Notes under the pieces: model-generated | Database searches by the model: none | Told to the model about the DNA's origin: nothing | The model's input: only the letters and a program-made list of their open reading frames with translations | Translations under genes and position numbers: made by a program | From: Eucommia ulmoides | Taxonomy: Eukaryota > Streptophyta > Magnoliopsida > Garryales > Eucommiaceae | DNA length: 64,000 bases | Assembly: GCA_016647705.1 (NCBI GenBank) | Contig: JAENRU010000170.1 | Span: 1 to 64,000, forward strand | Reading direction: 5' to 3' | In this document: positions 1 through 64,000 of the stretch, one piece after another | Layout: every line of letters begins with the position of its first letter | Numbering within the stretch: the stretch's first letter is position 1

Positions 1-1000
1 TCCATTTGAGATGGGGTGGAATAGGATTCCAACCCAATGGAATCAATATCTTAAATTACATGATAATCCTTGTAATTAAGCCCTTAAAAATTGAGAACAA
101 AAACAGAAATTAGAGAATATAAATTGAAATTAGAGAACAAAAAGTTGGAAATAGAAATAGAAAATTGAGAACAAAAAATTGAGAACAGAACTAGAAAATT
201 GAGAACAAAAACAGAAAATTAGAGAATAGGAAATTGAGAACATAAACTAAAAATTAAGAACAAAAATAGAAAATTAGAGAACAGAAAATTGAGAATATAA
301 ACTAAAAATTGAGAACAAAAACAGAAAATTAGAGAACAGAAAATTGAGAACAGAAACAAAAAATTGAGAATATAAACTGAAAATTAGAGAACGAAAAATT
401 GAGAACGAAAACTGAAAATTGAGAACAAAAACATAAAATTAGAGAATAAAAACAGAAAATTGAGAACAAAAACATAAAATTAGATAATAGAAAATTGAGA
501 ATGAAAACCGAAAATTGAGAATAAAAACAGAAAATTGAGAACAAAAACAAAAAATTGAAAACATAAATTGAAAATTGAGAACAAAAATAGAAAATTAGAG
601 AACGGAAAATTGAAAAAGGAAACTGAAAATTGAGAATAAAAACAGAAATTAAAGAATAGAAACTGAAAATTAAGAATAAAAATAGAAATTAGAGAACGAA
701 AACTTAAAATTGAGTTAAATAGTGAAATATAATAAACTAAGGAAAGGAATAGAATAGTGAAATATAATAAAATTTTATTATAACCAACCAAGAAGAGAAT
801 TGAATAATAATTTTATAAGGGTAAAATAGAAATTTTACTATATTTCACTATTCTATTCTTTCTTTCATTCCATACCAACCAAACAAGAGAATGGAATAAT
901 GATTCCATTCACAATTCCATTCCATTTCTTCTCTCATTCCATTTCATCTTCCATTCTATTTCACCCTCATTCCATTCCGTCCAACCAAACATGCCGTAAG
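1..1000. repeat. Repeat-derived block with a minisatellite core and TTCCATTCC-rich edges
   Basis: No gene is seen here. The left edge (1-60) and right edge (about 840-1000) are rich in inverted forms of ggaatgg/ccattcc, and the right edge ends near the phrase 'ccaaccaaacatgcc', common at plant hAT-like MITE ends. The minisatellite at 85-710 fills the middle. Read as a non-autonomous element expanded inside; exact ends and target duplication were not fixed. Confidence 0.5.
85..710. repeat. Minisatellite of gagaacaaaaacagaaaatt-type units
   Basis: About 620 bases are an imperfect tandem array with alternating short units such as 'aaaattgagaacaaaaac' and 'agaaaattagagaac'. Unit length varies, so the array is a mosaic of two related half-units. 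The F/S/N-rich open frames on the minus strand are a by-product of the repeat and are not genes. Confidence 0.85.
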
Positions 1001-2062
1001 TGATTTCTATTCCTAAAAAACTTAGAAAATAAACAGAATACGAGGAACTGTATATAGATTATAGGCACAAAATACAGAGTTTCCCTGTGACTCCATGTGG
1101 CTTCTTGTTGTTTCCACATTTTCTCTCTCTTCATGTTCATCAACGGCGATGGCGGCGGCTTTTGAGAGGAAAGAGCAAATGACTCCTGCCGAACCATCGC
1201 TACGCCTACCGAACATTAGACGAAGACGATGAATGGACGAACCCCATCGTTCTTACAGCCTCTCCCATCACCGTCATGCTCCAATCCTCAAATTTGCTGC
1301 TCCAATCCTCAAATTTGCTGCATATCTGACGACGAATATCAACATTCTCGCGACGTGCAATGTTACGATCTAAATCTGTGCAAGATCTGAATTTAGGGTT
1401 CCAGATATTAATTTAGGGTTTTAGATTTGGTGTATTTACACTATCAATTGGCAAAATCACAGAACGAAATCGATTTAGGGTCCAGTTGAAGACGAAATCG
1501 ACTATTGGAGCTTCGTCCATTCACCTCCGCATCCACCAAATAAGTCGTCGTTCGTCATTGAAACTCCTCCTATCACCGCTAGCGTTGCCGTTTGTCATCG
1601 CCATTTGCCATTTGCAGTTCGCCGTTCTCGGTAGTCATTCGCCTATAGTTCTTCATCGCCTATATTTTTTTTAGAGAGAGAGGGATTGTGTTGAAGGAGG
1701 TAAGGGTTAATTATATTTTACACCCCTTAAGTTTAAACAAAATATGTAAATAGGTCCCATTTAATTAGAAAGAATGAAATGACGAATTTACCCTTGGCTA
1801 AATGTCACGTGCTTGTCACGTGACTTTTTCCATCCAAAATCCCCAAATTTTACTAACGAAACCCGACTCAAGGGCCAATTGGACACTATATTAAAATGTC
1901 AAGGGCCAAATTGTTGAATTGTATTTCTTAGGGGCCAATTGAACACCCAAGACATTTCTCAGGGACCAAAAAAATCTTTATCCCTTTAAAAAATAAAATA
2001 AATTTAAAATTACTTCTGTGCCCTTCTAAAAATAACTTTTCTCTTTTTATTTTTTTTTATCA
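1001..2062. other. Intergenic sequence without a recognisable gene
   Basis: Short open frames only. A 20-base stretch ending 'aaatttgctgc' is repeated back to back near 1280-1320. 1711-2010 has phrases such as 'aagggccaattggacac' repeated with small changes, typical of old transposon sequence. A palindromic 'gtcacgtgcttgtcacgtgac' region near 1805-1827 contains two CACGTG cores. Nothing here could be assigned to a gene. Confidence 0.5.
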
Positions 2063-2064
2063 TA

Positions 2065-3088
2065 TATTTTTTAGGAAAAAATTTTCTGCAGTCCTAAATT
2101 GCCAAAAAACAACTTTTCAAGGACCATGGATTTTTTAATCATCCCAAAACCCCCATAAAAATTGGATTACCGATTTTGCCCCTCTCTCTCTCTCTGGCGC
2201 TGTGCACTGGGCGGGCGGGCCCTGCCGCCCCCCCCTCTCTCTCTCTTTCTCTATCTATCTATCTATAGGCAGTGGGCAGGCGTGGGCCCGCCTTCCCTCT
2301 CTCTCTCGGCAGACATGGGCAGGCGGGCCCTACGCCTGCCCTCTCTCTCTCTCTCTCTTGATTTTGGACCCAAAAAAAGGGACCCACTCTATTTTCTCTC
2401 ATTTTTATTTTGCTCCTTTTATTTAGTATTATTTCAATTTCAAAACCTTATTTCTTTATTTTTCAATTTCACACATTTTTCTTTATTCCATATTTTATTT
2501 TTATTTTTTTGTATTTTTGGAACAAATGATAGTTCTTAAAAAGTTATCTATTGAAGAACAATGTAAGTGATATTTTGTGATATTTTTTAATTCATTGGAT
2601 ATCTACTTAATTTCACCTACAAGTCTTGTAGAAATATATTGAGTTCTGTAATATTTAGTAGATACCTACTTAATTTATTTTCAGTAGATATCTCCTTAAT
2701 TTATTTTCAGTAGATATCTCCTTAATTTATTTTCAGTAGATATCTATTTAATTTGGAACAAATGAAATGTTTCAAAAATAAAAAGAAAAAAAGAAAAAAG
2801 AAAAAAGAAAAATGGAATAAAGAAAAATGTGTGAAATTGAAAAATAAAAAAATTGGGGTTTGAAATTGAAATAATACTAAATAAAGGGAGTAAAATAAAA
2901 ATGGGAGTAAAAAAGGAAAAATCCCTGCTTGTAATGAACTAGGGGTAAAAAAGAAAAAGAGAAATATTTGCCAACTCAACATAAGACTTTTCAAATCAAA
3001 AATGTTAAAATAGGAGTTTTGAGACTTAAAAAGTTGTCCACTTTAAAAAAGAGAACTTTTGGAAGAAAATCCCTATTTTTTAAATATG
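2065..3088. mobile_element. Long-TIR non-autonomous DNA element (MULE-MITE-like)
   Basis: The two ends are imperfect inverted copies over several hundred bases. The outer arms are about 2065-2160 and 2985-3088 (for example 'aacttttcaaggacc' on the left against the reverse complement of the 'aaaagttgtccact' region on the right). The inner arms are about 2370-2530 and 2755-2930 (for example 'tatttagtattatttcaat' against 'attgaaataatactaaata'). The centre has three near-identical copies of a 'tagatatctccttaattta' unit near 2660-2750, and the left arm has CT-rich microsatellites. Long TIRs without a gene fit a non-autonomous MULE. The target duplication was not resolved. Confidence 0.7.
2178..2365. 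repeat. CT microsatellites with repeated 'gggcaggcgggccc' blocks
   Basis: Three or four (CT)n tracts alternate with a GC-rich unit 'gggcaggcgtgggcc/gggcaggcgggccct'. The open frames across it encode only low-complexity SLSL runs. Confidence 0.75.
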
Positions 3089-3483
3089 CACTAAACCACC
3101 ATCCCTTGCCCCATCATGCCCCCACCCCCTACCCTGTCGTCCCCTCTACTCTTGCTCCCATTGTTCCCTATTCTATTCTTCTTTCCTTTTCTTTTTTTTT
3201 CCTTGTGCAAATCTCGTTGGATTTGTGCAAATCCAACTTCAGCAACCATGAGGAAAAAAAATCCGACATTTGTGACGTTGGCAATTTCTAATCGTCGAAG
3301 GAGGGAGGAATAAGAAAAAAAAAATGAAAAATGAAAATAATAATTAATTAAATCATATTCATTTATTTATTTTTAAAAATAAATCTGGTAAAAATAGATC
3401 AACCTTTACAAATGCCCAAAATTATATTCTATCTTTTGTAATTGAAAGTAAATGTTGTATCAAATCTGGCCTATTTACCAATA

Positions 3484-3650
3484 TAGTGTAGCTCAAATGT
3501 TAAGACACGTTTGAGTTAAAATAGTTAAGGGATCTTTGCAATATTATGGATTCGAGCCTACAGAAAAATACTTGTTAGGAGATAACCATTCACCCTAAAT
3601 GAGATTAGTCTCACGCTCGGTGTGGGGGACAGTGTTAAAAAAAAATGAGA
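3484..3650 (+). mobile_element. SINE-like sequence with tRNA-type pol III boxes
   Basis: 'gtagctcaaatgttaagac' resembles an A box and 'ggattcgagcc' a B box, followed by a body ending in an A-rich run near 3640. The stretch near 46680-46865 shares the B-box and body phrases ('ttcgagcctgcgaaaaaata', 'aatacttgttgg', an 'actaacgagatagtc' motif and a final poly-A). Two dispersed copies with a pol III-like head and A-rich tail support a SINE. Target duplications were not found. Confidence 0.55.
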
Positions 3651-3908
3651 GACTTTTAAAAGGTTTCAAGATTTTAAAAATAATTTTCTAAGGATCATCT
3701 CAAGTATAAAAATATCATTATTATAGAATTTCATAAAGTGATATTTTTATGAGACGACAGTTTTGAGAGAATTTCGCGAAATAAATTGGGCCAAATTGAG
3801 ACATTTGCACCATGGCTGAGAGCGTCGCGCCTGGTTTGTCATACACACGAAACTACAATCAAATTCAAAGCAATCTTCATCACTTGCTCCATCATCTTTC
3901 ACCCAAAA

Positions 3909-4535
3909 ATGTCGGACGGGGTGAATCTTCCCGTAGAGATCGTCGTGGACATTCTATCTCGTCTCCCGGCGAAGTCTCCTGGCCGCTCCAGGTGCGTATC
4001 CAAGTCATGGTGCTCGATGTTATCCCACCCCGAATTCATCAAAACCCACCTGAATCGTAACAGCCACCGTGAGAAAATTGTTCTCATTTCCGACTCTCAC
4101 TCTCTCTATTCCATCGATTTCGACCAACAACCATCGATTAACAACGGTGCGGTAGCAACAAAGCTCAATTTCGATCATTCCGATAACTGGATCGGCGTTG
4201 TGGGGTCTTGCGATGGATTGCTCTTGGTTCTTGACGATGACGGTAATTCGTTCTTGGTAAACCCTACAACACGTGAGCTCAAGAAATTAACAGATTCTCC
4301 TTGCGCTCTCGATCGTTCCGAAAGTTCCAGTACGTATGGCCTCGGCTACGATTCATCCACTGATGATTACAAGATCGTCGTTCTTTCTTTTTGGGATGTT
4401 AGTGATACATTTGTTGATGTTTATGCACTGAGAGCCAACTGTTGGAGGAGACTTCAGAGTTCGCATTATGATGTCGTCCCCGATTTTGCTCCGGCGATTC
4501 TCGTAAATGGATCTCTACAGTGGTTATTGATAGGT
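3909..4535 (+). pseudogene. F-box/FBA-type protein, 3' part lost to a transposon insertion
   Basis: The ATG at 3909 is chosen because an F-box follows at once (residues about 5-45, core 'LPVEIVVDILSRLPAKS' then 'RCVSKSW'). After it comes an F-box-associated region with 'GSCDGLLLV', 'LVNPTTRELKKL', 'GLGYDSSTDDYKIV' and 'NCWRRLQSS', as in CPR1/CPR30-like F-box/kelch proteins that act as substrate receptors of SCF ubiquitin ligases. These are normally about 380-420 residues. Here similarity stops near residue 208 ('LVNGSLQWLLIG') and an unrelated AT-rich tail runs to a stop at 4641-4643, just where the Athila-type nest begins. The missing half was not found downstream in the window. The gene is probably non-functional. 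Confidence 0.75.
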
Positions 4536-4699
4536 TTAAAATACATATCTACTTCTAAATCGAATTTAATAGTTTTCGAGTGTTTTAATAATATTTTATT
4601 GCGTTTTTATTTGTTTTTATGTAAATCAGGCATTGGGACGTAATTAAGTGATAAACAAGCGAAGTGATGAAAAAACGGTGAAAGAAACAAGGTTTTAGT

Positions 4700-4935
4700 A
4701 CAGCAAACCCACTGCCGAGGCGGTGGAGATGCATGGAGAATTGTGCCAGTCTCACCACCGTAGCGGTCATTCACCGCCGAGGCGGTGAAAGTCCAGAGAG
4801 CTTAATGCCAATCTCATTGCCGCAGCGGTCATTCACCGCCGAGACGGTGAAAGTACAAAGAGTTTAGGGTTTGGTTCACTGCCGCAACGGTGAAGTTAAC
4901 CGACTTAACTCACCACCACCGCGGCGGTAACTTTG
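4700..4935. repeat. Array of caccgc(c/a)gcggtg palindromes in the Athila LTR
   Basis: At least seven short GC-rich palindromes of the form 'caccgccgaggcggtga' occur in about 230 bases of otherwise AT-rich DNA. Three more occur at 24757-24885 in the 3' part of the same element. Confidence 0.7.
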
Positions 4936-6939
4936 TGCAGAAATTATCTAATTTTCTAGATATTTTGAAGCCTTCTATTTAAGCCCATTTTCCCCCTATT
5001 TGTGAAAGACGTTCCTAACATTAGATACTTGATCTTAAGCTATTCTTGAGAGCTCAAAGAGGAGACTCAACATTAGGAGTAGAGGAAGCATTTCAGGACC
5101 GATCTTTGGCAACAATGAACCACTCCACTCTAAGATTTGATAGTTCTTCCTTTGTTTTTATCTTTGTAACTTAACGTTTTATTGTGAATGATAATGAATC
5201 CATTTTGTTTTAATATTTTTATGGTTAAGATCATGGTAGGCTAGATAAATATTATCTAGGGATCAATATAGTTAATGTAAATATACGTTTGATTGAATAT
5301 ATGTTTCTTTAACGGTTATTTGTTTAAATGCAATTGTGTTTACCATTTTATTACAATCTTAATATGCTTGTTAAGGTACTAGGATTGGTTTTAAGAAATC
5401 GGGGTTTGACACTCATGAGAGGTAACCTCGAATTTGAACTAGGGTAAATACAACATAACGATCTAATAACCCGGGAGGGAGTTAAAAAGTGTGCAATCCA
5501 TGGGGTTGGGTCAAGACTCATGTGACTAAGGGTTGTATAGACGTCGATGAGGACTTCTTCGTTGACGCGAAGTCACATATTTGCTCACTTTACACTCGGG
5601 AGAGGTAGTGAGCAATTTTAAGATACCAAAATTGTCGGATAGGATAAACACTGTTATTGTTAACTAAACGAAGTTAAATATGTATTAAGTGTAACGACCC
5701 AGTTTTCCAGGGTCGCTACTGCGGTTTCTCCTGTAGAGAATTCTACACAAATATTTTTCCATTTATAAATAAAATAGAATTATTAATAATTTCGATCTGA
5801 TACCACCTGTAACGGCTCAGTTTTCCAAAGCCGTCACGCAGTTTCTCCCCTTAGAGAAATTAACGCTAAAATTGATTGACCGAATTTTCATCTTATAAAT
5901 CCGATAAATTTATTACAAACAATGGCGACAATCACAAATATCAAATTGGTTGATTCAATTTTTACACCGGAAAATAATAAATTCAACTATTACAAATTAA
6001 TTAGAAATTCAACTGAATTCCTGTCGTCGCATTATTTTTAAATACCCAAATAAATTCCTGATGCCGATCAATTTAATGCTAATGTATAAATTTGTAATTT
6101 AATATACAATTATTGCGATAATTATAATTATTGATTTAAATTTTTACGACGATAATAATTATATTCAATTTATCGACTCAGTTTCAATTATATCTCATGT
6201 ACTAATTATTCTGAGTTTTGAAATAAAAACAAGAATAACATGATCATTTTTAAAATAATGAAACGAATTTTTTTCTTTATTTTCCAATTTATTAAAGGGA
6301 ACATTACCGTTTACTCCCAAAAAAAAAATATTTATCGTCTGCTCCTATCATATTTTCCTTGCATCGATCAATCCCATCGGAGACTTTTTCTTGCACCGAT
6401 TACTTCCGTCGGCGGTAAACATAGCACCAAAAATTCCCGTTTCTAAAAACGGTGAGGGGGAGATTACCGAAAATGCCCTCCCGTGTTTCGCGCGAACGAC
6501 GATTACCTTATTTAGCTTTTGAGTTTCCTAATTTTGCAACGGTACATTCATTCAGAAATCAGGACAGGGTGCAGTCGTTAAGTTATTCAAGATTCCAATT
6601 TCAAGAGCGAGAATATTCATCGTCGGCGCAGATTGAGCATTTTACGATCATCAAACTGAAACAGGTAAGAATAAAGGTTTTATCTGCGGTTCGAATTTGT
6701 TTAATTCATACATCAATTGATTTCTACAGATTCGATCAAATGTATGAAAATATATCTTTTCGTCGGAATACTTGTTTTTTTACACACAACTAGCGTAGTC
6801 CATTAAGAAATTCATACTTTGTTTTGGTACATTTCATGTATTTGATTAAATATGCACGCCGAGTTGATGAATCAATATCGATATGTGTTTCTTGTATGCG
6901 AATATGTACGATTTGTATCGATCTAGTTTAGCTGACGTT

Positions 6940-7232
6940 TTTAACATGTTATATTCAACATTTGAACGAGGTTTTTTTTGTTTTTAGACAATGAGTATAT
7001 TTTTCTGATGATGACAGTAATGTTACATTCAATATCAGCATGAGTTTTTTGTTTTTAAACAATAAGTATGTATTTTTTTTATGATAACAATAATGTTACA
7101 TTCAACATTTGAGATGTTGAATATAACATGTTAAACCAGTACCTTTTTTGATATGACAAATAGTGTTACATTCAACATGACCACATTTAAATCAATAATT
7201 AGATGAGGAACAATAATGTTACGTTCAACATC
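6940..7232 (+). repeat. Left subterminal cluster of the TGTTACATTCAACA motif
   Basis: Forward copies or one-mismatch variants lie near 6946, 7020, 7093, 7163 and 7216, with one reverse copy at about 7115. They stand between the TIR region and the transposase start, where transposase or regulator binding sites would be expected. Confidence 0.75.
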
Positions 7233-7314
7233 CACTTAATCATATCATATAGTTGGTTATATTTCACACGAACATAACACAATTAACATTTCATGTGAAT
7301 GATATTTCACAGAA

Positions 7315-9762
7315 ATGGCATCATCCATTGCATTAATGTGCAAATATGAGAATGTGACAATAGTTTTGAGGATGAAAAGCGGCGACAATTTGGTTGAGTT
7401 GAGTGAAAAAATAATAAATAAATGGTCAGATGTATTCATTGCTAAATTTGAGTTGTCATACTCACTCCCGGGACATCCAAAGTGTACGCTTGATGATCAG
7501 AATGATTATGAAGAAATGTTTTTGGTGGTTGCCCACATGAACATTGATTTTTTAGAGGTCTATGTACAAAAAAGGGTGAGTGAATCAAGTGCATCTACTG
7601 GTGCTTCTTCATGTGCAACTTTAACCCCAAACAATTGTGTGAATGGTGACAGCGACGGGAAAATGGATTATATAAGCAGCTATGGTAATATGTTACAGCT
7701 AAGCAATAACAAATTACTACTTTCCTCAAGATGGGCTGATGGTATTCAAGAGGTGGGGCAGAAATTCAGGGGAAGAACAAGTGAATTTCGTATGGCTTTA
7801 AAGAAATTTGATGTAGAAGTTGGGTTTAATTTTTGTTATCTCAGGAATGATAAAACACGTGTGACAGCTGAATGCTCACTATAGGAGGATAGAAAATGCC
7901 TATGGTTCGTGCATGGACGGGTAAAGAGCGAAAATTGTATATTTTATATTCGAACTCTTGTAAAAGAACACACATGTGGAACTGCATTTCACACCAGTAA
8001 GAACAAAAAATTGACTTCAGAAGTTATTTCATCATGTTTGGCTGATGAGGTGCGTTCCAACCCCGAAACTCGCCCGGTTGATGTTGTTGACACTTTTAGA
8101 AAACAATATGGGCTAGAAATAACATACCGGAATGCATGGATGGGGGTAAAAAAAGGCCAGGAATAATGTATTTGGTGATTATTCATCATCCTATGATCAA
8201 TTGAGATGGTACGTTGATAAATGTAAGAAGACAAATCTGGGTAGTCACATTACATTAGAATACAATTTGGAGATAGGACATTTCAAGAAAATATTCATTG
8301 CGTTTCAAGTGTGCATACATGGGTTTAGGTTCAGTCGGCCAATGTTGTTTCTTGACGGCACATTCCTAACTGGTCGTTACAAAGGCAATTTATTAGCGGC
8401 AACAGCGAAGGATGGGAATCAAGGTACGTTTTGTAAGTTTTTGTTTGTTACATGTAAGATTGTTACTTTTCAACATGAAAAATGATGAAAACATTTGATG
8501 TTACATTCAATATCCATTTGTGTTGAATGTAACATCTTATCGATTTTAGTATTTTACATACCATTCAACATCTACAGTATTGAATGTAACATCTTATGGA
8601 TTTTACTCTGTATACAGACATCAATAGAACCCTTGATGTTACATTTTCAACATTCACATATGTTGAATGTAACACCTTACAGATTAACAATTTTCTGTTT
8701 TTCGGATCATGCAGGGATGTTTCCACTTGCATTTGCTATCGTTGATGCAGAGAATGATGATAACTGGACTTAGTTTTTATTGGAACTTAGAAAGGTTGTT
8801 GAGCCAGAGCTTGTCATAACATTCATCTCTGACCGGTATAATGGAATTTTGGAAGGGGTACGTGAAGTGTTTCCACACTGTCATCATGCTTATGTTTGCA
8901 TCATTTGAAGATGAATTTAAAAGCTGCGATGACTAGTACAACTACAGTATTTAAAGATATGATGGTTTAGAAATTGAATGGTTTGGCATATGCACATTCA
9001 TCGGAAATGTTTAAATTTTTATTTGATCAAATGATTAATGAATGGGGTACAAAAGTGCATAACTTCATTCAAGAATTATCACCACAAAAATTTAGTAATA
9101 CGTTTTTTAGAGGTAAGCGATATGGTGAGATGACGTCTAACCTGACGGAGTGCTTCAATTCATGGATAAGTGAATATCGTCATCTACCAGCAATTTTGTT
9201 GATTGACAAAATAAGGATACGATGGATGGACTTATTGACGGAGATGAGAAATGAAGCGAACAAACTACAATCTGAGATCACCCCAAATTGGGAGAATAGG
9301 TTGTATGAATTAATGAATGAAGAACGAACATGGAATATCGGTTCGTCAGGAAATGGAGTATTTGAGGTCCATTCTAACCCTTCCATTCTAGTTGATACTA
9401 AAAGACGCACATGCTCATGTCGACAATGGCAAATAAAAGGATTCCCATGTGTTCATGCTTTTGCAGCTATATATAAGAGTGGATTACCTACATTCAAGTA
9501 CATAAAGGACTATTTCCGAAGCTGTTTTTACCGTGAGACATACTCAAGAGGTATATATGCAATTCCAACAATGGAACGACCAATTTTGGGTGAGAGCAAA
9601 TCAATGATATTGCCTCCATTGTCAAAGAAACAATCAGGATGGCCTAAGAAAGTAAGAATCTCATCTATAAGAGAGGTAAAAGAAAGACAGTGTGGTAGAT
9701 GTGGGAAAATGGGTAGACACAATAGGAAAACATGTAAGGCACCTCTAAATGAAAGATCATGA
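7315..9762 (+). pseudogene. mudrA: MULE (MuDR-type) transposase, decayed
   Basis: The start ATG at 7315 opens a PB1-like N-terminal region of plant MULE transposases. Next comes a zinc-binding DNA-binding domain ('RKCLWFVHGR' ... 'VKEHTCGTAF', 7880-8150), then the MULE DDE core with first Asp in 'LFLDGTFL' (about 8347-8370), second Asp in 'FISDRYNGI' (about 8826-8850) and Glu in 'NLTECFNSW' (about 9137-9163). It ends with a SWIM zinc finger ('CSCRQWQIKGFPCVHAF', 9412-9462) and a CCHC-type knuckle ('CGRCGKMGRHNRKTC', 9691-9735). An intron fits at 8424-8714. Breaks: stops at 7882, 8771 and 8968, and frameshifts near 8150 (in an A run) and 8890. The stops at 8771 and 8968 are TAG where family members have Trp. 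The catalytic residues themselves are still present. Confidence 0.85.
8490..8690. repeat. Inverted pairs of the 14-bp motif inside the transposase intron
   Basis: Three convergent pairs: gatgttacattcaa...ttgaatgtaacatc at 8498-8536, a second at 8560-8593 and a third at 8637-8675. Each pair can fold as a short hairpin. Exons on either side have none. Confidence 0.75.
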
Positions 9763-9939
9763 GGTGGATCTTGATTTTTTTGTCTAATTTTTTTCAATAA
9801 TAATGTTCTATTTGTTATAAAAAAAAAAAAATTTAAAACAATATTAAATAAAAAAACAGTGTATTTTTTGTTCAGATTATGTTTGGTACTAGTGTAACAA
9901 TCAGAATGTGAACTTTGTATAAGAAAGAAATAGTAGGAT

Positions 9940-10165
9940 TCATATTGCATTCAACAACTTGAAACATTTATATTTTGCATTCAACAGTCATAGGATTTTT
10001 TGTCATGCATTCAACTTTTGTCATAGGCTTCTTTGTGTTACATTCAACACTATCATAGGCTTGTTCGTGTTACATTCAACACTGTCATGGGATTTTGTTT
10101 TGTCATTTGTCATATGGTTTTGTGTTACATTCAACACTGTCAAGTTTTTTTGTCACACATTTAAC
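9940..10165 (+). repeat. Motif array between the two MULE genes
   Basis: Forward copies of tgttacattcaacac or tgcattcaaca near 9943, 9976, 10008, 10036, 10068 and 10121, separated by 'tcataggcttctttg'-like spacers. The array lies just before the start of the ULP1-like gene. The same units appear in reverse order and orientation after that gene (14530-14845). Confidence 0.8.
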
Positions 10166-11619
10166 ATTTTTTATCATAGGCTTCTTTGTGTTAACACCAT
10201 TTTTTGTACCGATTCATTTCATTTCCCAAACTTTTCATCTTCTCGGATACGCCAACCAAAAAACACCTTTCTGCTCTGTTCTCTCCCGTCGTTCTCATCC
10301 TCAAACCGGTGAAAAAATGATGCACACAAGAAGAAAAATGGTGACTAAGAATCCTAACACGGCTGATGATCCTGTAAATCTGTCTGATTCAGGTACTGTG
10401 TTCTTCTCTTATTTTTTATAATGATCAACAATGTATGTTCGATGCACTATGTCTAAATTTCAAAACATTATCCATATAGTAATCTATTATCCTTTACATG
10501 CATACGAAAACATATGTTGAAAAGTGCTACTGTGTTGAACGTAACATTCGTTTTATATGTAACATTGTTGTCGTTTTTTGAAAAAAATGTGACATCGCAA
10601 TGATTGTTCAGAAGATGTCCCTTTTCTTCATGCAACGCAACAAATGAACTCATCAACTAAATCTGATGAGATTATAGGTAAGTAATTTTCCTTCTTCCAT
10701 TAACTATTGATTGATCTTCCTACCAAATCATCTATAAATGTGTAGTATGTACCTTTAAACTTGACTGCATTGCATTTGTTTTTTGGTAGTTTCACAGCCA
10801 GAGAAGACTGTGCAACCAATAAAATACCGTTCAAATCTATCGCAATTTTATTCATTGATCAAGTCTATTCATCTTCAACGTGAACACTTTCAAATTCTGC
10901 GGATAATTCCATTTTGGAACACAATAAATGCTCTCATGCGATGGGAAAGTGGGACCAGTTCGTTCCACAAAATAGATTCTTTAATCGCCAATATCATTCG
11001 CTCATATGAACCACATCGAAAGGCATTCAGGTTTGGATCAAAACTGGTTACATTTACAAGCAATGATGTTCAGTTGATTTTTGGATTACCACTAGGGAAG
11101 GAACAACTCCCTGGTCGTTATGCAAAAAAAATGGGTTCTATATTCTTAGCAATGAGGGGCTTGGTTACATTTACAAGCAATTATGTCAAGTTGCTGGTGT
11201 CTCAGATTTCATGAATGTTAAGGATTTAAGAATGATGGCAACTTATAATTGGGCTGAAGCAATTCATTCAAACTTGATGTCATCGATTGCCTCAAGTTAC
11301 CGCAGATCAGAAATCGTTACCGGATGTGTTATCGTATTGCAGGTTATATAATTCTCTTTTTTTTACATTGTTCTCTAGTACACATAATTTTTTCCCTTAT
11401 GCTTTCCGTTCCAATTTTAGTGATGTGGTGCATTTTTTATTCAGTTTTGGTTATCTAAACACACAAATTTGCTCAAAGAAGTCGCAGGACGGCAATATTG
11501 TATTCCACGCTGGGAAAAATGGGACATGATGCAACTTATGGAAGTTGCATTTGGTTTGCAATTGTCTGATAATCAGGTATGCATGTTATATGCAAACATG
11601 TTCCCTGTTATGCAACATC

Positions 11620-11860
11620 CATATGATGTAACATTCAACACCTTGTGGATGTTGAATGTAATATCAAGGATTTTATTGATGTCTGTATGCAAAGTAAAAT
11701 CCATAAGATGTTACATTCAACACTGTGGATGTTGAATGTAACATCAATTGTTCACTTGTTTTATGTATGTAAATACTAAAACCCATAAGATGTTACATTT
11801 AACACCAGTGGATATTGAATGTAACATCAAATGTTCTCATCATTTTCATGTTGAAAGTAA
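11620..11860. repeat. Inverted motif pairs in a ULP1-like gene intron
   Basis: Three pairs (11625-11674, 11706-11746, 11789-11829) have the form gatgttacattcaacac...tgtggatgttgaatgtaacatc, each an imperfect palindrome of about 40 bases within one intron. Confidence 0.8.
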
Positions 11861-13109
11861 CATTCTTACATGTACTCTTGTCTAGATTAAGCAGGCTGAA
11901 ATGAAGGAAACAATCGCCAAAATGCAAATAGGTATTGTGCTTCCAATTCATACTGATATTGAATCGTCTAGTCGGGATGACAAGGACAAGGGCAAGAAGA
12001 AGATCGATTCGTCAGAATTTCCTTTTTTTGACCTCAAGATTTTGCAAGAGTTCACTGCTGATGTTGTTGAATACTGTTGGGGGGGGGGGGGGGGGTCCCA
12101 AAACTTAGCTCAGCTTGTTGAAAGAAATGAAAAACTTGCTGGTGATTATGATCGTTTGAAGGAAGAACGCAAAGAGTTGAAAAAGAAATATAAAAATAAA
12201 ATAAAAAAGTTGAAGAAAGAGATTGAAATTTTAAAAGCCGAATTAACCAATTCAATGGTTGAAACGGAGGTACACGTTGTTACGCAAACGGAAAAGCTTA
12301 TTACTAAAAAAACAGGACTCCAAGAACATCTAGAAGAGGTTGTGATGCATTCTGTTACACAGTCCATTCAGAAAGAGTAAGAATTCAAAGAACAGGTTGT
12401 GGAGATCGCGATGTTTTATAATACGACATTAGAAGAGCGTGATTCTGTTATTGACCAACAAGCATGTGAGATTGCCAAACGTGATCGTGAACTAGTAGTC
12501 AAATGTCTAAATCTGCTTGAGAAAATGGTTACACGAAGAAGTACACGTCAAAAAACACATACAACAACTCCCACATCACTTGTAAAAAATGTTAAAAGCA
12601 GCATGAGGACACGAAAAACTGGTGAGGGGTCGGTCCATGAATATCACATTCCCGCAAAACGATCGAAGAGTCTTATAAAAGCTACTAAGAAGGAAAAACC
12701 AGTGACAACCAATCAGTCAAAGGACACTATAGTATATCAAGGAGAATCCAACAAAATGACTGCTGAGTTGGATGAGGCACGCATGCTGCCTCCCTGAGAT
12801 AGTGTTGTGGCTATGATGTTAACCGAAGACGAATGGAAACTCCTACAGCTTATTTTGCAAATAGAGGGCTATATGTTAGCCTCATTCTTCCATCTTTATT
12901 ATTTTTCATTCTCATTTTATGTGTCGATTGTTATGTGCTGATCCAATGAAAAATGCTTTCTTCTTTATACAATTAAGTGTTTGTTTGGGGCGGAGAATGG
13001 ACTTTTGCACAGGTCTCCTTTGTTGACATTCTTGATCTACAATGGAAAAAACAGCTGACAAATTTTGTGAGTTACACTGTATATTGTTTTTTTGTTTTTT
13101 TTGTTAAAT

Positions 13110-13400
13110 TTGTATGATGTTACATTCAACACTTGTAGATATTGAATGTAACATCAAGTGTTCTCTTCTATAGTGTTTTTGTTAAATTTGTATGATGTTA
13201 TAATTAATACATGTGGATGTTGAATGTAACATTAAAAGTGTTCTCTTATATTTTGTTGCAATAGTAAAAACCATATGATGTTATATTCAAAACACCTGTG
13301 GATGTTGAATGTAATATCAATTGGTGTTTGTTTTATTTATGCACTATTAAATCCGTATGATGTTACATTTAACACGTAGATGTTGAGTATAACATGTATT
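13110..13400. repeat. Second intronic cluster of inverted motif pairs
   Basis: Four pairs (about 13117-13155, 13195-13232, 13277-13318 and 13357-13395) keep the same convergent layout and the same 'tgtggatgttgaatgtaacat' right arm, with 'gtgttctctt' spacers between the first ones. This looks like local duplication of a hairpin unit about 80 bases long. Confidence 0.8.
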
Positions 13401-14524
13401 GGTATTATAAAACTCTGACGCATATTCTAAATGTATTGATGTTTATCTAATCAGGTCATCAATGGTGTTATGGAGCTCTTGTGCCTCGAACAAATGAATA
13501 TGGAAAATTATTTAAAACAGCTTGGCGACATTCTTTCCGATCAATTATTTTTCATAAATAGTACATGTTGGGTGAGTACATTTTACTTCTTTTCCCTTTG
13601 ACTGTTATACATCTACAAAATTTATTCACACATACGTTAAAAATATTTTCTATAGTCATGGATTCTTGAAGGGGATGAACTCACACTTAACAAATTTTTG
13701 AACCCTGAGATAATCCGTGCCTTCACATCTAAATGCCATTATGTTCAATTTCCCATAAACACTGCTGGCCCTACTCCAACAATTGGCCATTGGACCTTAA
13801 CTGTGTGTGATAAGCAAGAGTCAACATGGCGTCATTATAATTCTATGAATCTGAGACGAAGAGGCACAGTTGACCCTTTTTTCGAAAATGCGAAAAAACT
13901 TGTAAGCTTGTATTTTCATAAAATCTTTTTTTTGTTGCTATTAGAACAAACAATAATTGACAGTATTTGTGCACCTATAGATTGCATATGTAGACCAACT
14001 ACTCACCAAAAATAATGTGGAGCATAAGTGGGCTAATCCTTCAGAAAATAAGATATTGAATGTTGGTGATGTACCAGATCAAGGTTCATCAGCGTAAGTA
14101 CCACATATATAACTTAACAATTTAAGTCATACATCCTTCAATGAAAAAAATAAAAAAAACAGTTGTTGAATGTTGGTGATGTTGAATTTTACAGGGTTGA
14201 TTGTGGAGTATGCATCATCCATGTGATGAAGAAAATCTTTAGGAATGAGAAGATCTTTACCGATACGGGCTTGCACGGGTTTCGCATGGAACGTGCTGCT
14301 ATCATTCATCACTTCTTAAATGATGCACCAAGAAGATGGACACTTGACTCATATCACACTCGCACAGCAAATGAACCCAAACCTAACTAAAAAATGGACA
14401 AATGTTATTGAACTTCTGCATTTCCACAATATTTTTTGAAAAACTGCTTTTTGAAGTTACATTTTTTGTATGTAATCCATTGTATATACACAATGTCATA
14501 CACAATTATTGTTGTACTTTTTTT

Positions 14525-15130
14525 ATATGTGTTGAATGTGTTGCCTATGACTGTTGAATGCAAAAAACAAACTTATGACAGTGTTGAATGTAACACAAAG
14601 AAGCCTATGACAAAATTGTTGAATGTGTGACAAAAAACCTGTCACAGTATTGAATGTAACACAGAACCATATGACAAATGCTGAATGTGTGACTAAAAAA
14701 CCTATGACAGTGTTGAATGTAACACAGTCCTAACAAATTGAATGACAAAACAAAAAGCCATGACAGTGTTGAATGTAACACGGGTAAGCCAATGACAATG
14801 TTGAATGTAACACGGGTAAACCTATAACAGTGTTGAATGTAAAGCCGTGTTATATTCAACACGTTAATAGACACGAAAAATAGTATTTTTCAGAAGATAT
14901 TACATTCAGCACGTTAAGAAACGAAAATTGACTTTGTGAATACAAGCCGTGTTACATTCAACACGTTAATAGATACGAAAAATGGTGTTTTTCGGAGAAA
15001 CTAATAAGATGTTACATTCAACATGTTAAGAAAAGTAAATTAACTTTGTGAACAGAAGATGTTACATTCAACACGTTAATAGACACAAATTGACTTTGTG
15101 AACATAAGATGTTACATTCAACATATTAAG
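14525..15130. repeat. Right subterminal motif array of the MULE
   Basis: About 14 copies. From 14530 to 14845 they read in reverse (tgttgaatgtaacac with 'cctatgacag' spacers). From 14847 to 15125 they read forward (gttacattcaacacgttaa with 'acgaaaattgactttgtgaa' spacers). The switch at about 14845 makes the array a large inverted structure. Confidence 0.85.
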
Positions 15131-17039
15131 AAACGCAAATTTACTTCGTAGATCTTACATGTTAGATATTATAGATCATTTTTTGGAAATCAGAACAAAG
15201 ATTTTCATTAGCGTTTGGCATGATTGAGTTGCGCAAATTGAGTTGCGATCAAAAACAAAAACTATTAATAAGGCAAAAGGATGAGCCGCCTTATTAATGA
15301 AGGGTAAAATCATCCAATAAGGACAAAAGTCCTTATCGGTGCATGAAAAAACGGCTGGGTTTATTCGGTAATTACCGGCGCCTTTTGGGAGTAATCAGTG
15401 CACGTCCCTTTATTAAAATCGTATATAAGTTGGGATCTCATTAACATAGGGAAATTAATTATATATGTAATACTTAATAAATCCACTTTTTTAAAACCCT
15501 TTATTAATAAATCAACCAAATTTTAATTTTGTTCCAGTAACCAATAAATACGCATTTCTAGTATTACTAATAGAATAAATTTGAATAGAATAGATCTTTG
15601 AATTTATAACTTATCAATTTATCAAATCGATTTTATAACTGTAAAAAATAAATACAACTATTACAATTTTAAATAGTAATTTTAACTAAAATTTTTGTCT
15701 CCATTTCCCTCTCGCCAGCCCTGCAATCAAACTGTGGGGTTGTGAGTCAACGTTCAGTAGAACTCCAACCCCTCTAATACGTGCAATTAATTAACGCGAC
15801 AAATAAAATATATTGGCATGATTTTCATATAGTCATAATTATTTAATGAAATTTAACAGCTATAATTCACCGACAGTAGTAACGTAAATTACCCAATAGA
15901 CAAATTAAATACAAAATATTAAAAGAGTTAAAAATTCTACCTAAAATCTGAGCTAAAATCTAAACCGGAATATATTTCTTCGCATAAAACATTCAAATAT
16001 ATAAGCTGAATGTTTTTTTGAATATAAACTGAACGAAAAAAAAACTCATATATATTCCTTTACTTATTATTATTATTATTATTATATTAATATGTATCAT
16101 TATGACTTATCAATTCATTTGATGAGTCATAACATTAAAAAAATTATATTAATTATCCTCTTGAAATAAAGAAAATATTGATTATACCCCAAAATTCTTA
16201 AAAGTGAATTTTAAATAACCCAATAATCCCTAAATTTCTAAAATCAATTTAAAATAAATATTTAATTCCCAAAAATTATTAAATATTATTTATACCATAA
16301 ATTAGCAAAACATTCCCAAAAATATTAAATTTTTATATAAAATAATATTTTCAAGAATCTAAATTTTCGGGGTATTACAATCTTTCCACCTTAAATAAAT
16401 TTCGTCCTCGAAATTTCGTTCAAAACAATAATACTTTAGAATCACACCGTATGGTCATGTTAGGTACACTCGATTCTAGAACAATTATTCTCTATGTAGG
16501 GTCATATAACCAAAAGTCACCTATAATTCACATTCGTCAACATTCATTCCATTCATGGCTACATTCTCATTCGTAGTGGCCTACGTTATATCCAATAACA
16601 TACGGACATGATGCACTTTGATTGGTAACACCTAGCACAGATAACTAATTGCCAAAGAATCTTATGTTTCTAAATGCTTTCATTGCACTACTCTGATAAA
16701 AATAGCAATAAATACAATATATCATTAAAATATCATGGTAGTCTCACTAAATTGGATCTATCTCAATTCCCATAAGTCTACGACTTCAATAATTTCTCAC
16801 TTGGCATGACTTTTTAAATCTACTGTCATATTCCATAACCATCATTTACCAATTCCGTCCGACATTTCAAGCCAATCATATTCGCAACCAATAGTATAGC
16901 TAATAGATAGCCCAAATTCCTAATGGACTATCCCGTAAGACTAAAAATAACTATCTCCAATTTTCACATTAAATTTTCAATAATCCCATAAACTTTTTCA
17001 TAAAATCAAACAATTCAAATTTCAAGTAAAAAAAAAAAA

Positions 17040-17440
17040 ATCGCAATATGTCAAAAACACATAAATATTTCTCAAGCACATAAATATGTCTCAAAACACT
17101 TAAATACGTTAAAATCATATAAATACTCCTCAAAACACATAAATATCACCGAACCACACAAATACATATCAAATTATATAAACACGTCTCCACCATACAA
17201 ATATGTATCAAAACACATGAATACATATGAATCACATAAATACGTGACAATCCCGTAAATACATCATGAAATACATAAATATATTCCAAACCACATAATT
17301 ATCTAGAAATACATAAATATGTCACTAACACATAATCATGTCTCAACCACACAAATACGTTTCAACACCTAAATACGGGTCAAACTAAAAAAACAAATAC
17401 ATCTCAAATCACATAATTATGTCTCCAAAGTCACGTAACT
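17040..17440. repeat. Degenerate tandem array of 'cacataaatacgtctcaaa' units
   Basis: Roughly twenty units of 16-20 bases with the core 'acataaatayrt' and variable spacers run through this 400-base stretch of the internal region. Confidence 0.8.
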
Positions 17441-17879
17441 TAACGAGTTCAATACTGAATTCAATACTCACGTGAAATGTATATAAAAAAAATATTACAT
17501 AAAATCCCAACTTGCATTTTTATAATACCAATTAAGCTCAAAAATTCAAATTAACATTTCAAAATAATAATTGGCTCCCGATAGTTCCACAATGACCCAA
17601 CGTGCTGCTTCTATCAATTGTTAGTAATGGACCAATATCTATCCGAATTATTTTTTATTGGTGTACTATCTTCGTAATACAAAAGTATTTTATGGATTAA
17701 GTATTTTTATTCAAATCTACTTTCCAATAAAATGTAGCTACACTGGGCCGTATCCAAATCCCAACAAAAATATTATCATAACAGGACAATCAAATTTAAA
17801 TCAACTGGTCAACTCACTTATATATAATAAAATAGCATACTTCCTTACCAGCTATAGGATCATTTTACCTCACGATTGG

Positions 17880-18820
17880 GAGTTATCATATCCACCATGT
17901 AGGACTTGCCTAACAGGTAACAACATATATAATATATCCATCCTCCAGGACTTGTCTGACAGGTAACAATATATATATATAATAGGGAAAAGTACGATTT
18001 AGACCATCTAACTATTGACACATTTCTAAGTGGTCCCTCTAAATTTAAACGTTTCATTTTAAACCCTCTACGTATCTAACGTTTCAAATTCGTTCCTCCG
18101 TCAGAGATTCCGTTAAAACTAATAGAATCTTAAGAGCAAAATGGTCATTTCACGTTTTTTTAATTTTTAATCATTTTTAATTTTTTTTTCCTTCCTCTCT
18201 CTCTCCCGCCACCTCCCTCTCCCTCTCCCTCTTTCTCCCCTTCCCCTCTCTCCCTCCTACTCCACCCCTGCAACAGGGGGTATTTTCACCCCCTGCAACA
18301 GAAGGTGGTTGCGCCCCCTGTTTCAGGGGTGGTGGAACCACCCCTTGAAACAGGGGGTGAAAACACCCCCTGTTTCAGGGGATGATTCCACCCCCTGCAA
18401 CAGGGGGGTGGCGGGGAGAGGGAAGGAGGGAGAGGGAGGTGGCGGGAAAGAGAGAGGAAGGGGAGGAAAAATAAAAAAAATAAAATAAAAATGATTAAAA
18501 AGTTAAAAAAAAAAAAAAAAAAAAGTAAAATGACTATTTTGCTCCTGAGATTCTGTTAATTTTAACGGAATGCCTGACGGAGGGACAAATTTGAAACGTT
18601 AGATACGTAGAGGGTTTAAAATGAAACGTTTAAATTTAGAGGGACCACTTAGAAATGTGTCAATAGTTAGAGGGTCTAAATCGTACTTTTCCCAATATAT
18701 ATCCACCCTACATGACTTGTATGATAAGTAACGACATATATAATATATATAATATATCCACCTTGCAGGACTTGCCTAACAGGTAACAATATATATCTAT
18801 ATCTCGCAGGACATGTCCTC
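17880..18820. repeat. About 50-bp tandem repeat split by the foldback element
   Basis: Units containing 'ggacttgcctaacaggtaac' followed by an AT-rich stretch and 'atatccacc' occur twice before (about 17895 and 17948) and three times after (about 18710, 18768, 18805) the insertion at 17985-18693. Confidence 0.7.
17985..18693. mobile_element. 709-bp foldback/MITE element with near-perfect inverted halves
   Basis: The left end gggaaaagtacgatttagac is mirrored at the right end (gtctaaatcgtacttttccc). Inverted identity continues inward about 170-200 bases through 'acgtttcaaattcgttcctcc' and beyond, then through CT/GA-rich arms (18190-18260 against 18410-18475). The centre (18262-18405) is a GC-rich set of small palindromes of the type 'caccccctgtttcaggggtg'. 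The AT-repeat surroundings hide the target duplication. No gene inside. Confidence 0.85.
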
Positions 18821-19802
18821 TTGACGAGAAGACAACTATGGCATAACAGGATAATAAAAATTATTTTTCACCTTTAAAATTTTCTTTGATCCATTTATCA
18901 TCATAAAACTGTCTATTTTCATCAACACTTTTTCTTTCCACAATTTAATACGAAAATATAATTTCACGATTTATATAGAAGACAGTACACACCTTTAAAT
19001 TAATACTTTCAGTTTAACGACAATTCTTATGGTCCATGCTGACACTAAACTAAATCAACCTCACGTTCTACACTAACCCAGCCTCACATTACTTGCTATA
19101 GGTGAGTTGTATAAGTCAAATGTCACCTAAAATGTTAATATATTCAAATTGAAATTGAATGGATCAAAATGTGAAATTTAGCTAATCAAAAGGTCCACAT
19201 AAACAATCACCCATAATTTAGGGGCCAAAATAAAATTTTCAACATGTAAAAAGAATGGAAACAGTAACATTAACCAACGTCACTTCCTTTCTTTTTTTTT
19301 TCTTTTTGAAACAGTAACATGTACCCAAACGCCATAATTTTTCAAATACATGCATTACCAAATCAAATACAATGTTAAATTCAGACACCCCTATGATAGT
19401 ACCAGACTTGTCCAAGACCCTATTGAAAATTTACAAAAAAATGCTTATGATTTTTTGTTTTTATTTTTGGGCTCAATTTGGCTTTAAGGCGATGAATAGA
19501 AATCTAAAATTTGTATTCCTTATTCCAAATATTTTACTTTTAAATGTCAACCACTTGCACCAAAAGTTACAAAGTAAAACAACAACCATTTTATATCAAA
19601 TTGTAAAATTATTTTCTTATAGGCTTTTGTTTCACTTTCACAAAAAAAAATAATCCAAATGACAGTCACGCATTCTTTCTCATTTCATTTTTTTTTTTCA
19701 CTTTTATTTCGCGATTTCTACTAAAATTATTATTTTTACCTATTAAACAATTTATTATGAATAATGGGTGTCATAACTTAGTCTCAGGATGGTCGCAAAT
19801 CC

Positions 19803-19816
19803 GCTCTGATACCACC
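19803..19816 (-). other. Primer-binding site of the minus-strand LTR element (initiator Met tRNA type)
   Basis: Reverse complement reads GGTGGTATCAGAGC and abuts the inner end of the right LTR. It fixes the orientation of the element. Confidence 0.75.
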
Positions 19817-21118
19817 TAACGACCCTGTTTCACAGAGTCGCTACTGTGGTTTCTCCTATAGAGAATTCTACCCAAATATTTTTTCATTTATAAATAAAAT
19901 AGAATTATTAATAATTCTGCTCTGATACAACCTGTAGCGGTTCGGTTTCCCAGGGTCATCACGCGGTTTCTCCCCTTGGAGAAATTAACGATAAAATCGA
20001 TTAACCAAATTTTCATCATATAAATCCGATAAATTTATTACAAACAACAGTGACAATCACAAATATCAAATTGATTGATTCAATTTTTACACCGAAAAAT
20101 AATAAATTCAACTATTACAAATTAATTAGAAATTCAGTTGAAATTCCTGTCGCCATATTATTTTTAAATACCCAAATAAATTGCTAGCATCGGTCAATTT
20201 AATGCTAACGTTTAAATTTGTAATTTAATATACAATTACGACGACAATTATAATTATCGATTTAAATTTTAACATACGACGACAACAATTATATTCAATT
20301 TATCGAGTCAATTTCTATTATATCTCGTGTACTAATTATTTTGAGTTTTGAAATAAAAACAAGAATAACATGATCATTTCTAAAATAATGAAAAGAATTT
20401 TTTTTCTTTATTTTCCAATTTATAAAAACCGTATATAAGTTGGGATCTCATTAACATAGGGAAATTAATTATATATGTAATACTTAATAAATCCACTTTT
20501 TTAAAACCCTTTGTTAATAATTCAACCCAATTTTAATTTTGTTCCAGTAACCTATGAGTACGCCTTTCTAGTATTACTAATAGAATAAATCTGAATAGAA
20601 TAGATCTTTGAATTTATAACTTATCAATTTATCGAATCGATTTTAGAATGGTAAAAAATAAATACAACTATTACAATTTTAAATAGTAATTTTAACTAAA
20701 ATTACTGTCTCTGTTTCCCTCTCGTCCGCCCTGCAATCAAACTGTAGGGTTGTGAGCCAATACTCAGTAGAATTACAACCCCTCTAATACGTGCATTTAA
20801 TTAATGCGACAAATAAAACACATTGACATGATTTTCACATAGTCAGAATTATTTCATGAAATTTAACCACTATAATTCACCGACAGTAGTAACGTAAATC
20901 ACCCAATAGACAAATTAAATACAAATATTAAAAGAGTTAGAAATTCTACCTGAAATCTAATCCAAAATCTAAATCAGAATATATTTCTTTGCATAAAACA
21001 TTCAAAATATATAAGGTGAATGTTTTTTGAATATTTTTTGAATATAAACTGAACAAAAAAAACTCATATATATTCCTTTACTTAATATATAAGTTATTAT
21101 TATTATTATTATTATTAT

Positions 21119-21161
<43 letters not shown>

Positions 21162-21471
21162 TTAACATTAACATTAACACTAACACGTATCGTTATGACT
21201 CATCAATTCATTTGATGAGTCATAACATTAAAAAAATTATATTAATTATTCTCTTAAAATAAAGAAAATATTAATTATATCTCAAAACTCTTAAAAGTAA
21301 ATATTAGATAACCTAATAGTCCCAAAACTTCTAAAATTAATTTAAAATAAACATTTAACTCCAAAAAATTATCAAATATTATTTATACCATAAATTCATA
21401 AAACATTCCCAAAAATATTAAACTTTATATAAAATAATATTTTCAAGAATCTAAATTTTCGGGGTATTATA
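19817..21471 (-). repeat. Right LTR (5' LTR) of the minus-strand element
   Basis: Complete copy without the MULE. Differences from the left copy are scattered substitutions plus an expanded (TTA)n(TAA)n palindromic microsatellite at about 21090-21160, which is only a short (TTA)n at about 16062-16086 in the left LTR. The terminal CA is mutated to TA. Confidence 0.85.
21090..21162. repeat. Palindromic (TTA)n(TAA)n microsatellite
   Basis: About eight tta repeats run directly into about fifteen ata/taa repeats, so the tract is its own reverse complement and could form a hairpin. Confidence 0.85.
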
Positions 21472-21730
21472 TTAAGTGAATGAAATCAATCCCTATGTAA
21501 TCCACTTAATTAGAATTAACCCAATATTTGTTAGTTTAACCTAGTTTTTAAATATTCAACTTCAAACAATTCTTGAACCATCGAGATAATATAAGACCAT
21601 ACAAATTACGTTATTCAATTAATCAAACATGTTTCTCTGTGGATGATATCGAAAGATCCACTACATTAAAACTTGACCTCGTGCACTTGCGAGTAAATTA
21701 AGACGTGAAAAAGTAGTCGCGTCCAAGTTT

Positions 21731-21750
21731 TGGGCGCCGTTGCAGGGGAA
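21731..21750 (+). other. Athila-type primer-binding region
   Basis: 'gggcgccgttgcagggga' matches the conserved sequence after the 5' LTR of Athila elements (usual form tggcgccgttgccgggga) with small changes. It marks the true end of the split 5' LTR and the start of the leader. Confidence 0.7.
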
Positions 21751-21879
21751 AGTTGTTTTGATTTGGTTCATATTGTGACCAAGTGGTTGAGTATTAATCC
21801 AGACAATTCTTTTGTTTTATTTTCTTTCAATTAAATTCATTATTTATAATTTGTTTCATTTGTTGTGATCAAGCAGCGC

Positions 21880-23708
21880 ATGCGACGTAGTGAAAGTTTG
21901 GAATTCTTTACTCTTGATCCCGAGATCAAGCGTACCTTAAGAAGGATAAGGAGAGAAAGAAGAAGCCAAGCTCAAACTATGGCCGACGGTGGAGATGATC
22001 GTATGTCACATATGCCTCAACAACCGCCGGTTTCACAAGCACTAACGTAGTAGCCTCTGGAGCAGGAAGTTCCACAACGAGTTCTTAGGGACTGCTATCG
22101 GCCCGTTATGTTCAACAACTACTTTAAAATTCGGAGGCAGCCGATTCAAGCCAACAACTTCGAGTTAAAGCCCTCCCTAATCAATATGATGCAACAAAAC
22201 CAATATAGCAGGAATCTGCATGATGACCCCAATGTCCATCTGGCTACATTTCTAGAGATATGTGATACAGTAAAAATCAACGATGTTGCTGAGGATGTAA
22301 TACGGTTGAGGTTATTTTCGTTCTCACTTTGTGACCGAGCACAGGGTTGGTTACAATCAATCCAGCCAAGAAGTATCAACACTTGGGAGGACCTTGCTCA
22401 AAGGTTCCTTACTAAGTTTTTTCCGCCTTCGAAGACTTCTCAACTCAGAGGTGAAATAGCGCAATTTTGCTAGAAGGACTTTGAGCCACTGTTTAAAGCG
22501 TGGGAAAGATTTAAGGATCTATTGCGTCGGTGCCCCCAACATGGGTATCAAGATTGGTTTCAAACCCAATTATTTTACAATGGGTTGGATGGCCAAACAA
22601 GAACCATAGTTGATGCCGCTTCAGGAAGATCATTGTTGTCAAAAACACCTGCTGAAGCAAATGCATTACTGGAGAAAATGGAGGCCAATAATTACCAATG
22701 GCCAAACGAGAAGAACACAGGACGAAAGGTAGCTTCAATTCAAGAAGCTGATCATATTGCTACCTTATCGGCCCAAGTCTCAAAACTCTCGGAACAATTG
22801 GTTATTTTTTCTACTAAAGATGTTTCGTCCAGTCGTGAAGCAGAGAACGTTTCAAGCAATTCTCAACCTGGAGTGGATAGTGAGTTCAAATAATGTCACT
22901 TCGTCAACAATCGGGCTTATACTTTCAGGCCTGCCGCCAATATTCCGACTCACTATCATCCAAGATTTCGCAACCATGAAAACTTTTCATATGCGAATAA
23001 TCAGAACACGTTGCGGCTACCTCCCGATTATGGAACACAAGCTCAAGGTTATCCTATGTAACAAGATCGCCAAATGCAACAACCTCCTATTCAAAATCAA
23101 AAGCCAAACTTGGAAGAAATGATGGGATCTTTCATGAAGAAAATGCAAACAATACTACGTAAGACGCACAACAGGCTTAACAAGCACGAGACGAGGCTTG
23201 ATTCGATTGAGACCACATGGACAATCACAAATGCTATGGTGAAATCATTGAAGACTCAGATCGGGCAACTTGCAAGTACGATCCAAGAGCAGACCAAGGG
23301 GAAGTTTCCTAACAACACGGAAACTAACCCGAGGGAATGCAAAGCTATTACATTGAGAAGCGGAAAAGAATTTGAAGCAAGAAAACTAATGGAAGGAAAG
23401 TCGGGGGTAAGACATAATGTTGACCGAAATGAACCAAAGAGATATGTGGATGAGGAAGTTGATGAAGAAGTTGATGAGAGAAAGGAAGAGGAGAATGAAG
23501 ACAAGATGGAGGAGAAAAAGGAGAAGAAGAAAGAAGAGAAAATGGAAGAGAAGAAAGGAGATCAAAAGGTGATTCTGGGGAGAATTACATTCCCGTACAA
23601 TCCACCGATTCTAACCACACATTTGCCTTATCCGCAACGATTCCAAAAAAAGAAGTTGGAGGAATACAAGACGGTAAAAATGACGGAGGAAGGTAGTGTT
23701 ATACTGTA
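21880..23708 (+). pseudogene. gag: Athila-type retrotransposon gag, interrupted by stop codons
   Basis: One frame runs from the ATG at 21880 to 23708 with in-frame stops at 22048, 22471, 22891 and about 23059. The capsid-like gag core includes 'FLEICDTVKINDV', 'LRLFSFSLCDRAQGWL' and 'WEDLAQRFLTKFFPPSK' (22240-22440), then 'FYNGLDGQTRTIVDAASG'. A coiled stretch near 23080-23260 and the strongly acidic/basic Glu-Lys tract at 23445-23570 precede the protease. The frame is otherwise intact, so decay is by point mutation. It would have encoded the particle protein of a gypsy element. Confidence 0.85.
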
Positions 23709-23744
23709 AAGGAAATTGCCTGAAAAGTTGAAGGACGATTCCGT

Positions 23745-24070
23745 GTACTATCGAAAAATCTCATTTTGACAAAACACTATGTGATCTTGGTGCTAGTATC
23801 AACCTGATGCCATCTTCCGTCTACCGAAAAATGGGACTCGATAATGCAAAGCCCACCACAATTTTCCTTCAAATGGCGGACCGATCATTGACCTATCTGA
23901 AAGGAATTATTGAGGATGTCTTGGTGAAGGTGGACAAGTTCATCTTCTTGGTGAACTTTGTTGTGTTAGAAATGGAGGAGGATAGGAAGATTCCAATCAT
24001 CTTTAGAAGGCCTTTTCTTGCAATGGGAAGGGCGTTGATCGATGTGCATGACGGTAATTTGACGTTGTGA
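23745..24070 (+). pseudogene. pro: Athila-type aspartic protease domain
   Basis: After a frameshift near 23742 the sequence reads 'LCDLGASINLMPSSVYRKMG' (active-site DLGAS form usual in Athila elements), followed by 'LQMADRSLTYLKGIIEDVL' and 'RRPFLAMGRALIDVHDG'. It ends at a stop at 24068. It continues as a degraded polyprotein segment to about 24493, but the pol domains that should follow are missing. Confidence 0.8.
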
Positions 24071-24493
24071 GAGAACGAAGATGAGGTAAAGTTCAACATT
24101 TTCAAAACTACGAACTTTTCGGATGAATGATCTAAATGCAACCGAGTGGAAGTGTTGGACTCTAGCGTTAGCCAATTCTTTTATGAAAATGTGAATTGGG
24201 ATCCAATGGAACATATTACCCCAAATTCCCTATCTATGAGGGATTTTGGTGAAAAATGTTTAACCACGTAGGAAGATGTTGTGGACTATGTCCTATCTAT
24301 GGAAGCTAAACCAAAGGACGTACCAAAAGCCGTACCTAAAGCCGGCACACCTTTTGCAGATGGTCCAAACCTTTTCGGATCAAGCAAATTTTCATTCGGC
24401 TCAGTCGAACTGGAAGGTGATAAGGAGAGGATCAAGCGCTATATCGGAAATAAAGAACGAGTTATGGAGAGTAATTCCCTCGTTGACGATTGA

Positions 24494-25210
24494 TCTTGGA
24501 ATTCGCTAAGTCCAACTGGGGACGATAAATCAAGCACTTTTTGTTATGAAGCTGAGGGTATGATCTTGAACGACTTTTGTTATTATTTACTTTTTGGAGG
24601 TCGGAATGGTCTCGGAGCGTGTTTGGAGGTGAATTGAGGAGTGTGGATACTCGGGGATGTGTTTCATACTTAAAATCGTTGAACTAGCGAAGTGAAAGCG
24701 TGTAGTGTAGATTCTTGTTGTGAAAACTTGAAGAAATCATGAAAATGTAGCAGGCAGCTCACCGTCGCAGCGGTGAAATTGCAAGATGTAAGGTTTTAAA
24801 CAAAACGCTCCACCGCTAAGGCGGTAAAACAATAGGTTGTAAAATTTTAAAAAAGGCACTCCACCGCCATAGCGGTAAAGCCTCTGTTCGAATAAAAAAT
24901 AAATCCCTCATTTAAACCACCACAACCACCCCTAAAACCCCAAATCTCTCAATTTTCATCCTCCCAAACCGTTTCCAGCCCTCCAATCCATCCTTCCATT
25001 TTCAAAATTTGAAATTACCACCGCACTTTCCTTTTCGACGAAACAGTGGTGGCGATGACGTTCCTCCAGTTGGACAGTAGGAGGTGAGACTTCTATGTCT
25101 CATCTCCTAGGTATGTGTTCAAAACCCAATTTTTCTTGTGATTGCTATATGCTACTCTTGGGTTAGCTGCTCAGTCAATGTGGACACTGACTACTTTAAG
25201 TTTTGGGAGA
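24494..25210 (+). other. 3' untranslated part of the Athila-type element
   Basis: After the last stop the sequence has the phrase 'tccaactggggacgataaatc', more 'accgcnnnggcggt' palindromes (24757-24885) and a C-rich leader-like stretch, then loses resemblance to the element. No env-like reading frame was recognised. Confidence 0.5.
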
Positions 25211-26180
25211 TGTTCATCCAATTTTGTTTTTGTTAGATAGTAACCAAGAAGCCACTGCAGCTAGCTGGTAAAGTTCATTAGCCTGTAGACAATAGACAAT
25301 AAAAGAATTCGAAAAAAATTACCAATGAGCTAAGGGAATCAACTAATATTAGTAGTTTTATTGGTACCTTGCTAGCATCATAAATAGGAACTACATAAAC
25401 AAACAAGAAAATTAGTACGTTGAAGATGAAATTGTTCATGGAGTAACCGAGAATTTTATTAAATGGTACAACAGTAAAGAAGACAATGAAGAGATAAGTC
25501 ACATATAATTAATTATAATAAAAACAAAGATAAACTATATGGATAAGTTTCAATGATGTCCCTGGTCATTTGGAAAACTTACAACGATAAAATTTATTCA
25601 ATCTACTATATTAATAATAAATAATAATTAAATGCAATCAAAGTACTATATTGATTATAAATAATATTTAAGTTTATTTAAATAAAATGTTAAAAGGGGA
25701 GAAATAAAAAACCTTTAAATATTAAATGTTATTATTTATTTTTAAATTTTTATTTGTGTTTTTAATGTTGTTTTTTAACCAATATAATAGCTCCCATTTT
25801 TTGTTATTTAGTACTTGTTAAAAGGACAACTCAGTACACGAATATTCACGCTATTACAGGGTCTGTTTAGTACTTTTGTTATCTAGTACTTATTATAATT
25901 ATAAATTTTAATAATGGTTATCAACAAAACAAATCATATCAAGAGAGAATAAAATAAAAAATATAATTATTTTGTCTAATTTAATGTAATATTTATTAAA
26001 AATAATAGACATTTATAATTTTTAATGTATTTATCATTTAAAATTTATTTAAATAAAATATTAAAAGAGAGAAAAATTTAGAAGAATGAATTTTGTGAAC
26101 GTTAATGGAGGAAAATGACAAATTGTTCATGATGAATAGGAGAAAAAAGATTGTCTTTGTTGAGTTCTCTTCTAATCCAA
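25211..26180. other. AT-rich intergenic sequence, no gene recognised
   Basis: A 74-codon minus-strand frame at 25278-25502 is hydrophobic ('FIVFFTVVPFNKILGYSMNN') but has no family match I can name and no credible exon partners. The rest is simple AT-rich DNA. Confidence 0.45.
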
Positions 26181-26183
26181 GTA

Positions 26184-26610
26184 GGAATGGCAAAAAAAAC
26201 TGAACTGACGGGTAACTAAGAGAAACTGCACCGAATGATCAAGTTTTGAAACCAACTAAATGGTTTGACTGCGGTTTTACTTTTGAAATTAGCAACCGAA
26301 GCAGTTTTGTGGTTTGGTTCTATTTTTTGGAATTTAAGTTTTATATTTTAGTTGTGTTTGTGCTCATACATAAAAAACAATGGTCCACAGTTTCGTGATT
26401 TTGGTTTTGGCTTTTTATAAAATTGAAAAATCTGAAATGGTTTTGCAGTTTTTGTTTTGCTTTGGTATAAATTTAAATGGTTCGATTTTAAAACCCTGAT
26501 TTTAAAACCGTTAAAAAAAACCGATGGTTTTGGTTTGGTTTATGTGTAACGATTTTAGTTTTGATTTTATATGAAACCGAACCGAAACCAAACCATTGAC
26601 TTCCCTAGGT
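26184..26610. mobile_element. MITE-like repeat rich in aaccgaa/ttcggtt phrases, copy 1
   Basis: It begins 'gtaggaatggcaa' and contains many 'ggttttggttt' and 'aaaccgaaacc' phrases. A second copy in the opposite orientation lies at 41029-41526 and ends 'ttgccatccctac', the reverse complement of the start. Shared ends identify a dispersed family. Confidence 0.65.
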
Positions 26611-28430
26611 CCAATAGTTAGGTTTTCAATTTTAGTTTTTCATATTAGATTATATGCTCGTGCTATGCACGGGTTATCAGTAGTTTTTTTTTTTTCCACG
26701 CTTCGATATAATTATCGATATTTTTTTTTACATTTTGATTTAGTTATTATATTTTTATTAATAAATCGTACATTCTTGCTAATTAATATTTGAACTAATA
26801 TAAATGATATCAGTACATTTTTTAGTAGTATAACTAATGTTTGAACTATTGAAGTACAAAAATGTTAAGCCAGTAAAATTAGTTGAGTATTAATTATCAA
26901 ACAATAAGACATCAAACAATTGAGGGTGTGTTTGTTTTGTAAATGTAAAATATTTATTTATTGTATTTATTTATTTATTTATTTATTTATTGTTTCAATT
27001 AGTTAGTGCAATTTCGCACACTATAAAAACCACATAGACAAAAGAAAAGAACAAAATTAAAAATATATATTTAGGGAAAAAAAGGAAACAAAAATAAAGG
27101 ATACGCAAAAAAAAAAAAAAAAAAAGGGTGTGAAACTAGAAAGTGCTATAACTAATATTATTTATGTTTTAATTAATTAATCTCAATATTACCTAATTTT
27201 CACTATACACGTAGTGAACATGTAGAGTGAGTGATTGTTGATTTTATACCTAATTTTTTTTATGTCGTTATTATAATAATGAACAATAAGTAGTGGTTAT
27301 TCTTATTTCTATTGTTATATAGCTAGTGAAAATAAAAGAGAGAAAAAATAATAAATAAAGCAATTATGAGTTTTTGTTGAATTTTAACCCTTTATTTTAA
27401 AAGGAGAATAAGATTAGAAAGATCGATAATACTTGATTGTGGTTCATTCTTTTGTTAACATTCAGTGTTATTTTTTTTAATTTCATGTTTAATAACTTAT
27501 TTTTTAAAAGAAGTAATATATTTAGGAAAAAACAATAACTTTAGATCACTCTCATTTGTTTTCATACCTAATAATAATAAACAATAAAGAATTAAAAAAA
27601 ATTAAGTATTAAGTTTCAAGAGGATATATATAATTTTTTTTACTTTTTAATGTGTGTTTGAATAACAACTTAATTTATTTATTTATTTATTTTTATATTT
27701 TTTAATTTTATTTTTAAAGTTAACTTTTAAGCAATATAATAGCTCCCAATTTGTGGTGGTTAATAAATATTATTATTTAAAAAATTTATTAATGATTATC
27801 AATAAAAAAAAAAAAAAAAAAAAAAAAAGGTCACAATAAAAAAAGTAAAAAAGAGAAAAAACAAAATTTTGACAAATTTTATATTTTATATTTATTAAAA
27901 AAATAGATATTTTGAATTGAAAGAAAATTAATTAACTACTTGGATAATTATTGCACTAAATACAATTAATATAAGTGAGGGATTAATCTTAACCCTTGAT
28001 TTTAGTAGGAGTAAGAAGATGAGAGAAAAAAAAAAAAATTCAATTGTGGTTATTTTGAAACTTTTGTCTTGCACTTTTAATATTATAATAAGATATTGAC
28101 AGCAATATTTTTCTATTTCTTCTTATTATAATAAGAAAATAAATAAATAAATAAAAAGATATTTAATAATAGTCCTAAGACCCGCTACTAATTCATTTTT
28201 ATATCCATGTAGGCATTTAAATTTAAAAAGAAAAAAAAATTGATATATAATGATTGTTTATTTTATAGTAATATTTACATACTTCATTCATTATGTTGCT
28301 ATTAACATTGTTATGGAACAGTAACATTTGTTTATCTCTATTTTTTATATTATTATTGATATAATAAGAGAATATATATTTAAATTTATCTTAAATAATA
28401 AATATATAGGTGACGTTTCATCTACATATA
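26611..28430. other. AT-rich intergenic sequence, no gene recognised
   Basis: Mostly A/T homopolymers and (atttatt)n runs with poly-A tracts at 27110-27125 and 27806-27829. No coding similarity in any frame. Confidence 0.6.
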
Positions 28431-28628
28431 CTTGCAAGTGGTTGCTCATTTAATTTTAATGGTAAAAATGAGTTTTCCTAAACAAAATAAAGTCGGCCGC
28501 GGGAATTCCCAGATTGCAACAAAAAGACGTCGCCGTCTAATTCCACACCGGCAGCGGGACAACCGCCGTAGTCTTCTTCGTACAATCCGTTTCTCGTTCG
28601 GAAGTAAAGCAATTTCTCTATCTCACAA

Positions 28629-28649
28629 CCCCCCCCCCCCCCCCCCCCC
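28629..28649 (+). repeat. Run of 21 C in the F-box gene 5' region
   Basis: A pure C tract about 100 bases upstream of the start codon, followed by CT-rich microsatellites that probably form the 5' untranslated region. Homopolymer length is prone to sequencing error. Confidence 0.8.
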
Positions 28650-28748
28650 GAATTGCCACCCATTCCCTTCTCTCTCCTCTCTCTCTCTAGAATTGACACC
28701 CATTCCTCTCTCTCTCTTTTCAATTCGAATACAATTTCGAAGACAAAA

Positions 28749-29262
28749 ATGGCAGGAGCAGCAAAGAGGTACGAGAAGCTAGGGCTAAGAGAGTCGTTAT
28801 CTCGGATCTACCAATACCCAATCGCCTGCGAAGAGCTGAGCTCCATCGTCAGATTCGCTTTCTCAAAAAGCCCTAAAAAACTCCAGTCTCTCGTTTTCCA
28901 GGACATTCTCGCCGCCTTCAGCCTCCTTCCCGAGTAAGTTTTTCTCTCTCATAATTCCCCCTGTCTTGATCGATCGTTACGCTGTGTTCTTTTGATCATG
29001 ATTTATGAATGAATTTGTCTTGTAATTATGAACTCTCACTTTACCAAAAGATGAGATTAATGGATGGAGGAGTATGAATGTTAGCACAATAGTGATGATT
29101 CAATTTTGGGCTGCAGCCATGATTCCCCTGGGGGAAGGGGGAATGATTTAATGGCAATGAGTAAATTCAATGGAGCTTGATCTTTTCAGAAGAAGGAATT
29201 TTGGAGTTTTAAAAATGAATTTGATGGAGGCCAATTGAAAAAATAAAGTAAAAAATAAATAA

Positions 29263-29298
<36 letters not shown>

Positions 29299-32200
29299 AA
29301 GAGAATTTTGCTAAAAGTTTCAATTATAATAAAGTTTCATTATATAAGTTTAAAATAACAATCAATAACGGTTACTTAACAAAATAGGAATAACGACTAC
29401 TTAACAAAATAAGAATAACAGCTATTTGACAAAATAAGAATAACAAAAATAGGAATAATGGTTACTTAACGGTTACTTGACGAAATAGGAATCACGGCTA
29501 CTTTAATAGCTATAATTAATTACTGCAGGAAAAGAGACATTAATGATTTTTCCGCCCCTGTTGTACATAAGTTCAAAGCGGTTGCCTTTATCAATCCCCA
29601 TCAAAATCTCTCTCTTTCTCTCTATTTATATAGATACACACACACACACACATATATATGTATGTGTGTTTGTCTCTATATATATAGATAGATAGATATA
29701 TGTGTGTGTGTATGTGAATCTCTCTGTCTATATATATGTATGTGTATATATATATATATGATATTTTTTAGTTGTGATTGGGTGAGGTATTTGAAGACAG
29801 ATTTTTACAAATACGAAATACGTTCTTTAAATACCTTACCCAAACGCACCCTTGAGGAACTTTCTAAAGAAAATCTTCAAAATCTATTTTCCAAATGAAA
29901 TTCTTTTTTCAAATACCTCACCCAAACGCACCCTAAAATATTTCCATGAGCACATAGACTCGTGTTTCGAGTTCCATCAATGCTTCTATATGTTGATTCC
30001 TTCCATCAAATTAGTTCTATTACACTATATGATTTAAAAAAAAAAAAAGAAGCTAGTTTAGTAGATTGATCTAAATATTTATGATAAAGAAAAGAAATAA
30101 ACTTTGTATAATTGGTAGAATTTGATATATGAAGTATGAAGAAAATTTAGGGCTCATTTGGTTGTCCTTCAATTTTCAAATTGTACTATTTTTCAATTAC
30201 TCTATTATGGTTTTGTCTTTGGCTAGCTAATCATTTTAATTATAGTTCAAATGTTGCTTTCTCGTGTAATTGGAGTAAAATATAACTTGAAATTTAACTA
30301 AGGTTAAATAATTGTATGTTTCTTTGTTCAAACAAACAATATATAAATTTGATTAAGTCATAAGTAAATGTAGAAATATATGAATCAATTCATCAAAAAT
30401 AAGGTACTTCGTAAAATAGCATAATTTAGACAACCAAATGGGCCCTAAATCTTTTTTTTTTTTCACTAATTGTGAGAATTGTTTTTATGTTCTATAATGA
30501 TTTTAATTTAGAATGCAGACACGCAGTGCCATTTCAGCGGCTCATGCCTTACTTCAGAGCTCAGAGGCTGCATTGCCAAAGCAAAAGAAGGTGCTGGCCG
30601 TGAAGGAGTTCAAGCAAGCCATGGTTGCTCAAAAAAGGCGTTGCAAAGCCCGAAAGGAGGATGAAGGTAGATTTTGCCTAGTTTTTGTCAATACTTGGTA
30701 GCCTATTTGGTTGTCCTTCAATTTGCAAATTGTACTTTTTTTTTAATTGGTAAGTTCATGAATTTTTATAGTTTGGGTGCGATAAACTAGTAATAATGCA
30801 TCGGATCCCATCAAAACTCCACAATTTAGCTTACTTGGGTGAAAGTAGTACTAGGATATGTGACCTCCAAGGAAGTCCTTGTGTTGCACCCCAATTCAAG
30901 TTCCATTGTGGCGTGTAGGTCTCTAGCTAGGAAACAGTCCTCTCTGTATGCAGAGGTAAGAATGTGTAAATCTGATTCTCCCCAGACCCTGCAATGGCAA
31001 GAGATTTTGTGCATGTTGGCCTTTATGAATTTTTCTAGTTTATTAGTTTAGATGTTATTCTCTCGTGTAATTGGAATAAAATATAACTTGCAATAGTTAA
31101 ACTTAAACGAAAATTATGTTTCTTCATTCAAACAAACAATCTGTAAATTTGATTGTGTCACAAACTTGTTCATAAAAAATAAAATAATTCATAAAATAGG
31201 ATAATTTAGATAACCAAACGGGCCTTAGTTTTTGCCGCGTGATTGTATTCTGATACTTTAACAAACATAACTGGGTATTTTAAACAAAAACATGTCCCTA
31301 GTTTCTTCCCTCATTCTCTTCAAAAACGATGTTGTATATGTTTGTGGTAGGAGGTTCCAACCTAAAACCATGTGGTTGTAGGTGGAGTGGCTTTCTGACT
31401 TGCTTCACAATTTCGAAGTGGAATTCTAACAGTTTGAATAAAATAAATTCTGCATTTAAAGGGGAGGAACCAAACGAGATGATCCGTGGGTTTCATTTTG
31501 CTCAATCCTTTTCTAATTTAATGGTATGATTCAGGTCTGGCTCAACTTCCTCTAGATGTTATCGACCACATTTTCAGCTTCTTAGATTGGCGGTCTCTTG
31601 TTTCTGCTTCAGCAGTCTGCCGGTATTTCCCCTTTGTTAATTCCTTGTATTTGCCTATTTAAGTGTCTTTTTGTGCTTTAACTATGTAGTGACCTCGTTT
31701 TTATACTATTATTGTTAAATTGTCCATTTTTAGGTTATGGAACACAGCAGCAAGTGATAATCATCTGTGGAAACTTCAATATGTTACCTTATTCAACAAA
31801 TCACCCATAAATTGTGATTTGGGTGATGGTGATTATATAAGGGCACGAGGCGATATTGATACAGAACACAGTATTGATTGGAGAAGTGCTTTCAAGAGAG
31901 CATGTAAAGGTATGAAACTATTCATATATATAAATTAGTACAATTGATTTGGAAGTGATTCATAATATGAATACAAATCTTGGAAAGTTCCATTTGAATC
32001 GGTTCATCTATGAGACAAGGTTGTGGTATGTTAGGTATATCAAATCGTCAGTTTTACCTTCATTCTCTAGTGTATGAACTATGATGAAAAATATTCATTT
32101 TTTGGTTAAAATGGCTTGTGTGTTACCAATTAAAGGGTTGTGTAGGGTGGTCTTGGGCTTTTCTCAAATCCAAAAGGTAGCTCATGAGGTGAGGTTTTCT

Positions 32201-35200
32201 CTCACACATAATCTGGCCAGCAAACCCTTTCACAATCGATGTGGGATAAATCTAACGATCTTCCCCTCATATATTAGGCCTTTGGATTGGCTAAATCTCG
32301 ACCAGTCTCTCCTTTCGTAGCTATTGGGTAAGAAATGTTGTAACTTGGGCTTTGATACCATTCGTTCAATCAACCAGATTAACGAGAGCACAAAACACAC
32401 CCACACACACATAAAATTTGAAGTTCACTCAATTTAGGTTATGTTCACGCCTGTTGCAAATGTTTACTAAGGGGGAGAAAATTGTACAAGTGTTTACAAG
32501 AGTCAAACTCATCGACCCATCACCCAATTTTACACCCAAGATAGTTTTCCAACTAAAGTTATCTATCTCTCAAGAGCTTATCTCTCAAACTTTTTCTTTT
32601 TCAAAATTGGAAATACATGAAGTATTGGGGTGTTGCTCTATTTATAGAGCTAAAAAGCTCCTCTACCGCCAAAGATAGCTTGCAAACAACAAGCAATAAC
32701 TATTTTTATAGTTGACAAATGATAAGCTTATCCATTAAGAGATAATGCTTATCCACCTAAGAGTTCAAATCCAAATCAAATACCTATTGGACCACTTTGA
32801 TTTCATCTTGAGAGTATCATTGCAATAGCAGATACTAATAAAAAATCAAACATATGGCACCAAAGGCTTGGTCACATAAGCAAGAAAGGGATGAAGACAT
32901 TTTTGTCCAAGGGAAAACTACCAGACAAAGTGAGTAGACGTAGGACTATGCGAGGAATGCATCTTCGGAAAATAGAAGGAGGTCGGTTTCTAATAATTTA
33001 GCAAGACACCCAAGGCAACAAAGTTAGAATTGGTTCATACCAATGTATGGGGACATCTCTAGTTCAATCCTCTTGGAGACTCTTTGTATTATGTCATATT
33101 CATCAATGGCTCTACAGGGAAGGTATGGGTTTATTATCTGAAGAAGAAATCAGAAACCTTTGATATGTTTAGAAAATGGAAATCCATGGTGTAAAATGAA
33201 AATGGTTTGAAAGTTGAGTGTTTGAGATATGACAATGGGTAGCATGTAGAGATACAACGTTTAGAGAATTATGCACGTACAACGGGATCAAGATGGAGAA
33301 AACCATTCCATGACACCGCAATAGAAAGGCGTAGCAGACCGTATGAATAAAACTTTGAGTGAACGTGCCAGAAGCACGAGGATACATGCCAGCCTACCCA
33401 AGATGCTTTGGGCCGAAGTAGTCAATACCGCAGTTTACCTGATCAATCGCGGGCCTTCTGTTCCTTTGGATGGAAGACTATTGAAGGAAGTTTGGAGTGG
33501 GAAAGAGGTAAACTTTTCACATTTAAGAGTGTTTGGCTGTATCTCTATGTACACAAAGAGTTTGCTGAAAGAAGTAAACTTGACCCGACGTCTAAAAACT
33601 GTATCTTTGTCGGATATAGTGGTGATGAGTTTGCTTAGCAATTTTGGGATTATGGAAATCGAAAAATCATCAGTAGCAAAGATGTCATATTCAATGAGAA
33701 TGTGATATACAAAGACAGGTCAAACACAGAATCAAACAACTCCATTATTGATGCTAAAAAGAAAGATTATGCTGAATTCGAGATCTCTGAGAATGATGTT
33801 CAAGAATGGATTCAGAATAATCCTAAAACAGTTCGAGAAGAACCAGGCACACCAGAATTGAGACTCTCCTCCATAATTCTTAAGCCAGTCGAGCGCTAGT
33901 TGCCTTTTTTGCACTACTTATCGTTTATTGACAGTGGAGAACCGGAGTGCTATGGTGAAGCAATGCGAGTGGAGGATTTAGCTAAGTTAAGTGGGAGTTT
34001 GCCATGAATGATGAGACTCACAGACACACTCATGTCAAATCAGACATGGGAACTAGCTGAACTACCCAAAGGCAAGAAAGCTCTCCATAAGAAGTGAATT
34101 TTTTGGATAGAAGAACATGATGGAAGCAAGCACTACAAAGTGAGATTGATTGTCAAAGGTTTTCAGCAAAAGGAAGGTATTGGCTATGCTGAAATTTTCT
34201 CTCCATTCTTGAAGCTGACTACAATCAGATTGGTTTTGAAAATTGTAGTTGCAGAGAATTTACATCTTGAACAATTAGATGTATAGACATCTTTCCCTCA
34301 TAGTGATTGGAGGAGGAGATTTATATAAAATAACTAGAAGGCTTCATAAAAGCAAGCAAGGAAGACTTGGTTGTATGACTTAAAACAAGTTCCTAGGCAG
34401 TGGTACAAAAAGTTTGATAGCTTCATGGGCAGTAATAGTTTCATAAGATGCCAAGCAAATCATTCTTGCTACATCAAGAAGTTCAACGATAGCTTTATTA
34501 TTCTATTGTTGTTTGTAGATGACACGCTCGTTGCAGGTTCAGACTTGCAAGAGATTACTCACTAGAAGCAGAAATTGTCGAAACTTTGCAATGAAAGACC
34601 TGACCGCCGCAAAGTAGATTCTTGGAATGAGGGTCAAGAGTGATACAAAGTTGCAGACTTTGATGTGTCACAAGCCGAGTACATACTCTTGGGATTCAAC
34701 ATGAGGAATGTTAAACCAGTGAGTACACCTTTGGGTGTTCTTTTCAAACTCTCCAAAGATCAACCACCAAAGACGAAGGAAGAGAGTGCACACATGGAAA
34801 AGGTTATGTGCGCTACAATAATTGGAAGTCTGATGTATGTCATGGTTTGTACTAGACCAGACATTGTTCGAGCAATGGGAGTTGTTGGCAGGCACATGAA
34901 TAATCTAGGCAAAGTACATTGGGAAGCAGTCAAATGGATCCTTAGATATCGCAGGGTACCACAGACAAAGCACTTTGTTTCGAAAGTGGAGATACGAGAC
35001 TGACATGCTATGTGGATGTTGATTTAGCCGGAATGATGACAACTAAAAAACACTACTAGGTATGTCTATACTTTAGAAGGTAGAACAGTGATTTGGTTTT
35101 CTCAGTTGCATAAGATTGTTGCTCTCTCCACAACTGAAGCAGAATACATCGTTGTTGTGGAAGCCAACGAAGAAATGTTTTGGCTACAAAGTCTCTTGGA

Positions 35201-38200
35201 GGAATTGGGTAAGAAACAACCAGACAGTGTCTTATATTGGCACAATTAGAGTGTTATTCATCTAGCGAAAAATATGTCTTTTCATTCGAGAACAAAGCAA
35301 ATACAGATGCAATATCGTTTTATCTGGTCACTTCTAGAAGATGAAATTTTGAAACTTAGAGGATTCGTGGACCTTAAAATTCTGCAGATATGCTAACAAG
35401 GGCAGTGACTATTGATAAACCGAAGCTATATTCAGCTCAAGGTTTTAAATCACAGTATCGGATTACGTAACAGTAACGGTGGCGGTGTAACGTTATCGGA
35501 AGTATCGACCTGTACGTAACGGGAATCGTCCGCGACAGTCGTGAATTTTTTTAAATCACCAAAATATCCTAAAAAACTCAATTGTTATAATTGTTCTACT
35601 CATTTAACCCTTAATAAACACATTCTAATAGATATTATAACATTTAACTATATAAACAACACATTTAAAATTTAAAAGACGAAAAATAAAAATTAAGAAC
35701 TGTTATACTGAACGATCTTAAAAGAATAAAAGGATGCACAACATTTAATCTAAATATGTTACACAAACATAATAAAACTATAAAAGAGAAACAAATATAG
35801 GCAAAAATTATTTGTAGGCTGAAATCAAACCCAATATGGGCAGAAATTTAAAAATATATATAAAAAAAAAAGTCAGGTCTATCCAAAACGGAGAAATCCT
35901 CTTGTTTTGATTAAGAAATTCCACTAGAAATGCTTGGATCTAGTCGAAAATGGAATGGGGGGCTTGAATCTGACCAAAACTTGGATGGATGAATTGGAAG
36001 ATGCATAAGAAAGGGTTGGGTATGAGGAGAAAAGTGAGCAAAAAGAGTCATGTGGACAAAAAAATGCATAATTGGCCATAACGGCCATTAATCCTGTTAC
36101 GGACCGTTACAGGCCGGGCGTGAATCGGTTTGCAACCGATTTATCTGCCCGTAACGGTAACGGAGGGCCAAAAATCCGTTACATATCAGCCATTATGCTA
36201 TGTAACGGCCTATACTTAAATCCTTGGTTCAACTTTAGTTGACCTACAAGAATGACTAAACCGTCAAAGTGTTGCTGCATCGATCAAGTCTGAAGATACG
36301 AGTAAAATCATACTTCAAGCGGGGGACTGTTAAAGAAGTTCTCACAAAAAGATAAGGAAGAAATCCATAGTGAAATCAAAGTGGTCAAAGAAGTATTTGA
36401 TTTGGATTTGAACTCTTAGGTGGATAAATATTATCTTTTAGTGGATAAGTTTATCATTTGCCAACTATAGAAATAGTTGTTGCTTGTTGTTTGCAAGTTG
36501 TCTTCAGCGGTAGAGGAGTTTTTTACCTCTATAAACAGAGCAATACCTCAATGTTTCGTGTATTCCCAATTTTAAAAGAGAAGAAGCTTGAGAGAGAGAA
36601 AAATTTAGTGGGAAAATTCTCGAGTGTAAAATTGGGTTATCGGTTGATAAGTCGAGTGTTAAACACTTGCACTCCCCCTTAGTAAAGATCTACAGCAAAA
36701 GTAGCGTAAATTGGGTGAACCGTGTTAATTGTGTTTGTTTTTTGAGCTCGTGCTAATCTAATTGGTCGGAAATTTACTATAATTTTCTCAACAGTTTGCT
36801 CTCTCTCTCTCCCCCCTCTTTTAAGCATGACCAAAAGGGAGCAGGCCTTTCAACATAGATTGCTTTTTTGTTGTGTGTTTAAGCATATTTGAGTATGACC
36901 ATGTTAGCATGCCTTTCATCATCGATTTCACTCTCTTTATCTATTTCTTGTGTGTTTAAGCATATTAGAGTATGACCAATTACCTTTCAACGTAGCTCTC
37001 TCCCTCTCCCTCTCCCTCTCACACGCGCACGGGAGGAAACCTAGACAACATCAACATTTTCGGTTGTCTTGAGACTTTATCAGCTTCTCTCTCTCTCTCT
37101 CTCTCTCTCGCACACACACACACACCCCGCCCATGAAAGCCAGATAGGAAACCTATCTAAAAATCAAGATTTCTGGGTGTCTTGAGCCTTCATCAGTGTA
37201 TCTCTTTACTACACAGTTTTCTCTCTTGTTAAACCAGATTTTCTTCAATTCACAGGAATTTGCTCCAAGAAATTTACATATTATAGAGGCTACTGCGGGC
37301 ACTGCAATTCAATAGTTTGGCTCAACGAAACGACGTTTTCCGAGGGATTAATCAATGCTTCAAACTGTAAAAACCACAAGCTCAAGCCAGTTTCCACACT
37401 CCAGGTACATAAACTTACTTCGATGTGATTCTCATCTTTTTTTTTTCGTTCATTTGTATCTTTATTTTGTTTTTGAATTTGTGATACAACTTGTGTACTG
37501 ATCCTTATGTGTCGATTGTACTGATACAAGGTTTTTTTTTTTTTTTTTTTTTCACACTTGGCGCTAGGATTTTATGAAAGTTGAGGTACCGTCAGTTTAA
37601 TGTTTTATTCCTATATTCCTGTTTCTGTCCCCCAAAACTGGGAATAGAAACAGAAATCGGAGAATGAAAAAGCTAGCCGCTGTTTGGTAACGTTTTTTTA
37701 ATATGTTTTTTGCTTTTAAACGGGGAAAAAAAAAACTTATTTTTTAAAATAGCATTTGTTTTGCACTTAAGATCAATGGACTAGGACCTCTCCACCTATT
37801 TTTTTTTTTTCAATCATCTATATATATATTTTGAATTAGGAGTTAGAGGGATAATACTAGAAATATAATCTCTACACTATGAAACGGGCATTTGATTTTT
37901 TGCTTTTGCTTATAAGTAAAAATACTTTTTTGCTTTTGAAAAAATACTTAAAAAAAAAACAGGTTTCCAAACTGTGTCTTAGTTTATGTTCTTTTCCCAT
38001 ATTTTTAGAACAAGTGTTTGTGAGCAAAATAGAATTGTTCCCTTTTTTTTTTCCTTGATTTTTAAAACAAATTTCTTAAAACAAAAACATAGGCTCATTT
38101 GGTAACCGTTTCGTGCTCATCCTATGCCGTGGGATGGGGATGGATGAGAATTTTGTTTCTTTCTTAAGAGCAGAATCGCGTTTGGTAACAATAATTTTTT

Positions 38201-39334
38201 TTTTTATTTTGGGAACAGAATCGCGTTTAGTAACGATTTTATCCTAAAAATTAAGAACGAACCCTAAACCACAATCAAGCAATCATCAAGTAATTGAATC
38301 CTAAACCACAATCAAGAAATTATCAATCTTAAATCCCAATCGAAATTGAAATTATAAACCCAATCGAAATCGAAATCATAAATCTCAATTGAAATCGAAA
38401 TCGAAATTTTAAACCTCAATTGAAATCGATACCGAAATTGAAATCGAAATCGATTACAACTCGAAATCATAATTTTTCCTAAACTCAAAGGAACTTAAAT
38501 TCATTCCAAATGGTCGAAAGTGTGCGATTTTTCCCCTTTTCCGGCACCGGACTATGCTTCGCATTCGTCTTCACCATCGTCTTCATCATTTTCTGAACGA
38601 GTTGTGATTTAAACTCTTGAAATCAAAACCGTAACCACGAAGAAGAACACGCGAAGGAGACGAAGCAGGCAATAGTGAAGGAGGACGACGACGACGACGA
38701 ACCACGCGAAGGACACGAAGAAGAAAGAAGTAGAAGAAAAAAAAAAAAAGAGGCTTACAATAATTCTATTAATACCGACCTTGTCTTTTTTTTACTTTGG
38801 AAATAGAATGGGAGTCATGAGAAACAACAATTTTTTGTTTCTCACTTTCTAAGAAAAAATGGGAATAATTCTTGCTTTTGGGATAGGAATAGGAACAAAA
38901 ACAGATTTACCAAACGCTATGTCCAAACAGAAATCTCAAAAATCTGGGAATGGGATGAAAATTTTTGGGAATGGTTACCGAACGGGGCCTACCCAGATTT
39001 ATGTCTCCTTAAATTTCATGAACCAAAATTTGGGTTTTATGTTCCTAATTTTTTGTTTCTCTTCCCAGAAAAGGGGGAACAGAAACAGAAACATCTATTA
39101 GGATCAGTAAGAATTGTTTTTGCTTTCAAGCATATAGCCTTGAAATTGTGAGATTTGCGCAAAATTCAAAACCCTAAATTGCTCTTTTGCCAGGTAGTTG
39201 AGTACATTTTGGAGGACTCTTTGTCGTCGATTTCTTCTTCGGGTAGTGATGAGGATTCAGATGAAGAATCTAATAATAGTAATATCTCAAAGCTCTGGGC
39301 ATATCCAAAATGCATCACCAAGCCTTCTCATTAG
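28749..39334 (+). CDS. F-box protein of the At5g52880 type, six exons, frame intact
   Basis: Exons 28749-28933, 30512-30666, 31535-31622, 31734-31909, 37256-37404 and 39194-39334, all with GT/AG borders, join in frame to 297 residues. The ATG at 28749 starts 'MAGAAKRYEKLGLRESLSR', as in the Arabidopsis At5g52880 family. Residues about 63-113 are a basic helical region. The F-box is at about 117-160 ('LPLDVIDHIFSFLDWRSLVS', 'VCRLWN'). A Cys motif C200-x3-C204-x10-C215-x2-C218 could bind metal. The tail is acidic/serine-rich. F-box proteins are substrate receptors of SCF ubiquitin ligases; the target is unknown. Intron 4 (5.3 kb) contains a Copia relic with no damage to the frame. Intron 2 carries two MITEs and a SINE-like insertion. 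Confidence 0.9.
29240..29760. repeat. Simple repeats in intron 1 of the F-box gene
   Basis: An (AT)n run at about 29266-29295, a tandem 'ttacttaacaaaataagaataac' array (29365-29510), and (CA)n, (TG)n and (TA)n microsatellites at 29635-29760. Confidence 0.8.
29775..29938. mobile_element. Short MITE ending in 'cacccaaacgcaccct'
   Basis: The start 'gattgggtgaggtatttgaa' and the end 'tcaaatacctcacccaaacg' are inverted copies. An internal copy of the right end ('cttacccaaacgcaccc') sits at about 29840, suggesting two fused ends. Confidence 0.65.
30148..30447. mobile_element. MITE with tagggctcatttggttgt ends, copy 1
   Basis: Terminal inverted repeats 'tagggctcatttggttgtc' and 'agacaaccaaatgggcccta'. 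It is 300 bases long, non-coding and lies in intron 1. A second copy of the same family lies at 30701-31227 in intron 2 of the same gene. Confidence 0.8.
30701..31227. mobile_element. Second copy of the same MITE, split by a 5S-SINE-like insertion
   Basis: Same ends ('gcctatttggttgtcc', 'gataaccaaacgggcc') and same interior as 30148-30447, except for the insertion at 30775-31024. The undisturbed copy shows what the site looked like before. Confidence 0.8.
30775..31024 (+). mobile_element. 5S-rRNA-headed SINE-like retroposon
   Basis: 30775-30892 is a near full-length 5S rRNA relative. It begins 'gggtgcgat', contains 'tcggatcccatcaaaactcc', 'gtagtactaggatatgtgac' (the internal pol III control region with few changes) and 'gacctcc' and 'ggaagtcc', and ends 'gtgttgcacccc', about 118 bases against the usual 119-120. 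A 132-base tail follows ('aacagtcctctctgtatgca', 'ctccccagaccctgcaatgg', 'tttgtgcatgttgg') like the 3' bodies of dispersed eudicot SINEs. It is flanked by the 17-base direct repeat atgaatttttatagttt (30758-30774; one mismatch at 31025-31041). The 5S part starts exactly at the duplication, as expected if a pol III transcript was reverse-transcribed and inserted by target-primed integration. Confidence 0.8.
32361..32805 (-). repeat. Inverted, 5'-truncated LTR of the Copia element
   Basis: Reverse complement aligns with 36377-36793: 'gcttgcaaacaacaagca', 'acctaagagttcaaatcc' and 'ctttactaagggggag' are shared. Identity is moderate, so the two LTRs have diverged. Confidence 0.8.
32838..35437 (+). 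pseudogene. pol: Copia pol relic (integrase, reverse transcriptase, RNase H)
   Basis: Domain order is that of Ty1/copia: GAG-pre-integrase ('IWHQRLGHISKKGMK', 32849-32895), integrase ('MNKTLSERARSTRIHA', 'AVYLINRGPS', 'LRVFGC', 33340-33640), reverse transcriptase ('VKGFQQKEGIGYAEIFSP', 34150-34205; 'LYDLKQVPRQWYKKF', 34368; active-site form 'LFVDDTLVAGS', 34510-34545) and RNase H ('MRNVKPVSTPLG', 34700; 'LMYVMVCTRPDI'; 'LSTTEAEYIVVVEANEE', 35127-35175). Many stops and frameshifts are present, and a deletion separates the integrase from the LTR. Not functional. Confidence 0.85.
35443..36224. mobile_element. MITE with aaggttttaaat ends and taacggnn cores
   Basis: It begins 'aaggttttaaatcacagtat' and ends 'acttaaatcctt' (imperfect TIR). 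Both flanks inside hold several 'gtaacggtaacgg' and 'gttaccg' words, with an AT-rich middle. It sits between the RNase H relic and the 3' LTR of the Copia element. Confidence 0.7.
36328..36793 (+). repeat. 3' LTR of the Copia element
   Basis: 466 bases, tgttaaag to ctcaaca, preceded by a purine tract. A TATA-like 'ctataaacagag' lies at about 36530. The next five bases are gtttg; a matching left duplication was not found because the 5' end is rearranged. Confidence 0.8.
36794..37255 (+). other. Rest of intron 4 of the F-box gene
   Basis: CT microsatellites (36796-36820, 37000-37020, 37085-37110) and a twice-repeated 'tttaagcatatt(t/a)gagtatgacca' block (36880-36980). It ends at the splice acceptor before exon 5. 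Confidence 0.6.
37676..37985. mobile_element. MITE-like repeat, copy 1 of a pair
   Basis: Ends 'gctgtttggtaacgt' and 'tttccaaactgtgtc'. The middle ('attatccc', 'aggtcctagtcca' on the reverse strand) matches 43378-43792 in opposite orientation. Confidence 0.65.
38092..38992. mobile_element. hAT-like MITE with taggctcatttggtaacc ends
   Basis: Left 'taggctcatttggtaaccgt' and right 'ggttaccgaacggggccta' are inverted. About 900 bases, with a tandem 'gaaattgaaatcgaaatc' array (38335-38460) and a (GAC)n tract at 38680-38700. It lies in intron 5 of the F-box gene. Confidence 0.75.
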
Positions 39335-39502
39335 GAAAATATAACACTACTTATTTATTTTTATTTTTTTGTTCTGTGTTTTTGTTCATAATCCAACAGT
39401 CTTGTTTCATAATTTTACAATTTCTTCATTATATATTCATATATGTGTTATGCTGATTGGAATGTTCTCAATCTGGATTTTGAGTTTCGGGTGGTGGTTG
39501 TT

Positions 39503-39940
39503 TTAGGTACCATTTGGTTACTGTTTTTGTTCCTTGATTTTTGTTTCTACTCTCAAAATTTTGAATTGGATGTACAGAAACCTGTTTGGTAAATGTGTTT
39601 CTAGACCCAAATTTTTGAGAGTAATTTTTAAATTCTTTAAGAATCTGAGGAATAAAAAAATGTTGATTTCTATTTATTCGCACAAAATTGTTTCCACTAT
39701 CACCCTACTGATCACCAAAAGAAAAAAAGAACAAATTTTGCAACCAAACGTGTTTCTTGTATATATTCTCATAAACTAAAAGAAATTTCAGAACAATAGT
39801 CATTTTACCAAACAAGTTTCCATTTTCGGTCATTTAACCAAACAAATTTCTATTTTCGAAAACGAGAAAAGAGTTCTCATCCCAATTTAATGGAAGTAGA
39901 AATAAAAAGGCATAATCACTAAACTAAATGCCACCTTAGT
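39503..39940. mobile_element. MITE with taccatttggttactgttt ends
   Basis: Left 'taccatttggttactgtttt' and right 'aaactaaatgccacctta' are inverted. Related ends occur at 46110-46590 and 58624-58960. Non-coding; it lies just 3' of the F-box gene. Confidence 0.65.
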
Positions 39941-40745
39941 ATTTCTGTTCCCATATTTCTTCTAACCAATAAATTTGAGAACAGTTATTTGTTCCAACAA
40001 AGTTAGAATAAAAAATTAAAGATCTGCTTGTTTAGTGTTTTTGTTCTCAATTTTTTTTACTGTTCCCAAAACAGGGAACCAAAAGAGTCATAATACGTGA
40101 ACAAAAAAATGTGTTTCTATGAACACAACAGATTCTTCACAAACTTCTACTTCACTAAACAAGCGGAAACAAACACAACCTAAAAAACCAAACAAGAACA
40201 AATTTTCACCTTTCTCCATACTTCTGCATCCGTTCACAGTTTTTGGGTAACAAAACAAAATTTAAGAACAAACAACCTGTTCCAATTTCAAAAAATTTAA
40301 AACAAATTCGCAACAAAATTATTTCCTAATCTATAGTCCAAAATTCACCAGAAGCAAAATCAGAAACCTGGAAACAGAATAATAGCCATGACTGACTGAA
40401 TTCAAACTACGAAACACAGAACAAAATGGAAACACAATAAAGAAACAATGCCACATAAATCTGGGCAAACACTTCAATTCTTGCTGCAAAAAACTCCATA
40501 ATATAGATGCAGCCAGCCTTGCTGATATCAATTAGGTTTGGGGGGTTGGGGGGGGTTTGGAAGGAAACAAAAAAACACAAAAAGGTAACTTAAAAACTAT
40601 CACCCAAAATGTAAATCAAAACAGATCATTTGAATAAACAGTTTGAAATGATAATGCAAATTCAACTACTTTCTTTCTTTTCTTCTTTTAAATGGAAAGC
40701 CACGCCAAACGTGTCCTAACATCGGTGACCGATGGATTGTTGATT
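39941..40745. other. Intergenic DNA between the convergent F-box and reticulon genes
   Basis: Another MITE-like stretch at about 40020-40330 (ttagtgtttttgttctcaatt type) and a G-rich tract at 40530-40560. The 3' untranslated region of the reticulon gene probably lies at about 40400-40745. Confidence 0.5.
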
Positions 40746-41551
40746 TTAAGCCAGTTTCTTGCTCAATGGCCCCTTTGGAATCTTGCTTAATACCTTGGCA
40801 TTGAACACCACATACTGCTTCTTGAACTCCGCCTCCGCTTTTTCCGCAATGGAGTCGACCTTGTCCTCGTATTTCTCGTACAGCACAGGCACCGTGTGTA
40901 GAAGAACAAAGACTGATTTTTTTTTTTTTAAAAATAAAAAATAAAAATTAGAGGCCTAAAATAACAGTTAGCATATCAGTGTGTGTGTGTGAGAGAGAGA
41001 GAGATCTTAGTGTGTGAGAGAGAAATAATGATGGCAACTATTCGGTTTTGGGCCACTTTCACTAGAAACCGAAACCAAAACCGTTAGGCATATTTCAAAC
41101 CGAAAACCAAAAAAGTCAATTTTATACAAAACCAAAATCAAAACCGCGAAACCGTCAAAATTTTTAATTTTATATAAAACCAAAACCAAAAGCGAAACCG
41201 CGAACTGTTATTTTTTATATATAAACAAAAACATAACTAAAATACTAAAAGAAATTATGAAAAAACTAAAATTAATTTAATTAACCCTATAATATATATA
41301 TATATATACTAGGAGTCAAAATGTAAATATATAAAAAAAAATTGAGGGAAATATATCCAATAAAAATATATCTAAAATAATAGTTATGCGATTCACTTAT
41401 GCGGTTCAATTTCACGGTTACTATCCCAAAACCAAAACAGCTTTGGTTTTCAATTCCAAAACCAAAACTGTAATCAAAACCATTTAATCGGTTACCCGTC
41501 GGTTCGGGTTGAATTGCCATCCCTACAGAGAAATGCCTCTTATTTTCTTTT

Positions 41552-41585
<34 letters not shown>

Positions 41586-44500
41586 TGTGTGTCTCTTACA
41601 TATGTAGAACAGGGTCAGGAAATTGCAGCAACTCCCTAGGACTGAAGTAAGCCACAGTCCAGCAATTACCTGATAAGCAGAAGATCATAGTTTTTAAGGA
41701 AACAAACACTATAATTTATGGGCAAAGCTTAGGATAAAGTGATTCTGCTTTACACTGTTTGGTTTGAGAGTAACAGGAGAAAGAGAAGCGATTTCATTAA
41801 ATTTGAAATGAACCGATTTGAAATAAAAAGAACAATGAATATCAACAAAATTAAAAGAAAGATGCATTTCAAATCCATCTATCCAAACGGAGCCTAAGAG
41901 AAAAGAGGAGGAGAAGAATATTTCTTTCTTTCCATCTTGTTTGGCAATCCCATTTTAAAAGAAAAGAAGGTATAACTATTCTAGGCAAATGACTATTATG
42001 CCCTGTTTTATAAAATAAAAAAGAAGAGCCTTAAGGATTTATTGGCCATCGCATTCCTTTTCTCTCGATTTCTCTCCAAATCTCCCGTTTTAGGGAAGAA
42101 ACTCTCCTTTCTTCACAAAGAAAGTTACCCTCCACTTTCTTCATTTCCCTGTTCTCTTCCTTCTTAAAATTACCAAACAACAAGAGAAGCGGAATGAGAA
42201 TTAATCTTTTTCTCTTCTATTCTCTTTTCACTTCTTTCAATCCAAACACACCATTACACCAAAAGGAGGAGAGGAGATTCCATTAAAAGAAAAGGGGAGA
42301 AGAGAATTTTATATTTCTTTCATTTTGTTTGGTTATCTCGTTGAAAGAAAAGAAAAGCAAGTAATATTATTCTAGTGAAATGACTATAATGCCCTGTTTT
42401 ATAAAAAGAAAAGCTTAGGGACTTGATTATCGTATTCCTTTTCTCTCCAAATCTCCCCAATTTCGGGAAGAAATTCTCTCCTCTCTTTACAAAAAAAGTT
42501 CCCCTTTGACACACTACCTTTCTCTTCTCATCTATCTGGATTGAGATAAATGGAGAGGAGGAGAAAAATAACAGTTTTCTGTTCATTCCTCTTGTTTGGT
42601 AATTTTGAGGAAGGAAGAGAAGAGAAGGGAAGGGAAGAGAATTGGATAGAGTTTCTACATTTTCACACCCCAAAATGGGAAGATTTGGAGAGGAATGGAA
42701 AGAAAATGACTAAAGTATACCTTAATCCCCTCCATTTCTTTTAATAAAAGAGGTTATAATAGTCATTTCACTATTATAACTATACTCTCTCTTTACAAAA
42801 CAAGATGGATAGAAACAAAAAATTATTCTCTTTTATCTTCTCTTAATGAAGTCTCTTCTTTTCTCTCCATCCAAACGAGGCACTGAAAATTGCCAAACAA
42901 GAGAAGGAGAAAACTAATACGTTTCTCCTCTTTTCTTGATTTCCCTCAATCCAAACGGACCCTTAATTCCCTACAAAATGCACTAAAATTGAATTCTAAT
43001 CTTAGGTAAATTTCATCACTATTCATTTGGAAGCTCAATCCTCGTATAGCTATGGTGCATGCAACTAAACATAAGAAGAAGAAAACATACCGCGAGAAAC
43101 TTCTTCAAGTCTTTCCCGGATGCAATTTCTCGTATGATTGCAAGTGCTCTGTTGATTTCAATTCTAAAGGCAGAGGCTACGCCCAAGACAATATCCTCAG
43201 GGAGCACAACTTCCGGGAATTGAGGTGGAGATCTGACAATGTAAAACACTATTATCTATACTAAATATAACGGAAGAGCTCCTGGTAGACAGCAATTTTT
43301 GATGCAACACAAATAACTATCACTGCATGTTTTCATATTCTCTTTTTATTCCATTTAAAATATCTCTAAAAAAATTAAGGCAGTGCTTGGAATTGCTTTT
43401 TAAAATCAAAAAGTTACACCGCTGGGAATTGCGTTTTAAAATCAAAAAGTTAATTTGATAATGTAGAGATAATATCTTAGTATTATCCCTATAAATGATC
43501 TCTTAATCCAAAGGAAAATAATCATAAATGATTGAAAAAAATAAAGAAATAAAGAGGTCCAAGTCCATCAATCTACATTGACCTCTACCAATAAAAAAAT
43601 ATTGAATAAACGAACAACAACTCTTTTTTTTTTTAAATGAGAACAAGTACTTAAAATCATGGTTTTACTTTTTCGATTTTAGAAGTATCTTTTCAAAGTG
43701 AAAAACCAGTGCTACTTTTTAAATTAAGTATTTTTTTGCTTAAAAGAAGGAAAAAAATACTTAAAAAAACGTTATCAAATTGTGTCTGATATAATTCTTG
43801 TTATATTTAAAATTGAAAAATAAAATGATGCACACTATTATTGTAAGACGAGGACAAGGGAAATCAACCCAATTGGACTAGAAATGTTGAAAGGCTTACT
43901 TGTTAATAAATGTGCAAGCATTAGACCACAAGAAAAGAGCCGCCAAAGCAAGTATTAGAATGTGGCAGACTAAAGTAAGAAGGTGGTACTCAAGCAATTC
44001 GAAGAGCACCCAAATTGCAGTTGCAACACCAAGCACACCTGCAGAAATTTTCTTGTCTCGCCATAGGAAAATATCAGCAGCTGCCCAAAAAAGGTGGAAA
44101 AAGAATGTCAAAAAGACCATATCTAACAATATATTTGAGTAAAGAAGAGAAAATGACATTATTAGAGACCTTTTTCTCTTTATTTTTCAGTCCTTCAATT
44201 AACATCAACTAAATTGATATATCGACCTAATATCTAACCAAATGTTGAATTTGTATTTGATATCATAGTTAAATTTAACTAACATATTGCCAAAGACTAA
44301 AAAAATAAATTGGAACGGAATAGATAAAAAAGTAAGTTGCTCTATAGTCTATGAAAAAAATAAAAAAATTGAAAAAACAAAAATGATGGGCTACCTAATA
44401 AGTACCCTATATTTATCACTAGTTTTATGTTGACCCATATAAAATTCTTTCCATACAAGCAATTCAAAGTTCAAGATGAATACAAAAAAAAAAAAACATT

Positions 44501-45489
44501 CAACAAATCAAGACACTCAATCCCATGCCTTAAGTACACCATATGCAAACACATCCACCAAAGTGAACCCACATTAAGGAATTGATACAAATAATGAGTA
44601 ACAAGAGAAAATCAACTAAAGAAAAAAGAGTGCATAATTTTCCACAATGTAAGGAAGTCCGTTCTTATAACCAAATAAAGGTTCTCAATAGTGTAGGTTT
44701 AATGTTTTAAAAAGGTAAGAGCAGTAAAATCATTATGGAATTTTCAACAATTAATAAAGCAAATGCCTTTTACTTAACAAAAGAAAATATGAACAATATG
44801 ATAATGACATGTATAATAGTCAACTGAATTTACACATCAACGCCAAAATAGATCATAGTTTATTCAGTAGCAGAAAAGCTTCAATATCAAACAAATTTAT
44901 TCAAGCTTCTCCTTCCTGTATCTTTATCAGTACAATCAACATCTAGAAATGGATATAATCATATGTACTTCACCGATGTTAAGATCTCATCGAACTTCCA
45001 GCATAGATTTAACATTTTGTAAAGAAATGAAAAGGTTCCTACAAACGTCCGATCAACATAAAGATCAAGCAGTAATCAATCTCATCTAAATCAAGATGCC
45101 AGATTTAAACACGATTCACGAAAAAAAATGAAACAAAAAAGAAGAGCAAATCTCGCATTTTGACAAACAAATCTACAAATTGACAAATATCATTTATCAT
45201 ATGATTATCCACCAATATATGCACACATCGATAAGAATGTATAAAGATTAGAAATGCTTATAATCATTTCCATACGTTTTCCTCCGCCCAAGACCTTGTG
45301 CACGGGCCTCTCCCTCCCGAATATGCGGTAGATCTTGTCTTTGACGGAAGACACAGGAGTAGAAGAACTCTTGTGCTTTTTCTCGTCGTCTGAATCCGAA
45401 GACGACGAATCGTGGTCGTGAAACTTCTCGGTGATCTTCTCCATCACCGATTCAACGGCGGATTCGTGTTCTCCGGCATGATCGGCCAT
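40746..45489 (-). CDS. Reticulon-like protein B, five exons
   Basis: Exons, read on the minus strand: 45489-45276, 44080-43900, 43232-43091, 41669-41600 and 40912-40746. All have GT/AG borders and join in frame to 257 residues. The N-terminus is acidic/serine-rich. The reticulon homology domain runs from about residue 60 ('[19 protein letters not shown]') with a first long hydrophobic hairpin (about 83-125), a loop with '[20 protein letters not shown]' and a second hairpin (about 178-213), then '[18 protein letters not shown]'. The C-terminus KKLA fits a KKXX ER-retrieval signal. Plant reticulons (about 250-275 residues) insert as wedges in the ER membrane and shape its tubules. Introns 1 to 4 contain MITEs but splice signals are clean. 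No damage seen. Confidence 0.93.
41029..41526. mobile_element. MITE-like aaaccgaaacc repeat, copy 2 (in reticulon intron 4)
   Basis: Opposite orientation to 26184-26610. It ends 'cgggttgaattgccatcccta' region at 41500-41525. It also contains 'aaaccaaaaccaaaa' runs and a (TA)n tract at 41290-41310. Confidence 0.65.
41750..42970. mobile_element. Cluster of related MITE copies in reticulon intron 3
   Basis: Two direct copies (about 41900-42130 and 42262-42500) share 'agactattatgccctgtttt'-like and 'tctccaaatctcccc' phrases. A third, inverted copy covers about 42585-42900. Recurring 'ccaaacggagcctaa' and 'atccaaacggacccttaa' phrases mark ends. The open frames at 42320-42744 belong to this repeat. 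Confidence 0.65.
43378..43795. mobile_element. MITE-like repeat, copy 2 (reticulon intron 2)
   Basis: Inverted copy of the family seen at 37676-37985: 'aatgtagagataatat', 'tagtattatccct' and 'aaagaggtccaagtcca' match its reverse complement. Confidence 0.65.
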
Positions 45490-45769
45490 CGTTACTAGAT
45501 CGATCAACGTCCAAAATGTGAAAATCGCCGGTGGATCTCGAGTGAGTTATTCACACCACTCCTCCCTCTCTCTCTCTCTGCCTGGATGCGACCAGCGTGA
45601 CTACAGAGGCACTCGCCTCAAAAGATATGGGCTCCGACAGACCGAGCCTCAGGTTTGGGTTTTCCAAGCCGAGAGGCTCGGTAAAACTTAAGTGTCTCCG
45701 ACGGACGGCTTTTGCTTTTCCACGTTTCATCATTTGATTGGTGGATAGAATGAACGGTTTGGATGCCAT

Positions 45770-45872
45770 GAGGCGAAAGCCCATTATAAGAATCATTTGG
45801 GCTGGGCCTTTCTTCTTATATTTGGGCCCAAAATAAATAGATATGGGCTTTATGCACGGCCCGTTTAAATAA
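45770..45872 (-). promoter_or_regulatory. Cluster of TGGGCC/AGCCCA (site II-type) words upstream of the reticulon gene
   Basis: Words such as 'aaagcccat', 'ttgggctgggcc', 'tttgggccca', 'tatgggctt' and 'cggccc' occur five to six times in 100 bases, about 280-380 bases before the start codon. Site II elements (TGGGCC/T) are typical of constitutively expressed plant promoters. The role here is inferred from position. Confidence 0.5.
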
Positions 45873-45873
45873 G

Positions 45874-46005
45874 GTGGTGTTTGGGAACCCGAATAGGAGC
45901 CTTGGAATTGGAATTTGAAATAAACAAATGTATAGAATTCGTTGATTTTTAATTCCAATTCTAAGGCCTCAATTCTATACAACCAAACACTACCCAACTT
46001 TCTCT
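45874..46005. mobile_element. Short MITE with ggtggtgtttggg / caaacactaccc ends
   Basis: Inverted ends at 45874-45886 and about 45985-45998. The interior is 'ggaattgg...ttccaatt'. A related fragment at 63730-63816 ends 'accaaacactacctta'. Confidence 0.7.
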
Positions 46006-46107
46006 ATAGGGTTGTTTGTTCGAAATGTGGAGAGAGAGAGCGCAAAAGAGAGACTAGTTAATAACTTCTGATGGAGGATTGTTTGTTCGAAATGTTGGGA
46101 GAGATAC

Positions 46108-46595
46108 TATTTAGGCCCCATTGGTTACTGTTTCTATTTCTTGATTTATGTTTATACTCCTAAAATTTTGAGATTAATGTACTGTAACGTGTTTCGATAA
46201 ACACGTTTCTGTTCCTAAAATTTTGAGAGTGATTTTTGGATAATTCCTAAATCCCTTAAAACTCCAAGAAACAAAAAATATATATATTAATTTTTATTCA
46301 TTCTCTTAAAATTATTCCTACTACTATTTTGCTAGCCGCCGCCACCCCCAGCCACCATACCCCACCGGACACCACTACCAAGTCGACCGCCACCACCACG
46401 CAGGCCACCAAACCAATTTCTTGATTCCGTTCTCATAAATTAAAAAAAATAATTTCAGGACAATGATCGTTACCAAACATGTTTTTCAATTTTGGAATAC
46501 CTCATAATAGAAACAGAATTCTCATCCCAATAAATTGGAAGTAGAAACAGAAAAATAGAAACACTAACCAAATGCTACACTAATATCTCATGAGA
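46108..46595. mobile_element. MITE with ggccccattggttactgttt ends
   Basis: Left end at 46115 and right end 'aacactaaccaaatgctacac' at about 46575 are inverted. It holds a captured-looking C-rich stretch (46330-46410). Related in end sequence to 39503-39940. Confidence 0.65.
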
Positions 46596-46679
46596 GAGAG
46601 AGAGTTGTGGTTGAATTACCTAGGCATAGAAACTCAATTTAGAAGGAGGTGAAGCACCAACAAAGCAGTTGAGGAGCTT

Positions 46680-46870
46680 CTATAAGGTCAGAAATTTCGA
46701 ACTTGCGAAAAAATACTTGTTGGAAGGGACAACCAAGCATCCCGAGCAAGATAGTAGGGTTCGAGCCTGCGAAAAAATATTTGTTGAGAAAGACTGTCAC
46801 ACACCACTAACGAGATAGTCTTTTATCCTGTGGTGAGTAAGAAATACTCTTGAATTTAAAAAAAAAAAAA
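46680..46870 (+). mobile_element. SINE-like copy related to 3484-3650
   Basis: 'gggttcgagcctgcgaaaaaata' carries a B box. The body and a poly-A run at 46859-46871 match the first copy. The 5' part is partly duplicated ('cttgcgaaaaaatacttg' upstream). Confidence 0.5.
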
Positions 46871-47905
46871 GGTAAAGCCCTCCAATGGAAGTCTCACAAA
46901 GGAAAATTATATGCATTTAACAAGCAAAAAGAGTTGAGCCATCCATTTAATATTCAAGGCATATCCAAAAGTATAGGAATATACTTTTGGATTATTCTCA
47001 CCAATAGTTAAAACCATTATCCTCACAAATAAAATATGAAAAAACAAAGTTTATATAAAATATTGAAATTTGTAAAATTTATTAAAATTACAATCCAATA
47101 GGCAAATTTTGACCTAAAATATAATTAAACTTCCAAATCACATAAGAAATATGTTTGATTCTTACAAAATATGGACTGATAGAATTGATTAAATTTTTAA
47201 ACCCGATTAAAATTTTCAATATATTTTAATTATACAAATATTTGAAAACATGTAATTGATAAATTGATTTTTTTTTTTTTTTATATATATTTACTTTAAA
47301 GGAATATCTATATGTTAAAAATTTGTGACTTAAAAGTTCATCTAAATTTTATATGAAATTGATTTTTTTTTTAAAATATATATATATTAATTTTAATTTT
47401 TAATTTTTAATTTTCTTTCGTATTTATTCGTCGAATTGCGTTGCGTTTTCCATATTTATCTATTTTATAAAAGACCTCTTGTCGTTTTGATAAATATTAA
47501 GAACAATCCATGTCATTTTTATAATACATAACACATCTCTTATCTTTTCAGTTTGATTATCTCCAGTATCCTCCGTCACATTATATTGACAAAAATACTC
47601 TCAGAACATAATATTTTTTGTTGTTTATTTTATACTTTTTATTTCTATTTTCTACTTTCTTCCTCTTTCTCTCTTGTTTTGTATTTTTTTATTATGTATT
47701 TTTAAAAAAAAAAAAAATTTGTATTTTAGAAAAGAAAATACGAAAAAAAAAAGATTTAACAAAATTATTTATCAGGATTTTCTCAGATATTAACTCTTTA
47801 TAAAAATAGTACGATTGTGTCTCTCTATTAGTTTGTACCTAAAAAATAGTATGAATGAGGAGTGGCAACAATATTTTCCTAAAATTAAAATAAATAAATG
47901 AGCTT
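46871..47905. other. AT-rich intergenic sequence, no gene recognised
   Basis: Short repeats and poly-A/T tracts only. The plus-strand frame at 47618-47803 is low-complexity Phe/Leu/Lys. Confidence 0.6.
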
Positions 47906-48194
47906 TTTGCACTTTGCATCCTAAAATTTTAGAAATATTTCACTTTAGTCCTTGTCCTTTCAATTTGAACACATTAAATCTTGAAGTATTCAAATCGTGT
48001 CATAATTTTTTATGACGAAATTTACCCACGTGTGTGATTTCGTGTTTCACACGTGGCTCATTTTTTTTCTTCATAAAAATGATAAAATTATCGATTTGTA
48101 CTGACTTAACACGATTTGGATATTTTAGAATTAAAAGTAAAGGGACTAAAGTAAAAAAATTCAAAAACTTCATGGTGCAAAGTGTGTATTTGAA
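47906..48194. mobile_element. MITE with about 95-bp TIRs and a palindromic CACGTG centre
   Basis: Left 'tttgcactttgcatcctaaa' and right 'ttcatggtgcaaagtgtg' are inverted, and similarity extends through 'tttcactttagtccttg' against 'agggactaaagtaaaa' to 'caaatcgtgt' against 'acacgatttg'. The centre 'cccacgtgtgtga...ttcacacgtggc' (48028-48058) is a hairpin holding G-box cores. Confidence 0.8.
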
Positions 48195-49330
48195 CAAGTC
48201 AAAGGTTTAGCTTTATGAATAAGGCAGCCCTCTTTTAATTTTAGAGAGTTAGGTCAACAAACACTACAAAGCATGCTCCAAGCATCTTGCACCACTTTAG
48301 TCACTTGTCCTAAAGAACCCAATGCCCCTATTTTTTCAACTTTTTTTTTTTTCTTTTTCTTAAAAGAATGAAATAAAAAAAAACAACAAAAGCACTTTTT
48401 TTTTTTCTTAAGCCAAAGTACAAAAGAAAAAAGAAAAAAAAAAAAGAAGCCAAAGCACACTCCCAATTCCATTCTTTTTTGCCTTTTTTCTCCTTTTTTT
48501 TTTTTCTCATCTTTTTAGAATTTTCTCAAAACACTAAAATACAAGTCATACCGTGTTGTATTCAGTCGATATGTTTTTTCATTCACTGTCTACGTTAATT
48601 ATCCATTGCAAATAAAAGAAAAAAGAATTTAATTTTTTTTACTAACATATGAGACCAGAAATGAAAATCGGATAACTCATGTTGTAGTCTAAGATATGTC
48701 AACGAAGATTCAAAAATTGGTTGAGGGAAAATTAATTATTTTTAGGATTTTTATTAAATATTTTTATAATTTAGAGGACATCTGTAAAATTTTAAGAGAT
48801 TTTAATTGATTTTTTCTGAAAATAAATAGATAATGATTAAAAATTTCAAAAATTGACGAGAAACTTGAGTCTCCTCTGGACCCTTAATAGCTCCACTACT
48901 GCAATATGCTGAGAACTGGGATTTTGACCATGACTAATAAAAAATGACTCCTGAGATTATTGTATGAGTTTAGTCTTCCAATCTAGATAGACTTTATCCT
49001 TAGTCTCCCCCCTCCACCTTCCCTGGTTGGCTCATGCCATTCGAGGTGGCCCAACCCAGCATTAGCTATGCTTTTCATTTTACACTACCGTACAACTCTA
49101 ACGCTTTAGATTTGAACTATGCTTCCTTATTGTTTCTTTATTAGAATTCTCTTAATTGATCTCGGAACTTAATAAAAGACTTAATTTTGAGAACAAAATG
49201 AAATTGTGAAAAATTTAATTCAATTAAATGATTGTTTTTAAAAAATAAAACTAAAAATTGTTGTGTGTGATTGACAATTTTTATTTTTTTATCTATTTTA
49301 ATTGTGTTTTTAAAAATAAAAAACATAGAA
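48195..49330. other. Intergenic sequence with poly-A/T tracts, no gene recognised
   Basis: 48340-48500 is dominated by (T)n and (A)n runs that create Lys/Phe-rich open frames. 48540-49330 shows no coding similarity. Confidence 0.6.
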
Positions 49331-49385
49331 GCCCATTGGGCCCATAAATAAATTGTATGGCAAATAAAAGCCCATCGGGCCGGCC
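49331..49385 (+). promoter_or_regulatory. AGCCCA/TGGGCC words upstream of the MAKR gene
   Basis: 'agcccattgggccca' and 'aagcccatcgggccggccc' lie about 185-240 bases before the start codon. They are of the same site II type as upstream of the reticulon gene. Function is inferred. Confidence 0.45.
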
Positions 49386-49568
49386 CGATTGACTAGTCCA
49401 AGTCATGAAATCCCGCCATGGTCAACAGAATCTGCTAGCTGCAGTCTACGCCTGACCTGAACCGTCTCAGTCTCTCTCTCTTTCTCTCTCACACACGCGC
49501 ACACACAGTTCAGTTCTGGTAGGGTCTATTTATAATTCCAGCTCTTCGACTGCTTCAATCAGCAGATT

Positions 49569-50594
49569 ATGGAAGTTCTTAGCTCGCTCAACTTCCGGCG
49601 AAGCGCCGGAGCTGAAGCAACGTTCGTCGTCGTCGACGGTGTTTCCTCCATGGACTCAGATGATGAAGATTCGTTTATCGATTTAGTCTTTGCATCGCCG
49701 AAATGCAAAGAGAAAGCGGAATACATTTCGAAACGTGTGAATGAGGAGATTTGCAGTAATAAATCGTTCGAGAGCGACAGCGAGGCGCGGTTTGGATTCG
49801 TTGATTCGCCGAGAGATGTGTTCTCCGGAGCAAAAGTTTATCCGGTGGAAACGAATTTGAAGGCTCCGTCGCCGATTTCGGTGCTGAAATCTCCGACGAG
49901 GTTAAAAGTTTTCGCGCTAGGGCTTAGGAAATCAAAATCGGTAAAAACGGCGTCGACGGCGTCCGCTGGTGCTTCAGCGTTAAGTCTCGGTGATCAGTTC
50001 AGGAAATCGTTATCGGATGAAGAGAGCAAACGTTTCCCGGCGAAATACGTGGTCGGAGATGCTCCGGCCGCCGATTCGTTCACCAGAAACAATACTCTGA
50101 GATGCAAAATCCAGCAAGAGAGAGTAAAAGACGCTTCTCCTTTCGATTTGCGGAAGCGTTTACCGAAATACCTGAAGCTTATCAAACCTCTGTATATGAA
50201 GGTGAAGACATTATCTTCGAAGACGGCGGCGCCGGTGAAGCCAGGGAATATTCCGGCGGGACACAGAGTATTCTGCAACCACTTAGGAAAAAGCAAATCG
50301 ACGTCGGCGGCGAGTAGGAGAGACGATTCGCTGTTGCAGCAACACGACGGGATCCAGAGTGCCATTCTCCATTGCAAGAGATCGTACAACTCTGCATCAT
50401 CAGGTAAAAATTATCAAACCGCAATTTCAGTTCAAAATTTCTAGTTTCATTTTCTGCTAAACTTGAATCTAAATCTTGAATTTCTAAACAAAAATAAAAA
50501 ACATAAAAAATTCTATACTTCCGTCTCAGATTGTTCTGTTCTAGCGAGGTCTGCAAGCGATCCTTCATGCGAGAAATCTATCGATCCGCCATGA
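49569..50594 (+). CDS. Membrane-associated kinase regulator (MAKR/BKI1-like), two exons
   Basis: Exon 1 is 49569-50403 and exon 2 is 50530-50594, with GT/AG borders, giving 299 residues. The N-terminus has the acidic 'MDSDDEDSFIDLVF' (28-41) typical of MAKRs. A Lys-rich stretch at 198-213 ('LPKYLKLIKPLYMKVKT') would bind acidic lipids of the plasma membrane. 'DGIQSAILHCKRSYN' (260-274) and the exon-2-coded 'LARSASDPSCEKS' tail match the conserved C-terminal region. In BKI1, the founding relative, the tail binds the BRI1 receptor kinase and phosphorylation of the basic region releases it from the membrane; other MAKRs act near other receptor kinases. Which receptor this one serves cannot be told. 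A stop four codons after SIDPP-type ending confirms completeness. Confidence 0.9.
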
Positions 50595-50599
50595 AAATG

Positions 50600-52285
50600 C
50601 ACGCGAAGAGCATGAAAGAATTAGATTAAAGCGGGAAAAAATAGGAAATTTCAGTTGCAGTTTGCCTTCAAGAAAGCTGATAGTTATTTTGTATAGGAAA
50701 TATTTGGTATTTATGTGTAATTTTACATTACATTTAATCCTGATGAAAAATAGTGTAAAAATTACATTATGGAGATCTTAAGGCATGCTTGGTTGTCTAA
50801 ATTATCCCCTTTTATAAATTATTTTTTATTTTTAATTAATTGATTTGTATATTTTAAATCAAGAGAGTTTTTGGTGAAGACAAGATTAAAGTTGTTACTC
50901 ATGCAGTTCATGCGTTACAATAATTTTTTCAAAACTGCACAGTTGTTTTACAACATAAAAGTCGTCGTAATTTTTTCAAGTAAAAATTACAATAATTTTT
51001 ATGGTGTGTAATGACTTTGAACTCTTGACAAAATTATTAGACTTCTCAAAAAAATATTGTACTGAATGGGTTGCAAGAATAGTGAAATACAAATTAATTT
51101 CGGGATCATGAAAAAAAAAATCTTTAAATTAATTTACATACAATGGTCTTAGTTTGTATAAATTTTTTGGGATTTTGATGAATAATTCACAAAATTAGAA
51201 TTTAACTATACATTCTATGAGCTATAGTATTTTTTCAAAATTTCAAAGTTATTGTAATCTATAAAAGTTGTTAGTGATTTTTTATATAAAAAATCGTTGT
51301 AACTTTTATGGTTTACAATTATTTTTGCATTTTTCAGAATAACTTTATATTTTTGAAATAATTATTGTAGCGCGTGTACTTTGAAACTTAAAATTTTAAT
51401 TTCGCGAACTGTTAAAAAAAAAAAAAATTATATTTTAATTTAAGTATTTTATTTTTTTACAATAAAATATTAAACTATGTTAATTGATAAATTAATTGTT
51501 TATTTATGGATGTTATACTAAAGAAATGCCCTCATATTCAAGTATGCTTAATATTCTTCATCTCCTTCATTCTTGATTCATAGTATTGATTTCCACAAAT
51601 ATCTTCATCTCTTGTAATAAATTCTAAAGTTCTTCATCTCCTACAATAAATTTCAAAGGTCTTCATTTTTTTTAATTGTCCGTTATTTTTTTTTTAATAT
51701 ATTCCCTACATTTTTTTTGTATTTTTTAATATATCAAATAATGGATGGTCTCATTTAATTTTTTAATTCTTTTTATTTTAGTTAATTTATTTTTTCCTTA
51801 TTGATACACAAATATATGATTAAATTTTTTGATCCATATTTTAAATTATTTAAAAAATGAAGAGTAATTGAAAAATTATTTATACCTAAAAAAAAAATCG
51901 ATACGATATAAATTAATTAAATTAGTATTTGTTAGGTTTACAAAAATTGAATCATAATTTATGTCCATTTATGTGTTATTTTATAGTATTTTATTAAAAA
52001 AAAAAAATTATACACGTATTATTTCACTTTTGAAAATATATATTTTCACATTTTTATTTAAAAAAAATAAAATCAATTAGAATATTTAAAATTTCATATA
52101 TTCATCCTTTAATTTATATAAATTTCAATTGAACTCTTAAAAAAAATTATCCTTTAAAAAATGCTATATGTTTTATATTATATGTGGATCAAGAATCAAA
52201 ATTATAATATCAAAATATTCAAATTACAAAAAAAAATATACTAATATTATTTTTTTAGAATATGCGAATCTAAATCTAGTTAAAA
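50600..52285. other. AT-rich intergenic sequence with dispersed repeats
   Basis: 50930-51110 ('caataatttttatggtgtg', 'ttgacaaaattattagact') matches 60428-60600, so a repeat family is shared. No gene seen; 51420-52280 is mostly poly-A/T. Confidence 0.6.
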
Positions 52286-52287
52286 GC

Positions 52288-53512
52288 AATGTTTTAAAAA
52301 CCGGACCGGACCGGCCGGTCGGACCGGTCAAACCGTCGACCGGTCACCTTTCCAGTCCGGAAAACCCCCCAAAACCGCCTGGGGTTAAAAACCGGCCAAT
52401 CGGACGGTTAAACCCGGTTCAACCGCGAACCGGGGCGGTTTTTGACATTTGCCCAACATATAAATACTTACCCCAAAAAAACCCACATTCTTCAGACTTC
52501 ACCAGTGCAAGAGGCATCGCCAAAAAAACCCTAAATTCTTCAGACTTCACCATTGCAAGGAGGCATCGTCGGGCTTCGTTCGTTCCTCAATCTCTCTCTC
52601 TCAAATCTCAACGACGACGACGATTTCACCCTAATTTTGTTTGATTCCTTCTCCGATTTCACCATTGCAAGAGGCATCGTCGGGCCTTCGTTCATTCCTC
52701 AATCTCTATCTCTCAAATCTCGGCAAGGACGACGATTTCACCCTAATTTTGTCCGATTTCAACGACGACGACGACGATTTTCACCCTAATTTTGTCCGAT
52801 TCCTTCTCCGATTTCACCATTGCAAGAGGCATCCTTGCTTGTGCAACCTTCGACAACGGCGGCGAACGACGGCCAGATAGCGAACGACCTTCGACGACGA
52901 CGGCGAACGATGGCCAGACTGTGGACGGCGGACGACGGCCAAACGGTTGACTGCTGTAATTTTTTTTTTTTGTCTGAAATTTATATTTTGTTCTTCACTC
53001 CAATTGTTGATTGTTGTTGAGTTGTTGATACTTTAGTTTAGTTTTGTTCTTGATCAATTGTTTCGGTTGAGTATCCTTCAGTGTTGTTGAGTTATTCACT
53101 ATCGTTCGCTCTTGTATTCACAGTGTATTATGGATGATTTGGACTTTACAATTGTTCTTGTGGTTGTTCGACTATTTATTTTGAACTCTTGAATGATGTA
53201 GTGCTGTTTTATTAAAAAATGTGTCTTTGTTTATGAATTATATATTGATAAATGATAATTTGAATTTGAGTATTTAAAGTTAATAGAATTTGGTGGATCT
53301 TATTTTTTATGTTTTATTTTTCTTCAAATAAATGTGTGTATAACTGTATACATATATTTTTTATTTTTTATTTAAATAAATATATATATATAAAATAATT
53401 ATGACGTAATTATGACGTCACCGGTTCAACCGCGGTTCGCCTACCGGTTAAACCAGTGACCCGTGACCCGGTAACCTTTCCGGTTCGATGTCCGGTCCGG
53501 TTTTCAAAACAT
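52288..53512. mobile_element. hAT-like non-autonomous element with ccggacc-rich TIRs
   Basis: Left 'caatgttttaaaaaccggac' and right 'ggttttcaaaacattg' are inverted, with further inverted 'aaccggn' words inward. The flanks read gttaaaag on the left and gttaaaaa on the right, 7 of 8 matching, as for the 8-bp duplications of hAT elements. Inside is a directly repeated 5'-UTR-like segment (52490-52830). No transposase. Confidence 0.75.
52490..52830. repeat. About 120-bp direct repeats inside the hAT-like element
   Basis: Units beginning 'ttcaccattgcaagaggcatc' and containing 'cctcaatctctctctctcaaa' and 'gacgacgatttcaccctaat' recur about three times, with a partial start at 52497 and a partial end at 52815. 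Followed by 'cgacggcgaacgac' repeats to 52950. Confidence 0.8.
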
Positions 53513-53685
53513 TGGTTAAAAAAAAACACCAACAAAAGACACTTGTGAAAATAGCCCATATATAAAATCCAACTTTATTTATATAAATAAACATATTAAA
53601 ATCAGAAAAAACAAAAAAAAACCAAAAACAGCCCCCTATATAACAACGTATTACATATTTCACCACTAAAAAATCAATTCCAAAA

Positions 53686-54333
53686 TCACCTACAAACGAC
53701 GTTTCGGATTGACTGTGTTGCAATAACAACGTCCATGGAACAGTCCATCTCGGTCGATCTCCTCCTCCTCATCACAAAGAAAAACACCACCCTCCCCTGA
53801 AGTCTCGCCCTGCTCGTGAGCCGCAAAATCCCTAAATTCAGATCGCTCCTCAGTTCAGATTCTCTCAGTAAATTGTTCGAAATCAAATCCACATCCACGT
53901 TGAATCTCCTAGTGGATCGTGCCCTGGCCCGAGCCCGGTTAACATTTCCCGTCCCCACCAGTTCTCCCATGTAGAAAAACTGTATCGTGCTGTTCCGATA
54001 CCTGTAGTTTCCGAAGTTCGCGTTTCTCACGCCGAGCTCGGCATTGATCTGAAAGTTGAACGAAGGCACAGAAGGGGTGGAGTTGAAGCTGCGGAAACTG
54101 GCAGATCGTACCCGAAACTTGGGTGTCCGGAGCCTCATGATGACCAGGATGAAGACCAACATGATGGCAATCTGGAAAACCGTGAAGACGGCGATATAAG
54201 CGAAACATTTGTTTCGCTTCTTTTTCTTGAGGTCCTTGGCGGCCGACGAGGAGGCAGCTACCTCCTCGTCGCTCCTGGAGTGCCCGTTGGCCGTTGGTGC
54301 CAGTGGATGTACCTGTTGCTGCTCTTTATCCAT
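53686..54333 (-). CDS. LEA_2/NHL-type (NDR1/HIN1-like) membrane protein
   Basis: The ATG at 54333 gives 215 residues in one exon. The more upstream in-frame start would add a tail coded from TATA-rich leader sequence, so it is rejected. Layout: a cytosolic N-terminus with Lys cluster (35-42), one hydrophobic segment (about 44-67, 'CFAYIAVFTVFQIAIMLVFI'), 'RTPKFRVRSASF' and an LEA_2-type beta domain to about 200, ending 'MDCSMDVVIATQSIRNVVCR'. The family includes NDR1/HIN1-like proteins and LEA hydroxyproline-rich glycoproteins, often plasma-membrane anchored and linked to stress or defence. The specific role is not known. Arg-rich 'NRARARARSTRRF' (132-144) is a normal position for a basic patch in this group. 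Confidence 0.88.
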   Translation of the reverse strand: MDKEQQQVHPLAPTANGHSRSDEEVAASSSAAKDLKKKKRNKCFAYIAVFTVFQIAIMLVFILVIMRLRTPKFRVRSASFRSFNSTPSVPSFNFQINAELGVRNANFGNYRYRNSTIQFFYMGELVGTGNVNRARARARSTRRFNVDVDLISNNLLRESELRSDLNLGILRLTSRARLQGRVVFFFVMRRRRSTEMDCSMDVVIATQSIRNVVCR

Positions 54334-54411
54334 TTCCGTTGGAGTCTTGAAAAAAATGAGTAGAAGTAGTTGGATAAAAAATATTGTGATGAGATGGTTG
54401 AGAAGGCAATC

Positions 54412-54421
54412 ATATATATAG
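54412..54421 (-). promoter_or_regulatory. TATA-box candidate of the LEA_2 gene
   Basis: 'tatatatat' on the minus strand about 80 bases before the start codon, well placed for a short 5' leader. Confidence 0.55.
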
Positions 54422-54484
54422 AGAGACAAAGAGAAGGGGGTAGTGGAAATGTTTAGGTTTAAACAAGTGGTTTTTTTGGGTTAA

Positions 54485-54708
54485 GTAAACTTTATTCCCT
54501 ATAGTTTGATTGATTTGCACTTATCTTCTATAGTTTAAAAATCACCACTTATATCTCTTGTAATTAGATTTTCGAACCACTTACCCTTGATATAGGGGAG
54601 TAAACGCAATAAATATCTGATCACAGAAGAATAAGTGGCAATTTTTAAACTATAGGACAATAAAGTACAAATTAGTCAAATTATAGGGAAGTAAAGTACT
54701 CTTAACGC
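54485..54708. mobile_element. 220-bp MITE just upstream of the LEA_2 gene
   Basis: Left 'taaactttattccctatagt' and right 'ttatagggaagtaaagta' are inverted. The inner 'tctatagtttaaaaatc' against 'tttttaaactatagga' extends the TIR to about 65 bases. It lies about 150 bases upstream of the start codon, between TATA box and distal promoter. Confidence 0.8.
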
Positions 54709-54910
54709 TAAGATTTTTCTCTAATAAGATTTTTCTCTAATAAGCTGGACGCGTTTGTGGTGGACTTTGAACCTTTGACTATTTTGCATCATGTTGACAT
54801 TTTTGGCTTTTGGCTTGATTTTTCATTTCTTTTGATTAATTATATTCTTTTGATTGTTATAGGCACTTTCGATGTTCGATTGAGCCATATTGCTCTCCTA
54901 AAGTTTAAGG

Positions 54911-55722
54911 TTGCGTTTGGGTAATAGATTTGACAAATTTAAATGATTTATGTAATGATGGAATTTTAGAATTGTGAATTTTAAAATCACATCATTTAAC
55001 AAATCTTTTATTTGGATAACTATTTGAGTTACAGTATTTGATCGTGTAATTTATAATTTCTTTATTTAGATAGGTAAAGTATTTATAAGTACAATTCACG
55101 AAGGTCAAACATGTTTTGCTATAGAAAAAACACCCACCATAGATCATGATTTGGAACAACAAAATCAAGATCATTCCATTTCAATCAAATGAAGTGAAAA
55201 TTGCAATTACACAAAATCTGAAAACGAACAAGTTAAAATTGCAGAGAAATCGCTAATACCTAAAAATCCAATAAAGAAGCCCTGAGAGGAAGAACCCTAG
55301 ACGATGAACGACGATGACGAAGAACGATTAAAAAATGTTCATCGGCAAGATGAGAAATCGGAGGGCGATTTTGTTGGAGGCTGAGAAATTGGAGGCTAAT
55401 TTTGTCATCGCCTGAAAGATCGGCGTCGTCGACTGAGAGATCGCGGTCGTCGAGTGAAGGCTGGTCGTCGCAAGAAGCAAGCAACGAAGAAATGGTCGCG
55501 AGAAAGAGATTTGCGAAATTCCCTCTTGAGAGGATTTGCCAAATGAGACCTCTCCCAAAATTATTTCCAAATTCGTCTTTCAACATTTTTTTAAGACAAA
55601 AGGATTTGTCAAATCTTTTTTCATAACTATCCAAACAAAATATTTGTTAAAAATAAATTTTGAAATCCTTCACCCAAATGAAATCTTTTCTCCAAATCCC
55701 TTACCCAAACACAACCTAAATT
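54911..55722. mobile_element. MITE with aaggttgcgtttgggtaa ends
   Basis: Left 'ttaaggttgcgtttgggtaa' and right 'ttacccaaacacaacctaaa' are inverted. Non-coding; the frames at 55260-55634 are low-complexity shadows. The following tandem duplication starts inside it. Confidence 0.7.
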
Positions 55723-56250
55723 GTATCAAACAGATTAACTCGCCAAATTCAACAATTTTTTTACTAGATAATTATATTTTTCAGTGAGATTCTAAAAGCA
55801 ATTCTGGTGAGATTTGGTTGATCTGATCTATTAGACATAATTTTGAAACTTTAGAATGTGCGTCAACTGAAATTTCGAACAAAACAAATTGAATATAAAC
55901 TTTAGGGTGGGGCAAAAGTGAAATTAACGTGATTCTTAGTCAATAAAACCATGTACTTCTAGAGGTTGAGTTGGTAATAATAGTAATCATAATTAAATCC
56001 TTTTCCCATGTTTGAAAGAAATTAAAATATCTAGTGTTGTACTAGTCATCATGGGGACAACATTGTCCTAGTATTCTAGATGTGGAGCCCTAGTCAAGAA
56101 TACAACGTTTTGGTAAATTGCACATTGCTCCCTATGAAATGGTTAATTTAAAGTTTCACCCCTTTCCTTAACAATTAAACTCTTGTTTCTTTAGATAAAG
56201 TACAACGGTTAAATAATTATTTGATTTAAGTAAAATAATACAATTGTCCT
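55154..56250 (+). repeat. Segmental duplication, copy A
   Basis: 55154-55250 and 55935-56250 match 56761-56910 and 56990-57303 closely (for example 'aatacaacgttttggtaaat', 'ttcaatcaaatgaagtgaaa'). The part between them, 55251-55934, is unique to copy A and contains the right end of a MITE. Confidence 0.85.
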
Positions 56251-56760
56251 TGTTGGTGTCAAAAATTAGTCCAATCAGCAGTATGATCCGGACACCCTCA
56301 GATCGAGGAGAAAGGATATGGTGATTGATCTTCCTCAAGTACTGCAGTCGGGGGCCGGACAGGTTTGATCCGACTTGCGTCCGAGCCCGGGTCTTCTTTT
56401 CCTTTCGCGCTCCTAGCTGTTGTCCGGGCCGAGCTCCAATTTGTCACCTGCACATAGGACGGGCAGGGTTTTTCCTGACGTGTCCCCTCCAACGTGAGAG
56501 TAAGAGCCCGGGGTAGAAATATAGATCGGGAAATCACTGTTATCTCGACCTATCTGAGCGACCTATGATGAAGTTTCTCTCTCTAGAATTGTTCTCTCAT
56601 CCCCCAAAAGTGTTGGAGAAACCTTCTATTTATAGGTGGAAGCGTGATTAATGAAAATAAGATTAAGGCCTTAAGTTCGGATTACCGGTAAGCAGTCAGA
56701 TGCGTGGGCGGCACGATGGATTAGAGTTATGGGTTTGGGACTTGGACCCTTCACTGATTA
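56251..56760 (-). mobile_element. LTR fragment between the two duplicates
   Basis: Minus-strand features: TATA-like 'cctataaatagaagg' (plus position about 56629) and the 'acacgtcaggaaaaacc' and 'ggatcatactgctgattgg' phrases typical of retrotransposon LTR/leader sequence. It sits exactly between copy A and copy B of the duplication. No coding part. Solo LTR is the best reading, not proven. Confidence 0.6.
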
Positions 56761-57303
56761 GAACAACAAAATCAAGATCATTCCATTTCAATCAAATGAA
56801 GTGAAAATTACAGGAAAATGACGATGCATACATAAAATTTTCAATTGCTCAATGGAAAGCTCGTTTAATTACACAAAATCTGAAAACGAATAAGTTAAAA
56901 TATTGTTGATATTTTCAGCACTTAAAATTAAATATTTAAATTTTTAATATTTAATTTTTAAGTGATTATCAAACATGTTCTTAGTAAATAAAAACATATA
57001 CTTCGAGAGGTTGAGTTGATAATAATACTAATCATAATTAAATACTTTTCCGATGTCTGAAAAAATGAAAATATCGAGTGTTGTACTAAGTTATCATGGG
57101 GCCAACATTGTCCTACTATTCTAGATGTGGAGCCCTAATCAAGAATACAACGTTTTGGTAAATTGCACATTGCTCCCTATGAAATGGTTAATTTAAAGTT
57201 TCACCCTTCATCGTTTCCTTAACAATTAAACTCTTGTTTCTTTAGATAAAGTACAACGGTTAAATAATTATTTGATTTAAGTAAAATAACACAATTGTCC
57301 TTA
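56761..57303 (+). repeat. Segmental duplication, copy B
   Basis: Shorter than copy A. It shares both conserved blocks but lacks the 55251-55934 part and has about 90 bases of its own AT-rich DNA there (56900-56990). Confidence 0.85.
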
Positions 57304-58622
57304 TAATTCTATTGCAACCATCCTTTTTTTTTTTTTTTTGTACGCAACACTGAGATATGAGTTAAATTCTTTATATTAGGGATAATTGGTTAATATTCTC
57401 AAATAATCAGTTTAATTCATAATTTATCCTATTTTAAATTTAAATTTAGTATTAATTCTTTAATTATGTTTTACCTTGTATTTTAGTTTGATGATTAATA
57501 CTCCATTATATATTCAATTATTTCAATTAAGATTTGTATCATTAACTGTCGACATTGCCCACCGTCGCTCTCCGTGAACCTCAGGCCCTTGGTCATTAAT
57601 TTTTTTTAGTAACATATAACTATTTTTTCATGTATTTTGTAATTACATGTAACTATTTTTTGAAAGTACTATTTAGTTACATTTTAAGTGCATTTTTACT
57701 TACATCTTAATATAATTTTTAGCTATTAGTGTATTTTTTAGTTAGATTCATATAATTTTCAGATGATCGACACTGAAAAATTAGTTAAATATAACTAAAA
57801 AATATAGAAAAAATTATTACTGAAAAATCAGTTGAATGTAACTAAAACTAAAAATCGGCAACTGCCGACTAGAGTTTCGACAACTAGCGGCCAGAGGCAA
57901 TAGGGTAACAGATGGTGATGCAATCCTAATTTGAACATTAACGTTTTCATGAACTCTAATAGGTGCAATTAAAAGTAAACTACTTATTTCATTTGAGAAT
58001 TTTTATTAATTTGATCTCATTTTTAGAACTTTTTCACCAACTATCCAAGTTCAGGAAGCGGCAATTGACGACTAGAGTTTTAACAACTAGCGGCCAACGG
58101 CGATAGAGTAGCAGATGGTGATACAATCCTAATTAGAATATTAGTGTTTTCATGAACTCTAATAGGTGAAATTAAAAGTAAACTACTTATTCTGTTTGAG
58201 AATTTTTATTAATTTGATGTCATTTTTAGAACTTTTCCACCAACTATCCAAGTTCGGGAAGTGGAGAATATCAATGAGAGTATCATAGTTCAAAAAGAGA
58301 CTCAAATTGCAAAAGATGATAAATTGATGGGAAAGAATGAAAATTTCAATAACTAAAGGGGTATAAAGTGTCATTTATGCAAGGCTTCTAGAGGCCATCT
58401 TTTTCGGGTATTTCGTGAATTTTACGTTGTTCATGGGCCCTTGTCGGATCATATTTATTGCCATTGACGTCCGTATAAAATACCGTATTTAGAGTCAACT
58501 CCGATGGACAAAACAAAGTGACCGTTACCCCCGAGTTGCTAAATTTCAATTTTGCCCCCACAACTTTTCTAAATTTTTAGTTTTATTTTTCTAAAAATTA
58601 AATTAAAAAATAAAATAAAATT
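57304..58622. other. Intergenic sequence with a tandem duplication, no gene
   Basis: 57600-57850 has repeated 'agttacat', 'taactaaaaa' and 'catgtaact' words. 57868-58252 is a duplicated 193-bp unit. No coding similarity found. Confidence 0.6.
57868..58252. repeat. Tandem duplication of a 193-bp unit
   Basis: The first unit starts near 57868 and the second near 58060. Both contain 'gactagagttt', 'caactagcggcca', 'aacagatggtgat' (first) or 'gcagatggtgat' (second), 'ttcatgaactctaatagg' and 'ccaactatccaagttc'. Confidence 0.85.
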
Positions 58623-58623
58623 A

Positions 58624-58965
58624 GGCCCCGTTTTGTTATTGTTTCCGTTTTTTGAAATCTGTTCCCATTTTTAAAATTTTAGGATTAATGTACAGAAACG
58701 CGTTTAGTAAACACGTTTTTGTTCACAAAATTTTGGAAGTTACTATTGTTTACGTTTTTCGAATTCTATTCCCGCTCCCAATAAAACCCAATATTTTAGG
58801 ATTAATGTATAAAAACGGGTTTGGTAAACACATTTCTGTTCTCAAAGTTTTGGGGACTAATTATTGAATTCCTTAAATTTGTCAAAAATCCAAGATTTGG
58901 AAATTTTATCATTTAACAAATCCCTTAAATTTGTAAAAAATCTCTTATCCAGACACAACCTAATA
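58624..58965. mobile_element. MITE fragment with ggccccgttttgttattg ends
   Basis: Left 'aggccccgttttgttattgt' and right 'cttatccagacacaacctaa' resemble inverted ends. The middle repeats 'ttaggattaatgtacagaaa' twice (58680, 58798). Same broad family as 39503-39940. Confidence 0.55.
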
Positions 58966-58979
58966 ATTTTCCATATTAA

Positions 58980-59425
58980 ACAATGTTAAAAAAAAAATAG
59001 TTTCCTCAATAACATGCGTCATAGTCAGTGAATGTTATATTCAATATCCAAACAAAGACACGAGAGTTATAATTTTGTGCTTCGGAAGACATAGCCTAAT
59101 TTACAAGCAATTCATGTTATATGTAACTGCAACATACAAATATAATAATATATTATTACGTCTTGTAACGCATTCTATGTTGAATATAACTCGGATCTCT
59201 ATCCAATACTAAAAAAAATAAAAAAAATATGTTATCTTTAAAGTAAAAAAATTAAAAAAAAAATAGGGACAAATGTTATATTGTGTATTTTACGGAAGAC
59301 ATATACTCTACTTTACAAACAGTTCATGTTATATGTAACATTAACAGACAAATGTAACAACATATTTTTTGTCTTGAAATACATATCATGTTGAATATAA
59401 CAGGATTTATATGCAACGCTCCAAG
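58980..59425. repeat. Two direct 205-bp units with motif-like words
   Basis: 59073-59210 and 59280-59420 share 'cggaagacata', 'catgttatatgtaac' and 'atgttgaatataac'. The words tgttatattcaata and tgttgaatataac are close to the MULE motif TGTTACATTCAACA. Confidence 0.75.
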
Positions 59426-59659
59426 TAAGAACTGATTGATATCTCATTTTAAAGACAGTGAAAGAAAGATCATTTCTGTATAAATGAATGATGGATCAAT
59501 GAAAGCAATAGAGAGAAAAATCTATAATTTTTTTTTTAAAATCCACTAAATTGCTGAGTAACCGTTCCACAAATTTAGGGAGTATTTTGTTAAGGGCAAA
59601 TTGGTCTATTTTGTTAACATAATTCCTCAGTTTATTAAAATACAATTGGATTCATTTCC

Positions 59660-59765
59660 ATGTATTTTTTTCAATTTGGGCCTAATCCAGTTCAAAACAT
59701 ATTGGGCTTCATTTTCAGCCCATATATGAACCTGGGCTTTCATAAGCCCATTGGCTCGGCCCGTT
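59660..59765. other. Cluster of AGCCCA/TGGGCC words without a nearby gene start
   Basis: 'tttgggcctaat', 'ttgggcttcattttcagccc', 'cctgggctttcataagccca' and 'ggctcggcccg' lie in 100 bases. No gene starts within 2 kb on the plus strand, so this may be the edge of a repeat or a lost promoter. Confidence 0.4.
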
Positions 59766-59859
59766 TTATTCAATACCAATTACATAATAAATATATATTT
59801 TTTTTTTACTGGACACGTGTTATTTTTAAGTTATTATATATATATATATATAAGTCGGA

Positions 59860-60080
59860 AAAAAAAGGGGCTCCCAGGGAGCTGATTTTCTGGTGCATGC
59901 AATGGTAGGCCATAACAAGCCAGGTCTACCCAAGTAGCTTGTGGCCTACTCAGGTAGGCCAGAGAGCATCGGCTCCCGAGGAGTGATCTCGTGTTTGACA
60001 TGTGACTAATTTTCGAGCTTTGATGGTATAGAACAAAGGACTCAGTCCGGGTTACGATACAGATACTTTGAATCAAAAAA
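59860..60080. other. Intergenic stretch with inverted GC-rich words
   Basis: 'ggggctcccagggagc' at 59868 and 'catcggctcccgaggag' at 59968 flank repeated 'ggtaggcca' and 'tggcctac' words. A small MITE or foldback is possible, but ends and duplications were not found. Confidence 0.4.
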
Positions 60081-60939
60081 TCCTACGTAGAATCTTTTAA
60101 AGGGAAGAGATGGGTCATTATAAAAAATAACATAATTACTAATTTGGATTAATTTGACAATATTTATATACTTTAAGATTTAATGTGTTTAAATTAAAAA
60201 TATCAGGATTAAAGTGAATTTTTTGCAAAACATTAGAGGTGTAAAGTGTAAAAACCTCAAATAATGTGCATGTTGGTATTATCATAAACATATGCATATA
60301 CATTTGATGTAAACAGACGAAAGAGTCACGGACATGCAACCGTGCTATAGGCTGTCCGTATGTCTTTCTGTATAAATTTGTTTGTACATTTACAGTCTAC
60401 GGTCGGCCTACGAAGTACAATAATTTAATAAAAAGTGTAAAAATTATTGTAGTACATAAAAATTACTCTTTTTTGTTATGTAAAAAATTACAGTAATTTT
60501 TATAGTGTACAGTTACTTTCAACTTTTGACATAATTATTAGAATTCTTAAAAAATTAATGTATCGAGAAAAATGCATGAATAGTAAAATGTAAAATTCGA
60601 AAAGTTGTAATTAAAAGTGCCGTAAAACCAAAACTTTGAGGGGTCAAACCGTGCAAAACATGTTTTTGTGGCAACTCCTTTATTTTATCCATAATTTTAA
60701 AAAAATTTCATACGCAATTACAACTTGTATTTTAGGTCATCGCATTGAAAAAAAAGAAAAATCGGTGAAAAGTCCCATTTTTAAAGTTTAATTGGTGAAA
60801 AGTCATTTTGTGTTATTAAGTTTTGATTTAATCCTTTAAGTTAGATTTCACTTGTGTTTTAGTCTCGCATTACAAGAATTGTAGAAATATTGTAAGAATT
60901 GTAGGGGGCCCTTAATGAGTACATTGAATTTTTATAGTG

Positions 60940-61700
60940 GATTCTGTTACATGTAACTAATGTTAGTTACAATTTCATAATTGTTATTTTTCACACATAT
61001 TTAGATATTTTTGGTTACTTGTATTTTAGTTACATGTTACAATTAATTATATATGTGTAATATTTTGTGACGTAACTAAAAAAATATCAAATTTTTTAGT
61101 TACATATCAGAGTCATGTAACTAAAAAGTTACATATTATTGAAACATGCTTTTTAGTTACATATTAAAAATATATAATTAAAAAATTACACATTATTGAC
61201 ACATATAACTGAAAAATATCAAATTTTTTATTTACATATCAGAGACGTGTAACTAAAAAGTTATATATAATTAGTTACCTTTAACTAATTATATATATTT
61301 TATGACATCAAACAAATTTTTTACACACAAAATTGTTACATGTACAGTAATATTACACACAAAATAGTTACATGTAACTGGCGCGTAATTATCATATGTG
61401 CAAGGTTTCTACCTTTTTAAAACAAATAGGACAAAATCAAAAGTTTTAATGCCTCTAGGATTTTTGACCAATTAGAGCCTAAATATAGAACCTCCCACCT
61501 ATTATCCCTAAAAAGAAAGGAAGACCCAATACACGTGTTACACTCTCGCAGTTACATGTATTTAACCTATGTGTACAATATTTATTAACTGTAATAAATA
61601 TTATATAAATACATGTAACATAATTACATATAATTTAAAACATCTAACTAATATTATATAATTATATGTAACTAATATTACATAGATGTAAGCACATGCG
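60940..61700. repeat. Array of gttacatgtaactaa-type palindromic words
   Basis: Words such as 'gttacatgtaactaatgtta', 'catgtaactaaaaagttaca' and 'aatagttacatgtaactg' occur more than 12 times over 760 bases. The spacing is irregular and no gene overlaps. Confidence 0.75.
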
Positions 61701-61860
61701 ATATTAATATGCAAGCAAAAATTAATTTAAGAGACTAATAATAAATTACACTCGCTATTTGGGATTAATCACCAATCATCTCTAAAATATATGGGTGTTT
61801 TCTGTCACTATCGCCATTATACTCCAAATTCATGCAGATTACCACCACCATGTCCCTTAT

Positions 61861-61894
<34 letters not shown>

Positions 61895-61906
61895 ACCACC
61901 GCCACC

Positions 61907-63703
61907 ATGGAAGAACCACCGCCGCCGGAGAAGCCAGTAAAAACGTACCAAATAACAGCTTCTTCAATCTCCTACACCAAGTCCACCGGCGGCGCCTCCA
62001 CCATTTCACCCACCTTCTTCCTCTTCAAACCATGCACCACCACACCACCCACCTACATTCTCAAAGACGTCTCTTTCACCGCCTACCCTTCCGAAATCCT
62101 CGCCATCGTCGGACCCAGCGGCGCCGGAAAATCCACCCTCCTCGACATTCTCTCCGCCAGAACTTCTCCGACCGCCGGCGCCCTCCTCCTCAATTCCTCC
62201 CCTCTCAGCCCTTCTTCCTTCCGCAAACTCTCCGCCTACGTCCCCCAGCACGACGCCTGTCTTCCCCTCCTCACCGTCTCTGAGACCTTCACTTTCGCCG
62301 CCGTCCTCCTCCACCCCAAAACCCCCCGGATTTCCGCCGTCGTGGAGGCTCTACTCGCCGAACTCAGACTCACCCATGTTGCAGAAACTCGTCTCGCCGG
62401 AAAACTCTCCGGCGGAGAACGGCGACGCATCTCCATTGGCCTCAGCCTCCTTCACGACCCCGGTGTACTCCTCCTCGACGAACCCACCTCCGGTCTCGAT
62501 AGCGATTCAGCTCTCAACGTCATGCAAACACTCCGATCAATCACAATCTCCCGTCGCTGGACTGTAATTCTATCGATTCACCAACCCAGCTTCAAAATCC
62601 TCTCCATGATCGACCGGATTCTCTTGATTTCGAAAGGAACCGTCGTCCACCACGGAACTCTGCCGTCGCTTCAAGAATTCCTCCTCTCCAATGGCTTCAC
62701 CGTTCCTCCGCAGCTCAATCCTTTAGAATACGCCATGGAAATACTAACCCAGCTCCAAAACAAAGCAAATGCTTCTCCTCCGTCGCTGGCACCCCCACCA
62801 CCGCCGATTCCACCGCCGCCGGAAACCACTGTAAGAGAGACAAGACAAAGGAGCTCAAGACTCCATGAAATCTCCACCCTCTACAGCCGATTCTGGAAAA
62901 TCATATACAGAACGAAGCAATTACTTTTAACAAACACCTTGCAGGCAATCGGAGTGGGGCTTGTTCTCGGCACGATTTACATCAATGTCGGATTCGATAA
63001 GACCGGAATCGAGAAGCGATTAGGCTTATTCGCCTTCACCCTCACCTTCCTCCTCTCCTCCACCACCGAAACCCTCCCCATCTTCATCAACGAACGACCT
63101 ATTCTCATCAGAGAAACCTCCAGCGGGGTCTACCGATTATCCTCGTACCTCATCGCCAACACCCTCGTCTTCCTCCCCTACTTGCTCGTCGTCGCCGTCG
63201 TCTTCTCCGTCTCCGTCTACTTCCTCGTCGGCCTCTGCGGCACCTGGCAGGCGTTCGGCTACTTCGTTCTCGTGATCTGGGTCATCGTCCTGATGGCCAA
63301 CTCCTTCGTCCTGTTCTTGAGCTCCGTCGCCCCCAACTACATCGCCGGAACGTCTCTGGTCACCGTGCTTCTCGCCGGATTCTTCCTCTTCTCCGGCTAC
63401 TTCATATCCAGAGACAGCATCCCAAAATTCTGGGTGTTCATGCACTATGTTTCCATGTACAAGTACGCGCTCGACGCGCTTCTGATCAACGAATATTCAT
63501 GTCTGGTGACGACGTGCCTGATGTGGTACGACGAGAAGGAGAAGACGGCGTGTATGGTCACCGGAGGCGACTTTCTGGCGAAGAGGGGACTCCATGAGAG
63601 GGAGAGGTGGAAGAACATCTATGTATTGATTGGATTCTTTGTGTTTTATCGATTGCTTTGTTTGATTGTTTTGATTAGAAGGGTTTCAAGATCCAGGAAA
63701 TGA
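61907..63703 (+). CDS. ABCG (WBC-type) half-transporter, ABCG4/8/10-like
   Basis: Single-exon frame, 598 residues. An in-frame ATG at 61832 precedes a (CT)n tract that would code Leu-Ser repeats; the ATG at 61907 has a 'gccaccatgg' context and is preferred. The nucleotide-binding domain is first: Walker A 'GPSGAGKST' (69-77), Q-loop 'YVPQHD' (111-116), signature 'LSGGERRR' (167-174), Walker B 'VLLLDEP' (187-193) and H-loop 'SIHQPS' (223-228). A Pro-rich linker (about 305-330) precedes the membrane domain, which has about six hydrophobic segments and ends 'LIVLIRRVSRSRK'. Members pump small organic molecules across membranes as dimers. Substrates of the close relatives are not well settled. 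All catalytic residues are intact. Confidence 0.92.
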   Translation: MEEPPPPEKPVKTYQITASSISYTKSTGGASTISPTFFLFKPCTTTPPTYILKDVSFTAYPSEILAIVGPSGAGKSTLLDILSARTSPTAGALLLNSSPLSPSSFRKLSAYVPQHDACLPLLTVSETFTFAAVLLHPKTPRISAVVEALLAELRLTHVAETRLAGKLSGGERRRISIGLSLLHDPGVLLLDEPTSGLDSDSALNVMQTLRSITISRRWTVILSIHQPSFKILSMIDRILLISKGTVVHHGTLPSLQEFLLSNGFTVPPQLNPLEYAMEILTQLQNKANASPPSLAPPPPPIPPPPETTVRETRQRSSRLHEISTLYSRFWKIIYRTKQLLLTNTLQAIGVGLVLGTIYINVGFDKTGIEKRLGLFAFTLTFLLSSTTETLPIFINERPILIRETSSGVYRLSSYLIANTLVFLPYLLVVAVVFSVSVYFLVGLCGTWQAFGYFVLVIWVIVLMANSFVLFLSSVAPNYIAGTSLVTVLLAGFFLFSGYFISRDSIPKFWVFMHYVSMYKYALDALLINEYSCLVTTCLMWYDEKEKTACMVTGGDFLAKRGLHERERWKNIYVLIGFFVFYRLLCLIVLIRRVSRSRK

Positions 63704-63729
63704 AAAAATTCATGCATTGTGTTTTGATT

Positions 63730-63820
63730 CTATGGATTAGGATTTTGAAATTGGAATTGAAAATAAACGTTTATTTCTAATTTCAATTTGAAAAATTTCA
63801 ATACCAAACACTACCTTAGT
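63730..63820. mobile_element. Fragment of the 45874-46005 MITE family
   Basis: 'attttgaaattggaattgaa' followed by 'aataccaaacactacctta' matches the right end of the 45874-46005 element. The left end is missing or degraded. It is about 25 bases after the ABCG stop codon, so it may lie in its 3' untranslated region. Confidence 0.6.
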
Positions 63821-64000
63821 GAATTTGGATCATCCAATATAACGGTCTATAATAGTCTGTGTCTTTCTCGATGCACCATCTCAATGCAAAACATGGAGTA
63901 AGTCTGTTGAATCTAAAATTTATATCATTGAATTTAGATATACAGTATACTGATGATGCGCTAAACTTTTTTATTGTACTGACTAGTACTACCTTAATGA

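Follow-up and report, generated by a model that had tools for sequence, protein, structure and literature searches.

The window, a 64,000-nucleotide stretch of Eucommia ulmoides DNA, carries a MULE with two genes, a transposase and a second gene (gene 2). The initial annotation had placed the relevant region at 6940..15130, and the element proved to be wider than this. Its outer features and genes are as follows:

6297..15408, plus strand: whole MULE, 9,112 bp, delimited by the target duplications and by its GGGA...TTACTCCCAAAA ends
6288..6296 (left) and 15409..15417 (right), no strand: 9-bp target site duplication TTTATTAAA, two identical copies
6297..6322, plus strand: 26-bp terminal inverted repeat on the left, with 7 mismatches against its right-hand partner
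15383..15408, minus strand: right terminal inverted repeat, 26 bp
7315..8425, plus strand: transposase exon 1, interrupted by one stop and one frameshift
8714..9762, plus strand: transposase exon 2, whose early part contains stops; open from 8971
10317..14390, plus strand: gene 2, about nine exons with a stop and a frameshift; N-terminal part, coiled coil with a basic block, Ulp1 domain

The MuDR-type transposase and the 9-bp target duplication assign the element to the MULEs, for which the accessible text of PMC6446971 gives a duplication range of 8-11 bp. The same text describes the VANDAL group by terminal inverted repeats that are absent or short and degenerate, a feature matched by the 26-bp ends with their 7 mismatches. 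This copy is broken, with stops and frameshifts in both genes. Exon 1 of the transposase matches the MuDR-type DNA-binding domain PF03108 (E 9.5e-7) and, weakly, the MULE domain (E 0.011), and it has tblastn matches in all 16 of the copies L039-L054. Exon 2 carries a SWIM zinc finger (E 6.9e-8) and has 146 genomic matches, that of the window included. The eight best outside proteins are 43-46% identical to the transposase (seven are named, from Vaccinium, Camellia and Rhododendron).

What kind of protein does gene 2 encode? Its exon borders were set by inspection. The Ulp1 profile PF02902 matches exons 6-9 when they are joined (E 1.2e-5; 25.6 bits, above the cut-off of 20.7), and single Ulp1 exons gave no profile match, neither the 2 of the window nor the 4 of a further set. 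Second genes with a Ulp1 (C48) domain are a feature of the KIU type of VANC. Among 12 copies of the domain, Asn takes the place of the expected Asp in every one and Tyr that of Cys in three. VANC proteins are marked by DUF1985, which DUF287 or Ulp1 may accompany. Here three of eight N-terminal pieces gave a DUF1985 match, all three among the six from relatives, at E values of 2.3e-7, 0.005 and 0.018 and with scores that all stay below the Pfam cut-off (top score 31.3 bits vs 35.1); the profile had no match in the read-through of the window's gene 2 nor in the L040 piece, and DUF287 had none in gene 2. Protein searches gave no relative at E <= 0.001, either with the window's gene-2 read-through (8000 candidates scored) or with the gene-2 pieces of L048 (987 candidates). 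Solved structures gave five matches to gene 2, all unrelated proteins (best E 0.11), and NCBIfam gave no match. A Ulp1 domain and a coiled coil, together with the weak DUF1985 match of some relatives, correspond to the make-up reported for VANC/KIU anti-silencing proteins.

The element is filled with copies of a 14-bp motif, TGTTACATTCAACA, of which 19 are exact, 36 have at most one mismatch and 44 at most two. Most of them lie in six arrays:

6947..7230, no strand: 5' array, 6 motif copies
8499..8674, no strand: transposase-intron array, 4 motif copies
9943..10136, plus strand: intergenic array, 5 motif copies in a single orientation
11627..11862, no strand: gene-2 intron 4 array, 7 motif copies, mostly inverted pairs
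13118..13394, no strand: gene-2 intron 5 array, 7 motif copies, mostly inverted pairs
14552..15123, no strand: 3' array, 13 motif copies, first 7 in a row on the minus strand, then 6 in a row on the plus strand

The initial annotation had reported about 40 copies in non-coding parts only and had named these six places; both statements agree with the count, and its list was short of two further gene-2 introns with one copy each. All 44 copies at up to two mismatches are non-coding and none falls in the approximately 4.66 kb of exons. The exons make up 51% of the element, which gives a binomial P of 2e-14 for 0 of 44 exonic sites, a value that depends on a gene model drawn by inspection and on array sites that are not mutually independent. 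The motif is also in excess over shuffled sequence: the 64-kb window holds 50 matches at up to two mismatches vs 1.53 expected, and none of 100 shuffled windows reached 50 (maximum 6). The six matches outside the MULE lie at 57.8-63.9 kb, one with one mismatch and five with two.

Does the pattern hold in the rest of the family? In 17 copies from the same genome, none of 551 sites fell in mapped coding sequence (50.2 of 167.9 kb). The top-repeated 14-base word was the motif or its shift in all 17, in a ranking to which a complexity filter was applied and in which the shifted words of palindrome copies were counted on both strands. Over the whole genome TGTTACATTCAACA has 42,213 sites at up to one mismatch, vs 722 for the reversed word. 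One 1.3-kb derivative without coding sequence, flanked by a 9-bp target duplication, carries an array of 16 sites. In the sequence examined, none of the outcomes that the initial annotation had named as contrary to its reading was seen: mapped exons hold no sites, and exact sites are clustered (contig 1, first 15.8 Mb).

In the transposase tree, 5 of 46 copies form a clade (support 100/100) in which a perfect palindrome, TGTTACATGTAACA, replaces TGTTACATTCAACA, and the motif label changes on the tree only once. The two words differ at two positions in one half of a dyad, and nearly all arrays of the sister clade carry the changed word. Because the sister clade holds a perfect palindrome, TGTTACATTCAACA can be resolved into the half-sites TGTTACA and TGTTGAA. 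The palindrome of the second half-site TGTTGAA, the type-C word TGTTGAATTCAACA, was predicted before it was found, with 1,634 exact sites vs 1. The three type-C arrays L055-L057, each 0.8-0.9 kb long, have no match to either MULE gene, and no tie of this word to MULEs was established from them. A fourth word, AGTTACATGTAACT (1,666 exact sites vs 13), was discounted, 38 of the 50 sites listed being solitary. The three half-site pairings form separate arrays in one genome. It is possible, and we put it forward tentatively, that they reflect a modular code in which a dimeric gene-2 protein would read a 7-bp TGTTACA or TGTTGAA with each half, as ACA/ACA, ACA/GAA (the window) or GAA/GAA. In the literature searched TGTTACATTCAACA was not found. 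The letters of the palindrome TGTTACATGTAACA occur in tobacco small RNAs that the accessible part of the literature names as miRNAs.

The orientation and spacing of the sites were also considered. Sites in introns are mostly in inverted pairs, while those at the ends mostly run in the same direction. A hairpin role of the inverted pairs was set aside, because the end arrays run mostly one way. The abstract of Sasaki et al. 2022 is said to report a helical spacing of motifs in VANC anti-silencing. Here, all site pairs taken together show no peak near 10.5 bp, same-direction neighbours follow no 10.5-bp rule (jitter P 0.275, n=202), and the palindrome clade shows no clear 10.5-bp spacing either (P 0.0775, n=88). 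Neighbours in minus-plus order prefer 10.4 bp (0 of 400 jitters, n=50) and those in plus-minus order cluster at 22-25 bp (n=85), both sets coming from related copies that are not independent. The strong phasing value of the plus-minus pairs arises because they share this narrow distance of 22-25 bp. The 10.4-bp preference speaks for helical phasing, though it comes from related copies.

How does this compare with known systems? Arabidopsis VANCs carry DUF1985, and copies of the motif to which VANC21 binds form arrays in non-coding DNA; the known VANC motifs, YAGTATTAY and AGTTGTCC/AGTTGTAC, are 8-9 bp long, with that of VANC21 in one orientation, and VANDAL motifs lie in tandem repeats that expand and contract, and they differ between related families (PMC5735166). 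VANDAL21/VANC21 and VANDAL6/VANC6 resemble the present element as MULEs with a further protein and a dense, short, family-specific motif mainly in introns, gaps and ends (PMC5735166). Two features of the VANC system have their match here, namely the dense non-coding family-specific motif and a word that differs between related families. The differences are that the motif here is a 14-bp dyad of half-sites, so that it is indeed unlike that of VANDAL21, as had been stated; that inverted pairs in introns accompany mostly one-way ends, in contrast to the one-orientation arrays of VANC21; and that the putative motif-binding protein carries a Ulp1 domain without matching DUF287. A second gene with a Ulp1 domain is shared with KIU (Kaonashi) VANDALs and with other eudicot MULEs that bear Ulp1, and Ulp1-bearing VANCs (KIU) are said to recognise their own motifs, both according to the accessible text of PMC13317346. 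The principle is already known from Arabidopsis VANDALs; new here are a dyad motif of this length and a change of half-site between clades.

Taken together, the motif probably acts in cis as an address for VANC-like anti-silencing, in which the gene-2 protein would bind it and counter DNA methylation. This is supported by arrays that leave mapped coding sequence free, by the clade difference, by the gene content and by one non-autonomous carrier. A VANDAL/VANC-like self-protection, proposed in the initial annotation, is partly supported and remains the best reading, given the coding avoidance in 17 full copies, the clade-wise word, the coding-free carrier and a Ulp1 gene 2 with a DUF1985-like domain in some relatives; the dyad of half-sites had been missed. 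Most likely the gene-2 product binds the motif in dimeric form and so protects the family against methylation, where we infer the binding, the dimer and the demethylation alike. The protein, probably dimeric, would bind the 14-bp site through its two 7-bp half-sites, and the dense non-coding arrays would recruit it along the element and its coding-free derivatives. Once recruited, it may counter DNA methylation, so that the genes could be expressed and the family stay mobile. Between sister clades one half-site switches between TGTTACA and TGTTGAA, so that each protein would act for the clade that encodes it.

Could the motif instead be bound by the transposase or a cofactor, for end recognition or regulation of transposition? 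Subterminal repeats serve in this way in other plant transposons, the arrays are dense towards both ends (6 and 13 sites), the transposase combines a MuDR DNA-binding domain with a SWIM finger, and the clade difference tracks the transposase tree. However, 25 of the 44 sites are in introns and intergenic DNA, where it is hard to see what an end signal would do, and a search for TGTTACATTCAACA in the 26-bp terminal repeats found none. We consider this explanation unlikely, and gene 2 is favoured over the transposase as the motif reader. Another explanation, that the motif is the site of a host transcription factor exploited by the element as an enhancer, would fit the high copy number, the use of both strands and a palindrome resembling the site of a host dimer. 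But an unchanging host protein fails to explain sister-clade words two positions apart in clusters that are mostly pure: of the 31 multi-site clusters on contig 1 (first 15.8 Mb), 27 are of a single type and 4 are mixed, vs an average of 17.4 mixed clusters and a minimum of 11 in 2000 label shuffles. Only 9 of 129 exact sites there are solitary, and a host factor is quite improbable.

Absence from exons alone could be explained by coding constraint, as any repeat is expected to be missing there, and array sizes vary among close copies (an intron array is doubled in L025, and L029 has 11 consecutive same-direction sites); but functionless minisatellites, expanded by slippage and unequal crossing over where no coding constraint acts, are unlikely, since units are alike over only about 14-16 bases with nearly random flanks, the same word recurs on both strands in several separate parts of the element, and in the sister clade the changed word takes its place nearly everywhere. 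Information per column is 1.0-2.0 bits within the motif, inflated by choosing sites by their core, 0.35-0.5 one base out and <=0.31 farther; because it falls off right outside the motif, the flanks are not repeated units. In 30 close copies the motif columns are kept slightly better than the flanks, 0.963 vs 0.918 in the intergenic array and 0.962 vs 0.950 in the intron.

It is an open problem how the anti-silencing proteins of transposons locate the family they belong to, and how their specificity shifts without loss of function; Hosaka et al. 2017 left the specificity region and the mechanism of anti-silencing as later questions (PMC5735166). In the present genome, sister families occur in many copies, their putative address words are two bases apart within a single dyad half, and the candidate reader gene adjoins them. 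A sequence-addressed demethylation tool with a site as long as 14 bp would be useful. On the address reading, each family would label its DNA for its own protein, which would keep it from being switched off. If the half-site code is true, new self-recognition systems would arise in steps, each of which changes or heterodimerises a single half.

The initial annotation held that a 14-bp motif, TGTTACATTCAACA, is present about 40 times in a Mutator-like element (MULE) of the window and only in its non-coding parts. The element lies as follows:

6297-15408: MULE, with imperfect 26-bp ends and a copy of the 9-bp duplication TTTATTAAA on either side

It contains a broken transposase gene with a MuDR DNA-binding domain and a SWIM finger, whose nearest outside relatives are in flowering plants, and a second gene (gene 2), which is broken too; a long G run in exon 5 of gene 2 (about 12080-12096) is a likely frameshift source. 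The MULE holds 19 exact motif sites; tolerating one mismatch raises the number to 36 and tolerating two to 44, and all 44 sites are non-coding, as had been claimed. Shuffled windows gave a mean of 1.53 matches.

Does the absence from exons extend to relatives? Used as a query against the same genome (946.7 Mb, 391 contigs), transposase exon 2 found 146 matches including the window's own (145 scored of 3,734 candidates), the others ranging from 89% down to 64% identity. The comparison covered 3.8 kb from each of 29 close copies (L010-L038) and 8-10 kb from each of 16 that are more distant (L039-L054). The 17 full copies are the window's and these 16, so that all full-length relatives are distant ones. 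These 17 hold 551 sites of their own motif type at up to two mismatches, and none overlaps mapped coding sequence by at least half of its length, where the coding mask (50.2 of 167.9 kb) was drawn by tblastn from the window's exons alone and may miss fast-evolving exon parts. Among filtered 14-base words, the motif, as such or shifted, ranks first in number of repeats in 17/17 full copies, and the top 9-base words are pieces of it.

The motif takes a different form in one group of copies. Five of the 16 distant copies (L039-L042 and L049) carry the word TGTTACATGTAACA, with 68 exact sites against one for the window's word (in L041); the window's word at one mismatch has seven sites there, and L041 has four of those. 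The window's word prevails in the remaining 41 of the 46 copies, where exact TGTTACATGTAACA sites number zero. The five group in a single clade of the transposase tree (support 100/100), with one change of motif label; the bootstrap had yet to settle fully, and rooting was at the midpoint, so no order of motif states can be read. One member, L042, has its own 9-bp duplication, TTTAATTAT. Since TGTTACA forms a perfect palindrome in TGTTACATGTAACA, the window's word reads as TGTTACA joined to an inverted TGTTGAA.

If such half-sites are units, then a palindrome of the second one, TGTTGAATTCAACA, might exist. It was found at 1,634 exact sites in the genome, against one for the reversed word, which is also a palindrome. 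There is no exact TGTTGAATTCAACA among the 46 copies, 29 of which are partial. Three clusters of this third word (L055-L057) have three exact sites each, no exact site of the other two words and no match to the transposase gene or gene 2; two of them also have a single site each that departs from the window's word by no more than one mismatch. L056 and L057 resemble copies of one repeat. Genome-wide, the window's word at up to one mismatch gave 42,213 sites against 722 for the reversed word and TGTTACATGTAACA gave 17,699 against 257, two counts that overlap in some one-step intermediates. TGTTACATNNAACA gave 36,754 matches against 275, with both strands pooled and palindromes counted twice; the first 100 matches listed are 79 distinct sites, namely 36 of the window's type, 21 palindromes and 22 with other letters.

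The sites are also grouped, which the initial annotation had raised as a question: linking at 3 kb sorts the 129 exact sites of contig 1's first 15.8 Mb into 40 clusters, nine of them single-site, and 27 of the 31 multi-site clusters hold one type while four hold both. One cluster is a derivative:

C1:1379-1382 kb (L002, L008; L002 1384-2680): derivative, about 1.3 kb

Its ends match the right and left ends of the window's MULE with 6 and 5 mismatches in 26. It has 16 motif sites, and tblastn found no match in it to the transposase gene or gene 2. Its 9-bp duplication, AAAAAATAA, is weaker as evidence because it is A-rich.

Outside the MULE, the window has further arrays (region 57600-61670): relatives of both words lie at 59033-59402, and two stretches, 57.6-57.8 kb and 60.9-61.7 kb, hold the palindromic AGTTACATGTAACT and its variants; AGTTACATGTAACT has 1,666 exact genome sites against 13 for the reversed word. 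An F-box-like reading frame (3753-4643) and a gene resembling an ABC transporter, with no introns apparent (61908-63704), lie in the flanking regions; both are named by reading alone.

Gene 2 was found in 41 of the 45 other copies by manual count. It is in tandem with the transposase gene in the window, 27 close copies, L040-L042 and L049, and opposite to it in L029, L044-L048, L050-L052 and L054. Judged from these arrangements, its direction has switched one or more times with the motif kept, so the motif does not depend on gene order. The joined exons 6-9, read through, match Peptidase_C48 (Ulp1) at 25.6 bits (cut-off 20.7); single Ulp1 exons gave no match to domain profiles. The N-terminal part of one palindrome-clade copy matches DUF1985 (E 2.3e-7) at 31.3 bits, below the cut-off of 35.1. 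Three of six N-terminal pieces match DUF1985, two of the three weakly, and two further pieces, the window's included, have no match to it. By reading of the ORFs, a coiled coil and a basic block lie between the DUF1985-like part and Ulp1, alike in both clades. Among the Ulp1 segments of 12 copies (manual count), 11 retain His and nine retain Cys, and Asn stands in 12/12 (window 13656-14390 and 11 others) at what we take to be the place of the expected Asp; protease activity is thus doubtful or changed.

What might read the motif? The dyad build suggests a candidate binding protein acting as a dimer. One-step variants of the motif in the window's copy are C-to-T or G-to-A in 13 of 17 cases (1.6 expected at equal chance), a pattern in which methylated, silenced DNA would decay. 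The share is 56/176 over all 12 window-type copies (16.8 expected) and 16/37 in the palindrome clade (3.5 expected). The kind of system is already known. VANC21 of Arabidopsis binds arrays of a short motif in non-coding DNA of the family it belongs to, where it reduces methylation (PMC5735166), and KIU VANDALs bearing Ulp1 are said to do likewise (PMC13317346). No paper with the window's word was found in a literature search that did not extend to Sasaki et al. 2022. As far as checked, the new features are the motif length, the dyad build, the half-site difference mapped on the tree and the predicted third word. By analogy with VANC21 and the KIU VANDALs, the product of gene 2 would read the motif and protect the MULE family.
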